From Deltaproteobacteria bacterium (lineage in GTDB: Bacteria > Myxococcota > XYA12-FULL-58-9 > JABJBS01), in contig JABJBS010000232.1 of the NCBI GenBank assembly GCA_018668695.1, positions 1 to 56,927 on the forward strand: DNA of 56,927 bases, read 5' to 3'. This document shows positions 1-56,927 of this stretch, one piece after another; position 1 is the stretch's first letter; every line of letters starts with the position of its first letter. Both the position numbers and the translations under genes were made by a program. The notes under the pieces were generated by a model. The model saw only the letters and a list, made by a program, of their open reading frames with translations. It did not search any database and was not told the DNA's origin.

Positions 1-2917
1 CTGCGTTCGGATAGCTATCGCCGCACGCAGACACCGTGCAGTCAGCATTGCAGTCGAAAGAATCGCCCGCATCATCACAAGCCTCCACCCCAGCGCGTAT
101 GTAACCATCACCACAGGTAGCCGAGAGACAGATTCCGCCTGGGCCATCGGGGCAGTCATCGGTGATAATCCCATTGCCATCGTCGCAAGTTTCACCCGCC
201 GTATTGTTCGCAAGCCCATCGCCGCAAACAACTTCAGTGCAATCCTGATCGCACGTGGCGCTCTCCCCAGAATCATCACAGGCTTCAACACCCTCGCGAA
301 CAAAGCTGTCGCCGCAGACCGCAGGCACACATGTGCCACCATCACCATCGGGGCATGCATCGGTGTTTAATCCATTCCCATCATCGCAGCCTTCGCCCGC
401 CGCCGAGTTTTCATAGCCGTCACCGCAAACAACCGGCGTGCAGTCATTGTCGCAGAATTGAGTATCGGTACCCTCATCGCAAGTTTCACCCGATGTGGCA
501 TTCACATTGGAATCGCCGCAAACGGCAGTGGTGCAATCACTGTCGCAATCTGCAGCTTCGCCGCTGCCGTCGCAGTCTTCAACACCGGCAAGCGTAAAAC
601 CGTCGCCGCAGGTTGCACTCAAGCAAGTACCAGACGCTCCATCAGGACAACTGTCGGTGTTCACACCATTGCCATCGTCGCAGGTTTCACCCGCCGCTGA
701 GTTCTCGTAGCCGTCACCGCATTGTGCAAAAGAGCAATCGAAGTCGCATCCGGCGCTCTCTGCACCATCGTCACAGTCTTCGATGCCTGCGCGAACAAAA
801 CTATCACCGCAAGATGCAGGCACACATGTGCCACCATCACCATCGGGGCATGCATCGGTGTTTAATCCATTCCCATCATCGCAGCCTTCGCCCGCCGCCG
901 AGTTTTCATAACCGTCACCGCAAACAACCAGCGTGCAGTCGCTATCACAGGATTGAGTGTCGGCACCCGCATCGCAAGCTTCTCCCGATGTGGCATTCAC
1001 ATTGGAATCGCCGCAAACGGCAATGGTACAATCGGTGTCGCAATCTGCAGTTTCGCCGCTGCCGTCGCAGTCTTCAACACCGGCAAGCGTAAAACCATCC
1101 CCGCAGGTTGCACTTAAGCAAGTTCCAGCAGGTCCGTCGGGACAGGCATCACTTGTGGTGCTGTTGCCGTCGTCGCACGTTTCACCGGCAGTGTTATTCT
1201 CATAACCATCACCGCAAACAACAGACGAACAGTCCGAATCACAGGTCGCGCTTTCCCCAGAGTCGTCGCATTCCTCGGCCTGCGGAACCAAGCATTGGCA
1301 CTCCTTAAATGTGCCAACCAAGGGATCACCGAAGTTACCATTGCTGCAGTTGAAAGTCCCCGTGACACCCACCTGAGTCACCCAAGTATCATTCTTTCCG
1401 TATCGAACTGTACCTTCGCATGCGCACACTTGGTTCTCATCGGAACAAAATATCCAAGTATCTCCGTTCCCGCCGTGCACGAAACTATCCCCACAGGTTG
1501 CGGGCACACATGTGCCGCCATCACCGTCGGGACAAGCATCAGTATTCAAGCCATTGCCGTCGTCGCAACCTTCGCCGGCCACCGAGTTTTCATAACCGTC
1601 ACCACAAACAACCAACGTGCAGTCGCTATCACAGGATTGAGTCTCGGCACCCTCATCACAGGCTTCTCCCGCCGCGGCGTTCGAATAGCTATCGCCGCAC
1701 GCAGACACCGTGCAGTCGGCATTGCAGTCGAAAGAATCGCCCGCATCATCACAAACCTCCACCCCAGCGCGCATGTAACCATCACCACAGGTAGCCGAGA
1801 GACAGATTCCGCCTGGGCCATCGGGGCAGTCGTCGGTGATAATCCCATTGCCATCGTCGCAGGTTTCACCCGCAACTGTATTCAAATAGCCGTCGCCGCA
1901 TACACGCAGTGTGCAATCGCTGTTGCACGAGGCGCTATCGCCCGCATCATCGCAAGCTTCACCGAGACCCTCCTGCCAAATTCCATCACCGCAGAACTCC
2001 ACCACGCATTCACTGGAGCAACCATCACCCGACTCGGTATTGGAATCGTCACACTGCTCAACGCCCGGGAAATCATTTCCGTCGCCGCAGACATTAAATA
2101 ACCCTGGGCTAACACAGCCGTCGTTGCTTAAGAAGTTGCCATCATCGCACTCTTCGCAATTTTCAGTGAGCCCGTTTCCATATTCCTGAATGCCACCATC
2201 ATCTGCGACATAGACGAAGACCCCGGGGGAGTTAACATTCGTATCGGTAAGCAGCTTGCTGGAAAAATCACCGCCTCCGGAACCCGGCAACTCGATTTGC
2301 GTGGCGGCATTCTTAGTGTCAATACCGCCCTTAGCCCCAACATTAAACAATTCTAAAAACCGAAATTCGATGGCAATACACTCTCCGGAATCGGTAAGCT
2401 GACTTAAGTGCAATTGAAACGTATTGGGCTTATCGTGCTTCCTTGAATACCGTCCAAGATTCTCCCAGGTCACCATCAACTCGTGCGTATTCTGGTCAAA
2501 CCATTGGTAAACCCGGCTTGTTTGCTCAGTGTCGCCCTCGGGTGTTAAGTCGGCATCGTAAAAATAGGGCGCAATCATAAGCGGTTCAGTTACCTCGCCC
2601 GGAAACGAAGCATTCTGATATCCCAAGTTGCTTGCCCCGAACGAGACATTACCATTGGTGTTTATAAACAACTCCGTCTGCATGCCGTCGTAGAACGGCA
2701 TGCCATTGGCGGAGAAGATGGAGGTCAGGTCGATCCCATCGCTGCTGCAATCATCCATCTGATTGCTCGCAGGATTAGATGCGCGGCCACAAAAGCTGCC
2801 TCCAATGGTCCATAGGACCTCATCGCCATAACCACCGCCCGGGGCTTCACGTAAGTCAGCTGCATAGGTGGACTGGGAAACAATCAAGCCCAGTATGAAA
2901 ATCCACGGATGCCTCAC
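1..2917 (-). CDS. Secreted nidogen-like/DUF4215 cysteine-rich repeat protein (C-terminus outside window)
   Basis: This is a large exported protein, open to the left window edge with at least 972 codons visible. The GTG start at 2917 has an AAGGAG site six bases upstream and opens a signal peptide ([18 protein letters not shown]). Residues about 60-230 look like a nidogen-type domain, with an IAPYFYDAD segment and then VTWENLGRY and NTFQLHL. From about residue 255 there are around 20 Cys-rich half-units of the form CGDGYxNxxGExCDDGN alternating with GVExCDDxGxSxxCDxDCT, which is DUF4215 ('Myxococcus cysteine-rich repeat'). Such proteins are usually surface or extracellular; binding or adhesion is inferred. 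A different Cys-rich module interrupts the array at about residues 480-545. The C-terminal anchor is not visible. Confidence 0.9.
3..195. repeat. Long internal direct repeat, copy A (partner 1677-1869)
   Basis: This block is nearly identical to 1677-1869, with only a few substitutions and a constant offset of 1674 bases (558 codons). It lies inside the DUF4215 array. The high nucleotide identity points to recent duplication or gene conversion of a multi-repeat segment, beyond protein-level similarity. Confidence 0.85.
321..415. repeat. Internal direct repeat with partner at 816-910
   Basis: About 95 bases starting gcaggcacacatgtgccacc are identical at 321 and 816, an offset of 495 bases (165 codons). 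Lower identity continues to about 610 and 1105. It is part of the DUF4215 coding array and marks a second duplication period, different from the 558-codon one. Confidence 0.85.
1677..1869. repeat. Long internal direct repeat, copy B (partner 3-195)
   Basis: This is the second copy of the 3-195 block, in the same reading frame of the DUF4215 protein. Differences are scattered single bases, for example tcagcattg against tcggcattg. Confidence 0.85.
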
Positions 2918-3146
2918 AACTCACTCCTTGAAATATCATAAGCCCAGAGAGTTCACAGCCGCTCTACGCTCACAGTAATAACGGTGCTCAACGTCAGTTA
3001 AGAAGCGGCTAAGACTCTACCGTTGGGCAAGAGCATAACATCATATTTAGAAGTTTTTGGGAATGCAGATGATGGCTAGAATGGCTGTTTTAAAAGGCAA
3101 ACTTTAAAAATAGACGTTACCAAATTACCGGCCCGAGGATAGGCGT

Positions 3147-3794
3147 CTAGCTACCAGCAACTGAGTAGCGTAGCAAAGGCACCAATACGGTATTTGTCCC
3201 CAAGATAGATGCCGATGGTGCTTCAACATAGCCCTGTGTAAGCCCACCACACGAGGAGCTGAAACCGGCAAGCTCAACTTGGTAAACAGCAGGTTCTTCG
3301 AAAATCCCAGAAACCAGAGAATGACCGGTGCCCGAATCGATTGGAGCCGATGCCCCCTTGCTCAGCGAGCAGACCTCTTCACTTAGTTCTTCGTCAGCAT
3401 AAACAACAACATCGGTAAACGCACCAAGTAAGCTGACCCGAGAGCCCGTGCAGGATAATTCAAAGGGAAGAAGGCTGATATCAGTACCCTCCACCTCAAC
3501 ATCAAAACGGTACGCACCATCTTCATCAAGGTAATACAGCTCTGCATCCAGCTCGTCGCCCCACTCACTTAAACTTGCTAAAATGAAACTATCACCAGAC
3601 TTAGCAGTGAAGAGACTGTCTCCCCAGAAATCAATCACCTCGTAGTCTTGAGTGAAAGTAGCGAGGCACGGCTCACGCTCCATTTGAGTGGTAGCCAATA
3701 GTTCAGCCTGGCTTAGGTTCTCGCCGCAACCTGTGCTTAGAAACGCTAGGCAACTTGCGAGAGAAAGAGAGAAGTTAAAGACACTTTTTTTCAT
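3147..3794 (-). CDS. Hypothetical lipoprotein
   Basis: A 215-residue protein with a lipoprotein signal: a KK n-region, a hydrophobic stretch and the lipobox LSTGC with lipidated Cys23. AGGAG lies seven bases upstream of the ATG, so the start is firm. The mature part is acidic and has paired Cys residues (CxATF, LSCTG, EEVCS, SSSCGG), which suggests disulfides in an envelope protein. I recognise no family. It is a single gene, with the giant repeat-protein gene downstream on the same strand. Confidence 0.8.
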   Translation of the reverse strand: MKKSVFNFSLSLASCLAFLSTGCGENLSQAELLATTQMEREPCLATFTQDYEVIDFWGDSLFTAKSGDSFILASLSEWGDELDAELYYLDEDGAYRFDVEVEGTDISLLPFELSCTGSRVSLLGAFTDVVVYADEELSEEVCSLSKGASAPIDSGTGHSLVSGIFEEPAVYQVELAGFSSSCGGLTQGYVEAPSASILGTNTVLVPLLRYSVAGS

Positions 3795-3875
3795 TGAAAT
3801 TCTCCTGAAATAAGTTGAGCAGCTACAAGGTAACGATGAACTGCCACCGATTATTCACCTATAGGACCAATATTT

Positions 3876-4340
3876 TTAGCCGTTTAAAGTGTTTTGTAAA
3901 TTATCGATATACTGTTTGATCTCGCCCCGCAGTGCCTTGTCGGCATACGGCGCCACTGCCGAGCGCATTAACCTCGGCGCAGGTACTGTGAGTACCGCCT
4001 TAGTCTCGAATGATACGCGCGTCCCTGCTTCTATCGCCTCGAGTCGCCACGAGCCAGAGAAGACAGCGTTGCCTACGCCTTCAACTGGCGTCCAGCTTAC
4101 CATCGCGTCCTCGGAGTTGCTCGTGTAGTGGCAAGCGTATCTTACAGCATGCTCAAAGCCTCGAGGGCCTTTGCTCTTCATAACCCACTCAAATACGTCA
4201 TTTCCCTGGTCGATGAGTTCGACCACATCCGGAAAATGACCTACAGAACGTGGCACATCGGAAAGCAAGCTAAACGCCTCGGACCTATTGGCTCTCACCT
4301 CAAACACGTGGTCCACGACAATTTCTACCTCAACAGCCAT
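3876..4340 (-). CDS. SRPBCC (START-like/polyketide cyclase) family protein
   Basis: A 154-residue helix-grip protein. The start MAVEVEIVVDHVF is chosen because GGAGAGG sits 6-7 bases upstream; a longer in-frame reading from 4424 lacks such a site. Visible hallmarks are the opening beta strand and helix (FEVRANRSEAFSLLSDVPRSVGHFPDV), the strand FEWVMKSKGPRGFEHAV, and the long C-terminal helix APYADKALRGEIKQYIDNLQ. SRPBCC proteins bind hydrophobic ligands in a deep cavity. The ligand cannot be told here. Two other START/SRPBCC-like genes occur in the window, near 31.4 kb and 42.6 kb. Confidence 0.8.
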   Translation of the reverse strand: MAVEVEIVVDHVFEVRANRSEAFSLLSDVPRSVGHFPDVVELIDQGNDVFEWVMKSKGPRGFEHAVRYACHYTSNSEDAMVSWTPVEGVGNAVFSGSWRLEAIEAGTRVSFETKAVLTVPAPRLMRSAVAPYADKALRGEIKQYIDNLQNTLNG

Positions 4341-4580
4341 ATCCAACCTCTCCCATTCTTTTGCGTCTGGAAAACCTAACAAGGATAAGACGATAACAAA
4401 ACTGATTTTGCCTGAATTCAACACGCAATAAGTGAAGGCTGCCCAATCATATCTCGCAACATACTTAAAGAGCTTAAGCCCTTAACCCAAGCCAAAGCGA
4501 AACCGAAAGCGATGCCCTTTTGGATTTAGAAACGAAGATGCGAAGCAATTATTTAGGCTGTTCCGGTCCGAATAGATAAC

Positions 4581-5837
4581 TCAATGAACCGTTAGCTGGA
4601 CCAGTTTATCAAGGCTCACTGGACCCGTTTCGTCCGGGCTATCCAATGGCTCTACCGCGATATCAAAAAGGCCGTGGTCAAACGGTGTTCCCTTCGCAAG
4701 CTGTCTGGGAATAAGGCGTTCGCGCTTACCTTCCTTGGCCAAAGCACGGGCACGGTAATGACAGTATGGATTGTTTCCCGGGCGTCCGAAAAGAGCATGG
4801 CTGGTAAAAGAACAGCCGCCCAAGCACACTTCAGCAAATGGGCATTTTTTACAAAAGCCCCAAAGGTTATCTACTCCGCGTACACGTGTGAAGGCCAGCT
4901 GCTCGGAAGACTCCCAGATTGAGCGAATCGTTTGTGCTCGAAGATTCCCGCCCACATAATGACTGGTCTGCAATGACGGGCAGCCTTTCACTGCGCCATC
5001 GGACTCGATGCCCATCACATACCGCCCAGCCTGGCAGCCCCTAAAATGGTCGCCAGCATTTTTACTTTGAGACCTAAGAAGTGCTTCCTCCGGGCCATAA
5101 TATCCAAGATTATTTCCGGGCATAATCAAAAGGCCCTCGGTTAAACCTTTTTCCTTAAGGGTTGCAACTCTCGGGAGAAAATCGAGAAGATCCCAGGGCT
5201 GAAAGAGCATCTGAGGACGGTCCGCTGCACGGCCGAGAGCGGAAGTGATTTGAATTTGCCAAGACTTCACCCCATGTGCCTTGAGGTGCTCAAAGAGCGG
5301 CTCGAGTTCGTGCTGGTTGAGACGATTGAAATTGGTGTTTGCTGAAATGTCTATTCCAGCTTCGCGTAAATTGCTCAAAGCCAAAGAGGTATGCTCAAAA
5401 CTTCCCTGCCGATTACGCATACGGTCATGAGTCCTTCGCATGCCATCAACGCTAACAGATGTACGGCGAAGGCCAGCCTGGGCCATTTTATGAGCCAACT
5501 CAATGGTAATACCCATTCCGCCGGTGGTCATCACAGGAGTAATGCCTGCCTTTGACAGAGCTGCAATGATATCTAAAAATCCCTCATGCAAATAAGCTTC
5601 ACCTCCAATGAGGACAACCTCATGCGCGCCCATTTCCTCAAGTTCGGTAACCACCTGCAGTGCTTCTTCAACACTGAGTTCATCAGGGCGTGCCTTCACC
5701 GCTCTTGAACCACAGTGATGGCAAGCGTGATCACAGCGAAGAGTGAGTTCCCACACCACATAGGCTGGGTGGAAACTCTCGCTTATGACATTAAGTCTTC
5801 TGCGGGCAGCTTCGCGCCGCCCAGCATCATTGGTCAT
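4581..5837 (-). CDS. Radical SAM/SPASM-domain enzyme
   Basis: A 418-residue radical SAM enzyme. The start at 5837 is used because its ATG overlaps the TGA of the upstream gene (ATGA), implying translational coupling. The [4Fe-4S] motif CDHACHHC gives Cys35, Cys39 and Cys42. It is followed by the GGEAYLHE SAM-binding segment and a TIM-barrel-like core. The C-terminus carries a Cys-rich SPASM-type region (GCQAGRYVMGIESDG, GCPSL, FCKKCPFAEVCLGGC, PYCHYRA) that would hold auxiliary Fe-S clusters. SPASM enzymes commonly modify peptides or proteins, as in RiPP maturation and sulfatase maturation. The coupled small lipoprotein is the natural candidate substrate, but this is inference. Confidence 0.9.
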   Translation of the reverse strand: MTNDAGRREAARRRLNVISESFHPAYVVWELTLRCDHACHHCGSRAVKARPDELSVEEALQVVTELEEMGAHEVVLIGGEAYLHEGFLDIIAALSKAGITPVMTTGGMGITIELAHKMAQAGLRRTSVSVDGMRRTHDRMRNRQGSFEHTSLALSNLREAGIDISANTNFNRLNQHELEPLFEHLKAHGVKSWQIQITSALGRAADRPQMLFQPWDLLDFLPRVATLKEKGLTEGLLIMPGNNLGYYGPEEALLRSQSKNAGDHFRGCQAGRYVMGIESDGAVKGCPSLQTSHYVGGNLRAQTIRSIWESSEQLAFTRVRGVDNLWGFCKKCPFAEVCLGGCSFTSHALFGRPGNNPYCHYRARALAKEGKRERLIPRQLAKGTPFDHGLFDIAVEPLDSPDETGPVSLDKLVQLTVH

Positions 5838-6208
5838 GGGCTTGCTTGAGGTCCCGCAGCGGTTCCGTCGCAATCTTGATCAACTTCATCGCCAGGCACA
5901 TCATAAGCCCAAGGGTTAACGTTCTCATCAGTATCGTCGCAATCCAATTCGCAAAAACCATCGCCATCGTAATCAACGGATCCTGCATGTTGGCAGCTAT
6001 CGTCATTATAATAACCGGGATTGGCGACCGGTGAACCGTAGCAAGCAGACAAAGTCATTGCGACGGCACTGCCAGCAACAAGTGTCACAAAAGTTTTCAT
6101 AGCACGCGGAGCAAATTGAAACTTGGCGACCCTGTCGCAATTTGGACATTGAAACTTTAAGGACGGAATAAAGCCATCGCAGTGATGGCAACGCTTCATA
6201 GAAAACAT
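5834..6208 (-). CDS. Small zinc-ribbon / lipobox / MopE-like acidic protein
   Basis: A 124-residue protein of unusual build. Residues 7-24 form a CxxC-x10-CxxC zinc ribbon (Cys7, 10, 21, 24). Residues 37-56 are a hydrophobic segment ending in the lipobox-like LSAC with Cys56. The rest is acidic with Ca- or metal-binding MopE-type motifs (DYDGDGFCELDCDDTDEN and DEVDQDCDGT). The GGGAG site five bases before the 6208 start supports including the zinc ribbon; the internal Met37 start has no such site. Its TGA overlaps the ATG of the radical SAM gene. It may be a membrane-anchored protein with a cytosolic zinc ribbon, and possibly the enzyme's substrate. Confidence 0.8.
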   Translation of the reverse strand: MFSMKRCHHCDGFIPSLKFQCPNCDRVAKFQFAPRAMKTFVTLVAGSAVAMTLSACYGSPVANPGYYNDDSCQHAGSVDYDGDGFCELDCDDTDENVNPWAYDVPGDEVDQDCDGTAAGPQASP

Positions 6209-6425
6209 GTCTTCTCCCTAAGCCAGAACGCAATCTTCGACCAACTTACATGCTTTCAGTTTAACCACTCATGGGGGTTCTCACAACGAATGGTTAATGA
6301 ACTGAATGTCGGCCAATTGACTACCCTGCTCACTACGGCTTCTCGTGCCCACCGAAAGTCGAGTTATCTAAACAAGATACAGCCAATAGGTTCGTACTAA
6401 TAAAAGCAGTCGTGAAGTTCCGGTT

Positions 6426-6974
6426 CTAAAACCGAGAGCCCGGTTTTTTAAGAAACTCCAGCTCTTCCGCGGTAGATGTCCGGCCCAAATCAAGATTACG
6501 GTGTGGGTACCGACCAAATCGATCAATAATTTCGTGGTGCCTCAAGGCATATTCGTGAACACGCGCATCCGTATGCTCTTTAAACAAGGGCAGCGAGGCC
6601 TCCTGAACCCCTAAATCCTCGCTGTGCATCATCGGTATAAGCATGAAGTGACGAAAACCTGCATCGGGATGATTAAGATAACCGCGCTCGCGACACAGAT
6701 CCGAGACGGACAAAGCCATGACATCGCCTGCGAACGACTTGGCTGTCCCCCGAAAAACGTTACGAGTAAACTGGTCCAACACCAGAATAAGTGCCACGCA
6801 CCCCTCTCGGCCCTGTGCCCAATCACCAAGTAAACCCGCCAACGCCAACTCAATGAGCTCGCCGAAGCGGTCTCGTATCGTCTTGTCGAAGACCTCGTCT
6901 TTTTTAAACCATTGCTGAGGGCTGCTTTCCTCAAACCAGAACTTAAGGACATCCTCGTGAGTCGGTAACGTCAT
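6426..6974 (-). CDS. DUF924 family protein
   Basis: A 182-residue protein matching DUF924 throughout: EDVLKFWFEES, QQWFKKDEVFDKTIRDRFG, the diagnostic LVLDQFTRNVFRGT, FRHFMLIPMMHSEDL and FGRYPHRN. GGAAGGGA about six bases before 6974 fixes the start; the upstream in-frame extension to 7055 is not family-like. DUF924 proteins are all-helical and TPR-like, with no firm function. It is a single gene on the minus strand. Confidence 0.9.
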   Translation of the reverse strand: MTLPTHEDVLKFWFEESSPQQWFKKDEVFDKTIRDRFGELIELALAGLLGDWAQGREGCVALILVLDQFTRNVFRGTAKSFAGDVMALSVSDLCRERGYLNHPDAGFRHFMLIPMMHSEDLGVQEASLPLFKEHTDARVHEYALRHHEIIDRFGRYPHRNLDLGRTSTAEELEFLKKPGSRF

Positions 6975-7104
6975 TCTGAATCCCTTCCCACATCGTATAG
7001 CCGGTAACCAGAACCGAATGTATACCGACTGTTGCCACTTAAACTCAACCTCCAAGCCTCGGTCGCTCGGTATTACAAAGGTTTCATTTGATTCTGGTAT
7101 GGTC

Positions 7105-7133
7105 TTGCAACCCGCCGGGACTATATTTAGTAT
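7105..7133 (+). promoter_or_regulatory. Candidate sigma70-like promoter
   Basis: TTGCAA (7105-7110) and TAGTAT (7128-7133) are separated by 17 bases. Each box matches four of the six consensus positions. A start of transcription near 7140 would place the 7159-7201 hairpin at the very 5' end of the transcript leading to the gene at 7461. Confidence 0.4.
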
Positions 7134-7158
7134 AACGAGGTGTTATTGGATTTTGAAC

Positions 7159-7201
7159 AAGGCCCTAGAGCGCTCTTAGCACTCTAGGCTGGAAGCCTTT
7201 T
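7159..7201 (+). other. Long stem-loop in leader region
   Basis: The inner stem is CCTAGAGCGC (7164-7173) paired with GCACTCTAGG (7179-7188), with one mismatch and a TCTTA loop. An outer stem pairs AAGGC (7159-7163) with GCCTT (7195-7199) across a six-base bulge, and T follows through 7201. It could be an attenuator, a weak terminator of a short RNA, or a 5' stabilising hairpin. It is not at the 3' end of any gene. Confidence 0.45.
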
Positions 7202-7460
7202 AAACTACTGCCACAATTGACCTTTTTCAGAACCCATCCACTACTCCACCGAGTCGTGCCCCTCATGAACCTCTACTGATGCACCAAGCCGTTACGAAAC
7301 AGAGAGACCGACCGTCGGCGAAATCCTTAGAATTGGGAAAGCTAAGCTCTACATTCCCAGAGATAGCCGAAGCACGCTCGCAATTCGGTGCCATCAACGG
7401 TATGAACTTGCACCAAACGAGCGCGATTCATCGCCTAATTATTTACAGAGGTAATACGTT

Positions 7461-8549
7461 ATGAAGCACACATTCTATCTAGCACTGACATTGATTATTG
7501 GGCTTTCTTGCTGGGCTTGTACCAGCTCTGATGTTGACTCCGATCCCTCGAATGAGGCGGGTGATACAAACGGCGCCACACCCGATGATTCCGATACCGA
7601 AGACACCTGTGCCAGCGGCGTACTAGATGCTTGTGGCGTATGTGATGGTGACGACTCAACGTGTGCCGGATGTGATGGCGTTGCAAACAGCGGCCTTGTA
7701 AATGACGAGTGCGGGGAATGTGGCGGTGATAACTCGACCTGCGCTGGCTGCGATGGCGTTGCAAACAGTGGAGCCGTCGAAGATGCGTGCGGCGTCTGCG
7801 AAGGTGACGGCAGCACCTGCCCGCCAATGACCGACGCATCGGTTTTGATTGGCCAGCCTTTCCTAGTAAATTTAATCGACGCAACTTGGGTTCAACCTGC
7901 TGGTATCGGCTCGATGATCGGTACACAACTCCAAGGGCTTGGCCTAGTGATGGTTGCACTAGAAGAATCTGATCTAGACAGTGGCATCATGCACGCGGCG
8001 GTCCTGAGCACCGAACTTGTTCCTGCAGAAGAAGGTGACGAAGATGCAGAGCCTGCGATGACTCAAGACTTGTGCGTACCAACTCCCCTTGTAACCGCTG
8101 GCGAAGACCAAGCGATTGGAACTGAAGATGATATCGGCGGGACTTGGACCGACCCATCAATCGACATCGGCCCCACGAATCTTACGGTTTTTGCTCAGGG
8201 CCAGACAGTGACAGCTACCGGCGTGGAAATGAGTGGCGTATTCTCCGATGATGGGACGCGTCTTACCAACGGCCGTGTCGTTGGTAAAATTGACCTCCGC
8301 TCTATAGCTGCCGGAATGGGAACAACCCCTGAAGGCGCGTGCCAAACGGTTCGAGCCGTTGGCATTGTTTGCGAAGAGTGTGGTGAGGCCAACCCGGGCG
8401 TATATTGCATAGGCGCAGTCATCGAAGACGTTACCTCCGAAGCACTCAGTAATTTTGAGCCTACCATTCGGACATGCGACGACATCGTCGCTGACGAAGC
8501 ATGCGCGGAAACTATTCCCTCCATCTGCACTCAACCAGAGACACTCTAA
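7461..8549 (+). CDS. Secreted lipoprotein with CGxCxGDxSTC repeats
   Basis: A 362-residue lipoprotein. The signal peptide ends in SCWAC, with Cys20 the likely lipidated residue. Residues about 50-125 hold three tandem Cys-rich units of the form ACGVCDGDDSTCAGCDGVANSG. Units like this (C-G-x-C-x-G-D-x-S-T-C) recur in secreted proteins of myxobacteria and planctomycetes. The remaining 235 residues form an acidic globular domain with paired Cys near the C-terminus, which I do not recognise. A GAGG site lies upstream of the ATG. A strong hairpin terminator follows at 8598. Confidence 0.85.
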   Translation: MKHTFYLALTLIIGLSCWACTSSDVDSDPSNEAGDTNGATPDDSDTEDTCASGVLDACGVCDGDDSTCAGCDGVANSGLVNDECGECGGDNSTCAGCDGVANSGAVEDACGVCEGDGSTCPPMTDASVLIGQPFLVNLIDATWVQPAGIGSMIGTQLQGLGLVMVALEESDLDSGIMHAAVLSTELVPAEEGDEDAEPAMTQDLCVPTPLVTAGEDQAIGTEDDIGGTWTDPSIDIGPTNLTVFAQGQTVTATGVEMSGVFSDDGTRLTNGRVVGKIDLRSIAAGMGTTPEGACQTVRAVGIVCEECGEANPGVYCIGAVIEDVTSEALSNFEPTIRTCDDIVADEACAETIPSICTQPETL

Positions 8550-8597
8550 ACTTCGACTTAATCAGTCAATGTATGCAATGGATAAGTCCATAATCAG

Positions 8598-8625
8598 CTC
8601 GCCTGGCAGCAGGCGAGTTCTTCTT
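8598..8625 (+). terminator. Rho-independent terminator
   Basis: A perfect 8-bp stem CTCGCCTG/CAGGCGAG with a GCAG tetraloop is followed directly by TTCTTCTT. It lies 49 bases after the stop of the Cys-repeat lipoprotein and upstream of the next lipoprotein, so the two are probably separate or partly read-through units. Confidence 0.8.
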
Positions 8626-8655
8626 CACATTCAGTAATCAGGAAACGGAATCAGT

Positions 8656-9168
8656 ATGAAAATGAACTCAAATATTTTTGTTACGGCAATTGCTCTATGT
8701 CTAATTGGATGCGGTGGCGACGAGAGTAGCGATGACGGCCTCACTCTTCAGGAAACGACTTATAACCTAACAAGCCAAAGTCTGTATGCGGGTGAAACAT
8801 GTACGGGCGAATCGGAAGACTTAGCCCTGAACAACAGAACCTTGTCTATCAGCTTCGATGCGGATGGAACCTTTACCTACGGTTACTCTGATTGTGATGC
8901 AGAGTCTTCTGAATCGCTCTCGTCTGAAGCGGACTGCACCGCCGCGGAAGGCCAATGGGATTCGGGTACTTTAACGGGAGAATACTCTGTAAGTGAAAGC
9001 ACCGTAACAATGACTCTTGAAGGGGAGCCGCAAGCATTTGAATGTGAGATTATCAGCAACAGCTCAATTAAATGCACCGGCGGCCAAAGCTCAGTAGCTA
9101 CAAACGACGACGGAACTCCTGGCGAGGAAACATTTCGCTGTATCGATATAATCCTCGAAGCGGCTTAA
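8656..9168 (+). CDS. Small hypothetical lipoprotein
   Basis: A 170-residue lipoprotein: MKMNSNIFVTAIALCLIGC gives lipobox LIGC and Cys19. The mature part is acidic and Ser-rich with about six Cys, and has alternating strands (TLSISFDADGTFTYGYSDC, GTLTGEYSVSESTVTMTLEG) that read like a lipocalin- or META-type beta barrel. That fold is a guess. An AGGA-rich site precedes the ATG. No family is recognised. Confidence 0.75.
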   Translation: MKMNSNIFVTAIALCLIGCGGDESSDDGLTLQETTYNLTSQSLYAGETCTGESEDLALNNRTLSISFDADGTFTYGYSDCDAESSESLSSEADCTAAEGQWDSGTLTGEYSVSESTVTMTLEGEPQAFECEIISNSSIKCTGGQSSVATNDDGTPGEETFRCIDIILEAA

Positions 9169-9186
9169 ACCAATTTGCAGAGATGA

Positions 9187-9222
9187 CGACCAAGTCGGCT
9201 AGCTTCGGCAACGCCTTGGTCG
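9187..9222. terminator. Possible bidirectional terminator hairpin
   Basis: CGACCAAG (9187-9194) pairs with CTTGGTCG (9215-9222) over a 20-base loop. It lies between the ends of two convergent genes (stops at 9168 and 9257). No T-run follows on either strand, so it may only protect 3' ends. Confidence 0.35.
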
Positions 9223-9256
9223 CAATCTGATACCCACCCATCCAAAGCTAAACCAT

Positions 9257-10642
9257 TCAAGTAATCGAACGGGCTCGGTAAGACTTTCCCTTAATAGGCG
9301 CACTGTTAAGAATGCGGACCGCCTGGTCATGCACTTTTTTATCAACTGCGACAAAGGTGTTCTTTTCGAGAACATTGATTTTACCAACCGCAGATCCGGA
9401 AATCTCCTTCGAAGCTGTTATAGCGCCAAGAAAATCTCCCGGGCGAAGCTTGTTGCGTCGCCCGCCACTTATCTCAATGGTTGTCATGGTCGGAATTAAA
9501 GCACTTGATGGCTCAGCAACCCGGCGCAGCTCATACTCTTGAATATCAGTATGAGGGAACTCACTTTGAATATCCTCTAAGCGACGGCGCTCGTTGTGAG
9601 TAACCAAACTAATAGCATGGCCCTTGCGCCCCGCTCGCCCCGTTCGACCGATCCGGTGCAGATAAACCTCGGGTTGCGTGGGCAGCTCAAAATTGAACAC
9701 CGCATCAACTTTCCCAATATCTAAACCACGGGCTGCAACATCCGTTGCAACCAGCACAGTCGCGCTTTGATTAGAAAATCGAATGAGTGTTTCCGTACGC
9801 TCGTGCTGCTCAAGATCTCCATGGATGGTCAGTGCTGCAACATTCGCGGACCGCAAATAGCTTGTGATTTCCGCGCAATCCACCTTGGTATTACAAAACA
9901 CGATATTAAGTGTGCCGGCCATATCTTCCAATGCATCCAGCAAACAATGAAGCCGCTGGTCTAACCGAACCAGGCTCCAATGCTCTTCAATCTCGGCTGA
10001 GCTTTCCATCTGCGTCACATCAAGGTGTACCGGGTCTTCTTGAACCCGCCCACTGATTTTCGCGATTCCATCGGGATAGGTAGCCGAGAACAAAAGAGTC
10101 TGTCGTTTACGTGGTAGATAATTCAGGATGGCTTCGATTTCGTCACTAAAGCCCATATCCATCATTCTATCGGCCTCATCGAGTACCACGGTCTTGATTG
10201 ACTGAACCTTCAGAGTGCCCTTGGTTAAATGCTTCAGAGTTCTACCTGGCGTCCCCACCACGATATGCACACCACGCTCCAGTGAACCCACCTGAGGACC
10301 CGTGGGTGTCCCACCGCACAAAGTAAGCACACGCACGTTGGCTATTCTTCGCGCGAGGCTTCGTATTTCCTCAGTGACCTGATTTGCTAATTCTCGGGTA
10401 GGACACAAAACTAGAGCGTGAGTGTGTAGCTGACTGCTATCAACCGTGTTGAGCATGCCAAGTGCAAACGCAGCTGTCTTACCACTGCCCGTCTTGGCCC
10501 TTGCCACCACATCGCGCCCCTGCAAAATCAAGGGTAGAGCCTTTTGCTGAACCACTGTCATTTGACGGTATTCGAGGGCGGCTAGGTTCTCAACAAGCTC
10601 ACTTCTGAGTGGCAAACTTTCAAAATTATTTTCTTCTGACAT
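9257..10642 (-). CDS. dbpA: DEAD-box RNA helicase DbpA
   Basis: A 461-residue ATP-dependent RNA helicase, close to the usual DbpA length. The Q-motif region and ARAKTGSGKTAAFALG (motif I), PTRELA, GTPGRTL, DEADRMMDMGF (motif II), SATYP (motif III), VATDVAARGLDIGKVD and HRIGRTGRAGRKG (motif VI) are all intact. The C-terminal 75 residues (RRNKLRPGDFLGAITASKEI through VHDQAVRIL) are a DbpA-type RNA-binding domain, which in the family recognises hairpin 92 of 23S rRNA during 50S assembly. The start MSEENNFESL at 10642 is chosen over a longer frame by family fit; its ribosome site is weak. Confidence 0.92.
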   Translation of the reverse strand: MSEENNFESLPLRSELVENLAALEYRQMTVVQQKALPLILQGRDVVARAKTGSGKTAAFALGMLNTVDSSQLHTHALVLCPTRELANQVTEEIRSLARRIANVRVLTLCGGTPTGPQVGSLERGVHIVVGTPGRTLKHLTKGTLKVQSIKTVVLDEADRMMDMGFSDEIEAILNYLPRKRQTLLFSATYPDGIAKISGRVQEDPVHLDVTQMESSAEIEEHWSLVRLDQRLHCLLDALEDMAGTLNIVFCNTKVDCAEITSYLRSANVAALTIHGDLEQHERTETLIRFSNQSATVLVATDVAARGLDIGKVDAVFNFELPTQPEVYLHRIGRTGRAGRKGHAISLVTHNERRRLEDIQSEFPHTDIQEYELRRVAEPSSALIPTMTTIEISGGRRNKLRPGDFLGAITASKEISGSAVGKINVLEKNTFVAVDKKVHDQAVRILNSAPIKGKSYRARSIT

Positions 10643-11143
10643 GACAATCCAAAGATTTCGGCAAAGCCTACGTGGCTTATTATAAGTGCGGAGCCGGCAC
10701 CGTATAAAATAATGAGAAACGAATAGCTCCGCTTCATTGGCCAAAGGCCTGAAGCTCTAGCGCCAACCATCAGCCCGAAAAGCCTCAATCGATAGGGCGT
10801 TCGAGAAGGCTACGCCGTATATACAACCACGAGCCCTTCGATACCCAATCGTCTTAACTTAAAGAGATAAATAAGAGCGTTCAAGGTACGAGCAATATTG
10901 TTCGACACACGCACCGGGCATGAATTGAACCATAAGTCGTTGTAATTAATGAAAATTTTACATCATTCCGTCGAAAAACCACAAGATCACCTTAAATTAA
11001 CATTGCGCACAATTTAATTGCGGATATCCTGCGAGGCTGTTAGACGGAGCCAAGTATTGTTTAAACTCCCCGCTAAACTGACCCACCGGTCATAACTCTT
11101 GTAATCGGTGGCTAAGCTTAGAAAACAAAATAGAGGCTCCCCC
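10643..11143. other. Intergenic region upstream of dbpA and the caleosin gene
   Basis: These 501 AT-rich bases separate divergent genes. I see no gene. It holds an inverted repeat TTAAATT (10992-10998) / AATTTAA (11011-11017) spaced by 12 bases, which could be a regulator site, and a small CCACCG/CGGTGG hairpin at 11083-11111 in the probable leader of the caleosin-like gene. Confidence 0.4.
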
Positions 11144-11788
11144 ATGAACGCTCGCAATCTATTAATCGCATTGACCATCTCAATGGTTTCCCTACTATCG
11201 ACTCAAGCATCAGCTCGTACGGCCCTCCAAAAGCACGTGGCATTTTTCGACCGGGCTGACGACGGCATGATTACCTGGACAGATACCTACGAAGGCTGCC
11301 GTGCACTCGGCTTCTCAATGTCTACATCTGCTGCGCTGGCAACTGCCATCAACGCCGGTCTCGGCAACAGCACCGGTGGAACAACTTTCACCATCAACGT
11401 GGCCAACATTCACCAAGGCAAGCACGACAGCGACAGCGATATTTACGACGAAGATGGTAACTACGTTCAGAAAAAGTTTGACGCACTCTTCGACCGGTTT
11501 GATACCGACAACGATAATGGGATCAGCGAAGACGAATTCAGCGTACTCTATTCTCGCAACTACGAGAGTGCTACCGGCAGTGTGGTGTCACGATTTGAAT
11601 TTGGCTTGCTGATGGACATAGCTGGCGAGACCCGAACAACGACCAGCACTTGGTCTGCTTGCTCTTACTGGTGGTGCCCAAGCTACACATCAACTTCTTC
11701 GTATAAAGTATTAACGCGTACAGACCTATCAGGCTTTTACGATGGCTCGTTGCTGTACGAATTGGCCGGCGAACAAGCTCCATTCTAA
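11144..11788 (+). CDS. Secreted caleosin-like Ca2+/haem peroxygenase family protein
   Basis: A 214-residue protein with a cleavable signal peptide (residues 1-24, ending TQASA). GAGG lies upstream of the ATG. The mature sequence follows the caleosin pattern. LQKHVAFFDRADDGMITW (His31, EF-hand) and the GCRALGF step come first. NIHQGKHDSDSDIYDEDG (His90, His94), VQKKFDALFDRFDTDN and the end motif YDGSLLYELAG follow. In plant and fungal caleosins the equivalent histidines bind haem for fatty-acid hydroperoxide-dependent oxygenation. The long oil-body hydrophobic hairpin and proline knot are missing. A Ser/Thr-, Trp- and Cys-rich insert (SACSYWWCPSYT) sits near residue 180. The enzymatic role is inferred. 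Confidence 0.85.
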   Translation: MNARNLLIALTISMVSLLSTQASARTALQKHVAFFDRADDGMITWTDTYEGCRALGFSMSTSAALATAINAGLGNSTGGTTFTINVANIHQGKHDSDSDIYDEDGNYVQKKFDALFDRFDTDNDNGISEDEFSVLYSRNYESATGSVVSRFEFGLLMDIAGETRTTTSTWSACSYWWCPSYTSTSSYKVLTRTDLSGFYDGSLLYELAGEQAPF

Positions 11789-11837
11789 GGCGCATAAAAT
11801 ACTTCGGATTCCGCTAGCTTGAGAACCTTCCTGCCTC

Positions 11838-12113
11838 CTACTTATAAAACTCCACATAGAACCTAGTTTGCCCCTTAGGCTTTATTGAGTGAACGACCAT
11901 AGGCTCAACTACCCCAGGATTTGTGTCGGTTAAGACATAAACCTGAGCTTGAGGCCCTTCTATTCGGTACTCAAGTATTCCTGACAAGACAACTATCTTA
12001 CCCCAAACCGATGCCTTCGTATTGTGGTCCTTCAGTAAACCTGAAGGCACAGTCGTTTCATCAAATATGGGTGTTTTCTTATAAGCTCTTACGGAATCCG
12101 GTAGCATCTTCAT
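11838..12113 (-). CDS. DUF1971 (TehB-associated) family protein
   Basis: A 91-residue protein matching DUF1971: LPDSVRAYKKTPIFDETTVPSGLLKDHNTKASVWGKIVVLSGILEYRI, then VVEPMVVHSIKPKGQTRFYVEFY, the usual cupin-like core and C-terminus. The family is found alone or fused to the tellurite-resistance methyltransferase TehB; its own chemistry is unknown. The start at MKMLPDSV is set by family length, since the longer frame to 12260 runs into the nitroreductase gene. It lies 61 bases after the nitroreductase stop on the same strand, so co-transcription is likely. Confidence 0.85.
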   Translation of the reverse strand: MKMLPDSVRAYKKTPIFDETTVPSGLLKDHNTKASVWGKIVVLSGILEYRIEGPQAQVYVLTDTNPGVVEPMVVHSIKPKGQTRFYVEFYK

Positions 12114-12174
12114 CGTCACTTTAAAACCTACCCTATGCCCGGTCTCTGCTGACACTCGTCCGTCAAAGTCTTCT

Positions 12175-12912
12175 TTATAGAAAGTGAACAAATCGTTCAG
12201 AGTCAAAACGAAACTGTGAACCATACACACCATCGTCAGAGCGCTTACCTGCCGCAACAATCATGACCACACTTCGACCGCGCGGCAGACCAAGAATTTT
12301 TCGCACGCGAACTTCGTCAAACCCCTCCAGCGGGCATGAATCGAAACCGTGCGCGCTCAGTGCCAACATCAAGTTCTCACAAGCCAGAGCAGTAGACTTG
12401 GTCGCCCACAATTTCATACCCGATTGGCTTACGGGGAATCTGGGGACCGGCCGAAAGAGGCCCATCACACTAAAAAGAATTCGTTTCACGAAACCAAAAG
12501 CCCCGAAAGGACCCTGGGCATAGTTAAAGGGTGCCAATTTCTCGTAGTACTGCCGGGCCAACTTGGGCACTTCCCCGCCCGGCCATTGCTTCAAGATATC
12601 GCGGCAATGCTGGGACCAAGTGTCAGTTCTTGCAACAACGACAATCATGGCCTGTGATGTACGTGCGGCGTTTTGGCCAAAGCATGCCGGAACCAACGCT
12701 TTTCGTAGTTCAGGTGAACGCACCACATGGAATTCCCACGGCTGCAGATTACTGGAGTTCGGCGCCTTCATCGCCAGGTCGAGGCAGTCACGAATAACCT
12801 CTTCAGGCAGCGGGGTTTCGTCGAACTTACGAACTGAACGGCGCGCGTTCACAATCTCTCGAAACGCAGTCAGTAAACTGCCCTCATTGGAAGCAGGAAT
12901 TTCAGTAGACAT
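12175..12912 (-). CDS. Nitroreductase family flavoprotein
   Basis: A 245-residue FMN-dependent nitroreductase-fold protein. NARRSVRKFDETPLPEEVI carries the RRS-x-R-x-F/Y phosphate-binding start, and APNSSNLQPWEFHVV is the classic APS..N.QPW segment. The C-terminal half has WATKSTALACENLMLALSAHGFDSCPLEGFDE and a final VMIVAAGKR strand. Such enzymes reduce nitroaromatics or quinones with NAD(P)H; the substrate is unknown. AGGA eight bases before 12912 supports MSTEIPAS as start, with the in-frame 12921 and 12945 as alternatives. Confidence 0.88.
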   Translation of the reverse strand: MSTEIPASNEGSLLTAFREIVNARRSVRKFDETPLPEEVIRDCLDLAMKAPNSSNLQPWEFHVVRSPELRKALVPACFGQNAARTSQAMIVVVARTDTWSQHCRDILKQWPGGEVPKLARQYYEKLAPFNYAQGPFGAFGFVKRILFSVMGLFRPVPRFPVSQSGMKLWATKSTALACENLMLALSAHGFDSCPLEGFDEVRVRKILGLPRGRSVVMIVAAGKRSDDGVYGSQFRFDSERFVHFL

Positions 12913-13143
12913 CTTGTTCATCCTATATGGCCACGGTTCTTTCATACACAGGGAATCTAGAGCACAAACCAGTAGGATAGACCAGCGACTACCGGGTTAC
13001 CTTTGAAGCACCGTGGTTTTTATCTAAAATAGCCGCAATAAAGATTAGAATTGAAGCTATCTATCATACGATTCCCCTGGCGAGCCTAAGCCCAGCATGG
13101 CAGAGTCCAGTTTATTTCATGCAATAAGTAGTAGGACCTGAAT

Positions 13144-14241
13144 ATGCACTCACCAACATCCCCAAAAAGCCTTTCAGAGCCCCTTGAATTCGCTTGCGGT
13201 CAAACCATGAAAAACCGGTTTATGCTGGCACCGATGACCAATTGCCAAAGTCACGCCGATGGGAGTCTTAGCGACGATGAGTTTAACTGGCTCACAATGC
13301 GCGCAAAAGGTAACTTTGGACTCACGATGACTTGCGCGGCCCATGTTCAAAAAGTTGGGCAAGGTTTCCCCGGACAACTTGGCATCTACTCCGATGACCT
13401 TTTGGAGGGGCACCGCCGACTGGCCAAAGCTATCCGCGCCGAAGGAAGCCTCGCGGTCATTCAACTTCACCACGCGGGCATGCGCTCACCCATCGATCTC
13501 ATTGGAGAGCCTCCGCACTGCCCAAGCGCAGATGCCAAAACCGGTTCACGAGCACTAACGCTTTTGGAAGTTCAACAACTGCGTGATGACTTCATCGCGG
13601 CCGCCATACGATCCCAAGAAGCAGGTTACGACGGCGTCGAGATCCATGGCGCCCACGGATACATTCTTTGCCAATTCCTGAGCAGTAAATACAATGACCG
13701 CGAAGACGCCTATGGCGGCAGCCTCGAAAACCGTTCTCGTATTATTTTTGAAATCCTTGAAGGCGTCCGAAAGCAATGCGGCCCTGATTTTTTAGTAGGT
13801 ATTCGGCTCTCGCCTGAGCGTTTCGGCATCGTACTTACTGAATGCACCGAAGTCAGCCAGCAACTTATTGACTCTGGGCTCATAGACTTCATCGATATCT
13901 CATTATGGGACTCTTTCAAGATGCCTCATGATGAGAACCATCAAGAACAATCACTTCTAAAGTATTTTGCCGAGCTTAAACGTCAAAACGTTCAGATGAC
14001 CGTTGCGGGTAAAATAGGAACATCAGCCGAGGCTCAGGCAATTATGGATGCAGGAATTGATTTCGTAAGCATTGGCCGGGCGGCCATCCTACATCACGAC
14101 TACCCGAACAAGGTTATGAACGACCCTGAATTTGAACCCATTGAATTACCCGCGACTCGTACACACCTCGCTGCCGAAGGCCTAAGCGAGACCTTTATCG
14201 CCTACATGAGTCGGTGGGATGGCTTTGTAGAAGAAAGCTAA
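13144..14241 (+). CDS. Old Yellow Enzyme family NADH:flavin oxidoreductase
   Basis: A 365-residue FMN-binding TIM-barrel ene-reductase. It has KNRFMLAPMTNCQSHADGSLSDDEFNWLTMRAKGNFGL at the N-terminus, VIQLHHAGM, and the strongly diagnostic VEIHGAHGYILCQFLSSKYNDREDAYGGSLENRSR. VAGKIGTSAEAQAIM and FVSIGRAAI form the phosphate-binding end. The family reduces activated C=C bonds. AGGAC lies upstream of the ATG. It stands alone between divergent and same-strand neighbours. Confidence 0.92.
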   Translation: MHSPTSPKSLSEPLEFACGQTMKNRFMLAPMTNCQSHADGSLSDDEFNWLTMRAKGNFGLTMTCAAHVQKVGQGFPGQLGIYSDDLLEGHRRLAKAIRAEGSLAVIQLHHAGMRSPIDLIGEPPHCPSADAKTGSRALTLLEVQQLRDDFIAAAIRSQEAGYDGVEIHGAHGYILCQFLSSKYNDREDAYGGSLENRSRIIFEILEGVRKQCGPDFLVGIRLSPERFGIVLTECTEVSQQLIDSGLIDFIDISLWDSFKMPHDENHQEQSLLKYFAELKRQNVQMTVAGKIGTSAEAQAIMDAGIDFVSIGRAAILHHDYPNKVMNDPEFEPIELPATRTHLAAEGLSETFIAYMSRWDGFVEES

Positions 14242-14472
14242 GCAATCATGAGGGCTTACTTCGCCCATAACGGCTCCGGCCTAAATACTCCGGCGGTAGC
14301 CCCCTAAAAACTTTGGGGATTTGAATACTTAATCGTAACACTTTCAGAGCTTGCCGGTGGTTCACTGGCGATTGCTGATGATGTCGGATAGCAGGGTCTG
14401 TTTCCAAGAAATATATTTTAGCTTACTCTCATGTGCGGGCTCCCGTCCTAAGTTGTTTTACGGAGAATTCTT

Positions 14473-15372
14473 ATGAAAAAAGCGTTTTTTATAATTTGCA
14501 TCTTCTTGGTTAGCGCCTGCGCCGCGGATGGAGAAAATGGTGCATCTCAAAACGGCACTACAAACAGCTCGGGACAGCCGGTTGGCTTAATCAATGCAAT
14601 CGCTGTGGACGTAGCTGGTGTGGAACGCGAGTACAATCTCTATATTCCTAGCACAACGCCCGATGGCCCCATGCCTCTTTTGATGGCATTTCATGGCGGT
14701 AGCGGACGCGATTACCCCTACCCCCAACAAACCAAATTTCAACAATTGGCTGAGAGCGAGGGGTTTCTAATCGTTTACGCGTTGGCTGAATTACTCCCCG
14801 GCAATGAAGGCGAGTGGCAGCTCAACACCAGTGACAACTCGCGCCAAGACATCTCCTATATAGAAGCCATTATTGACCAGATAGACTCGCGTTTCTCTCT
14901 GGACAATAACAAAATCTACGCCACCGGTTATTCCCTTGGCGCAATGTTTACCTACGAACTCGCTTGTCATCTCAGCGACCGTTTTGCCGCTCTGGCATCG
15001 CACGCAGGCACCATGCCGGTTTCACCTGACTCCTGCGACCAAGAGAGCAACGTGGCCATCATGCATCTGCATGGATCCGAAGATAGTACCATCAGTTATG
15101 ACTCTGAGTGGGACTGGAAAGAGTGGGATTCGGTGGGAACCATGATGGATATCCCAGCTCTGCTTGAGTTCTGGAGAACTCAATACAATTGCCAGAATGA
15201 GAGCCAAAGAGACACCTCTTCATCATCCAATACGGTTTACTTTGATTGCGATGAAGATGTGCGTGTCGAGCATCACCACCTCACTGGAGCAGGTCACGAA
15301 TGGCCCGGGACCATTGGTGGTGTACCCACAACCGAAGTTATCTGGACTTTCTTGAGCGGTTTTTCAAAATAG
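14473..15372 (+). CDS. PHB-depolymerase/feruloyl-esterase-like lipoprotein
   Basis: A 299-residue alpha/beta hydrolase exported as a lipoprotein (MKKAFFIICIFLVSAC, Cys16). MAFHGGSGRDY forms the oxyanion region, ATGYSLGAMFTYELAC gives the nucleophile elbow with Ser154, HGSEDSTISY the likely acid and GAGHEWPG the catalytic His. The layout matches LpqC/PHB depolymerase-type secreted esterases that cut polyesters or feruloyl sugar esters. GGAG lies upstream of the ATG. The substrate is not determinable; envelope location is inferred from the lipobox. Confidence 0.88.
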   Translation: MKKAFFIICIFLVSACAADGENGASQNGTTNSSGQPVGLINAIAVDVAGVEREYNLYIPSTTPDGPMPLLMAFHGGSGRDYPYPQQTKFQQLAESEGFLIVYALAELLPGNEGEWQLNTSDNSRQDISYIEAIIDQIDSRFSLDNNKIYATGYSLGAMFTYELACHLSDRFAALASHAGTMPVSPDSCDQESNVAIMHLHGSEDSTISYDSEWDWKEWDSVGTMMDIPALLEFWRTQYNCQNESQRDTSSSSNTVYFDCDEDVRVEHHHLTGAGHEWPGTIGGVPTTEVIWTFLSGFSK

Positions 15373-15408
15373 AGCGTGCGAGAAGATGCTAAGTACGCGA
15401 CCTCATGC

Positions 15409-15612
15409 CTAGCCCCAACCATCCGGGTCCTCGTCCCCCACGTCCTCGCGCACGAAGCCACAGTTGGGGCATTTATAAATCCGGTAGTAAATGGGCCCCG
15501 AAACATCGGGAAGGCCAGTAAACCGCATCATGGACCTACAGGTTGGGCATGGCCGTGTGGTCATTTCACGGGAGCCTGACGGCCGTGTATACGAATCGTT
15601 GTTCATACCCAT
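15409..15612 (-). CDS. Small zinc-ribbon protein
   Basis: A 67-residue protein with CPTC at residues 22-25 and CPNCG near residue 48, which together make one four-Cys zinc ribbon, followed by an acidic tail. The aromatic YYRIYKCPNCGF strand between the pairs is typical of real ribbons. No ribosome site is convincing for either ATG near 15612 or for the internal Met17, so the start is uncertain. It is convergent with the esterase gene. Function unknown. Confidence 0.55.
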   Translation of the reverse strand: MGMNNDSYTRPSGSREMTTRPCPTCRSMMRFTGLPDVSGPIYYRIYKCPNCGFVREDVGDEDPDGWG

Positions 15613-15954
15613 TCAATAGTCGCATCCAACGCAAAAAATAACCCTCATCAAAAAGCGCGCATTATCAGTAACTTAAAAGTCCCTCCGCGACATCCGAAAC
15701 CTGCACCCGACCACCCAACTCATGACATCCCCAACAATGAAGGCGGGTCTTCACCAGAGAATTGAGAAAATCACGCGAATTCAGTGGTTCCTAATCGACA
15801 AAGTACTCCGGCATCCCCTATAAAGGGTGTAGAAATTACCCGAGCTCTGCCGCGTCAGATAAGCATGCCACGCGAGAGCGGATACGACGTCCAAAACCTA
15901 GCAATGTTTCAGGGCTCAAGGGTTCCTGCTAGGATTAAACTTACTGAGGTAACC
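15613..15954. other. Intergenic region carrying the promoter of the following operon
   Basis: This 342-base region contains the promoter-like pair at 15795-15824. An open frame runs through the second half (from 15784) but it has no ribosome site, and the codons before 15955 read as non-protein-like. I see no other gene. Confidence 0.55.
15795..15824 (+). promoter_or_regulatory. Candidate sigma70-like promoter
   Basis: TCGACA (15795-15800) and TATAAA (15819-15824) are separated by 18 bases; each box matches five of six consensus positions. Transcription from about 15831 would give a leader of roughly 120 bases to the vicinal-Cys membrane protein and could continue into the ferrochelatase gene. 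Confidence 0.5.
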
Positions 15955-16386
15955 ATGACTGAGCAAGCCAACGACAACCAGCCCAGCGTCCTGAAATGGG
16001 GACTCAGTGTTGCTGCGTCTGCGGGTTTAACCGGTATGCTCTGCTGTGTTGCACCCATGGTCTTATTTATGTTTGGCGTCATGGGAGGAGCGTACGCTAT
16101 CTCATTTGCGGATTTCTTTTATCAAGCCGATGGTGCGGCGGGCACAGGAGCTTGGATACTTCGTGGCTTGGCGGTTGTAGTCGGCATCGCTGGTGTATGG
16201 CGCTACAGGACACAGCAAAACCAATGTTCAGTTGACCCCAAGCGTCGCCAAAAAAATCTGGCATTGCTTGTGGGATTAATCTCAGTGTTGGGAGTTGGCT
16301 TTTTCTTAAGTCTAGAGGCCCTCTCCTCCTGGTATTTCGATGCCTATATTGTTCCGGCGCAGCAAACTGAGCTTAAGGTGAAGTAA
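15955..16386 (+). CDS. Vicinal-cysteine membrane protein
   Basis: A 143-residue inner-membrane protein with three predicted membrane segments (about 15-50, 65-82, 98-120). The first carries GMLCCVAPMVLFMFGVMGG with adjacent Cys30-Cys31, a layout like the metal-binding CC pair in the first helix of MerT-type transporters. Overall similarity to MerT is only this motif. GAGG five bases before the ATG fixes the start. It precedes ferrochelatase by about 170 bases on the same strand, so a link to metal or haem handling is possible but unproven. Confidence 0.7.
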   Translation: MTEQANDNQPSVLKWGLSVAASAGLTGMLCCVAPMVLFMFGVMGGAYAISFADFFYQADGAAGTGAWILRGLAVVVGIAGVWRYRTQQNQCSVDPKRRQKNLALLVGLISVLGVGFFLSLEALSSWYFDAYIVPAQQTELKVK

Positions 16387-16554
16387 TCAGCTCTCGAAGC
16401 ATTTCTCCATATATAACTTGCAGCTTACCCAGGCCCTTGAAAAAGTGACTTCAGAACCACCTTATAAGGTCGGGACGCACGAATGGTCCGCTGAGTATTG
16501 AGTCTTTACTCATTAGCGTCTAAGAGTCGTCCAATAAGGTATTGGAGAGAAAAT

Positions 16555-17673
16555 ATGCGTACGAATTTCACACCCCCGAAACGTAAAACCAAGGTCGTTT
16601 TCGTCCAGCTGGGCTCTCCCGAAGAACCTACGCCGAAAGCACTCCGTAAGTACCTTAGAGAATTCTTGGGTGATCCACGGGTAGTGGACATCAATCCATG
16701 GGTGTGGAAGCTCATTCTTAACTGTTTTGTACTGCCCTTTCGTCCCAAAAAATCAGCCCAACTCTACGCGCGAATTTGGGATGGCAAAAGCTTCCCCCTC
16801 ATCACGAATACCCAAAACTTTACCGACAAAGTTCGTGAGGAATTAAAAGCACTCGATCCCAATGACCATGTTGAGGTCAACCACGCTTTTCTGCTCTCCC
16901 CACCTTTCGTTCACGATGTCTACGATAGCTGGGAAGAGGATTTAAAAAACGGCGTGGGAGCGACGAAGCTGATGGTCATTCCGATGTTTCCTCAATACTC
17001 AGAAGCGACCATTGCTTCGGGCATTGACGCATTAGCCAAAGAGCTTTCAAAACGCGTGAAGATTCCAACCTTCGAAGTTATTACCAACTTTCACCGTACC
17101 CATGCGTTCATCAACAACTCGGTCACCCAGGTTGATCAGAGAGTCAAAGAGCTCAAAGCTGAAGGCATCGAAATTGACAAACTGGTGATTTCATTTCACG
17201 GCATGCAAAAAAGGCGCATCATCGACAAGGGCGACGACTATTACCGCCATTGTTACGAAACCTTCCGCCTGATTGTCGACAAGCTCGAACACCTGACGCC
17301 CGACCAGGTAGTGATGACTTTTCAAAGCCGATTTGGTTCGGAAGAATGGATAACGCCCTACACCGAAAGGGTCGTCGAAGACCTTATCAAGGAAGGCAAA
17401 AAAGAGATCATGGTTTACTCACCAAGCTTTGTCGCCGACTGCCTAGAGACCACGGACGAACTTGGCCATGAACTCGTGAACGAAGCTAAGGAATGGGGCG
17501 GAAATATTCATCCCGTTGAATGCCTGAATACCAACGACCAATGGTGCAAAGACTTTGCGAAATACACGTTCACACAGGCAGAAGGTTCCGCCCAAGACAA
17601 AGAGGATATTGAGTATCAATTGCAAGCCACAGATTACGCAGACATGCCCACTTTGACGATGGCTACACACTAA
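16555..17673 (+). CDS. hemH: Ferrochelatase
   Basis: A 372-residue ferrochelatase, which inserts Fe2+ into protoporphyrin IX as the last step of haem b synthesis. It has VVFVQLGSPEEPTPKALRKYLREFLGDPRV at the N-terminus, the FPQYSEATIAS loop, ISFHGMQKRRI with the metal-binding His215, and SRFGSEEWITPYTE with Glu263/264. FVADCLETTDEL closes the core. GGAGA about six bases before 16555 selects this ATG over the longer frame. The C-terminal 30 residues are a non-conserved tail. It is followed after 46 bases by the amphi-Trp gene. Confidence 0.95.
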   Translation: MRTNFTPPKRKTKVVFVQLGSPEEPTPKALRKYLREFLGDPRVVDINPWVWKLILNCFVLPFRPKKSAQLYARIWDGKSFPLITNTQNFTDKVREELKALDPNDHVEVNHAFLLSPPFVHDVYDSWEEDLKNGVGATKLMVIPMFPQYSEATIASGIDALAKELSKRVKIPTFEVITNFHRTHAFINNSVTQVDQRVKELKAEGIEIDKLVISFHGMQKRRIIDKGDDYYRHCYETFRLIVDKLEHLTPDQVVMTFQSRFGSEEWITPYTERVVEDLIKEGKKEIMVYSPSFVADCLETTDELGHELVNEAKEWGGNIHPVECLNTNDQWCKDFAKYTFTQAEGSAQDKEDIEYQLQATDYADMPTLTMATH

Positions 17674-17719
17674 TCCTTAAATTACTCTCGTCCCCTGACC
17701 GATTACGGAGCGTTGAAAG

Positions 17720-17950
17720 ATGGCAGCAAAGAAAAAATCCCGAGACCTCGAAAAAGGGTACACAACGTCGCAGCTAGCCGCGAAACTTCGCCGCCTGGCC
17801 GACAGCCTTGAGAGCGGTAAAGCTTTCCGAATTCAAATCGCAGGAGAGCGTGTCAATGTACCCAAAGGTGCAATTTGCAATATCGAACATGAACGCTCTA
17901 AGGACGAAGAAGAAATCGAATTTCAAATCAAGTGGAAACTTACCGACTGA
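17720..17950 (+). CDS. Amphi-Trp domain protein
   Basis: A 76-residue protein with the amphi-Trp layout: a basic N-terminus, an amphipathic helix (TTSQLAAKLRRLADSLESG), a short sheet (FRIQIAGERVNVPKGA) and the ending EIEFQIKWKL. The family is small, soluble and of unknown function. GGAG lies upstream of the ATG. It is downstream of hemH on the same strand. Confidence 0.8.
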   Translation: MAAKKKSRDLEKGYTTSQLAAKLRRLADSLESGKAFRIQIAGERVNVPKGAICNIEHERSKDEEEIEFQIKWKLTD

Positions 17951-17991
17951 GCCAGCATCGTACGCGAAAGCGTAGCACTGAGGTCGCCAGT

Positions 17992-18732
17992 CTAAGCCGA
18001 CGCATAGCCCCACCCGAGCCGTTTGCGCGCCGAAGCCCAAGGCGTGGCAGGAAGTGTAAGTGAGTAATTAAGGAGGCGGCCAATCGTACCGTATTGCTCG
18101 AGCCCGTCTTCCAATAAGTCTTCACAACCATCAGGTGTCTCGAAGGTTGTAACTTTCCAGTGTGTCTGTGGATTTTCTTTATACAACTTAAGCGCCGCTA
18201 AAAGTTCACCTGGATATTCCTGACGCTCCAGCAGAGTTTCAATCGCAGTTTGACGAGGGTGAGAACCCGCAACAAATTGCTCAAGCTGTGATTCGAGTTC
18301 CTCAATGCCATCAGGAAACATATGCAAGAGTCCCACATCGTAGGCGGCCGAAATATGTACGACATGCAGTAGATGGGACACAACCATATCACGTGAAACC
18401 GCAAGCCCTGTTGGATCCATCATAGTGCTCGGCTCATCGAATACACGCAAGAACTGAAGCCAGTACTGGTTTTGTTCGTAATGCTCGTAAAATTCACCAT
18501 TGGAAGGAATGATATAGTTGACCAACATGTCACGAGAGGCGTTCCAAATTTGCCACTCAGTTGGAATCTCTTCCAAGAGGCCCTGAGACTTCAGTTGGTT
18601 TAAACGCGCCTGACGTTCCTTGCGATTAAACGTTGTCACAATCGTTCGCCAAGCATTGCCAATCTTGCGAAAGACGTCTCTGGGTGTTCCGATAGCGGTT
18701 GAGAACTCTTTAAGGTAAACACTTAAAGGCAT
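17992..18732 (-). CDS. Unknown conserved-looking protein co-transcribed with FadR-type regulator
   Basis: A 246-residue, mostly helical soluble protein with no signal peptide that I do not recognise. It is rich in aromatic residues (EWQIWNASRDMLVNYIIPSNGEFYEHYEQNQYWLQFL) and His (SHLLHVVHISAAYDVGLLHMF). AAGGA lies seven bases before the ATG at 18732, immediately after the regulator's stop ten bases upstream, so the two genes form one transcript. It could be a metabolic protein controlled by the regulator, but nothing in the sequence names a reaction. Confidence 0.75.
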   Translation of the reverse strand: MPLSVYLKEFSTAIGTPRDVFRKIGNAWRTIVTTFNRKERQARLNQLKSQGLLEEIPTEWQIWNASRDMLVNYIIPSNGEFYEHYEQNQYWLQFLRVFDEPSTMMDPTGLAVSRDMVVSHLLHVVHISAAYDVGLLHMFPDGIEELESQLEQFVAGSHPRQTAIETLLERQEYPGELLAALKLYKENPQTHWKVTTFETPDGCEDLLEDGLEQYGTIGRLLNYSLTLPATPWASARKRLGWGYASA

Positions 18733-18742
18733 GAGAGATTCC

Positions 18743-19492
18743 TTAATCCGCCTTAACAACGGCTCTTTGAATTTGGTCGATAATTTTTAAAATCGCATCG
18801 CTGCCAATAGACACCAAGTGATGCGACTTTTTGGCAGCCTGCTTCGCGTTTCCCGATTGAATGGCCTTTGCGATGCCAACATAGAGTTCTCCAGCACGGA
18901 GTTCCTCCTCTATGACAGGTCTAAAAGCATCGGTATCTTCAACAAAGCTCCTCACCATGGAGTTAAAGCCCAAACGGTAGGCCAAATTGCCACTGGCTAG
19001 GACAATGCTCTTCCAGAATTTCAGAGAGCCTTCCGTAAGCTCATTCAAGGACTGGTTCTCAACAAGCATGGCATCGGCGTAGGTTCGTATCTTTTTGATT
19101 TCTTCAGGAGATGCCCGCTCAGCCGCAAGCCTTGCCGCATCCGGTGTGATCACATTACGCAGCTCAGTCACAGAGCGAACCAAACTTGGGTCAACTTCGG
19201 ATGCAGAACCTTCAATGAGCACTGGAACCACTTCAAGGCCCGCATGCTCAAGGTAATCCAGTACAATCTTACTTCCACCGTGCTGGATACGGATCAGGTT
19301 GGCTGAAGCTAATCGATTCAGTGCCTCACGAATCGTACTCCGGCTTACTCCCAGTAAACGTGCGAGCTCTTGCTCCGCTGGGAGTCGGTCGCCAGGAGCC
19401 AAGATGCCCCGTAAAATACGGGAACGAAGCACATCGAAAGCGGCATCGACCATGGAGGTCTTCGGGATGGGTTTTATTTCGAGGTCGGTCAT
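18743..19492 (-). CDS. FadR-subfamily GntR transcriptional regulator
   Basis: A 249-residue regulator. The N-terminal winged helix reads VDAAFDVLRSRILRGILAPGDRLPAEQELARLLGVSRSTIREALNRLASANLIRIQHGGSKIV, a textbook GntR domain. The C-terminal 160 residues are an all-helical FCD-type effector domain (LRNVITPDAARLAAERASPEEI). FCD proteins usually bind small carboxylic acids with a metal. A long palindrome with a GTC-C-GAC core lies just upstream of its start, so it probably represses itself and the downstream unknown gene. Confidence 0.92.
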   Translation of the reverse strand: MTDLEIKPIPKTSMVDAAFDVLRSRILRGILAPGDRLPAEQELARLLGVSRSTIREALNRLASANLIRIQHGGSKIVLDYLEHAGLEVVPVLIEGSASEVDPSLVRSVTELRNVITPDAARLAAERASPEEIKKIRTYADAMLVENQSLNELTEGSLKFWKSIVLASGNLAYRLGFNSMVRSFVEDTDAFRPVIEEELRAGELYVGIAKAIQSGNAKQAAKKSHHLVSIGSDAILKIIDQIQRAVVKAD

Positions 19493-19502
19493 CGGATGCC
19501 TT

Positions 19503-19527
19503 TGTCAGATTGTCCGACAATCTGACA
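19503..19527. promoter_or_regulatory. Palindromic operator, likely bound by the adjacent FadR-type regulator
   Basis: Perfect inverted repeat with 12-bp arms (TGTCAGATTGTC and its complement) around a single central base. The core GTC-C-GAC fits the FadR-subfamily consensus GTM-N-KAC. It sits 11 bases upstream of the regulator start codon, where binding would block transcription. Very likely an autoregulatory operator. Confidence 0.8.
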
Positions 19528-19591
19528 CAGCTGGACCAATCCGTCAAGCATAAAATCTTCTGCTCAACTGGAGCCTAAGACACTGATAATT

Positions 19592-19873
19592 CTACTCTTC
19601 TTCTTTTTCTGGTTCAGAAACAAGGGCCGGGTCGGCTTTGCGCCGAAACCAAGATTTCCAGCGTTTTTTCATTTCGTCCATAATTTCACGGCCTAACACG
19701 GCACCTCCAACAAACATCACGGCATAGCTGGCCACATAAAGCCCGCCTCCCACGGCCACTTTGGTCTCCGTGTCTGCATCGATAAATGGCAGCGCAAAAA
19801 TAATAAGGTAGAGAACCATACTCAAAATGAGACAGCCAAAACCGATTATCTTCTTCATGGGCGAGATATTCAC
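19592..19873 (-). CDS. Small membrane protein
   Basis: A 93-residue protein with two membrane helices (about 8-30 and 40-62) and a basic then acidic cytoplasmic tail (KKRWKSWFRRKADPALVSEPEKEEE). The sequence around IIFALPFID and the second helix resembles 'transporter suffix' domains, a weak resemblance. The GTG at 19873 is favoured because AAGG lies seven bases upstream; the ATG at 19858 has no site. Function unknown. Confidence 0.65.
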   Translation of the reverse strand: MNISPMKKIIGFGCLILSMVLYLIIFALPFIDADTETKVAVGGGLYVASYAVMFVGGAVLGREIMDEMKKRWKSWFRRKADPALVSEPEKEEE

Positions 19874-20016
19874 GACAAAACCTTGATATTTGATTGAGCA
19901 AAAACCTTTAGCACCTCAAACGACAACCATATAGCATTATCTATAACACTATTCGTTGACTGTTGGGATAGAACAGTTAATAGCGTCCGGCACTACCCCA
20001 TCACTGCGAGGTTACA

Positions 20017-21348
20017 ATGCGCCTTTTAATTGTTGTTTCAGTTCTGCTCGCTTGTAGCTTCGACGCTTACGCTGCCGGTAAAATCAACAGATATTCAGGA
20101 TTAAGCGCAGAATACTCAAGAAGCTTGCACCGCTACGCCGCAACCGAGCTCGACGCTGCTTACTACAACCCCGCCGGCTTGGTTTTCGGGCGTGAAGGTT
20201 TCGGATTGAAATTGCTTAACCAATCGACAGTCTTAAAAAGCCGTTTTACCATCACTGATCCAGAGGCACTTGCACTGGTTGGACACGATGGTGACCTCAA
20301 GTACAACCCCGAAGAAATTGCCTACGATGTTGTTATTCCAAGTCCCATGATGATGGCCTCCTACAACACGGGCGACTTCGCTTTTCACATGACCACCGGC
20401 ATCTTAGCTGGCGGCGTTATCGCGCTAGAGGGTAACCATCCTATTCTGCTTGAAAATACAAAATACGTTTTAGACAACATCAATGCGATTGTAGAGGAGC
20501 AAACCGGAGCTCCAAACTTTTATAAAGACGTCGACTTTGACAAGAGCGAACTTGCCGCTGGAACCTATTACGGCGGTTTGATGCTGGGGACCACTTACAA
20601 AGCAGCGGATTGGGTCTCTGTCGCTCTAAGCGGAAAAATCATTTACGCCTGGGGTAAGATTGGCTTAAAGACAGATTTCCAAGTTGAACACGTCGACTTT
20701 GGCTGGGGTGATGCAGCCGACGGTACTGAGATGATTGAGGTCGACGCTGACCAACGTGGCTATGGCTTTTCCGGGTTGCTGAGTGTCCATTTGCGCCCCC
20801 TGGATAACCTAGACATTGCTTTTAAATACGAGACCCTCACAAAAATTGAGATGACCACCACGCCAACCATCGATACGGCCGGTATCATCACTGGGGAGCC
20901 CACACGCAGCGATATCCCCGCCCAATTTACCACCGGCGTGAATTACCACATCCTGCCCGAATTAAGTGTTCAGCTTTCGTTTGCATGGTTCTTCAACTCT
21001 CAAGCAGAGATCGGTGAATTGCTCGGCTACGACCCAAGCAGCCAGTTAAAGGACGGTTGGGAGACAGGTGTGGGGGTTGAGTATCAATTGAACGAAGACC
21101 TCCTGCTCAGCGCGGGTTATCTTCACCTCCACAGCGGTTACCGCCAAGACACTCGAGCAGGCAACCGCTTCAGCATGCCTGGCCATTTCATTGCATTGGG
21201 TGGCGCCTATCAGGCAACTCAAGATTTAAGACTGGTGATGGGCTTTATGGCCATGCTGGACGAACCCGGGATGAATCGTAACAACAACTTGGAACTCCAG
21301 GTCGACACCTATGTTTTATCCATCGGCCTCGACTACTGGTTTTTATAA
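20017..21348 (+). CDS. OmpP1/FadL/TodX-type outer-membrane channel
   Basis: A 443-residue beta-barrel with a signal peptide (residues 1-19, ending AYA). Near the mature N-terminus LDAAYYNPAGLVF is the hallmark FadL-family NPAG motif of the plug. Alternating strands fill the rest and the chain ends in the aromatic YWFL expected for BAM insertion. The family moves long-chain fatty acids or aromatic hydrocarbons across the outer membrane. GAGG five bases before the ATG fixes the start. It converges with the 2OG oxygenase gene with only one base between stops. Confidence 0.88.
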   Translation: MRLLIVVSVLLACSFDAYAAGKINRYSGLSAEYSRSLHRYAATELDAAYYNPAGLVFGREGFGLKLLNQSTVLKSRFTITDPEALALVGHDGDLKYNPEEIAYDVVIPSPMMMASYNTGDFAFHMTTGILAGGVIALEGNHPILLENTKYVLDNINAIVEEQTGAPNFYKDVDFDKSELAAGTYYGGLMLGTTYKAADWVSVALSGKIIYAWGKIGLKTDFQVEHVDFGWGDAADGTEMIEVDADQRGYGFSGLLSVHLRPLDNLDIAFKYETLTKIEMTTTPTIDTAGIITGEPTRSDIPAQFTTGVNYHILPELSVQLSFAWFFNSQAEIGELLGYDPSSQLKDGWETGVGVEYQLNEDLLLSAGYLHLHSGYRQDTRAGNRFSMPGHFIALGGAYQATQDLRLVMGFMAMLDEPGMNRNNNLELQVDTYVLSIGLDYWFL

Positions 21349-21349
21349 G

Positions 21350-22066
21350 TTACGGCTTAGGCTTCCCGTAGAAAAAGTAATTCACGGTACTTTGGTAAAG
21401 CTGAAGCAATGGATTCTTACTCGGCTCTGGGTTGGTTGAAAACAAAAGATTCACAACCATACGCTCTTCACCTTCGTTCATTCCGCGAACCCGGTGAATC
21501 ATTTTATCGCCCTGAAACAACGCCAAACTGTTGGGCATAAGCTTCGTTGGGAACTGTCGAATAGAGCCGTCGTCTTCTTTCAACTCAAGCTTGGAAAATT
21601 CATCAGTCGTGTCTTCTTGAAGCGTGAAGATACCCGCCCAACGGTCGCCCAGATAGATATTACCATCAAAGTGCCAGTCAATACCGTCACCCGCCTCGCC
21701 GTAGTAGAGCAAACTGAGCTGATTGGTATCTTCTGAGCCGATAAACTGCAGGTCAGGCAAGCCCAGCGAGTCACGGGCACTGTCCAAAGTCTTTTCATTG
21801 ATCAGCGACTCAGCCAGCTGCGCACAGGCACCTGCACGTAAGTCTTGTGAACTCATGGCCGCACCACTGCGCATGCCAGAATTCTTACGGTACAACTTCT
21901 CTTTCTCTTCTCGGGCGACGGCTTTGAGCCGTTCAAATTCCTCCTCGGGAAGGAAGTTCTCGATAATGCGAACTTGAGATCCGCTCACGGAAGTTGTGCG
22001 AAAACGATTCGTAACCATTCGTTTAATAACGGAAAACTCTTTACTGATGGTAGATTGGGCATTCAT
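21350..22066 (-). CDS. 2-oxoglutarate/Fe(II)-dependent oxygenase
   Basis: A 238-residue double-stranded beta-helix oxygenase. The iron triad is visible: DWHFDG gives His132 and Asp134, and MIHRVRG gives His191. ERMVVNLLFST holds Arg202, which would bind 2-oxoglutarate. The N-terminus (IIENFLPEEEFERLKAV) is typical of the prolyl-hydroxylase-like group. The substrate may be a free metabolite or protein; this is not determinable. It stands alone on the minus strand. Confidence 0.85.
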   Translation of the reverse strand: MNAQSTISKEFSVIKRMVTNRFRTTSVSGSQVRIIENFLPEEEFERLKAVAREEKEKLYRKNSGMRSGAAMSSQDLRAGACAQLAESLINEKTLDSARDSLGLPDLQFIGSEDTNQLSLLYYGEAGDGIDWHFDGNIYLGDRWAGIFTLQEDTTDEFSKLELKEDDGSIRQFPTKLMPNSLALFQGDKMIHRVRGMNEGEERMVVNLLFSTNPEPSKNPLLQLYQSTVNYFFYGKPKP

Positions 22067-22276
22067 GCTTTTTCCCTTACTATCAAATACCTTGAGATTT
22101 TGTGGAGCTGCATCAATCCCTTATCATTTCACGTGAAAAAAGCCTGAGACACCGTAATCAACTCCGAGGCCCAATAAGATGATCCTTGATATTGTGTTTC
22201 TCCTATTTAGGAGTAGACATTGGGGTTCAAATAACTTTGAACAAGCGCACCTCAATCTTACGCAATGGAAATAATC

Positions 22277-23344
22277 ATGAACCTTCGTGCTCGGCTCTGT
22301 ACTCAATTCAAATGTTGGAAATCATCTCTATTGAGCTTGTTTATCATTTTGAGTGTTGGTGCACCTGCCCACGCCACGCAATTGGTTCAGGAAAAAAAAT
22401 CATTCGACTTTGCGAAAGTCTCTCCCAAGGGTAAAGCCGCCATCGAGCAATTTAGGCAAGACTACCGAGAATTCCTTACCCGAGAGCTCAGCAATTACGA
22501 GCCGGCAATTCAAGCAGACATCACCAAAGTATTTGAGCAGTGCCTCGACAACAGTTACGCCGACAACCTCCTCGGGTCGAATAAGCTACTCAAAGAGCTC
22601 GATAAAAAATACCCCAACGAGCCGGTTATCCTTTGGCACCTATCTGTTAACTACTTCATTGTTGCGCGCCGACTCCCGGAGGACCAGCTCGACAAACAAA
22701 TCGACCTTCTCAAATTGGGATTCTCTAAAAGTAAACAATGCCTAAATGTGACCCAAACAAATCCAGACTGCTGGTTAACCTTTGCAGCTTCTCACGGTGC
22801 CCTGGCCATCGCCGAAGGCATCTTCGATACCCTCTCTGAGATTTCAGACGTCCAAGACGAAATGCATAAAGCTCATGAAATGCTACTCAAAGAATCAGAC
22901 AGATGTCCGATGGCTCCATGGAAAGTTGACTCTAAGCACGTAGCTCTCGGTGCCCTAGCAGAATATTACCGGCTAGCTCCCGACTGGTGGCTGTTCAAGC
23001 TTCTCTCGGGCGTCAGAGGAGACAAAGAGAAGTCTTGGAAATACGCTCAGCAAATGAAGATATTTGACGTTTCAAGCGCCAATATCGCAGCACGCTCCGC
23101 CATGTGCCTCGGCGCAGACTCGGACGACCAAGCGCTTATCGACCGAGGCATTGCTTTGATGGTAAAAGGAATGGGTTTTGAACTCCTCCACCCATTTGAT
23201 GAAGCGGAATACCGACGACTCGCACGCCTCCACAACACTGTTGCCAAACTCAAAAACCCTGAGCCCGAAGACTATTACGATTTGGCCTGTGTGGAATTCG
23301 GAAATGATGACAAGAGCGCGCTTAAGAAAAAATCAGACAAATAA
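22277..23344 (+). CDS. Exported helical-repeat (TPR-like) protein
   Basis: A 355-residue protein with an N-terminal signal or anchor (SSLLSLFIILSVGAPAHA, cleavage after AHA). The mature part is helical with TPR-like spacing, for example NLLGSNKLLKELDKKYPNEPVILWHLSVNYFIVARRLPEDQL and WLTFAASHGALAIAEGIFDTL. GGA seven bases before 22277 favours this ATG over 22265. It precedes an Omp85 gene by 18 bases, so it may be the periplasmic partner of that outer-membrane protein. The partnership is inferred from spacing only. Confidence 0.8.
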   Translation: MNLRARLCTQFKCWKSSLLSLFIILSVGAPAHATQLVQEKKSFDFAKVSPKGKAAIEQFRQDYREFLTRELSNYEPAIQADITKVFEQCLDNSYADNLLGSNKLLKELDKKYPNEPVILWHLSVNYFIVARRLPEDQLDKQIDLLKLGFSKSKQCLNVTQTNPDCWLTFAASHGALAIAEGIFDTLSEISDVQDEMHKAHEMLLKESDRCPMAPWKVDSKHVALGALAEYYRLAPDWWLFKLLSGVRGDKEKSWKYAQQMKIFDVSSANIAARSAMCLGADSDDQALIDRGIALMVKGMGFELLHPFDEAEYRRLARLHNTVAKLKNPEPEDYYDLACVEFGNDDKSALKKKSDK

Positions 23345-23362
23345 TTAAGAACACTCAATAAC

Positions 23363-24712
23363 ATGTACTTGCCACTGGTTCTTAGCCTCTTCTTCTCGGC
23401 TCCGTCAGGAGCGGTAGATCCCTGTGAGAGCATACCTACCTCCCAAACCATCACTCTAACCGAATACCAAGGCCTTGATCTCACTCAGACGTGGGTGGTT
23501 GAGCAGTACCTACAACATCGCCCCGGCACAACTTTCGAATGCTCTCTCTGGAAGAAAGAGAAGACGGCATTCGAAAATCTAGACATCTTCACGACCATCG
23601 ACTTAACCCACAAGGTTGAGCCCGGTGGTATCGTGTTGGTTTATCAATTCGTTGAATTACCTAGCTTCGTTGCGTTTCCTGCAATCAAGGCCACAGACCA
23701 ACAAGGTTGGTCCGGTGGTGGTGGCATCTCAGCCTTAAGCATCATGGGAACAGATATTCGGTTAGATTTTTATATAAGAACCACTCTCGCACCCGACCCA
23801 TTCTCTGCTACGGAGTTTATGCTCTACTCAGAGTCGCCCACCATCGGGAGACTTCCCATTAAGTGGGAAGTCACAGCGGTACACACCAACTCTATCAATC
23901 CACTGCTAAACTATAAAGAAGACTCCTTTTACCTAGAAGCCAGCACGCAATATCAAATCGTCGAGCAATGGCCTCTCAAGCTGGTATTTATTGGTTCACT
24001 CTTTATGGTTGCTCATGACCCAGAGACCAACAGCTTTGCTCCTGGAGATGGTACCACCCATCCGATTTTCTTGTCCGAGGGCAACAGAGACTGGGTGCCT
24101 AAATTAGGAATGGGCCTCATTTACGACAGCCGTGAAAAATACTTCAACCCGCACTTCGGCCAGTACTACGAATTAACCATTGCTCAATTTGGTGGATTCC
24201 TAGGCGGACCAGCAAACTACCAAGAGCTCCTAGGAGACGCTAGATTTTACCTCCCTGCGTTTGGGCAGGATGTAGCAGTCCTTTCAATCTTAGGGCGTTA
24301 CCGGCCAGGCACAAAAGGCGCTTATGATTATCTGCATGCAGGAGGCGCCAACACACTCCGTACCTACGGACTTCGACCCGACTTTTACGCACATCATGAG
24401 GTGTTAACCACACTTGAGTACCGCTGGGAGTTCTTTGAACGCTCAGCATTCGAAGTGCTGGGGAGTAATCTTTATTACGGGCTGCAATGGGTTTTTGGAG
24501 TCGACGCGGTGATGCAGTGGCGGACCACCGACGGCAAACCGGTCTTTCTACAGAGTCTATATATGGGGCCTCATCTACTCTTCCCTGGAATCGACCGTCT
24601 CCGAGTAGAATTCGGCATCAATCACCTAGGCCACGGTCTCGACGGTCTCGCATTCGGTATCAACCTGGGACTCTTCGACAAGAGCTTCATGCAGCGTCAA
24701 CGCATCCGGTAA
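23363..24712 (+). CDS. Omp85-family outer-membrane protein with one POTRA domain
   Basis: A 449-residue protein. It has a short signal (MYLPLVLSLFFSAPSGA), one POTRA-like module (residues about 30-105: VVEQYLQHRPGTTFECSLWKKEKTAFENLDIFTTIDLTHKVEPG) and a D15-type 16-strand barrel. HAGGANTLRTYGL is its version of the conserved (V)RGY motif on strand 6 loop. Omp85 members insert or move proteins or lipids. A single POTRA is fewer than BamA's five. It follows the TPR-like gene by 18 bases. No ribosome site is obvious, so translation may depend on the gene upstream. Confidence 0.85.
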   Translation: MYLPLVLSLFFSAPSGAVDPCESIPTSQTITLTEYQGLDLTQTWVVEQYLQHRPGTTFECSLWKKEKTAFENLDIFTTIDLTHKVEPGGIVLVYQFVELPSFVAFPAIKATDQQGWSGGGGISALSIMGTDIRLDFYIRTTLAPDPFSATEFMLYSESPTIGRLPIKWEVTAVHTNSINPLLNYKEDSFYLEASTQYQIVEQWPLKLVFIGSLFMVAHDPETNSFAPGDGTTHPIFLSEGNRDWVPKLGMGLIYDSREKYFNPHFGQYYELTIAQFGGFLGGPANYQELLGDARFYLPAFGQDVAVLSILGRYRPGTKGAYDYLHAGGANTLRTYGLRPDFYAHHEVLTTLEYRWEFFERSAFEVLGSNLYYGLQWVFGVDAVMQWRTTDGKPVFLQSLYMGPHLLFPGIDRLRVEFGINHLGHGLDGLAFGINLGLFDKSFMQRQRIR

Positions 24713-24864
24713 CCTTTTTAAGACTGGCCGGTCGCCAGAAAACCTGCTGAATGGCTCGCTGCCCGACTTGAACATTTACTGATTCTTATGTTCTTATCAC
24801 CCGAATATGCTAGGTAAGTCCTTCGCCGACCTATCTGATAAGTTACTCTAATGTCAGGTAAAGA

Positions 24865-26085
24865 ATGACAGATCCAATGACAGCAGTGCCAAGTATTCCC
24901 ACACACCGGCTCAAACAAGCCGGAGCTACCTTGCGTGATTGCCTGGACAAGTCTCGGACTTTAGGATGCCTCGGCCCTTTTGTTTTCGGCGTCGCTCAAG
25001 TCCTGGAGTCATTTGGTATTAAGGCAGACCGAGTCAATCTTCCAGCATCAAGGCTCTTCGGGTTTCGCCATCCCATCTACTCATTTGCGAACCTTACTTG
25101 GATAAGAGACTCAGAGGTTCAACTTCAGTACTGGCCCCACAGCGACTCACCGCAAGATAAAGCCAGTGTGCCCGACTCTCTGCGCGGCTCTCCCTATTAT
25201 CCATTGGTCGTTGACCACTGCGACTTTGCTCGATTTGATCTCGAGGCAATCCAACATGAATTCAAGCGTTTAAAACAACTGACCGAAGATGGTTACAAAG
25301 ACTACATCGCCATGGCTTTGTCTCTTCCCAACAAAACTATCCAACCGATGAGTATCGCCTGTCGTTCTAGGTTCCCTGAAGTCGTTGAAGACGTGCTAAC
25401 GGTGCTGGAGCCGCTCTTCTCAAGCACGCTCGACGCACTATACCAGGGTTCCGCAGCGGCGCACCTCGCGCAAAGCTACATCGGACGAATTACCGGGCCG
25501 AAAGTACTTGCTGGGGAATTTGTTCGCGGCAACACTCAAAAGATTGAAGCGGGAATCTTATTTTGCGACATACGAGGGTTTACGGCCTTAACTGAAAAAC
25601 TTGGAGCCGAGGGCATCGTCCCCATCGTTAACTCTGTCTTTGATGTCATTGGGCCTTCTGTACAAAAGTTCGGAGGTGAAATTCTAAAATTCATCGGCGA
25701 TGCCATGCTTATTATTTTCCCCATCGATAAAGACCACAACAGCCAAAACGTCTCTGAGTCGATGGTCGGAACAGTGCAGGAATCCGTATCCGGCGTTGCG
25801 GAATTGGGAGAGAACTTAAAGCTACCCTTGGGTATTGGTTTTGGTGGCCATGTGGGAGAAGTACTTTATGGAAATATCGGCACAGAACAACGGCTCGATT
25901 TTACAGTGATGGGACCAGCTGTTAATTTAGCCAGCCGCCTTGAAAGCCTTTGCAAAACATTCGGTGCATCAGCTGTATTCTCAGAAAGTATCGCAAATCA
26001 TACCAGTCAATTAATACAACTCGGTGAAGAGAAAGTTAAGGGTATTGAAGAACCGATAACCGCCTGGGGTATTCGCCGCGATTGA
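24865..26085 (+). CDS. Class III adenylate/guanylate cyclase
   Basis: A 406-residue soluble cyclase. The catalytic domain (about 225-400) has both metal aspartates (Asp235 in FCDIRGFT and Asp279 in GDAML), Lys275 in the substrate-specifying ILKFIGD segment, GHVGEVLYGNIG, and VMGPAVNLASRLE with the transition-state Asn and Arg. The first 200 residues resemble the N-terminal region of other soluble bacterial cyclases (RVNLPASRLFGFRHPIYSFANLTW), probably a GAF-like sensor. The Lys and the following DFTVMG suggest ATP use. A second cyclase is at 53.1 kb. Confidence 0.88.
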   Translation: MTDPMTAVPSIPTHRLKQAGATLRDCLDKSRTLGCLGPFVFGVAQVLESFGIKADRVNLPASRLFGFRHPIYSFANLTWIRDSEVQLQYWPHSDSPQDKASVPDSLRGSPYYPLVVDHCDFARFDLEAIQHEFKRLKQLTEDGYKDYIAMALSLPNKTIQPMSIACRSRFPEVVEDVLTVLEPLFSSTLDALYQGSAAAHLAQSYIGRITGPKVLAGEFVRGNTQKIEAGILFCDIRGFTALTEKLGAEGIVPIVNSVFDVIGPSVQKFGGEILKFIGDAMLIIFPIDKDHNSQNVSESMVGTVQESVSGVAELGENLKLPLGIGFGGHVGEVLYGNIGTEQRLDFTVMGPAVNLASRLESLCKTFGASAVFSESIANHTSQLIQLGEEKVKGIEEPITAWGIRRD

Positions 26086-26323
26086 TCCGTAGCCCAATCT
26101 GCTACTCTTCTCCTACCCATAGCGTGGTGTTTTCGTGCAGGTATCCAACTGGACGACAAGCCTTCAACCTACTCTTTTTAAGGCACTTAAACAGTTTTCC
26201 GCTTTTGAATTCTGAGACTATCGTCTCGAATGAACCGTTTGCTATCTAAAAAGTTACCCATGTTGATGAATGGCGGGTCCTACATTTTGCGAGGCTTAGC
26301 TAAGTCCGGCGAAAGGCCCGCGA

Positions 26324-28081
26324 ATGGAGCTTCATGTGTCCCCCTCTGCCATATTCCCTACTCGTTATAACATTCCCCACACCTTCCCCGCTCTCTGTCT
26401 ACTTCTGGTCGCCTGGTGCTTGAGTCCTACTCTCAGCCTCGCCAGCACAGGAGTCAGCGACAACGCACCCGCTCCTTCGTTTTATATTGGATTCGGTGAA
26501 GATTGCTGCGGCGAAGACCCTCACCCTGTTCACGGTATCACAACCGCAGACGGTGGCTACGCAGTGGTCGGAAAGTCGATGGATACCTCTGGTAACCAAG
26601 ATGGGTTTATATTGAAATTCAACGGTGATTCTCTGAGCGGTACATCGTTTATGGAAGCAGAAGACTTTTCCAATTACGGATGGAGTCAAACCATCGGCAG
26701 CAATGGCAATATGGATGGTTTCAACAACGTCGTATCAACGAGCTCGGCCCTTTTTGCTTCTGGATTTAAATACGCCAACGGCGCCACCATAGACCGTTAC
26801 CTCGTTAAATACGACCTCGCAACCGGTTCTAAGATCTGGGAAGCCACCCTCGCCGACCCCAGCAGCGCGCGCGACGGCGCCTACGAAAGCATGCTCATTA
26901 CCGCGGATGGTGGCATGGTTCTCACCGGCGTGATGAATGCCCAGCCAGGAAGCATTGAAGGCTTTAAGTCCTACGGCAATCCTTCAGATGGGTCTGCATT
27001 CCTCGAGTACTTCACCGCTGACCAACTAAGCTCCAACGGCGCTCCCCAGTCTTCTGCTTGGATAACCACTCTGGCCGGCGCCAATTCTGGCAAAGGCGTA
27101 AGACAGCTTCCAAACGGAAGCTACATTGTTGCAGCGCTCGATGCTGACGAAGGAGCCGGTCATGTGTTTCAGGTAAGCGCATCGGGTGACGTGCAATGGT
27201 CCAATCAATATCCCGACCATGGAGAGATCACGGACGTTGCCATCTTGACTGAAAATGGCAGTGCCCAAGGCATCGTCCTCGTTGGACACTACCACCCAGA
27301 ACAAGGCGGTATCGATGGGAGCATCACCCGGCTGAGCCTTAGCGGAGATGTGGTCTGGCACAAAGCCGTGGGCAATCCCGTCGGCGGTATCGGAGCGTTC
27401 GCTGGTCTCGGTGCCGGAAACCCCACCTTAATCTATGACGAGTGCTGGGGAACTCAAGGAACTCAGGATGGCGGCATGGTCGTAGCCTGCGGTACGGGCA
27501 TCGAAGGTTGCGGAGAGTACAGTACGGGCTCCGCGATTCACACAGAGTGTATGCAAGATCCCAGACGAACTTGGCGAGCCCTATTGGTTAAGCTTGATAA
27601 GAATGGCAACGAAGTCTGGCACCGGGTGGACTCGTTCCTAGAGCCAGGCGAAACAGAAGCGCCTGATTCAGCATCAGAATATGTCTCCCTCCACGACGAT
27701 GGGGCTGTGGTTTCAATTGTTGATCAAGGATTTGGCATTGGTGTTTTGGTCCTTCAGCCTCAGTCGAGCAATGCTCCTGGCGATGCCTCTGACACCAGCG
27801 GCGATAGTGGAACAGGTGGAAATTGTGACGATACCGGAGATAGCACAACTGAAACCGGTGATGAGACCGATGAAAATGATGAAAGTGAAGATAACGGTGA
27901 TGATGAGAGCGAGGATGACGACGACAAAGAAGACACAGTGGGTGCTTCAAACAACGCGTCTGATTCTGAGACTGAAAGTTCTGGCTGCAGCGCCGCCTCA
28001 CAACCAACGTATGGATATTCCATCAGCTGGATGTTGCTAACTTTCTTGGCGACGGGCTTATACCGCAGAAGACTGGTTTAA
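26324..28081 (+). CDS. Secreted beta-propeller-like protein with MYXO-CTERM-type anchor
   Basis: A 585-residue exported protein. The N-terminal signal peptide ends near LSLAS. The body has repeated blade-like units (GGYAVVGKS, GFILKF, GGMVLTGV, SYIVAAL, ALLVKLDKNGNEVWHR), typical of PQQ/propeller-like secreted proteins. A low-complexity Asp/Glu/Ser/Gly/Thr linker spans about 485-552. The end, GCSAASQP then a membrane helix then YRRR, is the tripartite MYXO-CTERM layout recognised by a dedicated sorting protease in myxobacteria. Either ATG 26324 or GTG 26336 (GGAG six bases upstream) could start. Confidence 0.85.
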   Translation: MELHVSPSAIFPTRYNIPHTFPALCLLLVAWCLSPTLSLASTGVSDNAPAPSFYIGFGEDCCGEDPHPVHGITTADGGYAVVGKSMDTSGNQDGFILKFNGDSLSGTSFMEAEDFSNYGWSQTIGSNGNMDGFNNVVSTSSALFASGFKYANGATIDRYLVKYDLATGSKIWEATLADPSSARDGAYESMLITADGGMVLTGVMNAQPGSIEGFKSYGNPSDGSAFLEYFTADQLSSNGAPQSSAWITTLAGANSGKGVRQLPNGSYIVAALDADEGAGHVFQVSASGDVQWSNQYPDHGEITDVAILTENGSAQGIVLVGHYHPEQGGIDGSITRLSLSGDVVWHKAVGNPVGGIGAFAGLGAGNPTLIYDECWGTQGTQDGGMVVACGTGIEGCGEYSTGSAIHTECMQDPRRTWRALLVKLDKNGNEVWHRVDSFLEPGETEAPDSASEYVSLHDDGAVVSIVDQGFGIGVLVLQPQSSNAPGDASDTSGDSGTGGNCDDTGDSTTETGDETDENDESEDNGDDESEDDDDKEDTVGASNNASDSETESSGCSAASQPTYGYSISWMLLTFLATGLYRRRLV

Positions 28082-28094
28082 CTCGGAGAGAGAC

Positions 28095-28121
28095 TATCGC
28101 TAAGACAGTTGCTTGGCGATA
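28095..28121. terminator. Hairpin between convergent genes
   Basis: TATCGCTAAG (28095-28104) pairs over all ten bases, with one G-U, to CTTGGCGATA (28112-28121) around a 7-base loop. It lies 13 bases past the stop of the MYXO-CTERM gene and faces the end of the copper enzyme gene. A second small stem, CTCGT/ACGAG, follows. No good T-tract is present, so termination efficiency is doubtful. Confidence 0.5.
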
Positions 28122-28147
28122 ATCTCGTTCATCTCACGAGCAGCGCT

Positions 28148-29107
28148 TTAGTTTCTAGACCAAATCACCCCATCACTTGTTTCAACAACTTCACACTGAG
28201 CCGATTGGCTGTCTGGCGTGTGAACAATCGTCAAGTTACACATTTCGTCTGCAGCAGTTGAACCGTAAGCCACGTCGGCTCCCGTATTGTTTCGGAATGT
28301 ACACTGGTACTCAAAACCTTCTCCCACTTCTAGGCGAATAGGCTCTTCAAACTGGACAATTTTTGGGTCGTGCCAATCTGTGTTGCGGTAAAACACTTCA
28401 CCTGTATTTTCTCCATCAAACTTTGCAACGGTAAACTCCACACCCAGCTTGTGCGTATGTGATCCGATAAAGAGTACATCAACGGCCTCATTCATCACGC
28501 ACCGTGTCCACTCAACGGAGTCCTCGCCATCCTTTACATCTAGCGTTTCGTCACGAATTTGTCCGCCCCAGATGCCATCGGTGATTTCATCTTGAGAAAT
28601 ATAATAGCCATTCACGTAAGAATAGATGTCTACGGGTTCTTCAGTTGGGTTCACGTAATGTAATTCGTGAATGACCTTAATTCCCGGCGGAATAGTCGCC
28701 ACTACACCTTCTGGTAGACTAAAGTTATTATCTCCGCCTTGGTTACCGAAGAAAAGAATCAAGTCGGTCATATTCTCTAAGAGTAACTCCTCACAGTCAT
28801 AGACTCCATCTTCAAACTGCGGCCCAGTAAACCCCATGGTGCCTAAGGTCATGTGATGCATGCCGGCATTCGATATCGACTCAACGCTGTTGATGTAGGA
28901 AAAGTCATCGGACGGTACCGAATAGACAGCGCATTTCCAGACCTCACTGGCTGCAGGCACTGTATACTCAAAGCTAAACTGAATACCTGCATCTTCTGCA
29001 GGTATGGGTAGCGTTGGTCTTTCGTCAGTCGTTGCAGAATCACTGCAAGAGGCTAGCAAAAAGAACGTAGCCAGAACGGACATCAGAGTCAGAGAACGAA
29101 ATATCAT
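28148..29107 (-). CDS. Copper type II ascorbate-dependent monooxygenase-like lipoprotein
   Basis: A 319-residue lipoprotein (lipobox LASC, Cys21) resembling the catalytic core of peptidylglycine alpha-hydroxylating/dopamine beta-monooxygenase. Copper ligands appear in order: His84-His85 (GMHHMTLG), His150 (IHELHYVN), His217 and His219 (GSHTHKLG) and Met289 (ADEMCNL), matching both the CuH and CuM sites of PHM. AAGGAG before the ATG is clear. Such enzymes hydroxylate C-H bonds with O2 and a reductant; the natural substrate in bacteria is unknown. A second member is encoded at 45.1 kb. Confidence 0.85.
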   Translation of the reverse strand: MIFRSLTLMSVLATFFLLASCSDSATTDERPTLPIPAEDAGIQFSFEYTVPAASEVWKCAVYSVPSDDFSYINSVESISNAGMHHMTLGTMGFTGPQFEDGVYDCEELLLENMTDLILFFGNQGGDNNFSLPEGVVATIPPGIKVIHELHYVNPTEEPVDIYSYVNGYYISQDEITDGIWGGQIRDETLDVKDGEDSVEWTRCVMNEAVDVLFIGSHTHKLGVEFTVAKFDGENTGEVFYRNTDWHDPKIVQFEEPIRLEVGEGFEYQCTFRNNTGADVAYGSTAADEMCNLTIVHTPDSQSAQCEVVETSDGVIWSRN

Positions 29108-29553
29108 AGAAATCTCCTTATTTTTCGAAGGCCCTAACAGTTATATAATGAGGAGATTATGAGCTAAAGTCGATGGTCGCTTGATTTGAACATTCCGACT
29201 TATCCTCTGAATCTAGAGGTCGGTGCCCACAAATTTAGGTAATAGCGCTCCGCGCTTAGCTCAAACCGAGGCAACCGACTTCTGCGTAAGTAATTCAAAC
29301 CTTCGCTATTCCCGGTCTAAACGCCCTCTCGGGACATTCTAAAGCCTCAACTGAGTCCAACTGCTTATGATGTAGGTAAGCCCGGCACATTGTTCACTTT
29401 TTCAAGATCACATTGGGCTTAAATTCTACCGCTTAATTCAAATTTTCACCCTGGCCGACTGAAATTTGGGTTGTTAGCCTTCGCAAAAATTCGAAGTCTC
29501 TTGACTGCAATGATTCACAGCCTTGCACCAAGATTCGCATAAAAGGATACATC
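29108..29553. other. Intergenic region between divergent genes, contains structured element
   Basis: 446 bases without a protein-coding gene I can support. The only clear structure is the nested stem-loop at 29214-29284. The small open frame at 29433-29714 on the minus strand overlaps the start of the next gene and looks spurious. Confidence 0.5.
29214..29284. ncRNA. Candidate structured RNA (nested hairpin)
   Basis: TAGAGGTCGGTGCC (29214-29227) pairs with GGCAACCGACTTCTG (29270-29284) over 14 base pairs, with one bulged A and two G-U pairs. Inside the closing stem, AGCGC/GCGCT (29244-29256) forms a small hairpin. This is more structure than expected by chance for the region. It is about 270 bases upstream of the choice-of-anchor L gene. 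The strand is undetermined; it could be a small RNA or a leader element. No known riboswitch is recognised. Confidence 0.4.
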
Positions 29554-31143
29554 ATGAACGAGTCCATCTCTCGCCCATCGAGGTGCGTCTTCTTAAGTAT
29601 TGCTCTTTGTTTCGCTCTTCTATCGGGCGGTTGTATGAATAGTCGAAATACAACTTCCGGCCTGCCTGTCGAGGAAAACTCCGACGCCGTAGGATGCCAC
29701 AACTGCTTAGACAATCAGACTTGTGTAGACGATGCGTGCATATGCAGCGAAGGTTTCTCGGACTGCGATGGAATCTTAATCAATGGATGTGAGACCTTGG
29801 GTGAATGCAGCTGTAGCATTGGCGATCAGCGAGAATGCTATTACGGTGCCCCAGAAACTGCGGGGGTCGGAGCCTGTGCCAGTGGAATCGAGACCTGTAA
29901 CGGTAACGAATGGGGGCCATGTGAAGGCCAAACACTGCCCATCTACGAACTCTGTGAACCCGACGGCATCGATCAAGACTGTGATGGTACCATCGACGAA
30001 ATAGAAGATGCCGATGGTGACGGCTTTACCATGTGTGATGGCGATTGCTGCGATGACCCCATGCAACACTGCGCGGAGAACCCAGCCCTCGTGAATCCGG
30101 GTGCCTTTGATGTAGCCGGCAATGAACTGGATGACGATTGTGACGGAGTTATCGACAACGAACCCGCAACAGATTGCAGTGAATCCATGGTTCTTGATGC
30201 GGTCACCGGGTCAGATCTCATTATGGCAATGGACCTATGCCAATTCACAGGAGACGACCCTCATAAATGGGGAGTCATTGAGAGTACGACCTCCAACATC
30301 TCCGGCACTGCGTCTCCTTTGGAGATACAAACAAGCGTACTGGAGGGCTTTTCAGCGGGCAGCATGCCTACACGGAAAAACTCAACATTGACGGTTCTAT
30401 CCTCGGGTGATGCCAGAGGCGTTGAGGACCCAGGCTATACCGAAGATATCTCAGACGGCGTCTATGTCGAACAGTCGGGGCCCGAAGACTACCTGCTAGC
30501 TCATAACAATGAGCTCGTCACGGCAGACGGATGCGCTGTCCCCAATGCAACCTTCTACGACACAGTCAAAGTGAGTGCGAGAATCCGTGTCCCAACCAAT
30601 GCAATGGGTTTCCAATTTGAGTTCAGGTTTTTTAGCTATGAATACCCGCAATTTATTTGCACCGAGTTTAATGACTTCTTTCTCGCTATGTTAACCAGCG
30701 AGCACAGCGACATACCAGAAGACAAAAATATCTCCTTTGATGCAGCCGGGAACCCTGTTTCGGTTAACAACGCCTTCTTCACAACGTGTGCTCCCATGAC
30801 TTGCCAGGAGCCAGGTACCGTCTACGATGCTTACAGTGGTTACGGCGACGAAGACGGGGACGGTTGCCCCGGCACACTTACCTGCAACGAAGAAACCGAC
30901 CTCTGTGAAACATCGCTGGGTGCTTGCCCGGACGGACCTGAAGAACTTCTGACCTTTTCTACAAGGACAGACAACTCTGGGGCGACAAGCTGGCTCACGA
31001 CCTCGGCACCGGTCGTTCCTGGAGAAGAAATTACCATTGAGTTCCTGATTTGGGATACCGGCGACTCGTCTATGGACTCCCTTGTGCTACTGGATAACTT
31101 TCAGTGGCTCTTGGAGCCAACCGAACTGGCAACCAAGAATTAA
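29554..31143 (+). CDS. Choice-of-anchor L / MopE-like lipoprotein
   Basis: A 529-residue lipoprotein (GGC lipobox, Cys27) with AAGG upstream of the ATG. Residues 45-190 are Cys-rich, with EGF-like CxxCLDNQTCVDDACICSEGF and two MopE-type motifs (GIDQDCDGTIDE and ELDDDCDGVIDN) around DADGDGFTMC. Residues about 215-520 read as a choice-of-anchor L beta domain (TVLSSGDARG, DTVKVSARIRVPTNAMGFQFEFRFFSYEYPQFICTEFNDFFLAML, ITIEFLIWDTGDSSMDSLVLLDNFQW), with a Cys-rich insertion. It is probably surface exposed and Ca2+ or metal binding; the function is unknown. Confidence 0.88.
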   Translation: MNESISRPSRCVFLSIALCFALLSGGCMNSRNTTSGLPVEENSDAVGCHNCLDNQTCVDDACICSEGFSDCDGILINGCETLGECSCSIGDQRECYYGAPETAGVGACASGIETCNGNEWGPCEGQTLPIYELCEPDGIDQDCDGTIDEIEDADGDGFTMCDGDCCDDPMQHCAENPALVNPGAFDVAGNELDDDCDGVIDNEPATDCSESMVLDAVTGSDLIMAMDLCQFTGDDPHKWGVIESTTSNISGTASPLEIQTSVLEGFSAGSMPTRKNSTLTVLSSGDARGVEDPGYTEDISDGVYVEQSGPEDYLLAHNNELVTADGCAVPNATFYDTVKVSARIRVPTNAMGFQFEFRFFSYEYPQFICTEFNDFFLAMLTSEHSDIPEDKNISFDAAGNPVSVNNAFFTTCAPMTCQEPGTVYDAYSGYGDEDGDGCPGTLTCNEETDLCETSLGACPDGPEELLTFSTRTDNSGATSWLTTSAPVVPGEEITIEFLIWDTGDSSMDSLVLLDNFQWLLEPTELATKN

Positions 31144-31387
31144 GATTTCATCTACCTGGCATGAACTTAAGATGGTCTGGGTAGCGCTCGAGCAGTCGTT
31201 GCTGAACCGGGAACTCAATGACACACCAACGAAGAAGATTACTTAAGAATGAAAGTTTTCGAGACAGCATCTGATGAATTGTTTGTGAAATTCCAGGATA
31301 AATGGACAAGGCGTAAAAACTTAAACTTCAGCTACCATGAACAATCAGCCCCATAAGAAAAACCACAAGAAGTGCCTCAGCTCGAAA

Positions 31388-32161
31388 TCAAAGCCCTGGC
31401 TGCGACAGCATCCGCTCAACATCAACTTTGAGAGCATCCGAACTCATGCCTTTGGCGACATCCAAAAAACCCTCTACCGTGCGCTTGTAGTAATCGCTCG
31501 CAACATTCCCCATGGCGATGTAGAGCCTCGTTAGGAGTCCATCAGGTACAATAGCCTTGAGTGTTTTATAGCCAAAAGGCTCAGTAGCGTTGTTATAGGA
31601 CATTAAGGTGCCCGCACCCATTCGGGTAAACATGATCTCACCATTCTCGCGCGCGCCCATCACCTGGGTCTCAAGCGGAATCGTCCAGCGGATGGCATAG
31701 CCCGGCCCATCGTTGGTGGGTGTACTGAAAACCTCTTCATCAAGCTGATAGGAATAACAAAGCGCATTGTAGAGCCAAGCAGGCCATGAAGTCTGTGCTC
31801 CATGCGACAAAAAGGTAATGGGATTAATACGGTGAAAAACCCGGTGCAGCTTTTCGGTACGATTTACAACTCTCGTCTCCGGCATACCTGGCACAAAACG
31901 ATACTGACCATCGTAATCATGAAACACTGCCGCAAGCTCTTCCGGCTTCATCGAAGCCTCATAACGAAAAACACTTCCCCAAAGCATGTCATCGTTGATG
32001 ACCACTTCGGATGCTACCGTCTCACCGCGCATAATGGCTTCTTGCTCAACCTTCGCCAGTCCCTCAAAGCGTCTAAAATCATCGCCAACTGTATGCCAAT
32101 CTCTCCAGACAGGAGCGATTTCCTTGAGCTCCGGTGGTAATATCTCAGCTCTCTCTTCCAT
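31388..32161 (-). CDS. SRPBCC-like protein
   Basis: A 257-residue soluble protein. EELAAVFHDYDGQYRFVPGMPETRVVNRTEKLHRVFHRINP resembles the helix and first strands of START/polyketide-cyclase folds, and the C-terminal helix (LLTRLYIAMGNVASDYYKRTVEGFLDVAKGM) also fits. I call it SRPBCC-like with moderate confidence. GAGAGG lies upstream of the ATG. It begins 11 bases after the stop of the alcohol dehydrogenase gene on the same strand, so it is the last gene of a three-gene operon. Confidence 0.65.
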   Translation of the reverse strand: MEERAEILPPELKEIAPVWRDWHTVGDDFRRFEGLAKVEQEAIMRGETVASEVVINDDMLWGSVFRYEASMKPEELAAVFHDYDGQYRFVPGMPETRVVNRTEKLHRVFHRINPITFLSHGAQTSWPAWLYNALCYSYQLDEEVFSTPTNDGPGYAIRWTIPLETQVMGARENGEIMFTRMGAGTLMSYNNATEPFGYKTLKAIVPDGLLTRLYIAMGNVASDYYKRTVEGFLDVAKGMSSDALKVDVERMLSQPGL

Positions 32162-32172
32162 AAGGACCTCTC

Positions 32173-33285
32173 TTAACTTTCAACATCAGCGGGCACCAAC
32201 ACAAATTTACCTACATGCTTCTTCTCAAGAAACGTTTTTTGAGCTTCGGCGATTTCTTCCAGTGCAAAGGTCTGAGCAATAAGAGGTTTAATTTCACCCC
32301 GCTCGATATACCCAACGAGGTTGGGAAATACAGGCTCATCCCAGGCAGTACACCCAATAAGAGTAAGGTCTCTCAAATACATTGTTCTTAAATCGAGGCT
32401 CACAATAGGACCGCTGATAGCGCCACTGGTTGCATAGCGGCCGCCGCGCTTCATAGCGTCAATCATATCCGGGAAGCCATCGCCGCCCACATTGTCGATA
32501 ATCACATCCGCAGAATCTTTGATTTGCAGCATCATCGCTTTCCATTCGGAATCTCCGTGGCGACCAGTAAAAACCTGATCTGCGCCTAATGCTTTTACGC
32601 GCTCTGCCTTCGCCTTCCCGCAAATAGCCGTGACCTTAGCCCCCCGCCGCTTGCTAAGCTGTACCACAGCTGAACCTACGCCCCCGGAAGCACCTGGCAC
32701 CAGTACATGATCTCCCGCTTTCACGCCTGAACGATGAACCATACTCTCGGCTGTACCGTAGGCACATGGAATGGAGCCCAACTCCACGTCACTCCAATCA
32801 CAATCCACTGGGAAGACTTCAGTGGCCGGTACTTTAACAAATTGTGCAAATGCACCGTCAAAGTCTGACGCCATCCAAATATTATCCATGGAAGCAAACC
32901 CATCAGGACCGCGCATGCACGCACGTACCATCACACGTTTGCCCATGAGGCTCTCGTCGATTCCCTCACCGGCGGTCACCACGCGGCCACAACAATCGGT
33001 TCCTTGGATAAACGGAAATGGGGTCTTCTCATTCCAGCCACCATCTTCCTTGTGCGTTGGGTCGTCCTCTTCGGTGGCGGCTTGTGAGTCGGTTGCCGAT
33101 GTAACGGTCTTCGAGTACCAACCCAGTCGAGTGTTGATTTCAGTGTTGTTCACGCCAGCGGCAAGCACCTGAAGCAGTACTTCACCGGGCCCTGGTTTAG
33201 GTGTCGGAACTTCTTTGTACTCTAGCTTGTCGTAGCCACCATTTCCCGTGGTTACAACTGCCATCATCTTCTCGGGTATCGACAT
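32173..33285 (-). CDS. Zinc-type alcohol dehydrogenase / quinone oxidoreductase family protein
   Basis: A 370-residue MDR-superfamily dehydrogenase. The N-terminal GroES-like domain has KPGPGEVLLQVLAAGVNNTEINTRLGW and FIQGTDCCGRV. The Rossmann domain has HVLVPGASGGVGSAVVQLSKRRGAKVTAI, the NADP-type GxGGxG motif. A loop of about 25 residues (SATDSQAATEEDDPTHKEDGG) is inserted before it. The catalytic zinc ligands are largely absent, as in quinone reductases. GAGGAGG eight bases before the ATG at 33285 is a strong site; the frame continues upstream to 33657 but is not family-like. Confidence 0.9.
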   Translation of the reverse strand: MSIPEKMMAVVTTGNGGYDKLEYKEVPTPKPGPGEVLLQVLAAGVNNTEINTRLGWYSKTVTSATDSQAATEEDDPTHKEDGGWNEKTPFPFIQGTDCCGRVVTAGEGIDESLMGKRVMVRACMRGPDGFASMDNIWMASDFDGAFAQFVKVPATEVFPVDCDWSDVELGSIPCAYGTAESMVHRSGVKAGDHVLVPGASGGVGSAVVQLSKRRGAKVTAICGKAKAERVKALGADQVFTGRHGDSEWKAMMLQIKDSADVIIDNVGGDGFPDMIDAMKRGGRYATSGAISGPIVSLDLRTMYLRDLTLIGCTAWDEPVFPNLVGYIERGEIKPLIAQTFALEEIAEAQKTFLEKKHVGKFVLVPADVES

Positions 33286-33355
33286 GGATACGACCTCCTC
33301 GCCTCTCGGCAGCTTAACTCTACGAGTCAAGAGATCTCGTGTAAAGGTTGGCCGA

Positions 33356-34258
33356 TCAAGACAGGTCGTCGATGGCCTTAGTGAGTCCCCGTAAGGTCGC
33401 CCCCATGCTGTCGGGCGCATCAAACGTGATGTGGTTGGCAGAAAAGGCCAGTGTATCCATCCGTTCGCTGTCCACCAGCGCATCTTGAGGGTTAAAAGGA
33501 AGCTCTTCCCATACGTTAGCCCTAACCTCCCGAGATGAGCTGTAGAGCCTTGATATACGCTCAGACAGTTGTGCGACTTTCTCGTCGCTTGGCTCAAACC
33601 AAGTCTCGGGCAAATCGGCCAAGGCATCATTATCCAAGTACGGATCGGCGAGCCCACACCAATGCTGTACGTTGTAACCGGGTTGATAAGACTGGATCAG
33701 CATATTCGCTCCGCCTGGGTGGCGCTCCAACGTGAAAGTATGTTGATGAACCGTTATATCCCATACTTCATGCTCAATGGCAGGTTTCGATAATGCCGCA
33801 AGTACCGACTCTAAATTGACCTCACGTTGTGTCTGGGTACTCGATAAATCCCGAAGTCCGCCCAGTACCATCCCCGCAGTATCACCACAGTTTCGAGTTT
33901 TTCGTTTAAGGCTCAGGTCGTTGCGAGCCAGTCGAGAAACAATATTATCGCCGAGATTTCCGAAAGCAGACATGTCGATTCGGCCGACACTCGGTCCAGA
34001 AGAAGCCGAAGCCCCTGGCTGAGTCGAAATACCTCCAGGTGTGGGCGCTACCAACTCAGGCTTGGGTGCGGGAGTAGCCAAAATTAAAGCATCAAATTTT
34101 GCAGCATCGAAGGTGTGTATTGGTTCTAGATAAGTTCGGATGCGTTGAAGGTCGGCGGTGCTAACATCTTGTTGTGAAGAGATACCAAGAGACTTCCCGG
34201 CTTCCTGAACAACCTGTTCGGATAAATTTAAATGAGATGCCAACGCTTCGATTTTCAT
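33356..34258 (-). CDS. Unknown protein with possible papain-like fold
   Basis: A 300-residue protein. Residues 1-45 (ALASHLNLSEQVVQEAGKSLGIS) look like a small helical domain, slightly similar to IF-2 N-terminal modules. A Pro/Gly/Ala/Ser-rich linker follows. The rest holds RNCGDTAGMVLGGL (Cys124 at the start of a helix), VHQHTFTLERHPGGANMLIQSY (His173 before a strand, Gln189) and GYNVQHW. The order Cys, His, polar resembles papain-like or deamidase folds. This assignment is inference. GAGGG precedes the ATG. It starts an operon with the dehydrogenase 70 bases downstream. Confidence 0.6.
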   Translation of the reverse strand: MKIEALASHLNLSEQVVQEAGKSLGISSQQDVSTADLQRIRTYLEPIHTFDAAKFDALILATPAPKPELVAPTPGGISTQPGASASSGPSVGRIDMSAFGNLGDNIVSRLARNDLSLKRKTRNCGDTAGMVLGGLRDLSSTQTQREVNLESVLAALSKPAIEHEVWDITVHQHTFTLERHPGGANMLIQSYQPGYNVQHWCGLADPYLDNDALADLPETWFEPSDEKVAQLSERISRLYSSSREVRANVWEELPFNPQDALVDSERMDTLAFSANHITFDAPDSMGATLRGLTKAIDDLS

Positions 34259-34386
34259 AGTGCCCTCTTAGATTTTCGGTAAACACCGCAACAATCATTC
34301 TGAAAGAGAATCGACCAGAGTACAAGTGTTCGAACCAGACCGACTTGGAGAGTTGCCATTTTTTAAGCAAATCCAAGAATTGTAAC

Positions 34387-35334
34387 TTAACCGAGCCTTC
34401 CTATCGTTTTGTGAAATGTCCCGCTGAAAAGCATGAAGCCCACACCGAAAGTCGCCATGGTGAGCAAGAGAGAATATTCACTCTGTGGCACAATGAGGAT
34501 AGCTCCAATAAACTGAACACATATGGTTGTACAAAGTAAGCCGGCCACGAATTTGTAAGAGCGAGTAGCAATAAAGCGTGCACCCAGAGGCGCACCAACC
34601 ACAACAATAGGAATTGAAACCAGCCAGTAATTCCAGGTAATCGTCTCAACAGGCTGACTGTCCATAAGGCGCATTGTAATACCGACGAGAGCATTTCCAG
34701 CCATCAAAACCACAGAGGTCGGCGTAGCAATACGAATGTCCACCCGATGTTCAAGGACTAAATAAGAGAACACCACGATATCTATGCCTGAACCAGTGAT
34801 GCCCGTTACAGTTCCGCCGACCAATCCCAAAATAACCAATTGGCGCTTCACTGTGCGCGGATCTCCCCGCAACTCCTGTTTAAAGCTCTTGGTACTAAAT
34901 AAGTGCCTGTAGGCGACCACCACACCAAAACTGAGCCAAAGAGAGACGAAGAACATCTTCGTATAGACGGGACTCATGTGCGGCGCGATAAAGTAAAGTC
35001 CTACGAAAAGCCCCGGCACCCCACCAAGTGTAGCGAAAATTAATGCCGTTTTCTCTATCTGGATCCGTGAAGAGAAAATCGTCAAAGCCGCAGCCGACAT
35101 TCCCACTGATTGAATGGCTAACGAAAAGTCTCTAGCTATTGCCGGATCGATATCGAAGAAAATGGTGAGTACCGGAAACGCTACCGCACCCCCGCCCTCG
35201 CTGGTTGCACCTGCAATAAATGAGGCCAGAGTCATCGTTAAAGAAATAAAAGCGTAATCACCGAAAAGATGAAAAGCATCCATCGCGAGCATACTTGCCG
35301 TCCAGGCAACCCACACACACAAGCCCATCTTCAC
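34387..35334 (-). CDS. TauE/SafE family membrane transporter
   Basis: A 315-residue membrane protein with about eight helices and the TauE/SafE pattern: FIAGATSEGGGAVAFPVLTIFFDIDPAIARDFSLAIQSVGMS near the start and GLVGGTVTGITGSGIDIVVFSYLVLEHRVDIRIATPTSVVLM in the repeated second half. The family exports sulfite, sulfoacetate or related anions. The start is uncertain: GTG at 35334 lacks a ribosome site and the frame is open to 35395. It follows the FMO gene by 56 bases on the same strand. Confidence 0.85.
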   Translation of the reverse strand: MKMGLCVWVAWTASMLAMDAFHLFGDYAFISLTMTLASFIAGATSEGGGAVAFPVLTIFFDIDPAIARDFSLAIQSVGMSAAALTIFSSRIQIEKTALIFATLGGVPGLFVGLYFIAPHMSPVYTKMFFVSLWLSFGVVVAYRHLFSTKSFKQELRGDPRTVKRQLVILGLVGGTVTGITGSGIDIVVFSYLVLEHRVDIRIATPTSVVLMAGNALVGITMRLMDSQPVETITWNYWLVSIPIVVVGAPLGARFIATRSYKFVAGLLCTTICVQFIGAILIVPQSEYSLLLTMATFGVGFMLFSGTFHKTIGRLG

Positions 35335-35390
35335 CGACGGGTGACGAAGAAACTGTTTTATGATGTGTTGGTTCAGAACTCGCCTCGATA

Positions 35391-36923
35391 TTACTCAGTG
35401 CTCTTCGCAGTCAATTGATTCGCCGACTGGCTCGCGTCCGGCAAAACACAGTGTATTTTTTCTTCCGGCATCCACCAAATCAAAGGGAAAAATACCCAAG
35501 GCATAAAAGCAGGACTGCTCTCAACAAGCTTCACGTTTTCCTCAGTCGGAAAATAGCGAAGAGTTGAAAATGGAGTCAGTAGCATTTTTGCCGACCGGTA
35601 ACTTTTCTTGGTCCTTAGACGCCGGCCAATTGTTTCACAGTACGGATACATATCTGTAGGGTAAACGGCATCCGTATTAATCATAGGATACTTGCGTTTT
35701 TGGCTTGCTCGGTCGCGTTCCCAATCTGCGAGAGTGGGCCTAGATATTTTACCCATTATGATATCGCAAATCCACCGTGCCTGCAGCTCACATATTGTGG
35801 GAATATTACCAATAACAGGCCGTGCAAAACCTCCCAGAAAAACAGACGGGTCGGATTTATGAACGACTGCATATACGAAATCAGCAACTTTGATATCATC
35901 ACCTAAGTAATCCATATCCGACAAATAGCCGATGCCATTCACCAAATAGTCAGGTCGTATTTCGGTGGTCTCATCTCGAGCAATGCGCTTGAGAGTTACG
36001 CTGGAGTCCGTGTAATCAATGACTGGCCCCCAAACTTCTACGTTATGCGGGTTCTTTAAAAAGTCGTCATTCTTGGTATGAAAAACATTGTAGAGTTCGT
36101 CTTTTGCATTACTCAAAAGCTCGAGTTCAATCTCGCGCCTCTTCTTCTCATCTGTGGTGTGCCAAATCTTTTCTTCTGGAATCGTCAGCTTTTGAATATT
36201 GGTGTAGAATGTCTTTACGAAGCGAACAAACTTGCCACCAATAAAGTTTCGCCAAGTTTCTTTTATTCTTAGCAGTAACTCATTTCGCATATAATCGGAT
36301 GGCACACCTCGAATTGGATGCATGCGAGGCGACAGACGAATCCCCGATTTTAGCGAAAAAACAATCTTGTTGTCTTTGGAATAGCGCGCCGCCACATCAA
36401 CCGCGGACTCTCCTCCTCCCACAATCAAAATGGTCTTACCTTCAAGCGCTTCAGTCTTAGACTCCAGCTCAGTAAAGTTCGCCATATAATCCATTTGTCT
36501 CTTCGGTCGGTTAGCCAACCCCGAACAGAGAATGAGGTAATTGTAATCTTGAGCCTCGCCATCATTCACCGCGACCGACCAACCATTATCGGTACGAACG
36601 CATCGCGTGACTTCCGAATTCAAATTGATACGGTCACCGATACCCAACTCCTCCACAAAGGTCGTAAGGTATTCGCCATATTCTTGGCCATGAAAGAAAC
36701 CGTCATCAGTAGTGAACTTAACAAATGTCGCAAACTGAGTAGCGAACTTAGTACTTGTCGAGGTGAATTCGCTATCCTGCCAAGCCCAAGCGCCACCGAA
36801 ACGGCCGGACTTCTCATAAAGCACCACATCCCACTCGGACATATCCAAATCACGAACAAATGTAGCAAGATTTATCAAACCTGCAGGACCTGCGCCTATG
36901 ATGCATATTCGTTTTTTCGACAT
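35391..36923 (-). CDS. Flavin-containing monooxygenase family protein
   Basis: A 510-residue flavoprotein. CIIGAGPAGLINLATFV is the FAD-binding GxGxxG and ILIVGGGESAVDVAARY the NADPH-binding one; GRFGGAWAWQDS is the usual post-FAD segment. The FMO/BVMO fingerprint FxGxxxHxxx(Y/W) is not intact (the region reads CSGLANRPKRQMDYM), so the subgroup is uncertain. It lacks a convincing ribosome site. It is followed by the TauE-type transporter, which makes a sulfur-compound role conceivable. Confidence 0.85.
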   Translation of the reverse strand: MSKKRICIIGAGPAGLINLATFVRDLDMSEWDVVLYEKSGRFGGAWAWQDSEFTSTSTKFATQFATFVKFTTDDGFFHGQEYGEYLTTFVEELGIGDRINLNSEVTRCVRTDNGWSVAVNDGEAQDYNYLILCSGLANRPKRQMDYMANFTELESKTEALEGKTILIVGGGESAVDVAARYSKDNKIVFSLKSGIRLSPRMHPIRGVPSDYMRNELLLRIKETWRNFIGGKFVRFVKTFYTNIQKLTIPEEKIWHTTDEKKRREIELELLSNAKDELYNVFHTKNDDFLKNPHNVEVWGPVIDYTDSSVTLKRIARDETTEIRPDYLVNGIGYLSDMDYLGDDIKVADFVYAVVHKSDPSVFLGGFARPVIGNIPTICELQARWICDIIMGKISRPTLADWERDRASQKRKYPMINTDAVYPTDMYPYCETIGRRLRTKKSYRSAKMLLTPFSTLRYFPTEENVKLVESSPAFMPWVFFPLIWWMPEEKIHCVLPDASQSANQLTAKSTE

Positions 36924-37141
36924 AATAATATAAAGCTAGCTTACATTGCCGGGGCGGTTCAACTTCCCCATGATTCTATCAATATCTAGAATGCTTCCAT
37001 CTACCCGGCTTGGTCAATATTCCCTAACGATAATCGTAGAAACTGTCCTCTAAGAGTTCAAATCGACATCGAAAACAGTCAATATTTTAGTAGGTTAATA
37101 GAGATGTTAACCACCAATAAGACGGGTTGTACCCATCTGGT

Positions 37142-38068
37142 TCAGCTCTTGGCGATGATGTCCTTCAGGGTCTGGCCGAGAAACGCAGGCGACTTTTGGC
37201 AAAGCATCGGATCATCCACCATGGCATCAAGCAACGTCTTCAGGTTTTCTCCGGTCACAGGCTCTGAATCCTCTAACGTCCGCGCCACCGCATCGCGGAG
37301 AAATCGTATCTGGGCAAATTGCCGAAAGGGCACATATTCATCGAACACACTCAACGGGCGCGATAACTCCTCCACCAAACCTGACTCTTCTTGCTTTACG
37401 TAGTACCGATTGAGCCCATCGAAGACGGCAAAAACATATCCAGCCTTGAGTATAATCTGCTCCCACAACTGGTACTCCCCTATTGTCGACCGGGGGTGGG
37501 TTGATTCGATGACCAGTACCGTCGGGCGAAATTTCCCCCAGTCATTTCCAGACAACACTTCTTTTTCGTGGCCTTCTACATCCACTTTTAAAAAATCGAT
37601 TCTGGATATGTTTTGCTCAGTCAGGACGGTCGCAAGTGTTTTCACTTCAATGGGTCGCTCTTCAAGAACTCCACCTGATTGGCGTATCTCAGCCGCTACC
37701 GTTGGGTTCATCGTGGAAAGAGGCAAATGCTTTCGACACTCATAGAAGGTTTCGTGTCCGTCTTCACTTGAAATGGCCGTGTTTAGATTGATATCACGGG
37801 GGCGCACACTTTGGAGACGCTCAAACATAGCACGCGTGGGCTCCAGGTTGATGCCTGTCCAACCGCGCTCGTAGAACGCATAGGTGACTGAATCAATAAT
37901 CGGATGGCAAGCACCAACGTCGACATAAATTCCTGATGTGTCTTTAAGAACTCGACTTAAGAGAACATCTTCTGAGTTTTGTGCGTAAGATAACACGGCA
38001 CCCTCTACTTGGCTCATCGACCAGTCAGCTCCGGGGCGTTCATACGATCCCGTCGGTTGCATTGGCAT
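37142..38068 (-). CDS. FkbM-family methyltransferase
   Basis: A 308-residue SAM-dependent methyltransferase. SYAQNSEDVLLSRVLKDTSGIYVDVGACHPIIDSVTYAFYERGWTGINLEPT is the classic FkbM motif I region, followed by FLKVDVEGHEKEVLSG and IESTHPRS. FkbM proteins O-methylate sugars or polyketides, and often act on surface glycans or lipids. The start is not firm (Met1 or Met18). It is divergent from the DUF374 acyltransferase. Confidence 0.9.
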   Translation of the reverse strand: MPMQPTGSYERPGADWSMSQVEGAVLSYAQNSEDVLLSRVLKDTSGIYVDVGACHPIIDSVTYAFYERGWTGINLEPTRAMFERLQSVRPRDINLNTAISSEDGHETFYECRKHLPLSTMNPTVAAEIRQSGGVLEERPIEVKTLATVLTEQNISRIDFLKVDVEGHEKEVLSGNDWGKFRPTVLVIESTHPRSTIGEYQLWEQIILKAGYVFAVFDGLNRYYVKQEESGLVEELSRPLSVFDEYVPFRQFAQIRFLRDAVARTLEDSEPVTGENLKTLLDAMVDDPMLCQKSPAFLGQTLKDIIAKS

Positions 38069-38253
38069 AGACGTATTATCTAGCCGTCCTCCCTATACGA
38101 TATATTTTTTTCAGGGTCGCCACTAGCTTGAAAGGTAGAAAAGTAGTTCATAAATCAGCCGGTCGTTAGGGCTGGCTTTCCTTGCCTTTCCCTTGTGACA
38201 GGTGTGGGAGAGCGATATGCAGAGCTAAGGTTGCAGAACAGGAGAGCTGAGCC

Positions 38254-38943
38254 GTGTCTACGAAATTATTGTGTTACATATTCTATGGGCTGGCCCGGCT
38301 ATTCAAGCTGACCTACCGATTTCGTTACGCCGGCGTTTCCAATCTTGAAGCCGCAAAGGCGCACCGAGATGAAGGAAGCTACTGCCTAGCCTCTTGGCAT
38401 GAGCACGCTCTGTCCGGAGTTTTAGGCCAAGCGGGCATGAAGTACTGTTTTTTAATCAGTCAGTCTAAGGATGGCGAATTCGTCGATTTTATATGCCGAC
38501 GCCTTGGGTACGAAACCGTAAGAGGTAGCTCCAGCAAAGGCGGCAAAGAAGCTCGGCTGGCCCTAGAGGACTCCATAAACCGCGGCGTCGCGACTGCCTT
38601 TACAGTAGACGGCCCACGAGGACCCCGGAAGCAATGCAAGCCTGGTGTTTTGAAAACAGCGATGGAAACCAAAACTGCGATTTTACCGGTCGCGGCCGTC
38701 GCAGACCGTTATTGGGTCATCTCGAAAAGTTGGGATAAGACCAAAATCCCCAAACCGTTCGCAAAGATTGTTTATCAGTTTGGAAGCTTGATTGAAGTTC
38801 CTTCCAACCTAGAAGGCGAAGCGTTCGATACGATGATCGAGACCATTAACCGCCATTTAAATGACACCGAGTCGGAGGCTACCGCCAACTTGGCTCATTG
38901 GTCTAAGAGCACCAAACGTTTGCCTAAGAGCGTCTTCAGCTAA
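38254..38943 (+). CDS. DUF374 lysophospholipid acyltransferase-like protein
   Basis: A 229-residue LPLAT-superfamily protein. ASWHEHALSGVLGQAG holds the HxxxxD/E-like box (H-E-H), and RGSSSKGGKEARLALEDSINRGVATAFTVDGPRGPRKQCKPGVLKTAMETKTAILPV is the DUF374 core, with VDGPRGPR the glycerolipid-binding loop. The family is related to lipid A acyltransferases. GGAGA about eight bases before the GTG start supports it. An envelope lipid role is likely. Confidence 0.88.
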   Translation: MSTKLLCYIFYGLARLFKLTYRFRYAGVSNLEAAKAHRDEGSYCLASWHEHALSGVLGQAGMKYCFLISQSKDGEFVDFICRRLGYETVRGSSSKGGKEARLALEDSINRGVATAFTVDGPRGPRKQCKPGVLKTAMETKTAILPVAAVADRYWVISKSWDKTKIPKPFAKIVYQFGSLIEVPSNLEGEAFDTMIETINRHLNDTESEATANLAHWSKSTKRLPKSVFS

Positions 38944-39236
38944 ATCATCTACTGCCTCTGCCTTCATACCAACGGGCCAAGAGCACCACGCTCAGCCAAA
39001 ACAACAGTCTCAACATCATCATATAGTAACTCAAGTTACCTACAGCCTTGAACTTAACCGCTTTGGTATGACCGCTTAACGGTTGCCAGTCCCAAAAAAG
39101 AAATCAACTCACTATTTCGGATGAACGTTTTTGAGAAAGTTGTGAGCGACTTTCCAAACCAACTTTTTAGGGTTGTGAGATCTCTGCAGGTCGAAGAGGG
39201 GAAAGTATCCGCAATACCCGAATAAAGGATAAAAAT

Positions 39237-42200
39237 ATGAGAATCTTCAAAGCTACGACCGCTATGCTTGCGCTCCTCCTCTTATCTGCCTGTCAGGCCC
39301 CCATCAATGAGCAAGAGCGACTGAGTCAAAATGGTGTCGCGAATGTGACAAACGCGTTACACCAACAACTCAAAGCCCTCCTAGGCTTCGCACAACCTGC
39401 ACAGGAGGAATACCTGAGCATCGAGCAAATCATTCAAGAGCCCACGACCTCCGATGATATCCAGGACTCGGTTCAAGCTCCCAGTATCGAATTGAATAAG
39501 AACGGCTTTAAACTAAATGGTAAGTACACGCTTTTACGTGGGGGTTCTCTGCAATGGTTTAAAATTCCTGAAACAGAGTGGCAGGATAGATTACAACGAT
39601 TTAAGGCATCCGGTTTTAATACCATCGACCTCTATGTTGCGTGGAACCTTCATGAACCGCGTCCCGGCGAGTTTGATTTCGAGACTTACAACCTCCCTAA
39701 ATTCTTAGACATAGCTCACGCATTGGGGCTGTATATTTATCTTCGTCCGGGTCCCTACTTCACCAACGAATGGAATGGCGGCGGTGTTCCATCTTGGTTG
39801 ATTCCACACACGACCAAGGACTCACTTGAAGAAGATGGTCTCTATAACCTACGAACTGCAGATCCGGACTATCTTGCGGTATCTGCACGATACTTAAACG
39901 CACTGAATCAAGTGGTCTCACCCTACTTCATCGAAAATGGCGGCCCAATCATTCTTTACTCTGTGGAAAATGAATACGACTGGTTCGAAACCATCTTCGA
40001 AGGTGAAAAAGCCTTCACGCTTGATGGAAAACCCGAACGTCCATCAGAGCAGGCTCTGAACACCGGAGAATACCTGGGTGAGCTTCGAGATATCGTACGG
40101 CAGAGCACCGAGACACTTCCGATTACAACGTGTCCGGGCAAGCCAGAAGTTAGCGGCATGGGGGATGTTGAAGGCGTGGTTCCTATGCCCAACATTTACT
40201 GCAGCGATTACCTTGAGAAACGGGCCATGGATATCGTTACCTCCATGCACGACCCCGAACAATTCGGCGGTGCCTATGTCGATTACCCCAGTGCAACCAC
40301 CGAAACCAATCGCCAACCAGCTATGATGAAACGTCTCGTTATGGGAGGCCTGGATGGGTATTTTGGTTTCAATATTTTTGGTTCGCACCAAGAGGGACGA
40401 AATAACTCTGTTGTAGCTCAAGTTAACGGACCTGATACTCGATGCTACGGAAACTCTCCCGCCGCATTGGGTGCCTTTCAACCCGAAACGATATTTGACT
40501 TCACCATAGACAACCTACTTGCAGGGTTTGTAAGTCCAGTCGTCGGCTACTTTCATAATGTTATTGATTACGGTGGTATCGTCTCCCCTTCCGGTGTGAT
40601 GCGCCCTCAGTTCTATCAATTTAGAAGAGCCAATTTGTTTTTCGACGACTTCCAAGAAACCATTGGCGGGCAAGAGTACCCAAACCGAAGTGGTGGCTGG
40701 TGGTGGTCGTATGAAGACGACCGAGTCACCATAGACCACGGACACATCGGTGCGGCCGAAGGATGGTCGAGATACCACTATTGGTACGAGGGAACTCGCG
40801 GTGAGAAAATCTTAAGTGTATTGAATGAGTCTCATGTTGATCAGGTGCTATCACCCGAGAGCATCTATTTTGACGGTGAGACTCTCCCACTCTACACCGA
40901 ACTTACCGTCCCAGCAGAGCAATTCCCGCAAGGAGAACTCGGTGACCTTGAAACCGATTACGCCATGTTGCTGGTGGCGAACCTTGAACTCAATAGCTCT
41001 CTAAACATGGCCTACAGCACGAGCGAAGTGTTGATGCACCGCAGCCTCGATGACGAAAAACTATTGATTCTATACGGCAAGGAAAACACCCAAGGTGAGT
41101 TGGTGCTCGAAAAATTAGCGGGAGATGTAAACTTCACACTACCCGAGGGCGTGGAACTCGTCGACTCTAACGATAACCGCTATGCTTTCGTATACGAACA
41201 CAGCGGCCTCAAGAGCATGCTCGTAGAAACCACCGGAGAACAAGACCTTCGTATCGTTATCCTAACAACGGATCTCGCCGGCAGAACCTGGCATCACCAA
41301 GACAGCAATGGGGCCGGGCTCACCATCGGACTTGACTACGTTGTCTACCAACGCGGTGACGATGGCGCATTGGCCCTCGAATACGAACAGGAGCAAATTT
41401 TTGCCGAGTACTATATTTGGATCCAAGACGATTCTACAGATGGATTTCAACGATTCACTATCAGCCGGGATATTCAATTTGCCTCATTACCGGATATCTC
41501 AGCTGGGACAATCTCAGCCATAAATGCCCTAGAGCAAGGCTTGGTCAACTCGGCGACACGGTCAATTGGCGACAGCCCGCAACCATTAGAAGAACTCGAT
41601 TTCTTCAAAGGGCACTACTTGTATGAAGCTGATGTTTACCTGGACCATGTTCCTTTCTTCTTTTGGGACGAGCGTTCATTTTATGTTCAGCATGCCAGTG
41701 ATATCGTCGGCATCTATGTAAATGGTCACTACATTACGACCGTAGTCCCCATGGGAACTGAAATTCATAACGATTCCTGGGTCGCAAATTACGTCTTTGA
41801 GGATGTGGTTCCCTACCTCCATGAAGGCTTAAACCAGATCGCGTTTAAAGTTGAGATTTGGGGACATGGAAGCTTTATGTGGGCACGAGGAAAGCTGAGC
41901 AACACCCACCTCGCGGCACCGGCGCTAGGATACGACGGGTTTAAAGGTTTATACGGAGAAGCCACCTTAGCCGGCGCTCCCCTCGAGAATTGGCGTGTGA
42001 CGCCTCTGTGGACAGATGACTATATTCTCGGAGCTGAGCTGGAAGAAGTTCAAACCGAGTTTCCTTACACCTTCGGTTCAGGTGAGTCAGCACGTTACAC
42101 CACCCACTTTGCAACTGAAGAGATTCCAAACCGCGCTGATTTTCACGCGCCCATGGTAATAGAAATCAAAGGAAAGAGCAGCAAGGGAACTATTTTCTTA

Positions 42201-42518
42201 AATGGTCGCTTGATTGGTCGCTGGCTAAGCGACAACGACTGGCTCGCTCAAGGTTCCTGGGTGCGTGGTCGCCGCGATATGTGGATGACAATCAGCCCAG
42301 ACCATTTCCCAATTGCACCAGGTACTCTTTATGACGATGGACGGGCCAATCAATTGGTCGTCTTGTTTGAAGATGTATCGGATGCAGATTCAAACCGTCC
42401 TGGTTATATTGACTCTGTTCGTCTCACCTACAGCGAAGAAGACTTCATCAATGTCGATGGGACCACTGAACCACTTGTCCATACTTGGGAAAAAGGCTCT
42501 ATTCTCATCAATCCTTAG
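39237..42518 (+). CDS. GH35 beta-galactosidase-like lipoprotein
   Basis: A 1093-residue lipoprotein (LLLLSAC, Cys19) of glycoside hydrolase family 35. AAGGA seven bases before the ATG fixes the start. The TIM barrel begins with GKYTLLRGGSLQWFKIPETEWQDRLQRFKASGFNTIDLYVAWNLHEP and has LRPGPYFTNEWNGGGVPSWL and SVENEYDW (acid/base Glu246). The nucleophile is less clear; Glu341 (PEQFGGAYVDYP) fits by spacing. The C-terminal half has two jelly-roll domains. Family members cleave terminal beta-galactosides. Its lipid anchor suggests action on external galactans at the cell surface. Confidence 0.85.
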   Translation: MRIFKATTAMLALLLLSACQAPINEQERLSQNGVANVTNALHQQLKALLGFAQPAQEEYLSIEQIIQEPTTSDDIQDSVQAPSIELNKNGFKLNGKYTLLRGGSLQWFKIPETEWQDRLQRFKASGFNTIDLYVAWNLHEPRPGEFDFETYNLPKFLDIAHALGLYIYLRPGPYFTNEWNGGGVPSWLIPHTTKDSLEEDGLYNLRTADPDYLAVSARYLNALNQVVSPYFIENGGPIILYSVENEYDWFETIFEGEKAFTLDGKPERPSEQALNTGEYLGELRDIVRQSTETLPITTCPGKPEVSGMGDVEGVVPMPNIYCSDYLEKRAMDIVTSMHDPEQFGGAYVDYPSATTETNRQPAMMKRLVMGGLDGYFGFNIFGSHQEGRNNSVVAQVNGPDTRCYGNSPAALGAFQPETIFDFTIDNLLAGFVSPVVGYFHNVIDYGGIVSPSGVMRPQFYQFRRANLFFDDFQETIGGQEYPNRSGGWWWSYEDDRVTIDHGHIGAAEGWSRYHYWYEGTRGEKILSVLNESHVDQVLSPESIYFDGETLPLYTELTVPAEQFPQGELGDLETDYAMLLVANLELNSSLNMAYSTSEVLMHRSLDDEKLLILYGKENTQGELVLEKLAGDVNFTLPEGVELVDSNDNRYAFVYEHSGLKSMLVETTGEQDLRIVILTTDLAGRTWHHQDSNGAGLTIGLDYVVYQRGDDGALALEYEQEQIFAEYYIWIQDDSTDGFQRFTISRDIQFASLPDISAGTISAINALEQGLVNSATRSIGDSPQPLEELDFFKGHYLYEADVYLDHVPFFFWDERSFYVQHASDIVGIYVNGHYITTVVPMGTEIHNDSWVANYVFEDVVPYLHEGLNQIAFKVEIWGHGSFMWARGKLSNTHLAAPALGYDGFKGLYGEATLAGAPLENWRVTPLWTDDYILGAELEEVQTEFPYTFGSGESARYTTHFATEEIPNRADFHAPMVIEIKGKSSKGTIFLNGRLIGRWLSDNDWLAQGSWVRGRRDMWMTISPDHFPIAPGTLYDDGRANQLVVLFEDVSDADSNRPGYIDSVRLTYSEEDFINVDGTTEPLVHTWEKGSILINP

Positions 42519-42535
42519 AGTTGAAAGATCTTCGG

Positions 42536-42567
42536 GCTGCACAGACTCAAGAGCGGGCCTGTGCGGC
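42536..42567. terminator. Hairpin between convergent genes
   Basis: GCTGCACAG (42536-42544) pairs with CTGTGCGGC (42559-42567) over nine base pairs, one G-U, around a 14-base loop. It is 18 bases past the GH35 stop and faces the START gene end. Only a short TTC follows. Confidence 0.4.
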
Positions 42568-42601
42568 TTCAATGCCTTCTAAGAGATTTCTCGGCCCCAG
42601 C

Positions 42602-43417
42602 TCACTTAGGCCCCGGGAATTTGGCCTCACTTTGGTAGGCCTTCAGTAAAGTTTGAAGTTTCTCGTCACTACCCGGCTCTCTATCGAGCGCGTGATGCCC
42701 TTCAGGAACCAACTTACTGAAGTCGTAGAGATGCTTCACTAAGAAACGGCTTCTTGCATAGGCTTTCTTGTCAAGCACTTGACTTCTCATATTGCGAATC
42801 GTTGTTAAAGGTAACTTCCTGCTTCCAAGATTCACAAGCCAGGCAGGTAAGAGTCCGCCAGGATCTGCATTTACTTCGTAGGTAATCCGGGTACTCCCAT
42901 CGGCTAAGGAATCCAAGATCCAACCACCCTTTACAGCGTTGGTCCGCACAGCGTCGTCCATTGGCGGGAACCTGCTGTCGTCAACCTTCTCAAAGTTTGC
43001 CAAGATACGATTTTTGTCATTTTCAAACGTTACGCGGGTTTCTAAAACGGAGTCACGGTCACTGATGAAGACGAATGGAGCTCCGGTTCTAGTGTAAACA
43101 ACAAGGTTACCCAACCCCTTGTATTCTAAAAGCTGATAATCCAGGCAGTTTGATAATAGGCGTGTCTTATTTTTAATATCGAAAATTACAGCATACACAT
43201 CAAAAATGTCTGCTTTTACGATACCAATGCCGCGAAAGCTTACGAAGCTCGTTCCGGGCACTTCGCGCTGGAAGACTTTGATTCCCTCTTGATCCGCAAT
43301 CTCGCGCCACTGACTCATAGACTCGGTGGCTTGTGCCTCATACCCGTTAACCGCAAAGACGGGAAAGGCAATGCCAATCTGAAGCATCAGGATTATAGAA
43401 CGATGAAACAACGACAT
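42602..43417 (-). CDS. Exported START-domain protein
   Basis: A 271-residue protein with a signal peptide at 43417 (SLFHRSIILMLQIGIAFPVFA). The mature part is a START-type lipid-binding domain: WREIADQEGIKVFQREVPGTSFVSFRGIGIVKADIFDVYAVIFDIKNKTRLLSNCLDYQLLEY, ISDRDSVLETRVTF, GWILDSLADGSTRITYEVNADPGG and a long final helix. START domains carry lipids or sterols. The longer frame to 43507 lacks family similarity, so the shorter start is used. It lies downstream of ilvE by 128 bases. Confidence 0.85.
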   Translation of the reverse strand: MSLFHRSIILMLQIGIAFPVFAVNGYEAQATESMSQWREIADQEGIKVFQREVPGTSFVSFRGIGIVKADIFDVYAVIFDIKNKTRLLSNCLDYQLLEYKGLGNLVVYTRTGAPFVFISDRDSVLETRVTFENDKNRILANFEKVDDSRFPPMDDAVRTNAVKGGWILDSLADGSTRITYEVNADPGGLLPAWLVNLGSRKLPLTTIRNMRSQVLDKKAYARSRFLVKHLYDFSKLVPEGHHALDREPGSDEKLQTLLKAYQSEAKFPGPK

Positions 43418-43545
43418 GCACGCCCCCACATTAAAGGATGAGGTATTATAAGCACCTATGTCGAAGAAAAACCAAAGGTAATCCTTTGGATGTGCTCGGC
43501 GGAGCAATTAGACGCTGTGTAGCTGTCTGGCATTGAATCGTAAGA

Positions 43546-44595
43546 CTAGATTTCGACTTCTACCGTCCAACCAAATGAATCTTCTCGCTCACCCTTTTGG
43601 ATTTGGGTGAGAGAGTTATAGAGCTTTTGCATGACAGGGCCCACGCCATCGCGGCTATTCTTCATGTGCATCCACTCATTGTTGTGCAAAATCGATTGAA
43701 CAGGAGAAATAACCGCGGCCGTACCACAAGCACCCATTTCTTCGAAGCCACTAAACTCATTCATGAAATGTATGGGTCGTTCCTCGGTTTCCATGCCCAA
43801 CTCATCTTTAGCAATCTGCATCACTGAGCGCCGAGTTATACTTGGCAGGATAGCTGCTGACTTAGGCGTAATGAGCCGGTTACCGCTTAGGGAGACGACG
43901 ATATTGGCTGAGCCCGCTTCCTCGAGGTAGGTCCGCGTGGCTGCATCAAGATACAGTGCTTCGTTCGCGCCCAGCTCTTTAGCAATATTGGTTGCTACGA
44001 AGCCGCCGGCATAGTTGCCGCCAACCTTTACGTGTCCGGTGCCACTGGGCGCCGCGCGGTCATAATCCGTAACCGCCAACTTAATCAGCGATAGCCCTGT
44101 ACCTTTGTAGTAAGGGCCTACCGGCGATACGAAAACGCGGAATTCATACTCTGGTGCTGGGCGTAGACCCAGGTTTTCACCGGTGCCGAGAAGTAATGGA
44201 CGAATGTAAAGAGCAGCACCTGAACCATAGGGAGGAATGAAGTTATAGTTGGCCCGTACAGCTTCTTTAATTCCGCGGATGAAAAGCTCCTCAGGAACTT
44301 CAACCATCGACAGTCGCTCGCAGGACTGTCGTAATCGTTCTGCATTTAAATCGGGACGAAACAAAAGCACGTGTCCATCTTTCGCAGTCTGTGCCTTCAT
44401 ACCTTCAAAGCACTGTTGCCCGTAGTGCAGCGCAGGCGAACCTTCGTGAACCTCAACCATTTGATTGGTCGTCAATTCACCGTCTGACCACGAACCATTC
44501 TTATAAGTCGCGACAAAGCGATACTTCGTCGGCTTGTAATCAAAGCCAAGGTTTGGCCAATCGATATTCTCTTTGGTTAATTCAGGTGTTGTCAT
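43546..44595 (-). CDS. ilvE: Branched-chain amino-acid aminotransferase
   Basis: A 349-residue PLP-dependent class IV aminotransferase making valine, leucine and isoleucine. ALHYGQQCFEGMKAQTAKDGHVLLFRPDLNAERLRQSCERLSMVEVP, the Schiff-base Lys190 in GTGHVKVGGNYAGG, YLEEAGSANIVV and ITRRSVMQIAKDELGM are all present. The EEMGACGTAAVISPVQSI C-terminal part binds the phosphate. The match to the longer IlvE subfamily is clear. AGGAA before the ATG fixes the start. Confidence 0.93.
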   Translation of the reverse strand: MTTPELTKENIDWPNLGFDYKPTKYRFVATYKNGSWSDGELTTNQMVEVHEGSPALHYGQQCFEGMKAQTAKDGHVLLFRPDLNAERLRQSCERLSMVEVPEELFIRGIKEAVRANYNFIPPYGSGAALYIRPLLLGTGENLGLRPAPEYEFRVFVSPVGPYYKGTGLSLIKLAVTDYDRAAPSGTGHVKVGGNYAGGFVATNIAKELGANEALYLDAATRTYLEEAGSANIVVSLSGNRLITPKSAAILPSITRRSVMQIAKDELGMETEERPIHFMNEFSGFEEMGACGTAAVISPVQSILHNNEWMHMKNSRDGVGPVMQKLYNSLTQIQKGEREDSFGWTVEVEI

Positions 44596-45118
44596 CTGCT
44601 ACGTTCCTAACTCATTACTCGCAAAAAGCTGAAGTTAACCCTCTAAAAACAAGCGGGCTCTGTTCTCTTCGGGGCACCTTCTATGTGCTGCCGGACATGG
44701 TTGACAACGTATTTTCGAATAAAGTCGAGGTAAAGGCGATAGACGAATCACAAGCGTCATAAGAGACCGTTTTTAATAGAGAATTTATTAATTGGGAACG
44801 CTGCTTCGAGCGTAAAATGCCATGATGCAGTCAGTCATTCGCGCTCGGGAAACTTCTAAAGTTCAGAGTATGCGTGAACCAGCCGAACCAGCCGACAAAT
44901 CGAGAGTCCACTGAAAGCAAAAGACTCAGCCTCCAAGTCACGCCGCCTCGCTTCAATGTCAGCCCCACGGCCATAGGATGCGCATGTAGGCGGGCTATTC
45001 CCTGTTTGACACACTTGTTGAGCGAAAGTTGAGAATCTCAATCGGGTCATCTCCGCCCTTGTCTCGGTACACTGGGCGGCAGTACCATTATAGGAGTTCA
45101 TCACTGGGGGGTTAACAG
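44596..45118. other. Intergenic region upstream of ilvE and the cytochrome c/copper monooxygenase gene
   Basis: This 523-base region has no gene I can support. The small frame at 44856-45104 on the minus strand is Cys-bearing but reads as random sequence. It contains the TTGACA box and palindrome listed at 45006-45041. Confidence 0.5.
45006..45041 (+). promoter_or_regulatory. Possible promoter with operator palindrome
   Basis: A perfect TTGACA (45006-45011) is followed after 17 bases by the inverted repeat TTGAGA-A-TCTCAA (45029-45041), which would overlap the -10 position about 80 bases before the monooxygenase start. No good -10 box is seen, so the region might need an activator or be controlled by a repressor. 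Confidence 0.35.
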
Positions 45119-46447
45119 ATGAAAAACGTATCCTTACTCATCGGAGTATCATTTCTTTTGATCAGCTGCTCAGGCGAAGAAGCCGCAGACGACCAAGCTC
45201 AGATCGACTACGATGGCCCCACCTATTACGAGCATGTCGCACCCATCCTCGCGAAAAATTGCAATAGCTGCCACCAACCTGGAAATGTCGGCCCATTTAA
45301 CTTTGGTTCCTACGATGAAGCAGTGAGCTACCGCGACATGATCCAAGCCGCGGTTCGCTCTGAGACGATGCCTCCGTTCCCACCACGAACTGACGGCAGC
45401 TGCCGCGAGTTGGTCGATGAACGCATGATGACCGACGCCGATCGTGAAACATTACTCACTTGGATAGAAGCCGATACGCCGGCAGGAGACCCCGCCTCGG
45501 CTCCCGAAGAAGCGGTGCTTGATACGACCGGCCTAGAAGTTTTGGGTGCGCCGACAAGTTACGCCGATTGGGGATTCGATTTTCAACCCACTGAAGGTCT
45601 CTACGAAGAATGGCGATGCCTTCTGGTCGACCCGGGCTGGGACGAGACCGTACACTTGGAAGCGGTAGGCGTGGATCCGGGTAACCGCGGCGTGGTTCAT
45701 CACATCATCGTCTTTGGTGTGCTCCCCGGCAATGACGATGCATTGGCTGAGCTCGAAGCTGAGGATGATATTCCTGGTTACTGGTGCCCGAACGGCGCCC
45801 GCCTAGACGGAGCATTCAATATTGCAGGCTATGCACCAGGCTCGCCAACTCGCCCCTTCCCTGACGGCGCAACCGTCAGCTTGCCTGCAGGAACCAAATT
45901 CTTGATGCAGATGCACTACAATTATGCTGCGGTCCGAGAAGACGATATGAGTAAGGCTCTCTTCTGGGAAGTGGACGAGCCGTCAGCAACCAGCCCGTCT
46001 GGTTTGACACTGGTCAACCAATGGTTCGAGATTCCGAAAAACGCGATATCCTATTCCGCCGAAGGTATCTCCCGTATTGTTGCCGCCGACCAACCTACAC
46101 CGACCCCGCTCTCTCAACACCCTGGCCTTGCCTGGGGGGCCAGCGGTCACATGCACACCCTTGGAAAAGAAGTTAAGATTGACCTCATCAAGCCAGACGG
46201 CAGTGAGGAGTGTCTACTGCATATCCCGAAATGGGACTTTAACTGGCAAGGCTCTTATCGGTTCAAGGAGCCAGTGCAACTTGAAGTTGATGATCAAGTG
46301 AAGATCACTTGTACCTGGGACAATACTCAGGCCAACCAAGCCTATGGACCTGATGGCGAGCAGATTGAAACGCGAACAGTAAGATGGGGTGACGGTACCT
46401 TTGACGAGATGTGCCTCGGCAGTCTCCAAATGACTCGAGACAGATAA
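45119..46447 (+). CDS. Cytochrome c / copper type II monooxygenase fusion lipoprotein
   Basis: A 442-residue lipoprotein (LISC, Cys17). An N-terminal c-type haem site, CNSCH (residues 48-52) with MPPFPP (Met84) as the possible distal ligand, makes a single cytochrome c-like domain. The rest is a PHM/DBM-like copper domain with His194-His195 (VVHHIIVFG), His266 (LMQMHYN), His344 and His346 (SGHMHTLG) and Met431 (DEMCLG). The haem could feed electrons to the copper sites, replacing the ascorbate used by animal enzymes; this is inferred. A GGGGGG stretch precedes the ATG. Confidence 0.88.
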   Translation: MKNVSLLIGVSFLLISCSGEEAADDQAQIDYDGPTYYEHVAPILAKNCNSCHQPGNVGPFNFGSYDEAVSYRDMIQAAVRSETMPPFPPRTDGSCRELVDERMMTDADRETLLTWIEADTPAGDPASAPEEAVLDTTGLEVLGAPTSYADWGFDFQPTEGLYEEWRCLLVDPGWDETVHLEAVGVDPGNRGVVHHIIVFGVLPGNDDALAELEAEDDIPGYWCPNGARLDGAFNIAGYAPGSPTRPFPDGATVSLPAGTKFLMQMHYNYAAVREDDMSKALFWEVDEPSATSPSGLTLVNQWFEIPKNAISYSAEGISRIVAADQPTPTPLSQHPGLAWGASGHMHTLGKEVKIDLIKPDGSEECLLHIPKWDFNWQGSYRFKEPVQLEVDDQVKITCTWDNTQANQAYGPDGEQIETRTVRWGDGTFDEMCLGSLQMTRDR

Positions 46448-46538
46448 CCCGGTGCTGAAATATTTTAAGTATAATAACCTTAGAATAACGACAGTGTAGC
46501 CCATCCAATAATTGGTTCATGTATATTGGGTAAACGGA

Positions 46539-47825
46539 TTAAAGCGCCTTACGCCAAATGGTGAAACAGCTTAGCCAGATTTCGTCGTCAAAGATAAATA
46601 CACCGGGCCTTCTTTGAGATCCGCTATAGTCGACCATCACCTCTTCCGAGCCGTCTTGACCCATCTTGAGCACTTTCTCATCACGATGAATGTAAAGCGC
46701 ATCAGGCAGAACGCCTGTCGAGTTCAACACGTCGAACACGGCTAGATCAAAACTGGTCCATACATCGGTGTTCATGTTGTACCAGAGCAACGTATCGTCG
46801 GCACCACCGCAGAAAAAGCCATCTGAATGGGGCTGCGGATAACCCACACAATCAGTATTGAAAGCTGACCAGCTGGCACCCTCGTCGTCACTTCTCTGAA
46901 TAAGAAGCGTGTTCTCTGGAATAAGCATTCCCCAGCGAATCATAGCCAGAGATGAGTCTAATGCTATGATTTGCCGACCATCGTAATCTGAAGTGGGCTC
47001 CTCACCCATCATTTCCCAGGTTGGGGATGGTAATCCCAAATCGATACGCCAAGTCTGTCGTGATACGGGATCCCCTCCCTCATCGACCCGAGTGGTCTGA
47101 TAGATCTTCGTACCCCGCGCAACTTTTTCACCTTCATGGCTAAAACCCGCTAAAAAAGGTAAATCGCTCCATGTATGGCCGTAATCAAGGCTGTATTGGT
47201 CGTTGGTAATAATGACGTCCGACGCCAGCGTCATACTCCAAGACTCAACCCCAGTATCACTCCAGGTTTGAGTCTGCGCATTAAAGCGGTGCAAGGTTGA
47301 ACCCATCGTCGCCAAGAGTTCACCGTCGTATTTTCTCATTCGGTATGGCTGCGGAAAGAGATCTGTCAAACCACCTTCGACCTTCGAAAAGCCTGGGATT
47401 GTCATCGGTGAAGTAACCGTTCCCTCCCGATATAACTGAAATCCACCCGCCGTCCTTCCAGCAATGGTCACATCGTAGGGCATCGCGCTGAAACTTCTAA
47501 ACGAAAGGTACCAGCTATCGGGGTCATCATTGAAGCGACTGCTGTAATAGCTGGCTCGAAAACTCTGACCATCCACCTCGATGGAGACTTGCCCCGATGG
47601 ACAACCAGACATTCCCATGCAGCTTGCCCAATTCGTGCTTTTCCTAAACTCGAAGGTTCCATCTAAACCAAACCAACGCAGCGTCTTATCCTGGCGAAAC
47701 TCAACAGTCTCACCCGTAGAGATTTCCGTCCACGTGCCATAAACTCGTTCGTCTGGCTTAATTCCACACGCAGTTAAAAAACTTAAACAAATCGGGAAGA
47801 GTAGCAGCTTGCCTAGTTGCATCAT
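46539..47825 (-). CDS. BNR-repeat-like lipoprotein
   Basis: A 428-residue lipoprotein (LTAC, Cys20) with AAGGAG seven bases before the ATG. The first 140 residues include a lipocalin-like start (GTWTEISTGETVEFRQDKTLRWFG). The later part contains Asp-box-type turns (SLDYGHTWSDL, SDDEGASWSAF) and propeller strands, so a sialidase-like fold without evident catalytic residues is likely. It probably binds sugars or proteins at the surface. Confidence 0.75.
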   Translation of the reverse strand: MMQLGKLLLFPICLSFLTACGIKPDERVYGTWTEISTGETVEFRQDKTLRWFGLDGTFEFRKSTNWASCMGMSGCPSGQVSIEVDGQSFRASYYSSRFNDDPDSWYLSFRSFSAMPYDVTIAGRTAGGFQLYREGTVTSPMTIPGFSKVEGGLTDLFPQPYRMRKYDGELLATMGSTLHRFNAQTQTWSDTGVESWSMTLASDVIITNDQYSLDYGHTWSDLPFLAGFSHEGEKVARGTKIYQTTRVDEGGDPVSRQTWRIDLGLPSPTWEMMGEEPTSDYDGRQIIALDSSLAMIRWGMLIPENTLLIQRSDDEGASWSAFNTDCVGYPQPHSDGFFCGGADDTLLWYNMNTDVWTSFDLAVFDVLNSTGVLPDALYIHRDEKVLKMGQDGSEEVMVDYSGSQRRPGVFIFDDEIWLSCFTIWRKAL

Positions 47826-48105
47826 GGTCTTGCTCCTTCTTTGAAAACGCTACCCTGAAAGACCATGTAGGCGACAAGTGCTCCAGTGTACCGTGGCTCC
47901 CTACAGACAGACTTCAGATTTCCACCCAGTTCAATATATTTAATATAACAAGGTCTTTCCGCCACAGTTCTAGAGTGGTCAACTCGTCGTGAAAACGGTC
48001 TCAGTAGCGGAATATTGCAATAGGCAGGAAAGGCTGAATTGTTCACCAGGACCAAAGAAGTCGTAAAAGACATCCTACGTGGTCTTGATGTCGAGTGTAT
48101 AAAGA

Positions 48106-49821
48106 CTACTCGCAAATACTCAGGAATCCACCAGACTCCTCAATCTCACTTTGGGGCCCGCACCACGTGTAAGCTTCCACGTCACAGGTTACCGCATTAC
48201 AAGTCCAGTCATCAGGACTGTCCGCGTCGCGGCAAACGGCATTGGCGCTGCAGTGAATCGAGCAATACCCGGTTTCGTCGCCCGGCATTTTAACACAGAA
48301 ATTAGTAGGGCTTGAGCAGCTCTCGTCGTCGGTACAAACATCATTCCACGGCGCGAGTTCATTGGTTCCAGTCTCTGTACCCGAGCTATCTCCCGGCTCT
48401 GTGACGGTCTCACTGCCCTCGTAAGTGAACAGGCATCGAGTAATTGGAATCGCAATATCCTTGAGCACGTAGAGGTAGTATTCCTTGCCTTGCTCTAAGG
48501 CGGCAGGCTCGCCGGATTCCGGGAAGACTTGGCGAACACCGGTTGGCAATTGGCCGTAAGTAAAACCGTCCGTGATGCCATCGTCTCTATGGTCAACATC
48601 AAACCTCCACAGCACCCCGGTGGGTAAATCAAGATTTGGCGGTGTGCTTGGGTTCGCGCTGCCCGACTCCAGAACATATACATAACGGGCTCTCCCTCCG
48701 CTCCACTCTAGCGTCCCGTCAACATTTACCCCTTCCCCGTTTTCGCAAACGGTTGGCTCGTAAATCATCTGAGAGTGAAGTGGTCCACCGGTTGGATCTG
48801 TATCAGCAAAGTCTGCCTCCGACGCACCCCGGCGCCCCAATTCACCTTCAAAGAAAGCAACCATACGCTCGATGTCGGTGGTGGGAATACCCGTTCGCGT
48901 TCGGTCAAAGCCGTTGTTGTCTTCTGGTTCGTGTGCCCCCAAAGCGGTCGAGTCCACCCAGCCGGCCATAATGGCTAAGCCCAGGTCGGTAAATGTATCG
49001 GTCCAAATGCCTTCAGCCTCGGTGTCCCAGTTTGCGGCTCCACGAGGGGCCACACTATCGCTGTGGCAACAAACACATCCACACGACTCTGCTTGGCGTT
49101 TCGCCCAGTCTACCTCACCCAAAAACCCAGCGTTGATCCAGAGCGGATCGTTTTCCGGAGTTTTGAAGTTCGACGGTGGAACCGGAGCGTAGGGTCGCTG
49201 CGTTAACACAGCACTGCACTCTGCGTAGTCGATATACTTTCGGCCTTCTTCGGTACAGCCTCCAATAGTTCCCCAAGTACACACTTCATCGTTTGCGCTG
49301 CTACCGGGCTCTTGTCCATTGACCGCCTCGCGGCACATCAACTCACCCGGTTGAAACACGCTTCCGCCGGAACCAATTCCGTCAGTATCCAGGTCATCAA
49401 CGAGTCCCTCACAGACAGCCGAAGGAATGAATTGGCCGCCCCCAAAGAGTTCACAACCCATCTCGGAGCTTTCGCATTCACGCTCCGAGGAGCCCGGGAA
49501 AACAATGTGGTAATGTTCCGATGATTGGCCGCCCATTAAGCAGTAACCGAGTGTTTCGGTGTAGGAGCACGAACCTTCAGCGAACACAGATTCCTGTTGG
49601 CCGTTGCAGTCGTCGAGGCCGGTTTCCAAGGTCCATGCAGTGCCTCGGTATTCGCGGCATTCCTCGAGATTGGAGAATATATTCCGATACACACAGTGAG
49701 CAGTCGCCGGATCCAGCTCTTCGCCTTCATCAGACTCCCCATCGGTACAGCCGACCGCAACACCACAGATTAACAAGACAATCATGAATTTTAGTTGGGG
49801 CTGCGATGGGTACGAATACAC
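48106..49821 (-). CDS. Large Cys-rich lipoprotein with CVCCH motif
   Basis: A 571-residue lipoprotein: a GTG start with GAGGAG seven bases upstream, and lipobox VGC (Cys25). It has many paired Cys. SCGCVCCHSDSVAPRGAANWDTEAEG around residue 240 contains CxxCH, which could bind haem c or be structural. The C-terminal region (CTDDESCSSPTNFCVKMPGDETGYCSIHC) is EGF-like. I do not recognise the family. It stands alone on the minus strand between divergent and convergent neighbours. Confidence 0.75.
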   Translation of the reverse strand: MYSYPSQPQLKFMIVLLICGVAVGCTDGESDEGEELDPATAHCVYRNIFSNLEECREYRGTAWTLETGLDDCNGQQESVFAEGSCSYTETLGYCLMGGQSSEHYHIVFPGSSERECESSEMGCELFGGGQFIPSAVCEGLVDDLDTDGIGSGGSVFQPGELMCREAVNGQEPGSSANDEVCTWGTIGGCTEEGRKYIDYAECSAVLTQRPYAPVPPSNFKTPENDPLWINAGFLGEVDWAKRQAESCGCVCCHSDSVAPRGAANWDTEAEGIWTDTFTDLGLAIMAGWVDSTALGAHEPEDNNGFDRTRTGIPTTDIERMVAFFEGELGRRGASEADFADTDPTGGPLHSQMIYEPTVCENGEGVNVDGTLEWSGGRARYVYVLESGSANPSTPPNLDLPTGVLWRFDVDHRDDGITDGFTYGQLPTGVRQVFPESGEPAALEQGKEYYLYVLKDIAIPITRCLFTYEGSETVTEPGDSSGTETGTNELAPWNDVCTDDESCSSPTNFCVKMPGDETGYCSIHCSANAVCRDADSPDDWTCNAVTCDVEAYTWCGPQSEIEESGGFLSICE

Positions 49822-50134
49822 GAAAAAACTCCTCTGTGTGAACCTGCTCTACTTCTAGGGGTGTAAGTTGGGTATCCATCGACAAGGTTTCAACCGAACC
49901 GGTAAAAATCAGCTGGGAAGTAACCTACGGGCGGGAACCTAGCCCTCCGGGCCTCCGTGGACATTGCGCCCAGCGACTCCTTGCCTCCGGAAAAAGCGTC
50001 CCTAAGCTATTGATTTAGGGAGTCATTATTTAACTTTGCCGTTTTGAGCCTAAGGGCCTAAGGGTATTCGGTGCCTGTAATCCTGGTGCGATCCGGATAG
50101 CCAAACCAAATCAACTTAGAGCCGCGGATAATAC
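49822..50134. other. Intergenic region upstream of split photolyase genes
   Basis: These 313 bases separate the Cys-rich lipoprotein (minus) from the FAD-domain gene (plus). I see no gene. The second half contains the CCTAA/TTAGG motif cluster at 49999-50064. Confidence 0.5.
49999..50064 (+). promoter_or_regulatory. CCTAA/TTAGG motif cluster
   Basis: An inverted repeat TCCCTAA (49999-50005) / TTAGGGA (50015-50021), spaced by nine bases, is followed by a tandem CCTAAGGG CCTAAGGG (50049-50064). The same core appears four times within 66 bases, 70-135 bases upstream of the FAD-domain gene. It may be a regulator binding array for a light- or damage-controlled promoter; this is unproven. Confidence 0.3.
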
Positions 50135-50950
50135 ATGACGGACAAATCAAACCCTACTCCAGAACTTCTGCCTAACTCGTTTGAGAGCCGTGAGGCGCTG
50201 GTTCAGCATGTACGCAACATCACGTCCTGGACCACTGCAGAAGAGCCCAGCCACCACCTAGGCGGGCGCAATGCTGGTGAAGCGAAGCTCACCCAAATCA
50301 AACCCAAGGAGTACGGTAGAACGCGAAACCATTTGGCCGGTGACGTATCGCAACTATCGCCTTATATCCGCCACGGAATCATCGGTTTGGCTGAGGCGCG
50401 CGATGCTGCCTTGGCAAAAGTTGATAAACCCGCCCAGGCTGAGAAATTCGTCCAAGAGCTGGCCTGGCGAGATTTCTGGCAACGTATTTACGTCGCTCAT
50501 CCTGATTGGTTGTGGAACAACATTGAAGAATACAAAACGGGCTGGAACACAGCGGATTATGCAACTGAGCTTCCAGTCGACATCACCGACGGACATACGG
50601 GAGTAGCCTGCATCGACCATTTCATTCATGACCTAACTACAACCGGCTACCTGCACAACCATGCACGCATGTATTTGGCTTCTTATGTGGTCCATTGGCG
50701 AAGGGTTACTTGGCAGGCAGGAGCACGCTGGTTTCTGCACCACCTTCTCGACGGTGACCCGGCAAGCAACAATTTATCCTGGCAATGGATAGCGAGTACC
50801 TTCAGTTCGAAGCCCTACTTTTTTAACTTATCGAATGTTCAAAAATACGCAGACGACACCGTGAATACGAGTCCGAAAATGAACCAAGTACTGGACGCAT
50901 CCTACGAAGATTTGGAAGCTAGACTCTTTCCCCGCAAGGAACGGTCATGA
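50135..50950 (+). CDS. Stand-alone photolyase/cryptochrome FAD-binding domain protein
   Basis: A 271-residue protein equal to the C-terminal helical FAD domain of photolyases without the N-terminal antenna domain. Motifs: LSPYIRHGIIGLAEARDAAL, FVQELAWRDFWQRIYVAHPDWLW, GYLHNHARMYLASYVVHWRRVTWQAGARWFLHHLLDGDPASNNLSWQWIASTFSSKPYFFN. The LHNHARMxxASY...LLDGDPASNxLSWQW pattern is that of the short FAD-binding family. Its TGA overlaps the ATG of the next gene as ATGA, so the two proteins are coupled. Whether it repairs DNA or signals is unknown. Confidence 0.85.
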   Translation: MTDKSNPTPELLPNSFESREALVQHVRNITSWTTAEEPSHHLGGRNAGEAKLTQIKPKEYGRTRNHLAGDVSQLSPYIRHGIIGLAEARDAALAKVDKPAQAEKFVQELAWRDFWQRIYVAHPDWLWNNIEEYKTGWNTADYATELPVDITDGHTGVACIDHFIHDLTTTGYLHNHARMYLASYVVHWRRVTWQAGARWFLHHLLDGDPASNNLSWQWIASTFSSKPYFFNLSNVQKYADDTVNTSPKMNQVLDASYEDLEARLFPRKERS

Positions 50951-51369
50951 CTCAGTCTATTATCTGGGTTCATGAAGATGCCATGGGAAAACACCACCCT
51001 CTCTACACCGGTATCAAGATCGAAACAGACGCGTTCTACGTTTGGGATGAGGACCACCTCCGAGAAATGGATTACGGCTTTCAAAGGCTGGTGTTCATCT
51101 ATGAGACACTTTGTGAGCTGGGTGTTACCATCTATCACGGCAACATCGAGAAGGTTGCCGTGGAGCTTGCGAGGCTGAGGAGCGCTGAACATATTCGAAC
51201 CGCATTCAGTCCGAACCCCGTCATTCAAGCCGTGACCAAAGAGCTCGCCCAAACAGTCTCCGTCGTCACAATCGGTGATGAACCGTTTGTCACATTAAAA
51301 CGGCCAATCAAGCTAAAGCGTTTCTTCAGTTATTGGAAAAAAGCTCGACCTGTTCTTTTACGGGAATAG
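50947..51369 (+). CDS. Separate photolyase N-terminal (antenna/Rossmann)-like domain protein
   Basis: A 140-residue alpha/beta protein starting SIIWVHEDAMGKHHPLY, then AFYVWDEDHL, YGFQRLVFIYETLCELGVTIYHGNIEKVAVELARLRSAEHIRTAFSP and a FSYWKKARPVLL C-terminus. This is the order of strands and helices of the photolyase N-terminal domain that usually precedes the FAD domain. Here it is encoded after it. It starts with ATGA overlap and would pair with the FAD-domain protein to rebuild a photolyase. Its last 44 bases overlap the end of the convergent full-length photolyase gene. Confidence 0.75.
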   Translation: MTQSIIWVHEDAMGKHHPLYTGIKIETDAFYVWDEDHLREMDYGFQRLVFIYETLCELGVTIYHGNIEKVAVELARLRSAEHIRTAFSPNPVIQAVTKELAQTVSVVTIGDEPFVTLKRPIKLKRFFSYWKKARPVLLRE

Positions 51370-52891
51370 ATTTCTCAGTTCCGCTCTTCGTCGCACGTGA
51401 CCTTTGTCTCGGGTTGCGGGGTCTCCGGCGACTACCGTGCTTTAGATAAATCTGCTTCGCCTGTTCTTTTGCTTCGGGTGTCTTCCGGCATGCGTAAATT
51501 CGTTCCTTAGCTGTCTTTACTGCGCTGGCGTGTTGCACCAATGGCTCGGGGTAATCAATACCCATCTCGCAGCTTGCGTCTGTCTGAACCTGAGCTGGCA
51601 TTTGCGCGGGCTCGGCGAGGTACTTGCGAGGTACATCCGACAACTCTGGAACCCAATGTTTGATGAATTCGCCGTTCGGGTCTTGGTCTCGTACCTGCTT
51701 AGTGGGGGAATAGATACGCACCGCATTGATACCGGTCGTTCCACTTTGCATTTGCATCTGCGAGTAATGAATACCAGGCTCGAAATCTAAAAATTGTCTT
51801 CCTAAGAATAATCCGGTTGGCCGCCAGTGCAACCAAAGGTGGTAGCTGGCAAAGCTTACCAACATCGCTCGCATCCGGAAGTTAATCCAGCCCGTAGCAA
51901 CCAGCGCACGCATACAGGCATCGACCATCGGGTAACCGGTCCTCCCAGCCTTCCAAGCCTCAAACCGTTCCTCGTTAGGCTCCTCACTGCGCATTCCATC
52001 GTAAACCCGAGCAAGGTTACGGTGTTCAATTTCAGTTTCGTCTTCGAACTTTTGCATGAAATGACAATGCCAGCGGAGACGCTTTTCAAAACTCGCCAAT
52101 GAGGTGAGCCAAGTCTTTCCGATATCGTCACCGGCGGCCCTCCACTGCTTGAGCTGCTCTCGGCGCGCTACCGTGGTCTGGTAGACTGTCTTAATCGAAA
52201 TACAGCCGTAGGCCAGGTATGGGCTGAGCCTGCTGCAACCAGACCAAGCAGTAACCGGGCTGGACATATCCGTTCGGTAATTCTCACCGCGGCTGTCGAG
52301 GAATGAGTTGAATACTTTATGCGCTTCCCGCGCGCCGCCAAGCTGAACTTGCAAATCCAACGCCTTCTTGACCGGTTCTTTTCTCCACCGCGGGGGGATA
52401 AGTGCAGGATAGAGCTGGTCGGGTGTTTGAGATAGCGGACTTTTCATCCTTCGTGCCCACTTACCTGCCCACCCATCTCTTTTCTTGAGCGGCCGAAAAA
52501 TTCCGTGTTGAGCAATTTCATTCCAGTCCACCCCCGAGTTCCGGGCCCAACTCGCTATTTTCTGGTCACGCTCGTAGGTGGCATTGTTTCCAGTTTCCTC
52601 GTGGCTCCAAATAGCTTCGAACGGAATCTCGGCATGCAATTCCTCCAGGACCTGGAGAGCGTCACCCTTCACCCTCAAGAGTCCTGCCCCCATGTCACGA
52701 AGCCTGGTGTCTAGCTCGCTTAGGCATTGCTCCAGAAAGATTCCGTCCCGTTCCCCAAATTCCGCGGCTTCCTGAATAATCGGCTCATCGATGTAGAGGC
52801 AGATCACCGAACCTCGATTTGCTGCCTCGTACAGGGGCTGATGGTCTTCGACCCTTAGGTCCCGCTTGAACCAAACCAATTGAGTAGACAT
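51326..52891 (-). CDS. Full-length cryptochrome/deoxyribodipyrimidine photolyase family protein
   Basis: A 521-residue flavoprotein with an antenna domain (QLVWFKRDLRVEDHQPLYEA, then SVICLYIDEPIIQ) and a FAD domain (SPYLAYGCISIKTVYQTT, EKRLRWHCHFMQKFED, WKAGRTGYPMVDACMRALVATGWINFRMRAMLVSFASYHLWLHW, GIHYSQMQMQSGTTGINAVRIYSPTKQVRDQDPNGEFIKHWVPEL). This resembles the cryptochrome/class I photolyase layout. The Arg/Lys-rich C-terminal tail (HGSRRRPRNPRQRSRATKSG) may bind nucleic acid. CPD repair or signalling cannot be separated by eye. It faces the split pair, with 3' ends overlapping by 44 bases. Confidence 0.9.
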   Translation of the reverse strand: MSTQLVWFKRDLRVEDHQPLYEAANRGSVICLYIDEPIIQEAAEFGERDGIFLEQCLSELDTRLRDMGAGLLRVKGDALQVLEELHAEIPFEAIWSHEETGNNATYERDQKIASWARNSGVDWNEIAQHGIFRPLKKRDGWAGKWARRMKSPLSQTPDQLYPALIPPRWRKEPVKKALDLQVQLGGAREAHKVFNSFLDSRGENYRTDMSSPVTAWSGCSRLSPYLAYGCISIKTVYQTTVARREQLKQWRAAGDDIGKTWLTSLASFEKRLRWHCHFMQKFEDETEIEHRNLARVYDGMRSEEPNEERFEAWKAGRTGYPMVDACMRALVATGWINFRMRAMLVSFASYHLWLHWRPTGLFLGRQFLDFEPGIHYSQMQMQSGTTGINAVRIYSPTKQVRDQDPNGEFIKHWVPELSDVPRKYLAEPAQMPAQVQTDASCEMGIDYPEPLVQHASAVKTAKERIYACRKTPEAKEQAKQIYLKHGSRRRPRNPRQRSRATKSGTEKSIPVKEQVELFSNN

Positions 52892-52948
52892 ATGCGTCCC
52901 TTTCCGCCTAACGCCTGCGCTCTCTCACGTCACAGTGCTGACTTAAGA

Positions 52949-53009
52949 GGGGTACCCCGACGAACCCTGCCAATAGCAAACTTGATTTAGTTCGGCCGAC
53001 GTTAACGTC
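52949..53009 (-). promoter_or_regulatory. Two palindromes upstream of photolyase
   Basis: GGGGTACCCC (52949-52958) and GACGTTAACGTC (52998-53009) are perfect palindromes whose centres are 50 bases (about five helical turns) apart. They lie 58 and 107 bases upstream of the photolyase start. They could be operator sites for the gene; neither is a known motif to me. Confidence 0.3.
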
Positions 53010-53144
53010 TAGGCCAAACCCATAAGAAAACAAGGCCATCGCGGATTTTTTGAGCGCTATGAACTTCTCGTAGTATCTAAACTTTTAAGAAATAGAGGAC
53101 GACACGGTCTGACAATCGATACCTCAAAGAAAAGAAAGTTGAGT

Positions 53145-54323
53145 CTAGCGAGACATAACGTAGACACGTGTAATATCTTTAAAGTCTCTAACCTTGAGAT
53201 TTTCCGGCAAATCTACAGCCTTGAAACCTTCAATTTTTTCGCACTGGTCAATGGTGGTCACCGCCATTGCCGAAACGAACTCGCCAAGATATTGCTTGCC
53301 GGCTTCCAAGGTCAAAGCCAGCTTCGTAAACTCCTGCAATCGAGCGGCAAGATTTGCCGGCTGACCGATAATCGCGAGTTCCGTGCGTTTGTCTGTACCC
53401 AAAATGCCAACCAGGAGTTCACCTGAAGCAGTGCCCACGCTCAGGCGCAACGCCTTAACATCTTCACGCGCCATGCTGCCCACAATATTAGGGAAGGTTT
53501 CAACAATACGCTGAGTAGCCCGAGCTGCCGCCGCCGTACCGCCGCCCCCGGAAAGCCCAAAAACGGCCATCAACCCATCACCTAAATGCTTGTCGACCAC
53601 GCCGCCACAATCGTAGATGATGCCGTGCAACTCTTTGAAGAGTAGCTGTAGAACCATCATCACTTCTGATGCTGGTGTCATCGACGAAAACTTCGTAAAT
53701 CCCCGGATATCAACGAACATCACCGCCATATCAATCTTACGAGGGTCGGAGAGATCTGCCAATTCAGTAGGCACGCTGAGCACAGGTACATCACGACCAG
53801 CAACCTCTAATTCCTTAATCAACTGACTCTGGTTCTCCAAGAGGGTCTTTACCAAGCTAACGAATCGGTGGTTCTCTTCCCGAGCCTTGTTTTGCGCCAC
53901 CGCTTCATGAGTAAGACTCAAAAGAAAATCTGGCTCTACTGGCTTTGTAATGTAGCGAAAGATTCCCGCGTCATTTACAGCACTCATCAGGGATTCAAGT
54001 TCAGCATAACCCGTGAGAATCATCCTCGTGGCCTGATGATGCTGACTGTAAAGCTCGCGACACAATTCGACGCCGGTCATCTTGGGCATGCGGTGATCGG
54101 TTATCACCGCGTGGAATGTGGTTTCCCGACTCTGAATTAATTTAAGAGCTGCCTGGCCGTCTTCCGCCAAAGTCACATTGAAATCTTGTGACAAAATATT
54201 GTTCAAACTCGCTCGATTGACTTCTTCATCTTCTACAACAAGAACGTTACCATGAATCTTACGATTCGTTGCAGCCTCTTTTCGCTCGGATACAAGCTTC
54301 GCTCCTTTGGCCCAATTTAACAT
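53145..54323 (-). CDS. Response regulator with class III cyclase output
   Basis: A 392-residue two-domain protein. The receiver (25-140) has acidic pocket EDEE near residue 31, phospho-acceptor Asp76 (VITDHRMPKMTG) and switch Thr/Lys (LTGY, TKPVE). A coiled-coil linker (145-180) leads to the cyclase catalytic domain, with Asp205 in FVDIRGFTKFSS, Lys245 and Asp249 in VVDKHLGDGLMAVFG, and IIGQPANLAARLQ. Phosphorylation would control cAMP or cGMP synthesis. AGAGGAG precedes the ATG. It follows the histidine kinase gene by 12 bases and is its probable partner. Confidence 0.9.
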   Translation of the reverse strand: MLNWAKGAKLVSERKEAATNRKIHGNVLVVEDEEVNRASLNNILSQDFNVTLAEDGQAALKLIQSRETTFHAVITDHRMPKMTGVELCRELYSQHHQATRMILTGYAELESLMSAVNDAGIFRYITKPVEPDFLLSLTHEAVAQNKAREENHRFVSLVKTLLENQSQLIKELEVAGRDVPVLSVPTELADLSDPRKIDMAVMFVDIRGFTKFSSMTPASEVMMVLQLLFKELHGIIYDCGGVVDKHLGDGLMAVFGLSGGGGTAAAARATQRIVETFPNIVGSMAREDVKALRLSVGTASGELLVGILGTDKRTELAIIGQPANLAARLQEFTKLALTLEAGKQYLGEFVSAMAVTTIDQCEKIEGFKAVDLPENLKVRDFKDITRVYVMSR

Positions 54324-54335
54324 TCCATACTCCTC

Positions 54336-56414
54336 TTATACTTCTACCATAGAAGATGGCACCCAGATTTTAAAGGCTGCGCCGCCCAACTCAGAATCCC
54401 CAATCGAAAGAACCGCCTGGTGCTCTTTAAGAATCCTCTCGGTAATGGCCATCCCCAGCCCCGTGCCTTTTCCAATGGGCTTGGTCGTAAAAAACGCTTC
54501 GTGAATTTTTTCACGCAGTTCCATGGGAACTCCCGTACCATTATCTTCAACAAGAATCTCGACTCCCTCATGGCCCTCTCGTGAGCACGCACTACCCGAA
54601 ATACGAATATGTCCTTGCGGATCTTTGAGCCCAGAATTTACCTGCCGCTCCTCGATCGCATCGGCTGCATTGGAAATCAAATTCGTAAAAACTTGGCCAA
54701 GCTGAGACCGGTGACAAATCACTGAAGGAACCTGATCACAGTCCAACTCTAGATTTAGAAACTTCACTCGATTCCGCATCACGATACATACTTCCTCTAC
54801 CAACTTGCGAATGTCTTCCGAGGAACGACTTTTTGCATCGGACCGGCTGTAGTTTCTTACCGCCTGATTCATTTCCTGAATTTTTTCCAGCCCAACTTCA
54901 ACGTAACCAATTTGTTCAGTCTGCTCGTCGAAATGTTGCTTAAGCGCTTGCCAAACTTCTTGTGCGGCCTCATCCTCGCCAACCATTCCATGCAGCATTT
55001 GATAGAGTTCGTTTTGGCTGGTTTTCGTCCCTCGAGCACCGGCCAAGGCGTGCGAAAGCGGACTGCTAATCTCATGTAAAATACCGGCGACCTGCTGACC
55101 CAAACTCGAGAGTTTTTCTGCTTGGATAAGCTGACTGGAAGCTGCGCCCATGTCGGCAGCCAGGACATTGTTTTTCTTTTCCAACTCTTCACTGCGATGC
55201 AGTTGCTTCCAAACATCCAACCGACTTTGTTCAAGCGCTTCCTGAGTAACCTGCTTTTCCTTCTGCAGTGTGTTTAAGCGGTCTGCGAGGCCAAGAGACA
55301 AGAGTGCCAACTGAATAACCTCACCCACCTGAACCGCGTTTTCGGTAAGCGGCGTTCGTGGCACTACCCCGAACTTGTTCAAGGCATAAAAAATGGCGGT
55401 CGTGAAATAAACGCTGAAGGCCAGTAGATAAAACCTGGGCTCTCGAGCAGATGTCTTCAAAACAAGGTAAGTCGCACAAGTTAGGGTAACCATAGTCATG
55501 GACAAAGTTAGGACCATGAAACATTTAATACTCACCGAGTAAGGAATGAAAAAGGTAAGAGGAATCAGGGCAACATAGGTTCCAATCGCAACCTTGAAGC
55601 CCCAGTCTAGCTTAGGAAGCTCTTTGGGGATGCCTAGAAACTCGCGACTAAAACCAAACATCCCAATACCCGCAAAGCTTCCGGTGACCACTGTGGCAAC
55701 GGAGTTCCAGTAGGGATAGTCCGGCCACAAATACTGATAACTGTATCCACGTGTCGTCGCTTGCAATAGCCCCCAACCCACTCCGTAAATCACATAGAGT
55801 AGAAACAAGCGTTCTCGAGTCGATGTGTAAATAAAGAAGTTATAGAGCACCATAATCAGTACAATCCCCAAATACATACCCATAAGGAGACTGCGCTTTG
55901 GAGCCTGGCGGTTAAAAACTTCTTCTGGCATTAAGGTCAGTGGAACCTGGAACGAGCTGGATGTTCGTATTCTTAGAAAGAGATCGGTTGGAACATCACG
56001 CGACATGTTCACGGGGTATACGAAAAAAGGATTCTCAATCGGACGTTTGTTAAAATTAATCTCATCGCCGCCAACGAAAGATGTCGTCACGCCATCCTGC
56101 ACCACGTAAAATTCGATGTAGTCGATTAAAGCATACTCGAGCTTCAGTACCGACTTCTCTGCCATCACTCCCGGCTCTATCCGCTGATGAAACCAGTAAG
56201 TCGACTTGGAAAACCCAAACGATAAAACGTCGGACTCACCGACCTGGATGTTGTCCCCACGAAACCGTGTTATCGCATCGTTTAACGTGAACTGTTTTTC
56301 ATCCTCCATGAAATACTTTAGGCCCTTGCCAAGCTTCATGGACGCTTCATCTGCTCCCCAAACATTCTCTGGGATGAGCAATAGAGCCAAGACAAACCAG
56401 CCGCACCCCTTCAT
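54336..56414 (-). CDS. 7TMR-DISM histidine kinase
   Basis: A 692-residue sensor kinase. Signal peptide 1-20, then a periplasmic 7TMR-DISMED2-like sugar/ligand domain to about residue 165. Seven membrane helices (about 175-375) include LLMGMYLGIVLIMVLYNFFIYTSTRERLFLLYVIYGVGWGLLQ. A coiled coil leads to the dimerisation helix with phospho-His447 (GILHEISSPLSH). The ATPase domain has the N box (QVFTNLISNAADAIEE), G1 (VEDNGTGVP) and G2 (GKGTGLGMAITERI). Its ATG overlaps the TGA of the upstream gene as ATGA. Confidence 0.92.
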   Translation of the reverse strand: MKGCGWFVLALLLIPENVWGADEASMKLGKGLKYFMEDEKQFTLNDAITRFRGDNIQVGESDVLSFGFSKSTYWFHQRIEPGVMAEKSVLKLEYALIDYIEFYVVQDGVTTSFVGGDEINFNKRPIENPFFVYPVNMSRDVPTDLFLRIRTSSSFQVPLTLMPEEVFNRQAPKRSLLMGMYLGIVLIMVLYNFFIYTSTRERLFLLYVIYGVGWGLLQATTRGYSYQYLWPDYPYWNSVATVVTGSFAGIGMFGFSREFLGIPKELPKLDWGFKVAIGTYVALIPLTFFIPYSVSIKCFMVLTLSMTMVTLTCATYLVLKTSAREPRFYLLAFSVYFTTAIFYALNKFGVVPRTPLTENAVQVGEVIQLALLSLGLADRLNTLQKEKQVTQEALEQSRLDVWKQLHRSEELEKKNNVLAADMGAASSQLIQAEKLSSLGQQVAGILHEISSPLSHALAGARGTKTSQNELYQMLHGMVGEDEAAQEVWQALKQHFDEQTEQIGYVEVGLEKIQEMNQAVRNYSRSDAKSRSSEDIRKLVEEVCIVMRNRVKFLNLELDCDQVPSVICHRSQLGQVFTNLISNAADAIEERQVNSGLKDPQGHIRISGSACSREGHEGVEILVEDNGTGVPMELREKIHEAFFTTKPIGKGTGLGMAITERILKEHQAVLSIGDSELGGAAFKIWVPSSMVEV

Positions 56415-56927
56415 GTCGATGCGCCGGGCGCTTTGAAATCCAGTTTCAATTTATAGCTGGCAACGGGTTGCTCCGGACTGGCTTGGTCCTTTGTAAGCTC
56501 ACCACCAATTTGGGCAATCAATTGGCGAGCAATACGCACTGATTCCTCTTCTGCGACATTCATCAGGCCATCACGCCCTGACTGGTTCACCCGAATCATG
56601 AGCTCAATCCCGTCAACATTATCATTTGCGATGATTTCAACGCTCCGAGGCCGGTCCTTTTTAGCTGGGTCGAACGCATCCAATAAAACCAACCGGAATG
56701 CATGAACCACCAGGTATGGATTGACGCGGCAAGAAAAGTCCTCACACCCATTCAACTCATATGCGAACGGTGTATCGTCAATACGTCCAGGGTCCAGAGC
56801 ATCGTGTAATCGCTCGATAGCCTGCTCTAGACTTTCCGCCAAAGTGATTGGGTACCAGGAGTCACCATCCACACCCGTTAGGCCTCGCATCTCGCTGATC
56901 ACCTCGGCTACTTTTCGTACGCCCGTC
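56411..56927 (-). CDS. Degenerate histidine-kinase-like protein (N-terminus outside window)
   Basis: At least 171 codons read in from the right edge. The visible start (TGVRKVAEVISEMRGLTGVDGDS) resembles the second dimerisation helix of a kinase. The rest has an ATPase-domain layout, with NPYLVVHAFRLVLLDAFDP in the N-box position and EEESVRIARQLIAQIGGEL near the end. The catalytic Asn and glycine-rich G1/G2 boxes are missing. It may be a scaffold or phosphotransfer-type protein. Its stop is ATGA-coupled to the 7TMR-DISM kinase. The true start is not in the window. Confidence 0.65.
   Translation of the reverse strand, partial: TGVRKVAEVISEMRGLTGVDGDSWYPITLAESLEQAIERLHDALDPGRIDDTPFAYELNGCEDFSCRVNPYLVVHAFRLVLLDAFDPAKKDRPRSVEIIANDNVDGIELMIRVNQSGRDGLMNVAEEESVRIARQLIAQIGGELTKDQASPEQPVASYKLKLDFKAPGAST

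Follow-up and report, generated by a model that had tools for sequence, protein, structure and literature searches.

Caleosins are lipid-oxidising proteins that bind calcium and haem, and are most familiar from the oil bodies of plants. Those of plants and fungi are haem peroxygenases located in membranes or oil droplets, and an N-terminal H-domain is found in the H-type caleosins only. The canonical lipid-droplet caleosins, both H- and L-type, carry a hydrophobic lipid-binding segment, often with a proline-rich motif (PMC6309107). Two lines of work bear on what such proteins do. In the caleosin of A. flavus, mutation of the haem histidine His85 abolishes activity, and deletion of the lipid-binding segment, residues 126-140, yields a soluble protein that keeps its peroxygenase activity (PMC5808235). 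In Arabidopsis, 2-HOT is made by alpha-DOX1 and CLO3 working one after the other, in a pathway that couples a maker of hydroperoxides with a caleosin (PMC6914826). Bacterial caleosins were reported in 2018 from Sorangium cellulosum; these carry both histidines as well as an EF-hand, and lack an H-domain (PMC5957377). In the literature that we searched, which left out most subscription papers, neither exported bacterial caleosins nor caleosin fusions were described, and we found no assay of any bacterial caleosin.

The window, that is, the whole stretch of 56,927 nucleotides analysed here, comes from an uncultured, myxobacterium-like bacterium and encodes a protein of 214 residues that belongs to the caleosin family PF05042. 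With the plant and fungal CLO/PXG proteins (EC 1.11.2.3) it shares the profile match, both haem histidines, the EF-hand region and the C-terminal FYDG motif. It differs from them in having a predicted Sec signal peptide instead of a hydrophobic lipid-binding segment or H-domain, a first EF-hand that is degenerate and a second that is canonical, and a Cys-containing hairpin insert. Its likeness to the S. cellulosum CLO/PXG-like proteins lies in its bacterial, and indeed myxobacterial, source, the EF-hand region, the two histidines and the lack of an H-domain (PMC5957377). The protein resembles a natural version of the soluble deletion form of the A. flavus caleosin, but one that would be sent outside the cytoplasm. 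A preliminary description of the gene held that caleosins were known only from plants, algae and fungi; the Sorangium report makes that statement outdated, and the claim of novelty built on it too strong. What appears to be new, within the literature searched, is an exported caleosin without the oil-body hairpin.

The gene and its product

The reading frame given in the preliminary description stands as drawn (Table 1), and the spacing of a Shine-Dalgarno-like AGAGG, seven bases ahead of the ATG, favours that start over an upstream GTG at 11108. Caleosin identity, for which a profile search had been proposed as the check, is likewise secure: the match scores 126.7 bits (cut-off 27) and aligns residues 25-157 with positions 3-142 of the profile. 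The same profile is matched by all 26 aligned relatives, and by nothing in 14 control genomes. The motifs named at the outset are all present, HVAFFD (residues 31-36) along with the two listed in Table 1. A search of NCBIfam with the 214-residue protein gave no model above its cut-off, and a sequence search of the PDB returned generic EF-hand matches only, with no caleosin entry.

Table 1. The caleosin gene and the parts of its product, in coordinates of the window
Feature	Position	Strand	Basis
Shine-Dalgarno-like AGAGG	11132..11136	+	sequence reading
Caleosin-family gene, 214 aa precursor	11144..11788	+	Pfam PF05042, E 1.1e-36
Sec-type signal peptide (predicted), residues 1-24, predicted cleavage ASA/R25	11144..11215	+	hydropathy and A-x-A rule
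H31, first haem-ligand position (predicted)	11234..11236	+	kept in 25/26 bacterial members
First EF-hand loop DRADDGMITWTD, residues 36-47, degenerate	11249..11284	+	Ala at position 3, Asp at 12
GNSTGGTTFTINV, residues 74-86, replacing the oil-body hydrophobic/proline-rich segment	11363..11401	+	alignment with CLO1; hydropathy
NIHQGKHDSDS, residues 88-98	11405..11437	+	motif scan
H94, second haem-ligand position (predicted)	11423..11425	+	kept in 25/26 bacterial members
Second EF-hand loop DTDNDNGISEDE, residues 120-131, canonical	11501..11536	+	Pfam EF-hand_8, 2.7e-7 at 110-138
CSYWWC, residues 173-178, in a hairpin insert unique to the window protein	11660..11677	+	26-member alignment; model strands 162-171, 180-191
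C-terminal family motif FYDGSLLYELA, residues 198-208	11735..11767	+	alignment and motif scan

The missing oil-body hairpin is borne out by hydropathy, the best 19-residue mean of the mature protein being 1.13, against 2.05 in Arabidopsis CLO1; in the alignment with that sequence a different segment takes the place of the proline knot (Table 1). The putative Sorangium-like relatives L044 and L045 have a more hydrophobic central helix, with 19-residue values of 1.83-1.85. An H-domain is also absent, and the 24 residues of the signal peptide are all that precede the caleosin domain. In the hairpin insert, a disulphide within CSYWWC is possible.

The gene is flanked by a DEAD-box helicase gene on its upstream side and by genes for DUF1971 and a nitroreductase on its downstream side; as these neighbours are on the opposite strand, the caleosin gene forms no operon with them. 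No oxylipin genes adjoin it. An argument for function from gene neighbourhood was dropped, as the neighbours of the window gene and those of its exported relatives are unrelated. Far downstream, reading by eye, we note two adjacent photolyase/cryptochrome-like genes on opposite strands (50135-50950, plus strand; 51326-52891, minus strand).

Haem histidines, EF-hands and the predicted fold

Which residues has the bacterial family held on to? In alignment with Arabidopsis CLO1/PXG1 (245 residues), a comparison to be read as a lead only, we take H31, H94 and H90 to be the counterparts of H70, H138 and H134. The preliminary description proposed haem histidines at residue 31 and at residues 90 and 94. 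H31 and H94 are indeed conserved, even in fast-evolving members, whereas H90 is replaced in most relatives; it was ruled out as an axial ligand, H94 being the counterpart of CLO1 H138. The EF-hand that had been placed at the FFD motif fared similarly. The motif and loop are in place by the first histidine, but the loop is degenerate at positions 3 and 12, and the canonical loop at residues 120-131 had been overlooked. Across the family the first loop is canonical in 10 of 26 members and the second in 9 of 26, and canonical forms of both are missing from L044 and L045. All but one of the 26 members retain H31, and all but one retain H94, whereas the EF-hand loops decay freely; the contrast points to selection on the histidines, not on calcium.

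A structure prediction had been suggested as a check on the EF-hand, and confident AlphaFold2 models of the window protein (pLDDT 88.6, pTM 0.79) and of its relative L041 (pLDDT 90.7, pTM 0.83) both contain four successive helix-strand-helix units that are EF-hand-like. The best structural neighbours in the PDB are calmodulin, aequorin, coelenterazine-binding protein and sarcoplasmic Ca-binding protein. Most of the length aligns with these four-EF-hand proteins, yet TM stays below 0.42, rmsd is above 10 A and E is no better than 2.9e-3, so that, despite the equal order of units, the models do not match the known PDB fold of a calmodulin-like protein. We infer from the models that the caleosin domain would be a divergent four-EF-hand protein with a packing of its own, and that the "single EF-hand" of the plant proteins would be one of four units. 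Similar predicted folds are found in two uncharacterised BFVD proteins, A0A3G4ZVQ5 of Edafosvirus (TM 0.64) and A0A3G5A5K6 of Harvfovirus (TM 0.62), which on this modelled likeness are possible giant-virus caleosins; a search of viral contigs gave no sequence relative of the window caleosin.

Need the protein be an enzyme at all? Four EF-hand-like units, structural neighbours that are EF-hand proteins, if only at TM below 0.42, and a canonical loop at 120-131 are what one would expect of an exported calcium-binding protein that binds a lipid or other ligand without acting on it, its histidines being structural or binding another metal. It is, however, the two histidines and not the loops that the family has kept, and we think a non-enzymatic EF-hand protein rather unlikely.

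Export

The preliminary description called a Sec signal peptide, and the N-terminus has the expected parts: a mean KD of 2.68 over residues 6-15, followed by ASA at 22-24. This and the other signal peptides considered here were called by hydropathy and the A-x-A rule, not by a trained predictor. The predicted mature N-terminus, RTALQKH31, aligns with the first residues of cytosolic relatives such as L044 and L045, which begin at MTPLQTH and have no signal peptide; the signal peptide is therefore an addition ahead of a complete domain. Judged from these features, export via Sec is very probable. One might instead suppose that the N-terminal helix stays uncut as a membrane anchor, leaving the domain on the outer face of the inner membrane. 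The positive charge of the N-terminus is a single Arg, the cleavage site comes from a simple rule, and the AlphaFold2 model draws the N-terminus as one helix, residues 3-23. But the clean ASA/R site at the end of that helix is also where the caleosin domain starts, and the hydrophobic core is short (19-residue mean 1.65), so that an uncut anchor seems improbable.

Signal-like N-termini are found in 8 of the 26 aligned members. Besides the window protein these are L009 and L032-L036, from the surroundings of the Elusimicrobia genome NORP122, and, more weakly, L013 of Kofleriaceae MAG_26. All have an export signal before the caleosin domain, but most of these relatives differ from the window protein in having long extra N-terminal regions, they do not group with it in the tree, and L035 and L036 each lack one histidine. 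The window protein pairs instead, with support of 95/82, with an unexported paralogue encoded on another contig of its own genome (L002:1489-2172, minus strand; G000:C322); this second caleosin has 227 residues, is 43% identical to the window protein, has no clear signal peptide and has two canonical EF-hand loops. In the maximum-likelihood tree of the caleosin domain in the bacterial family, whose deep branches are poorly resolved, the branches with good support require the export label to have changed three times or more. Signal peptides, as predicted from sequence, arose at least three times within the bacterial family. As a separate observation, several different secreted proteins (L009, L032, L035, L078 and L083:4595-5977, minus strand) share long stretches rich in Ala, Pro and Leu behind the signal peptide, which may be a common sorting or pro-region.

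Possible peroxide chemistry and the bacterial family

What might a caleosin do outside the cytoplasm? Fusions with a DyP peroxidase or an alpha-dioxygenase tie bacterial caleosins to peroxide chemistry. In relatives of the NORP122 genome, secreted proteins of 1151-1312 residues (L078:4940-8875, minus strand; L079:3204-6656, plus strand) consist of a signal peptide, a full-length fatty-acid alpha-dioxygenase (PF03098; PDB 4hhr, 1.1e-76) and a degenerate caleosin domain, which in the full-length proteins falls just below the Pfam cut-off; similar fusions occur around L039 and L040. Because the caleosin domains fused to alpha-dioxygenase have lost one or both haem histidines, these fusions support a functional link, not catalysis by the caleosin domain. 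In a relative of a Labilithrix genome, a DyP-type peroxidase (8re3, 2.4e-46) is followed by a caleosin domain with both histidines (L043:1216-3273, minus strand, the same as L090:7483-9570, minus strand). An alpha/beta-hydrolase fusion in Anaeromyxobacter RBG_16_69_14 was rejected, as only a short hydrolase start is in frame and no frame continues.

Unlike the alpha-DOX1/CLO3 case, no alpha-dioxygenase-type or animal haem peroxidase was detected in the genome of the window, but the search was without a match in the controls too and is not proof of absence. The genome does encode a divergent lipoxygenase-like protein with no clear signal peptide (L047:1096-2895, minus strand; G000:C308; PF00305, 1.7e-17). 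A lipoxygenase as obligate partner was rejected, PF00305 being found in one of five caleosin genomes, against 57 of 195 Myxococcota genomes overall.

We favour, with some reserve for the chain as a whole, an exported haem peroxygenase that acts on lipid hydroperoxides outside the cytoplasm. The protein is a PF05042 member with both haem-histidine positions kept, and cutting of the signal peptide after ASA, a well-supported step, would leave a domain of 190 residues in the periplasm or beyond. There H31 and H94 would bind haem b, and a lipid hydroperoxide would give one oxygen to the haem, by which a fatty acid would be hydroxylated or epoxidised; alternatively the hydroperoxide might simply be reduced to the alcohol. 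Calcium at the second EF-hand may stabilise or tune the fold. The role of the protein could be to detoxify peroxidised lipid of the outer membrane or the environment, or to make an oxylipin. Peroxygenase action on external hydroperoxides is plausible. A haem protein of other use, such as a bis-histidine electron carrier, a haem store or a peroxide sensor outside the cytoplasm, would equally have two conserved histidines and an export signal, and a ferrochelatase gene, though a housekeeping one, lies 4.7 kb downstream. We regard such a use as quite improbable, as the assayed homologues that PMC5808235 and PMC6914826 cite are peroxygenases without exception, and the conserved C-terminal FYDG motif, together with E152, suggests a role beyond ligation alone.

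The family is thinly spread among bacteria. It is present in 5 of 195 Myxococcota genomes, and a scan of GTDB genome contigs gave 12 loci, ten of them myxobacterial or from other Myxococcota, one from Elusimicrobia and one from a Gammaproteobacteria MAG. Among 97 relatives of the Elusimicrobia genome, 10 gave a caleosin match, which was strong in six, and matches were also found in 2/379, 11/145, 1/148 and 1/115 of the other genome sets, the taxonomy in these searches of relatives being taken from the centre of each search. The genomes of L042, L044 and L045, of 12.2-13.6 Mb, have one caleosin match each; it may be that the "seven genes" of the S. cellulosum report are a single gene seen in several strains, if these genomes are of the species they seem to be. 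A eukaryotic origin, by recent transfer or contamination, might be read into the patchy distribution and the far more numerous plant and fungal members, but it can safely be set aside: the 57 kb contig is bacterial in content (DEAD-box helicase, ferrochelatase and two-component genes), the GC across the gene, 0.45-0.49, is near that of its surroundings, the nearest sequence is the gene's own paralogue, a ribosome-binding site and a bacterial signal peptide are present, and relatives lie on apparently complete chromosomes of 12-13.6 Mb.

For the family at large, we tentatively propose a wider picture, one that we think slightly less likely than not. At least two phyla would export soluble caleosins as periplasmic or extracellular haem peroxygenases; the domain would be at root a four-EF-hand one, of which the single EF-hand of plants is the remnant of two pairs; and some bacteria would have used it to assemble enzymes of the alpha-dioxygenase-caleosin and DyP-caleosin types. 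Being small, soluble and exported, a bacterial caleosin of this kind offers a practical way to obtain a first structure and to put the two-histidine haem model to a clean test. The findings hint at a chemistry of lipid hydroperoxides in bacteria that is so far unexplored.
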